A DNA stretch of 7,349 nt from contig JAMPAW010000161.1 of NCBI GenBank assembly GCA_023666975.1, positions 1 through 7,349 of the forward strand, written 5' to 3'. The notes below the pieces were generated by a model, which was not told the origin of the DNA, searched no databases, and saw only the letters and a program-made list of their open reading frames with translations. Shown here in pieces: positions 1 to 7,349 of the stretch (position 1 is its first letter; every line of letters starts with the position of its first letter). The position numbers and the translations under genes are program-made. Source of the stretch: Clostridium sp. (lineage in GTDB: Bacteria > Bacillota_A > Clostridia > Lachnospirales > Lachnospiraceae).

Positions 1-757
1 ACTGATGGTCGATTTTGATAAATTTATTCCTGAAATCTACATTTTCCCAAAGCAGGCCTGTCCCCTCTCCACTGCGGCATCCGGTTTCAAGGAAAAACTC
101 AAACATCCAATAGTATGGACTATATTCTCTGCTTTCCCTGACGAATTTCAAAAACTCCGCCTGCTGTGCCTGTGTAAGTGCATCCCTTTTATTATTGTAA
201 ATGCCAAGCTCTCTTGTACAGCCGTGGGCGTAATTTCTGCGGATATAGTCTTCTGAAACAGCATGGTTGAACATTGCCGATAAGACTTTATGGATAAGGG
301 TGATGCTTCCGTTCCCCACGCCGTCTTCCAGCATTTCCTGATAACAGTCAAGAATATGCGTCTTTCGCACTGCCTGTATGGACATTCCGGCAAAGTTCCG
401 TTTCCTCATGTTTTTATTCCACACCTTTGTATAATTCTCTATGGTACGGACAGTGATTTTCCCACGTTTTTGTTTCATCTTCACATAGAAATCAAACAAT
501 TCATTGACCGTCATGCTGCCATACGAGGCAGCAATCATATCATACCTATCCTGCTCAATTAGTGCCTCCTTCTCACGCAGGGATAATTCCTTTTTCCTGC
601 CCTGCGGCTGCGGGTCGCTCTCCACCAGCCGCCAGCTATACTCCACCTGACGTTCACCGCTCATATTTGTGTAGCGGTACATATAACGTCCATCGCTTCT
701 CTGTAATTCCCCCTTCCTTAAAATTCTTCCTTTTTTATCCCGTCTTTTCTCTGCCAT
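1..757 (-). CDS. int: Tn916-family tyrosine integrase (3' end off window)
   Basis: This is a site-specific tyrosine recombinase that would integrate and excise the element by strand exchange at its ends. The frame is open from the ATG at 755-757 to base 1: 252 codons of a protein normally near 400 residues, so the C-terminal part with the catalytic His, Arg and Tyr is outside. Residues about 1-60 (starting MAEKRRDKKGRIL, then DGRYMYRY and YSWRLV) match the arm-binding domain of Tn916 Int. Residues about 80-170 are the SAM-like core-binding domain. The catalytic domain begins near 195, with the first catalytic Arg at R228 in ETGCRSGEGTGLLW. An AAGGAG site at 766-771 lies 8 nt before the ATG. 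The family call is firm; activity cannot be judged without the rest. Confidence 0.93.
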   Translation of the reverse strand, partial: MAEKRRDKKGRILRKGELQRSDGRYMYRYTNMSGERQVEYSWRLVESDPQPQGRKKELSLREKEALIEQDRYDMIAASYGSMTVNELFDFYVKMKQKRGKITVRTIENYTKVWNKNMRKRNFAGMSIQAVRKTHILDCYQEMLEDGVGNGSITLIHKVLSAMFNHAVSEDYIRRNYAHGCTRELGIYNNKRDALTQAQQAEFLKFVRESREYSPYYWMFEFFLETGCRSGEGTGLLWENVDFRNKFIKIDHQ

Positions 758-775
758 AATATTCGCTCCTTCCAT

Positions 776-826
776 AAAAACGGGAGCTTTGGTACGATAC
801 AATCATTATACCGCACCAAAACTCCC
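776..826 (-). terminator. Intrinsic terminator-like hairpin between xis and int
   Basis: Read on the minus strand, 826 to 782 folds into a 21-bp stem with a 3-nt loop. The outer stem pairs GGGAG with CTCCC and continues without a mismatch if four G-U pairs are allowed. A G and then five T (780-776) follow, as in a rho-independent terminator acting on transcripts leaving xis. The int ribosome site begins only 4 nt after the T-run, so there is no room for a separate int promoter downstream. Int expression would then need read-through or antitermination. The G-U pairs become A-C mismatches on the opposite strand, which favours a function in minus-strand RNA. Confidence 0.7.
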
Positions 827-836
827 TGCGCCATGC

Positions 837-1079
837 CTAAATTACATTTAGTTTGTCAACAAATTCCTCAAACAGCTTTCTCTTTACCTGCGGTCGGTTC
901 CCATTCCACAGGATAAAATCAGCATCCTCATTTTCGCTGATTATTCTGCGCAGCTTTGCCTGACCTATACGGAAGTAGCGGGAGGCTTCTTCTACTGTCA
1001 GGGTGTATTTCTGCCATAAAGGGATTTCTTTGCTGCCTGTAATCTGAGGAATAGCTTTTTGAAATGTTGGATTTTCCAT
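837..1079 (-). CDS. xis: Tn916-type excisionase
   Basis: This is a small winged-helix DNA-binding protein of 80 residues that directs the integrase towards excision. The stretch from about residue 19 to the end (IPLWQKYTLTVEEASRYFRI, then KLRRII and WNGNRPQVKRK) is the typical Tn916 Xis pattern. It has a helix-turn-helix of the MerR/excisionase type and a basic wing near residues 60-68. Tn916 Xis is about 67 residues, and the extra N-terminal residues here precede the conserved part. I chose the ATG at 1077-1079 because an AAGGGG site lies upstream at suitable spacing and the 23 extra upstream codons do not resemble the family. It is followed by the hairpin at 776-826 and then int, with the same orientation. 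Confidence 0.93.
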   Translation of the reverse strand: MENPTFQKAIPQITGSKEIPLWQKYTLTVEEASRYFRIGQAKLRRIISENEDADFILWNGNRPQVKRKLFEEFVDKLNVI

Positions 1080-1146
1080 ATGCCTTGCCCCTTTCCTAAT
1101 CTGGATTAAGCATAGCAGGAAAACAGAAGATGAGCCATTGACTGGC

Positions 1147-1193
1147 ATGGTATTTTTTACGAGATTGTTACCATGATATGGTATCTTTTTGAC
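1147..1193. promoter_or_regulatory. ATGGTA direct and inverted repeats upstream of xis
   Basis: TACCAT (1169-1174) and ATGGTA (1178-1183) form an inverted repeat with a 3-bp spacer. A further ATGGTA at 1147-1152 makes a direct repeat with the right arm, and both ATGGTA copies run into a T-rich stretch ending in AC. The block lies about 70-115 bp upstream of the xis start, where an operator or an Xis/Int accessory site would be expected. I found no convincing -35/-10 pair for xis, so the role is only suggested by position. Confidence 0.35.
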
Positions 1194-1265
1194 ATCTGCA
1201 TAGTCTGGCCGACAAAACGGATAAGGAAAAATTTTTACACCAAAATTATGATTCCATTAAAAACG

Positions 1266-1457
1266 TGGTGTAGGAATCATACATCAAAATGGCAATATGG
1301 CGTAGGTTTGCTACACCAAAAATCCAAATTGATGTAGGAATCCTACACCATGGCTGAACAGATAAAAAATACTGGTGTAGGAATGATACGCCAAAACCAC
1401 AAAATGACGTAGGTTTGCTACACCAAAAATCTAAAATGGCGTAGGAATCCTACACCA
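1266..1457. repeat. Array of six palindromic 21-bp sites in two triplets
   Basis: Six 21-bp sites start at 1266, 1298, 1330, 1373, 1405 and 1437. Each has a left arm like TGGYGTAGG and a right arm like CTACACCA around a short centre, so each is nearly palindromic. Spacing is 32, 32, 43, 32 and 32 bp, close to three or four helical turns, which puts all sites on about the same DNA face. The centres follow the order A-B-C then A-B-C (GGAATCAT/GGAATGAT, GGTTTGCT, GGAATCCT), so the array is a 107-bp unit present twice. A degenerate half-site (TACACCAAAA) lies at 1236-1245. The pattern suits cooperative binding of a dimeric protein, for example Xis/Int accessory sites, a partition or replication iteron, or a regulator. 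The function is unknown. Confidence 0.85.
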
Positions 1458-1531
1458 TCCCGAAAAAATCATGTAAGATAGGGGATTTTTCACAAAAAAT
1501 ATCTGAATTGGCTTTTGTGGGGAGGGACTTG

Positions 1532-1611
1532 AATGTGCCTATGGCACATTGCCAGATACGCATTTTGTCAGACAAGCTGAAAATGCGACTGGTTAGGGGA
1601 CAATCCCCTAA
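1532..1611. other. Three consecutive stem-loops, possible oriT
   Basis: Three inverted repeats follow each other. The first is AATGTGCC (1532-1539) / GGCACATT (1543-1550), a perfect 8-bp stem with a 3-nt loop. The second is CGCATTTT (1559-1566) / AAAATGCG (1580-1587), a perfect 8-bp stem with an inner CAG/CTG pairing. The third is TTAGGGG (1593-1599) / CCCCTAA (1605-1611), a 7-bp stem with a 5-nt loop. None is followed by a T-run on either strand, so terminators are unlikely. Nested stem-loops in an intergenic region of a mobile element are typical of transfer origins, where a relaxase recognises the hairpin and nicks beside it. No relaxase gene is visible, so the oriT reading is inference. 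Confidence 0.4.
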
Positions 1612-1802
1612 AACCCTATAATATTTATTAACGTATCTTTATTATACCAAATTTTTACATATTTTTCATGAATTCCTCAAAGTAAATAAAAACACACAAT
1701 TAAAATACCCTCACAAAAAATTCCTATTTTTCACAAGAGTATTAATTCATAATCTATACCAATATTTAGTTATATTAATGGTAAGTACTCTAAACTTGAC
1801 TT
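1612..1802. other. AT-rich non-coding junction between element backbone and cargo
   Basis: This gap is very AT-rich, in contrast to the stem-loop block to its left, and I see no gene in it on either strand. It lies downstream of the last gene of the peptide operon. AGAGTA (1736-1741) could pair with TACTCT across a long loop, but there is no T-tract, so I do not call a terminator. The composition change near 1620 is the best visible candidate for the edge of the inserted cargo. Confidence 0.5.
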
Positions 1803-2072
1803 TCATATAAATTCGACTAATCTCAACTCATAACAACTCTCAACAAAACATTCCACTATTTTATAGCTATCATTCACATCATATGTAGCATTGATATGCT
1901 CGGCTATCTGCAAAATCGTTCTTTTTCCATTAATACACTCCCAAATTAATTTAGAATCCTCATTAAGAGCTAAAATAGGAGTTTTTTTAGAAACTAATAG
2001 TAATCCAAACTCTTCCTCTCTTGCCTTAACAAATTCACTTACTCTAGGAATTTCATTCCCACATATTATCAC
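1803..2072 (-). CDS. PqqD-like RiPP recognition element protein
   Basis: This is a stand-alone PqqD-family protein of 89 residues. The family forms a winged-helix RiPP recognition element that binds the precursor leader and delivers it to the radical SAM enzyme. Family features visible are the beta-rich start (FGLLLVSKKTPILALN) followed by the helix-turn pattern LIWECINGKRTILQIAEHI and a Cys-containing C-terminal helix ending LRLVEFI. The start is set to the GTG at 2070-2072. A frame from the TTG at 2085-2087 would place the strong GGAGGAG ribosome site (2079-2085) inside the coding region, whereas that site is 6 nt from the GTG. It lies just after the second radical SAM gene and ends in TGA at 1803. 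It is the last gene of the operon. Confidence 0.85.
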   Translation of the reverse strand: MIICGNEIPRVSEFVKAREEEFGLLLVSKKTPILALNEDSKLIWECINGKRTILQIAEHINATYDVNDSYKIVECFVESCYELRLVEFI

Positions 2073-2078
2073 TTTTCT

Positions 2079-2085
2079 CTCCTCC
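2079..2085 (-). promoter_or_regulatory. Ribosome site that fixes the pqqD-like start
   Basis: The minus strand reads GGAGGAG here, 6 nt before a GTG codon at 2070-2072. It begins just 5 nt after the stop codon of the preceding radical SAM gene, which fits coupled translation. It supports the shorter 89-residue protein. Confidence 0.75.
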
Positions 2086-2090
2086 AATAC

Positions 2091-3086
2091 TTATAATTTC
2101 ATATTCGGATCTGGACTTCCATCCCATTTACCATTTGACAATGCCGCTGCTCTACACCCTCCATGGCACAATTCAAATTTTTCACATCCTTTGCACTTAT
2201 CTGATACATGTTCGTTTTTTATAAACTTGTTAAAAACAGGAGACTTTTTCTTTATGTCATTAATAGATTTTTCAAGAATATTACCTCCTAATTTTATCCT
2301 CGATAAACCACACACCATAAGTTCACCTGTCACATCCACATAGAAACGATCATATCCATACGAACAGCAATTTGCTAATGACTGTAATTTTTCTGGCAAT
2401 GCACAGAACGGAGTTGCCTCTGCAAATTCTATATGTGGACGCATACCACTTTTATTGTAATTATAAACAATCCGAAAAGCCTCTATCAATTGTTTTTCGG
2501 TTAAAATCAAATCTCTAGCTGTACTGCCTATGCCGATCGGTATAAATCTTGTAATTGTCATAAACTCAAGCCCAATCTCATTCATAGACTTAATTGTAGA
2601 TTCTAACATATGAAAATTAGAACCATTCAACACAAAATTACTAGCCACCATAATTTTCTTTCTATCCAAAAAATACTTTATCGCATTAATCGACCTCTGA
2701 TAGCAATCTTTTACCTGTGTTAATTCTTCGTGGCTATCTTCATCGCCATGAATTGAAATATTAACACTAGTAACATCATAACTATGAATCTTTTCAAGAG
2801 CCTCTTCCGTCATCAAAGACCCATTTGATAATATCACAACATTCGGAAACAACAAACATGCCTTTTCTAATATTTCAAAAAAATGTGGATGCATCAACGG
2901 CTCTCCACCAGTCAAATTAATCTGCATTACTCCCTGCTTTGCAAGCTTCTCTAATATTTCGAAAATACGTTCATTATACCTTGGTTTTTGAGAATTATAA
3001 CAAAACTTACATCTCAAATTGCAAGCCTCTGTTAATTCTACTTGCATAAGCAATGGAGCCATATTTTCTAAATATTCATATGTCAT
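2091..3086 (-). CDS. Radical SAM/SPASM peptide maturase (second enzyme)
   Basis: This radical SAM enzyme of 331 residues is predicted to modify the Cys-rich precursor, by analogy with SPASM enzymes that make thioether or other side-chain crosslinks. The CX3CX2C motif at C22, C26 and C29 (CNLRCKFC) would bind the SAM-cleaving 4Fe-4S cluster, and GGEP at 60-63 would bind SAM. The C-terminal SPASM domain shows C241-X12-G-X4-C259, then CX2CX5CX3C at C298, C301, C307 and C311. The usual last Cys in the ending DPxC is replaced: the protein ends DPNMKL with Met at 329. It has no fused recognition domain, which fits the separate PqqD-like protein next door. It starts 5 nt after the first radical SAM gene and is its clear paralogue. 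The exact reaction cannot be read from sequence. Confidence 0.93.
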   Translation of the reverse strand: MTYEYLENMAPLLMQVELTEACNLRCKFCYNSQKPRYNERIFEILEKLAKQGVMQINLTGGEPLMHPHFFEILEKACLLFPNVVILSNGSLMTEEALEKIHSYDVTSVNISIHGDEDSHEELTQVKDCYQRSINAIKYFLDRKKIMVASNFVLNGSNFHMLESTIKSMNEIGLEFMTITRFIPIGIGSTARDLILTEKQLIEAFRIVYNYNKSGMRPHIEFAEATPFCALPEKLQSLANCCSYGYDRFYVDVTGELMVCGLSRIKLGGNILEKSINDIKKKSPVFNKFIKNEHVSDKCKGCEKFELCHGGCRAAALSNGKWDGSPDPNMKL

Positions 3087-3091
3087 TCTTT

Positions 3092-4072
3092 CTATTTTCC
3101 TTTCTCTACCGCATCATTATAGCCTTTACATCCACCACCACAATACTGCAAATCTGCACATTTTATACATTTTTCATCAAGATGTACATTACAAAAATGA
3201 TTAACACCATCAAACCTATCCCATATAGTTTTTAACGATTCCTTCTTTAAATTTCCCAAAATAGGATATTTTACCAAATTACAAGGAGTTATATCCCCAT
3301 TAGGACCTATAGAAATAGTACACAATCCAATATTACATGCAATATTGCTATCTTGAATATTCTTATGCAACTCTCTTGTTGAATTACACAACTTATATGG
3401 TTGCGGAAAAGCTATTCTGTCAAAACAACTATATTTTTTATTAAACATATAAACCTTAGCAACAGCCTGCAAAAACTGCTGATCTGAAATATCTAAGCCA
3501 TCAGTATTCATTTCACATGGCACATACCTAGTAATTAATACAGACCTTATTCTCATCGTCCTTAGCAAATTATACGTTTCTTCAATATTGTCTATATTCC
3601 TTTTTGATAACATAATATTTACTGCAACATATACATCTTGCCTTTGAAGATTACGTATACCCTGCATTGCTTCATTAAATGCACCTTTCCTACCACTTAA
3701 AATATCATGGTTACCAGAATCACTATCTAAAACAGTAGTACAAATCGAAGGAAAATACTTTGCTATCATCTTTGCATTAAATTCATCTATCAGGCTTGAA
3801 TTTGTATTCATGTGAATGTCTAAGCCACTATCATATGCCACCTTAACTATGTCAAAAAAATCACTTCTAATTAAAGGTTCCCCGCCATTAAAGTTCATAG
3901 ACATAACACCACAAGAGGCTACATCCCTTACAATCTGAATAGCCCCTTGTGTGTTTATTTCCTCATAATAATTATCATCCTTCTCATTATAGCAGAATAT
4001 ACAACGATTATTACACCTATATGTCACCTCATATTGAATATTTAACGGCACATTACATTTTACAACAGACAT
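3092..4072 (-). CDS. Radical SAM/SPASM peptide maturase (first enzyme)
   Basis: This is a 326-residue radical SAM enzyme. CX3CX2C lies at C20, C24 and C27 (CNNRCIFC) and GGEPL at 63-67. The SPASM part has C246/C251, G259-X4-C264, then CX2CX5CX3C at C302, C305, C311 and C315. The chain stops 11 residues after C315, so the usual final SPASM Cys is missing, as in the neighbouring enzyme. The two share blocks such as GVM-x-N-GGEPL, ITR[YF][VI]P and a VY-NK segment, so they arose by duplication. I start at the ATG 4070-4072, four bases after the precursor stop. An in-frame TTG at 4115-4117 would add 15 residues that overlap the precursor tail and resemble nothing in the family. The ribosome site is weak, suggesting translational coupling to the precursor. 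Confidence 0.93.
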   Translation of the reverse strand: MSVVKCNVPLNIQYEVTYRCNNRCIFCYNEKDDNYYEEINTQGAIQIVRDVASCGVMSMNFNGGEPLIRSDFFDIVKVAYDSGLDIHMNTNSSLIDEFNAKMIAKYFPSICTTVLDSDSGNHDILSGRKGAFNEAMQGIRNLQRQDVYVAVNIMLSKRNIDNIEETYNLLRTMRIRSVLITRYVPCEMNTDGLDISDQQFLQAVAKVYMFNKKYSCFDRIAFPQPYKLCNSTRELHKNIQDSNIACNIGLCTISIGPNGDITPCNLVKYPILGNLKKESLKTIWDRFDGVNHFCNVHLDEKCIKCADLQYCGGGCKGYNDAVEKGK

Positions 4073-4076
4073 ATTA

Positions 4077-4304
4077 CTATCTACATGCACAGCATTGACA
4101 TGGTGTACATTTAGCAACTATCTTAGTATTGTCATCAATCATATACTCAACCACCTTTGGTGACACAATAACAAACTTTGTTATCACAACCGGCTGTTCA
4201 TCTGTATTTGAATCTACGAACGGTCTGTTAAACGGATTAAACATCTCGATTTTAGGATTCAAACTTTTATTCCCAATCATTCTTGATTTTTGTGCTGTAT
4301 TCAT
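4077..4304 (-). CDS. Candidate RiPP precursor peptide with Cys-rich tail
   Basis: This 75-residue peptide is the presumed substrate of the two radical SAM enzymes. It has no cysteine in residues 1-65 and then ends KCTPCQCCACR, with C66, C69, C71, C72 and C74 (CX2CXCCXC). Residues 1-35 are polar with NPFNRPF near 23-29. Residues 38-56 are a hydrophobic, beta-prone stretch (PVVITKFVIVSPKVVEYM) that could be the part bound by the PqqD-like protein, and DDNT at 57-60 lies just before the cysteine tail. A cysteine-free leader with a modified C-terminal core is the usual RiPP layout. A GGGAGG ribosome site at 4314-4319 lies 9 nt before the ATG, and a consensus promoter lies upstream. I do not recognise the family. 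A small metal-binding protein is an alternative, but the position directly before two maturases argues for a precursor. Confidence 0.82.
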   Translation of the reverse strand: MNTAQKSRMIGNKSLNPKIEMFNPFNRPFVDSNTDEQPVVITKFVIVSPKVVEYMIDDNTKIVAKCTPCQCCACR

Positions 4305-4350
4305 ATTTCTTTACCTCCCAATAAAAAATTTGTATATTAAATATCGTCTT

Positions 4351-4366
4351 CTATCATCTATTATAG
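4351..4366. promoter_or_regulatory. Imperfect palindrome over the -10 box (possible operator)
   Basis: The pattern CTATNATNNATNATAG is symmetric at 12 of 16 positions. It covers the -10 box and the expected transcription start of the precursor promoter, a classic place for a repressor site. AT-rich DNA yields such matches by chance, and no regulator gene is visible. Confidence 0.25.
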
Positions 4367-4388
4367 ACAACTACCGTTTTTTTGTCAA
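4360..4388 (-). promoter_or_regulatory. Consensus SigA promoter of the precursor operon
   Basis: The minus strand has TTGACA (4383-4388), a 17-bp spacer and TATAAT (4360-4365): both hexamers and the spacing are perfect consensus. Transcription should start near 4353, leaving a leader of about 50 nt before the precursor ATG at 4304. It lies between the uvrA-like stop (4431) and the precursor, so the precursor, both radical SAM genes and the pqqD-like gene can be expressed independently of, and probably more strongly than, the upstream ATPase gene. Confidence 0.85.
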
Positions 4389-4430
4389 TATATGCTGAAA
4401 TATATATTTTTTAACATTTTATGTCGTATG

Positions 4431-6797
4431 CTATGTGCTTAAATTATTATAATACTCATTCAAAACTTTTCCCGTAACAGTATTTTTTTTTGATATTTGC
4501 ATTGGCGTTCCAACCCCTACCACACAACCACCATTTCTCCCCCCCCCTGGTCCTATATCAATAACATAATCACAAGAGGATATAACATCCAAATTATGTT
4601 CTATAATTAGTAATGAATTACCCTTTTTAACTAGTTCTCGCATAACTGAAAGCAATTTTTTCACATCTTGAAAATGCAACCCTTTCGTTGGTTCATCAAA
4701 AATTACCATTGTGCCAGCAGTATTAGTCTTTGCTATCTCTGCTGCCAATTTTAATCTCTGGCTTTCACCACCAGATAATGTAGATGTTGATTGTCCCAAC
4801 TTTATATATCCCAAACCAACACGTTGTATCGCCAATAATTTTAATTTAACTGTTTGATTTTCAGCAAAATATCCAATTGCCTCATCTACACTTAACTCCA
4901 AAACATCAAATATAGATAAATTTTTATACTTAACATCTAATATTTTGCTCTTAAATCTCTTTCCATCACACATATCACATATTACTGGCATTTCTGGCAA
5001 AAACCCCATGTTGATTTTCACATATCCCTCACCCTTGCACTTTTCACATCTCCCTCCATCCACATTAAAACTAAACATAGAGTCAGATATCTTCATTTTT
5101 TTTGCCTTTTCTTGTTCAGAAAAAATCTTTCTAATCGCCTCCCAAATATCAAGATAAGTAACCGGGCATGAGCGTGAAGATTTTCCAATTGGCGACTGAT
5201 CACACAAAACAATATGTTTAACCAAATCCCTGTTTTCAACATTTTCTAATCCAATATTTTTTTTATAATGTAGACTTTGATACAATGAATCAAACACTAA
5301 CGAGGTTTTCCCTGATCCTGAAACACCTGTAAAGCAAACCATAGCACCCAATGGAATTTCAATATTTATATTTTTCAAATTATTACTGTTAACATTAATA
5401 AGTTTTAAGCTTTTGCCGATTATATAATCATTATTATAATTAACTTTTGAAGCCCTTTCTTTTCCAGATAAATATTTGCCAGAAATTGAATTTGCATCAT
5501 TCTTGATTTCTTCAACTGTTCCCTGTGAAACAATTTTTCCGCCATTAACGCCCGCCCCTGGTCCAATTTCAAAAATATAATCACACGCATTAATTATTTT
5601 GGCAGTATGTTCTACCAAAACAACTGTATTTTTATTACCAATATTATTTAATTTGCAGATTGCTTTCAACACTTTATCTATATCTGACATATGTAAACCA
5701 CAAGAAGGTTCATCCAAAACATATACCACACCAGAAATTTCACTAGATATCTGCGAAACCAACTTTAGTCTTTGAATCTCACCGCCTGACAATGTTGTCG
5801 ATTTTCTTGCCAATGATAAATATCCTACACCCAAATCAACGCATAGTCTCAAATTACGAAAAAATTTACCTTTTATCTGTTCAAAAATATTATCTCTGCT
5901 ATCATCAAAATGCATTTTTTCCATAACTAACAGCATTTCTTCTATTGGAAGATTCATATAATAATCAATATTCCTCCCAGCTATAGTGATGTCTAAAATC
6001 TTCGGGTTGTATCCAGTTCCACTACATCCTTCACATTTACTTTTTGTCATAAAAGATTCTAACTTTTCTCTCGTTTTCAAGCTTTTTGTTGTTTTGTACT
6101 GTTTTTCGCTTTCACAAATAATTCCTGGAAATTCTACTTTATACTTTTTATTTTTCTTTTGTCCAAATAGCAATGCAACTTTTACTTCATTTGAGTAATT
6201 CTCAATAGGCGTATTAACATCAAACCCATACTGCTGCAAAAACGAATTATAAAAATTCATTTTCATGGATCCAGGCTTTGCTCCAGATAACTTTATACCA
6301 CCTTTAGCCATCGAAAGTTTTTGATCAGGCCATATTAATGTCTCATCAAACCTCAAAATTTCGCCTGTTCCATTACACTCCTCACATCCTCCTGCAGGAG
6401 AATTTAAATTAAACATTGATGGTGTTAATGTTAATTTTCCTCTGTTTTCACCACAAGACGAAAACAAAACTTGAAGAAAATATGCAATCTGTGATATTGA
6501 GCCCACTGTACTTCTTGAATTTCTAACAGCAGAATTTTGTACTAATGCAATTGCTGGTGGAATTCCCACAAAATAATCTGCATCTGGTTTTTTTATTTTT
6601 GACAAGAAATATGATTCATTTACCCCTAATGATTCAATATATCTTCTTTTTCCTTCAGCATATAATGTATCAAATACAACTGTTGATTTACCAGATCCTG
6701 ATACTCCAATAAAGCATACTATTTTAGAATACGGAATTGTGACATCTATGTTCTTTAAATTGTTTTCTTTACATCCATACATCGATATACCATTCAT
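4431..6797 (-). CDS. UvrA-like double-ABC ATPase, probable self-resistance
   Basis: This 788-residue protein has the two ATP-binding modules of UvrA, the damage-recognising DNA-binding ATPase. Module 1 has Walker A GVSGSGKST (31-39), signature LSGGEIQR (336-343), Walker B VVYVLDEP (357-364) and H397. Module 2 has Walker A GVSGSGKTS (491-499), LSGGESQR (674-681), MVIFDEP (697-703) and H734. Zinc modules lie at C138/C141 with C255/C258, and at C584/C587 with C607/C610. Canonical UvrA is about 940 residues. Here the roughly 120 residues that bind UvrB, between RLLF- and FSFNNPAG-like motifs, are absent (FLQVLFSSCGE leads almost directly to FNLNSPAGGC). That is the form of UvrA2 and drug-resistance proteins such as DrrC and Ecm16. 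AGGAGG stands 7 nt before the ATG. The gene starts 39 nt after the upstream gene and probably shares its transcript. A role in self-protection is inferred from context. Confidence 0.92.
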   Translation of the reverse strand: MNGISMYGCKENNLKNIDVTIPYSKIVCFIGVSGSGKSTVVFDTLYAEGKRRYIESLGVNESYFLSKIKKPDADYFVGIPPAIALVQNSAVRNSRSTVGSISQIAYFLQVLFSSCGENRGKLTLTPSMFNLNSPAGGCEECNGTGEILRFDETLIWPDQKLSMAKGGIKLSGAKPGSMKMNFYNSFLQQYGFDVNTPIENYSNEVKVALLFGQKKNKKYKVEFPGIICESEKQYKTTKSLKTREKLESFMTKSKCEGCSGTGYNPKILDITIAGRNIDYYMNLPIEEMLLVMEKMHFDDSRDNIFEQIKGKFFRNLRLCVDLGVGYLSLARKSTTLSGGEIQRLKLVSQISSEISGVVYVLDEPSCGLHMSDIDKVLKAICKLNNIGNKNTVVLVEHTAKIINACDYIFEIGPGAGVNGGKIVSQGTVEEIKNDANSISGKYLSGKERASKVNYNNDYIIGKSLKLINVNSNNLKNINIEIPLGAMVCFTGVSGSGKTSLVFDSLYQSLHYKKNIGLENVENRDLVKHIVLCDQSPIGKSSRSCPVTYLDIWEAIRKIFSEQEKAKKMKISDSMFSFNVDGGRCEKCKGEGYVKINMGFLPEMPVICDMCDGKRFKSKILDVKYKNLSIFDVLELSVDEAIGYFAENQTVKLKLLAIQRVGLGYIKLGQSTSTLSGGESQRLKLAAEIAKTNTAGTMVIFDEPTKGLHFQDVKKLLSVMRELVKKGNSLLIIEHNLDVISSCDYVIDIGPGGGRNGGCVVGVGTPMQISKKNTVTGKVLNEYYNNLST
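4539..4547 (-). repeat. Run of nine G in the coding strand of the uvrA-like gene
   Basis: A nine-base G run encodes Gly-Gly-Gly at residues 751-753 of the UvrA-like protein, in an otherwise AT-rich gene. A one-base slip would change the last 35 or so residues. Such runs can drive phase variation, but one sequence cannot show it. Confidence 0.6.
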
Positions 6798-6836
6798 ATT
6801 TCCACCTCCTGTTTTTCATAATTAATTACATTCGCT

Positions 6837-7349
6837 TTATGGCACAAACTGAACACTCATTTCATCTGAAATATTATATTTTAAATCAGATAATTTGTAA
6901 TACTTGAATTTCTTTCTCGCTTTAACATTATTTAATATTTCCAAAAGTTCAGATATGCTCTCTTCATTATTTGCTCCTAAATCAATGTGCAAAACCTCAT
7001 CAATTATTTTTTGCGACACATTCAAAAACACTATCACATTATTATAAAAATCAAGATATATATATTCATCGCATTTATCAATACAATTACGTTCTTTCAC
7101 ATAAACACAATCTTTTATTTTAAATTTTTCACCAAATAAACTATTATATTTATTTTTATTAATAATCAAATATTTATTTCGCTTACAATTTTCTCTTTGC
7201 TCATTAAAAATATTAGCAGAATAATACTCAAAATTTGTTTGTGCATAATCCTTTAAAATATCTCCGATGTGCATAATATCCTTATATAAATCATCATATT
7301 CTTTCTCATCGTTATATACATAATCAATAATTCTCTGATACTCGTTATC
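6837..7349 (-). CDS. Unrecognised AT-rich protein (5' end probably off window)
   Basis: I do not recognise this protein. The frame stays open from its TAA at 6837-6839 to the right edge (171 codons, 170 residues visible), so it is most likely the C-terminal part of a longer protein. An internal ATG at 7272-7274 has AAGGA 4 nt upstream and would give 145 residues, so a shorter protein is possible. The visible part is rich in Asn, Lys, Tyr, Ile and Asp. It has four cysteines (the group DCVYVKERNCIDKCDE, plus one earlier), a likely beta segment YLDFYNNVIVFLNV and an acidic helix (NNEESISELLEILNNV). It has no membrane segment or signal peptide in the visible part. It ends 39 nt before the uvrA-like gene and is likely in the same operon. 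Its base composition is even more AT-rich than its neighbours. Confidence 0.75.
   Translation of the reverse strand, partial: DNEYQRIIDYVYNDEKEYDDLYKDIMHIGDILKDYAQTNFEYYSANIFNEQRENCKRNKYLIINKNKYNSLFGEKFKIKDCVYVKERNCIDKCDEYIYLDFYNNVIVFLNVSQKIIDEVLHIDLGANNEESISELLEILNNVKARKKFKYYKLSDLKYNISDEMSVQFVP

Follow-up and report, generated by a model that had tools for sequence, protein, structure and literature searches.

Organization of the locus

The window, the whole 7349-base stretch analysed here, appears to be one single contig and carries the following features.

6837–7349, minus strand: putative B12-type radical SAM enzyme, C-terminal 170 codons; a third radical SAM enzyme, with its 5' end beyond the contig edge
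4431–6797, minus strand: UvrA-like ABC ATPase, 788 amino acids, without the UvrB-binding domain (profile matches; alignment to Ecm16 and UvrA)
4360–4388, minus strand: sigma-70-type promoter-like site, TTGACA-17-TATAAT, 12 of 12 consensus positions
4077–4304, minus strand: precursor peptide gene, 75 amino acids, tail KIVAKCTPCQCCACR (64 homologues including the window's own; alignments)
4080–4118, minus strand: codons of the invariant C-terminal VAKCTPCQCCACR, the putative core
3092–4072, minus strand: radical SAM/SPASM enzyme 1 (maturase 1, rSAM1), 326 amino acids (Pfam Radical_SAM and SPASM)
2091–3086, minus strand: radical SAM/SPASM enzyme 2 (maturase 2), 331 amino acids, related to enzyme 1, with an orthologue at locus L002
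1803–2087, minus strand: PqqD-type protein, a stand-alone RiPP recognition element (RRE)
837–1148, minus strand: Tn916-type excisionase gene xis, mobile-element context (PF09035, E 2.9e-22)
2–802, minus strand: Tn916-type integrase gene int, clipped by the contig end, mobile-element context (PF02920, E 1.1e-27)

The precursor, two radical SAM/SPASM, PqqD, and UvrA-like genes that an earlier note on this DNA had reported were all found on the minus strand, reading in one direction. The same note described spacings of 0–5 nt behind one perfect promoter, which agrees with the 12/12 site and with gaps of 4 nt (precursor to maturase 1), 5 nt (maturase 1 to maturase 2), and 3 nt (maturase 2 to PqqD, with a TTG start at 2087), but the last gap widens to 18 nt if PqqD begins at GTG 2072, which is preceded by GGAGG and is the likelier start in a by-eye reading. 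TTGACA-17-TATAAT at 4388–4360 was the sole 12/12 promoter match in the window, although promoter-like matches overall numbered 40, in line with 37.4 (sd 5.9) in shuffles. Because the site sits between the uvrA-like and precursor genes, the UvrA-like gene probably forms its own transcription unit upstream of the precursor operon. The earlier note had placed this gene as an upstream neighbour on the same strand; the position is right, but the gene is more than a neighbour, being a co-inherited member of the cluster. The note's inference of a complete operon does not hold, as the B12-type radical SAM gene (7349–6837) runs off the contig edge and the cluster in the window is partial. Downstream of PqqD sit xis (1148–837) and int (802–2), absent from that note; this stretch had no near match among plasmids.

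An invariant Cys-rich core

All 64 precursor homologues, found in a search that relies on shared 5-residue words, many of them from the Cys tail, and that favours an invariant core, end in VAKCTPCQCCACR. Among the window and two other loci, L001 (a Lachnospiraceae MAG) and L002 (a Spirochaetia genome), 12 of the 13 core codons vary synonymously with 0 amino-acid changes; selection thus maintains the peptide sequence. Homologue alignments gave a leader motif close to PxIxMFxPFxxPF. On the 16 contigs matched for precursor, rSAM1, and UvrA-like genes, identities were 38–76% for the leader, 42–79% for maturase 1, and 51–81% for the UvrA-like protein; leaders and maturase 1 thus fall to ~40% identity while the core stays fixed. 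No Pfam or NCBIfam model matched the precursor above its cut-off, the best chance matches having E 0.036 and 0.043. Precursor relatives were absent from phages and from IMG/VR, and we rejected phage or viral carriage on these grounds.

Maturation enzymes

Maturase 1 contains the Cys motifs CX3CX2C at 20, CX12GX4C at 246, and CX2CX5CX3C at 302. Both window maturases have six SPASM cysteines, and no RRE domain was found in maturase 1. The two are 29% identical to each other, and maturase 2 is 58–59% identical to its L002 orthologue. The closest solved structure to maturase 1 was SkfB (6efn, E 3.4e-26), and the SkfB model scored 116.8 of 300 bits against maturase 2. Both maturases fell below the curated cut-offs of each one's 25 best listed models, and the named maturase models SkfB, StsB, PapB, and AlbA gave no above-cut-off match among these. 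A plasmid search with maturase 1 returned identities of at most 27.8% among the best 20 of 330 records.

The PqqD-like protein matched Pfam PqqD (PF05402) with E 1.5e-6 and 28.8 bits, above the cut-off of 23.4, which identifies it as an RRE; it is 42% and 40% identical to its L001 and L002 homologues, respectively. The window's B12-type fragment shares 43% identity over 56 residues (E 3e-13) with the C-terminus of the L001 enzyme; pairwise comparison with the L002 enzyme gave nothing significant. At full length, the enzymes of both loci matched TIGR03975, PhpK, and other B12-radical SAM models, all below cut-offs (L002 versus TIGR03975: E 2.8e-25, 88.9 of 281.85 bits). For the B12-binding domain PF02310, the L001 enzyme scored 20.5 bits (cut-off 32.1) and the L002 enzyme did not match. 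An AF2 model of the L002 enzyme (pLDDT 58.6) matched MgmA, AprD4, and TsrM as well as many B12-free radical SAM enzymes.

The cluster has the general marks of a radical SAM RiPP system: a short precursor, a conserved leader and core, and adjoining radical SAM genes. The earlier note could match it to no named class, and this assessment stood, with the precursor and maturases below every listed profile cut-off (Pfam, NCBIfam); known RiPP classes were rejected by profile search, as none reached its cut-off. The PQQ and mycofactocin pathways combine a precursor, a stand-alone PqqD/MftB-type protein, a SPASM radical SAM enzyme, and a conserved core. Our cluster shares these elements but differs in its Cys-rich core, its two SPASM enzymes plus a B12-type enzyme, and its UvrA-like partner, and the corresponding equivalogs were not reached (PqqE 107 of 381 bits, MftC 114 of 265, PqqD 18.8 of 46, MftB 14.6 of 33). 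Like the cluster, sactipeptide systems with two radical SAM enzymes (ruminococcin C) and SkfB employ SPASM radical SAM enzymes on Cys-containing peptides. Unlike ruminococcin C, however, the cluster has its RRE as a separate protein, six SPASM cysteines, and an invariant core; RumMC1 and RumMC2 are described as having the RRE built in and as possessing seven SPASM cysteines (PMC8188230). The literature searched, partly judged by titles and abstract openings, contained no description of the family; queries for the 10-letter core string, for a radical SAM RiPP combined with UvrA or with DNA intercalation or damage, and for FibroRumin (see below) also gave no match.

A UvrA-like ATPase lacking the UvrB-binding domain

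In the cluster UvrA-like proteins, PF17760, the UvrB-binding domain, is missing; the two ATPase sites are intact, and two zinc modules are retained. UvrA-like residues 116 and 118 align to UvrA residues 138 and 276, and the Walker A lysines, Walker B DE pairs, and eight zinc cysteines are identical in 56 of 56 aligned UvrA-like rows. A separate canonical UvrA with PF17760, adjoining UvrB, is present in the MAG G001. The cluster protein aligns with Ecm16 (7SH1), the echinomycin self-resistance protein, across residues 4–783, but its best phmmer scores were 692 bits for canonical UvrA versus 396 for Ecm16. In a 37-row tree, where long branches were flagged and Ecm16/DrrC sequences were absent, the cluster UvrA-likes formed a single clade (support 100/100) that joined canonical UvrA through a weak branch (91/81), apart from plasmid UvrA-likes of Streptomyces, Staphylococcus, Enterococcus, and Paenibacillus.

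Ecm16/DrrC and the cluster protein share a UvrA fold, two intact ATPase sites, zinc modules 2 and 3, the missing UvrB-binding domain, and a gene beside a biosynthetic cluster. They differ in that the cluster protein is nearer canonical UvrA in sequence and accompanies a RiPP cluster of Lachnospiraceae and Spirochaetia, whereas Ecm16/DrrC belong with actinobacterial clusters. A function for the cluster protein would thus be argued from anatomy, not from orthology. According to two reports, UvrA-likes without the UvrB-binding domain confer self-resistance to DNA-binding drugs (PMC10192343; PMC10413001), and in the second, uvrA-like genes were used to flag DNA intercalators in actinobacteria and RiPPs were among eight cluster classes near uvrA or uvrA-like genes (PMC10413001). 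Plasmids carry UvrA-likes without the UvrB domain in other settings as well: of five loci inspected among 892 matched records, one lay among formaldehyde-assimilation genes, and another adjoined an ordinary class II bacteriocin gene.

Distribution and co-inheritance

The earlier note had proposed looking for the gene set in other genomes, and the full set (precursor, two SPASM enzymes, PqqD, B12-type radical SAM enzyme, UvrA-like ATPase) recurred in L001 and L002, both of the other loci retrieved. The Cys tail and radical SAM genes that it had expected to accompany the precursor were present as well, the tail in every homologue (found with partly tail-derived search words) and both radical SAM genes adjoining the precursor in L001 and L002. 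L001 carries an extra methyltransferase gene, and L002 is without one. By eye and from the genes scanned, the ORFs listed for the window, L001, and L002 included no recognisable exporter or protease; the first two of these loci end at contig edges.

Two observations tie the genes together. First, taking longest contigs of the same size to be the same contig, we found identical sizes for precursor and rSAM1 in 24 of 64 rows, for precursor and UvrA-like in 21 of 64, and for all three in 16, and none of the 55 canonical UvrA rows shared its size with a precursor. This matching drew on 90 rSAM1 rows (P0065–P0154; of the 120 listed, the last 30, at ≤30% identity, were omitted), 64 UvrA-like rows (fragment P0248 and 63 full-length proteins), and 55 canonical rows (fragment P0267 omitted); P0305 and P0306 are translations of locus L006. 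One size coincidence (21819) involves a UvrA-like and a canonical UvrA row. Of the 33 precursors with a longest contig of 6000 bases or more, 24 had an rSAM1 or UvrA-like match and 9 had neither. Second, rSAM1 and UvrA-like distances on the 22 contigs matched for both gave a Mantel r of 0.947, with none of 9999 permutations as high. In genome surveys, the precursor profile hit 2 of 397 genomes in the family of G001 at E ≤ 1e-3, namely G001 itself and G305, whose match (E 5.1e-4, model positions 4–50 only) we took as chance. Order-level (1/392, with maturase 2), genus (1/77), and phylum (1/398) surveys each recovered only G001 itself; the system is thus rare and patchily distributed.

A model for the product and its alternatives

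Direct analysis shows which genes are present and how they are related, that the core does not vary, that a domain was lost, and that genes are co-inherited, and it is well supported that the cluster is a RiPP pathway of a new radical SAM RiPP family. For a family with one fixed DNA-acting product and a UvrA-like protein for self-protection, the chances appear about even; here we infer how the leader is bound, what chemistry takes place, that DNA is the target, and that the producer is protected. In this model, the stand-alone PqqD-type protein would bind the precursor leader and present the invariant Cys-rich tail (K)CTPCQCCACR to the two radical SAM/SPASM enzymes; these would most likely join cysteines through thioether cross-links. 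The B12-type radical SAM enzyme, with the methyltransferase in one locus, would add a further change, probably C-methylation, to yield one fixed product with DNA as its putative target. The UvrA-like ATPase would recognise product-loaded DNA, clear it using ATP, and shield the producer, as proposed for Ecm16; the cluster as a whole would move horizontally. A more specific version, a new RiPP class in which one unchanging Cys-rich peptide with multiple cross-links binds DNA or intercalates into it and is stripped off by an independently evolved UvrB-free UvrA, is tentative, and we lean slightly against it. To our knowledge, RiPPs that bind DNA directly are hardly known. The product sequence, fixed across Lachnospiraceae and Spirochaetia, gives chemical synthesis and mass spectrometry a single, defined target of 10 to 15 residues, the cluster a testable self-protection mechanism, and a UvrB-less UvrA adjoining radical SAM genes a mining handle for anaerobes outside the actinobacterial survey.

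Several results sit awkwardly with a DNA-targeting product. That no exporter or protease was recognised in the window, L001, and L002 fits a secreted antibiotic badly, cofactor-like RiPPs are the more usual setting for an invariant core, the UvrA-like clade lies closer to canonical UvrA than to Ecm16 or the sampled plasmid UvrA-likes, and UvrB-domain-less UvrA-likes also occur in other settings (four of five inspected plasmid loci had no adjacent radical SAM RiPP). The main alternative, an unlikely one, is that the processed peptide stays intracellular, like PQQ and mycofactocin precursors, and, perhaps carrying a metal, serves as cofactor or ligand to the UvrA-like ATPase; the ATPase would then work in DNA protection or defence, and mobile elements would carry the system as protective or defensive cargo. 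The invariant core, the pairing of a stand-alone PqqD with SPASM enzymes that is also seen in PQQ biosynthesis, the three loci with no recognised exporter or protease, the Tn916-type context, and co-inheritance of the UvrA-like protein with the maturase are all consistent with this idea. So are PADLOC matches of the UvrA-like protein to mad3 (E 1.2e-66, four stretches, 374-position model) and mad8 (7.8e-20) and of the L001 methyltransferase to mad2 (6.5e-11), as PADLOC assigns mad2, mad3, and mad8 to one defence system, mads. However, these matches may reflect general ABC-ATPase or methyltransferase similarity, any UvrA would probably match mad3, L002 has no methyltransferase, and we know of no peptide-dependent UvrA. 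Moreover, in the two cited reports, known UvrB-less UvrA-likes within biosynthetic clusters are self-resistance proteins. The maturases also matched radical SAM (viperin) models in PADLOC, and the UvrA-like protein other ATPase models; anti-phage defence suggested by the viperin and mad matches was read as general similarity.

Less probable still is a real RiPP with its target elsewhere (membrane, metal uptake, signalling), beside a UvrA-like protein that serves general DNA-damage tolerance or deals with a damaging side product. UvrB-less UvrA-likes do occur among formaldehyde genes and in unrelated plasmid contexts, and Cys-rich radical SAM RiPPs have mostly been assigned other targets or none, but the UvrA-like clade is monophyletic and has descended in parallel with the maturase, both of which favour a specific partnership. 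That the small ORF is no precursor, or that the genes are chance neighbours and not one system, is very improbable: small ORFs arise easily by chance and the window alone would be insufficient to exclude this, but 64 homologues, synonymous-only core change, the same set in Lachnospiraceae and Spirochaetia, shared contigs, and Mantel co-inheritance contradict it.

FibroRumin, a second Cys-rich radical SAM RiPP near a UvrA-like gene

FibroRumin (TIGR04135/TIGR04136) is a Cys-rich radical SAM RiPP system unrelated to the cluster. On a Campylobacter plasmid it comes with a UvrA-like gene that overlaps the maturase gene, a parallel that speaks for the DNA-targeting model. If the more specific version of that model is correct, such peptides with UvrA-like guards would have arisen at least two times, here and at this locus. 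Like the cluster, FibroRumin has a short Cys-rich precursor and a radical SAM maturase. It differs in having one 469-residue, only distantly similar maturase and a UvrA-like protein just 27% identical to the cluster's. Its two precursors differ from each other in core and depart from the cluster's Cys pattern, and the annotation shows neither a PqqD nor a B12 enzyme alongside. The window precursor did not match TIGR04135 at E ≤ 1, and TIGR04136 was not among the 25 best listed models for the window maturases, themselves all below cut-off. Around a second FibroRumin locus (one match among 391 Clostridia genomes), no UvrA-like gene was found within 16 kb (tblastn, two UvrA-like queries, best E 0.39); the association thus holds in one of two loci, and FibroRumin was rejected as a general UvrA-like partner. 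Among viral contigs, the FibroRumin UvrA-like protein gave no match, and the FibroRumin maturase found one locus at 25% identity (L007).

Gene content and radical SAM enzymes

Open reading frames and domain searches reproduced the genes, order, and coordinates that the earlier note had assigned to the window, and added a third radical SAM enzyme absent from that list, whose C-terminus is encoded at the contig edge.

Features of the window
7349-6837, minus strand: open frame (last 170 codons), C-terminus of the putative B12-type radical SAM enzyme, contig edge
6797-4431, minus strand: UvrA-like gene
4388-4360, minus strand: perfect sigma-70-type site
4304-4077, minus strand: precursor gene, 75 codons
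4072-3092, minus strand: radical SAM/SPASM gene 1 (maturase 1)
3086-2091, minus strand: radical SAM/SPASM gene 2 (maturase 2)
2087-1803, minus strand: PqqD-type gene
1148-837, minus strand: Tn916-type xis
802-2, minus strand: Tn916-type int, cut by the contig end

The tight gene spacing described previously holds for both maturases and probably does not extend to the PqqD-type gene, which more likely starts at GTG 2072. The sigma-70-type site between the UvrA-like and precursor genes sets the precursor operon apart from the UvrA-like gene. Locus L001 (Lachnospiraceae MAG) contains genes for precursor, maturase 1, maturase 2, PqqD, methyltransferase, B12-type radical SAM, and UvrA-like proteins, and L002 (Spirochaetia) has the same set without the methyltransferase. 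The window is ordered differently, with the B12-type and UvrA-like pair standing first. The methyltransferase gene (L001:3009-3785; Pfam Methyltransf_11) lies between the PqqD and B12-type genes.

With some reservation, we assign the third radical SAM enzyme to the B12 type. First, the edge frame matched the C-terminus of the L001 enzyme (43% over 56 aa, E 3e-13); pairwise comparison gave no C-terminal match to the L002 enzyme. Second, the enzymes of L001 and L002 align across most of their length (29% identity) and match B12-type models, TIGR03975, PhpK, and HpnJ among them, with the L002 match to TIGR03975 (RiPP maturation radical SAM C-methyltransferase; E 2.8e-25) falling under the cut-off. 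Pfam B12-binding was weak in the L001 enzyme and not detected in that of L002. Alignments of a low-confidence L002 model (pLDDT 58.6) covered both B12-dependent and B12-free radical SAM enzymes, MgmA, AprD4, and TsrM among them.

Judged by its sequence anatomy, this is a radical SAM RiPP cluster. SkfB, StsB, PapB, PQQ, mycofactocin, and FibroRumin membership was rejected, as cluster scores fell under the NCBIfam cut-offs; among proteins of solved structure, SkfB is nearest to maturase 1. All six SPASM enzymes of the window, L001, and L002 contain CX3CX2C, CX12GX4C, and CX2CX5CX3C. PMC8188230 describes seven SPASM cysteines in RumMC1 and RumMC2, whereas only L002 maturase 2 has an extra cysteine past CX2CX5CX3C. 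A search match from Thermogutta terrifontis (P0147), 37% identical to maturase 1, is labelled heme biosynthesis radical SAM.

An invariant core behind divergent leaders

Protein searches found 64 precursors, including the window's own, all sharing the C-terminal VAKCTPCQCCACR; the leader retains the prolines and phenylalanines of PxIxMFxPFxxPF. The search depends on shared 5-residue words, and relatives with a different core may escape it. Pure search bias is nevertheless made less likely by divergent leaders behind an unchanged core (38-76% leader identity and no core changes across 16 contigs) and by synonymous change at 12 of 13 core codons, with no amino-acid changes, among the window, L001, and L002.

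DNA as a possible target

The UvrA-like protein hints at DNA as the target of the peptide product, and such a product would also explain the frozen core, because DNA as a target does not evolve. According to PMC10192343 and PMC10413001, UvrA-like proteins that lack the UvrB-binding domain provide self-resistance in echinomycin, daunorubicin, mithramycin, and other clusters, and have served as markers for DNA intercalators. The echinomycin self-resistance protein Ecm16 binds echinomycin-loaded DNA more tightly (11.8 nM) than free DNA (60.2 nM), and loaded DNA stimulates its ATPase (PMC10192343). Some observations count against a DNA-acting product. We recognised neither an exporter nor a protease in the window, L001, or L002, two of which end at contig edges, and four further plasmid UvrA-like proteins (753-837 aa) without PF17760, the UvrB-binding domain model, occur in other settings: formaldehyde-assimilation genes, a class II bacteriocin gene, and unrelated genes. 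That the peptide instead serves the UvrA-like ATPase as a ligand or in a cofactor-like role is the main rival reading, which we consider less likely.

Among PADLOC models, mad3 matched the UvrA-like protein (window 4431-6797; E 1.2e-66) and mad2 the L001 methyltransferase (L001:3009-3785; E 6.5e-11). Both models carry the 'mads' system name. These matches may reflect general similarity but could also point to a defence role.

Among the plasmid proteins, one from Staphylococcus cohnii is encoded amid hxlA, hxlB, and alcohol dehydrogenase genes (region L010:4428-12212; NZ_CP120000.1), neighbours suggesting that tolerance of aldehyde damage may be another role of such proteins. Another (L011:3189-6241; NZ_CP097023.1, Enterococcus faecium) lies a few hundred bases past a leucocin A/sakacin P-type class II bacteriocin gene.

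Cys-rich radical SAM RiPP and UvrA-like genes are paired a second time, independently, on a Campylobacter sp. RM16187 plasmid (L006:6298-10100; NZ_CP012551.1), where two FibroRumin Cys-rich precursors (TIGR04135), a maturase (TIGR04136, 707 bits), and a divergent 697-aa UvrA-like ATPase annotated 'hypothetical protein' form, in that order, an overlapping gene run. This ATPase was probably recruited separately, as it is only 27% identical to the window protein and distant in the tree. A second FibroRumin locus lacked a UvrA-like gene in 16 kb, so the pairing is suggestive, not a rule.

Distribution and mobility

The system is very rare in genomes (2 loci in 84,980 species genomes), and the L001 genome itself was the only credible match in samples of 397, 392, 77, and 398 relatives; a single protein cluster among the 64 represents 165 contigs. 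In L002, G+C is 0.36-0.49 in cluster genes, 0.54-0.60 in two downstream genes, and 0.31 in the upstream gene. This contrast, the Tn916-type recombination genes adjoining the cluster in the window, and the patchy spread suggest that the cluster moves between genomes. The L002 UvrA-like gene lies ~300 nt before uvrB (L002:6583-11428; G+C 0.41, against a much higher 0.60 in uvrB), reflecting either insertion beside uvrB or chance.

Upstream of xis, two 93-nt direct repeats (window 1259-1458; 84% alike, 107 nt apart) are composed of GTGTAGG...CCTACAC inverted repeats and are perhaps binding sites for recombination proteins of the Tn916-type element. Between xis and int (782-826), a 20-pair inverted repeat with a run of T behind it resembles a terminator.
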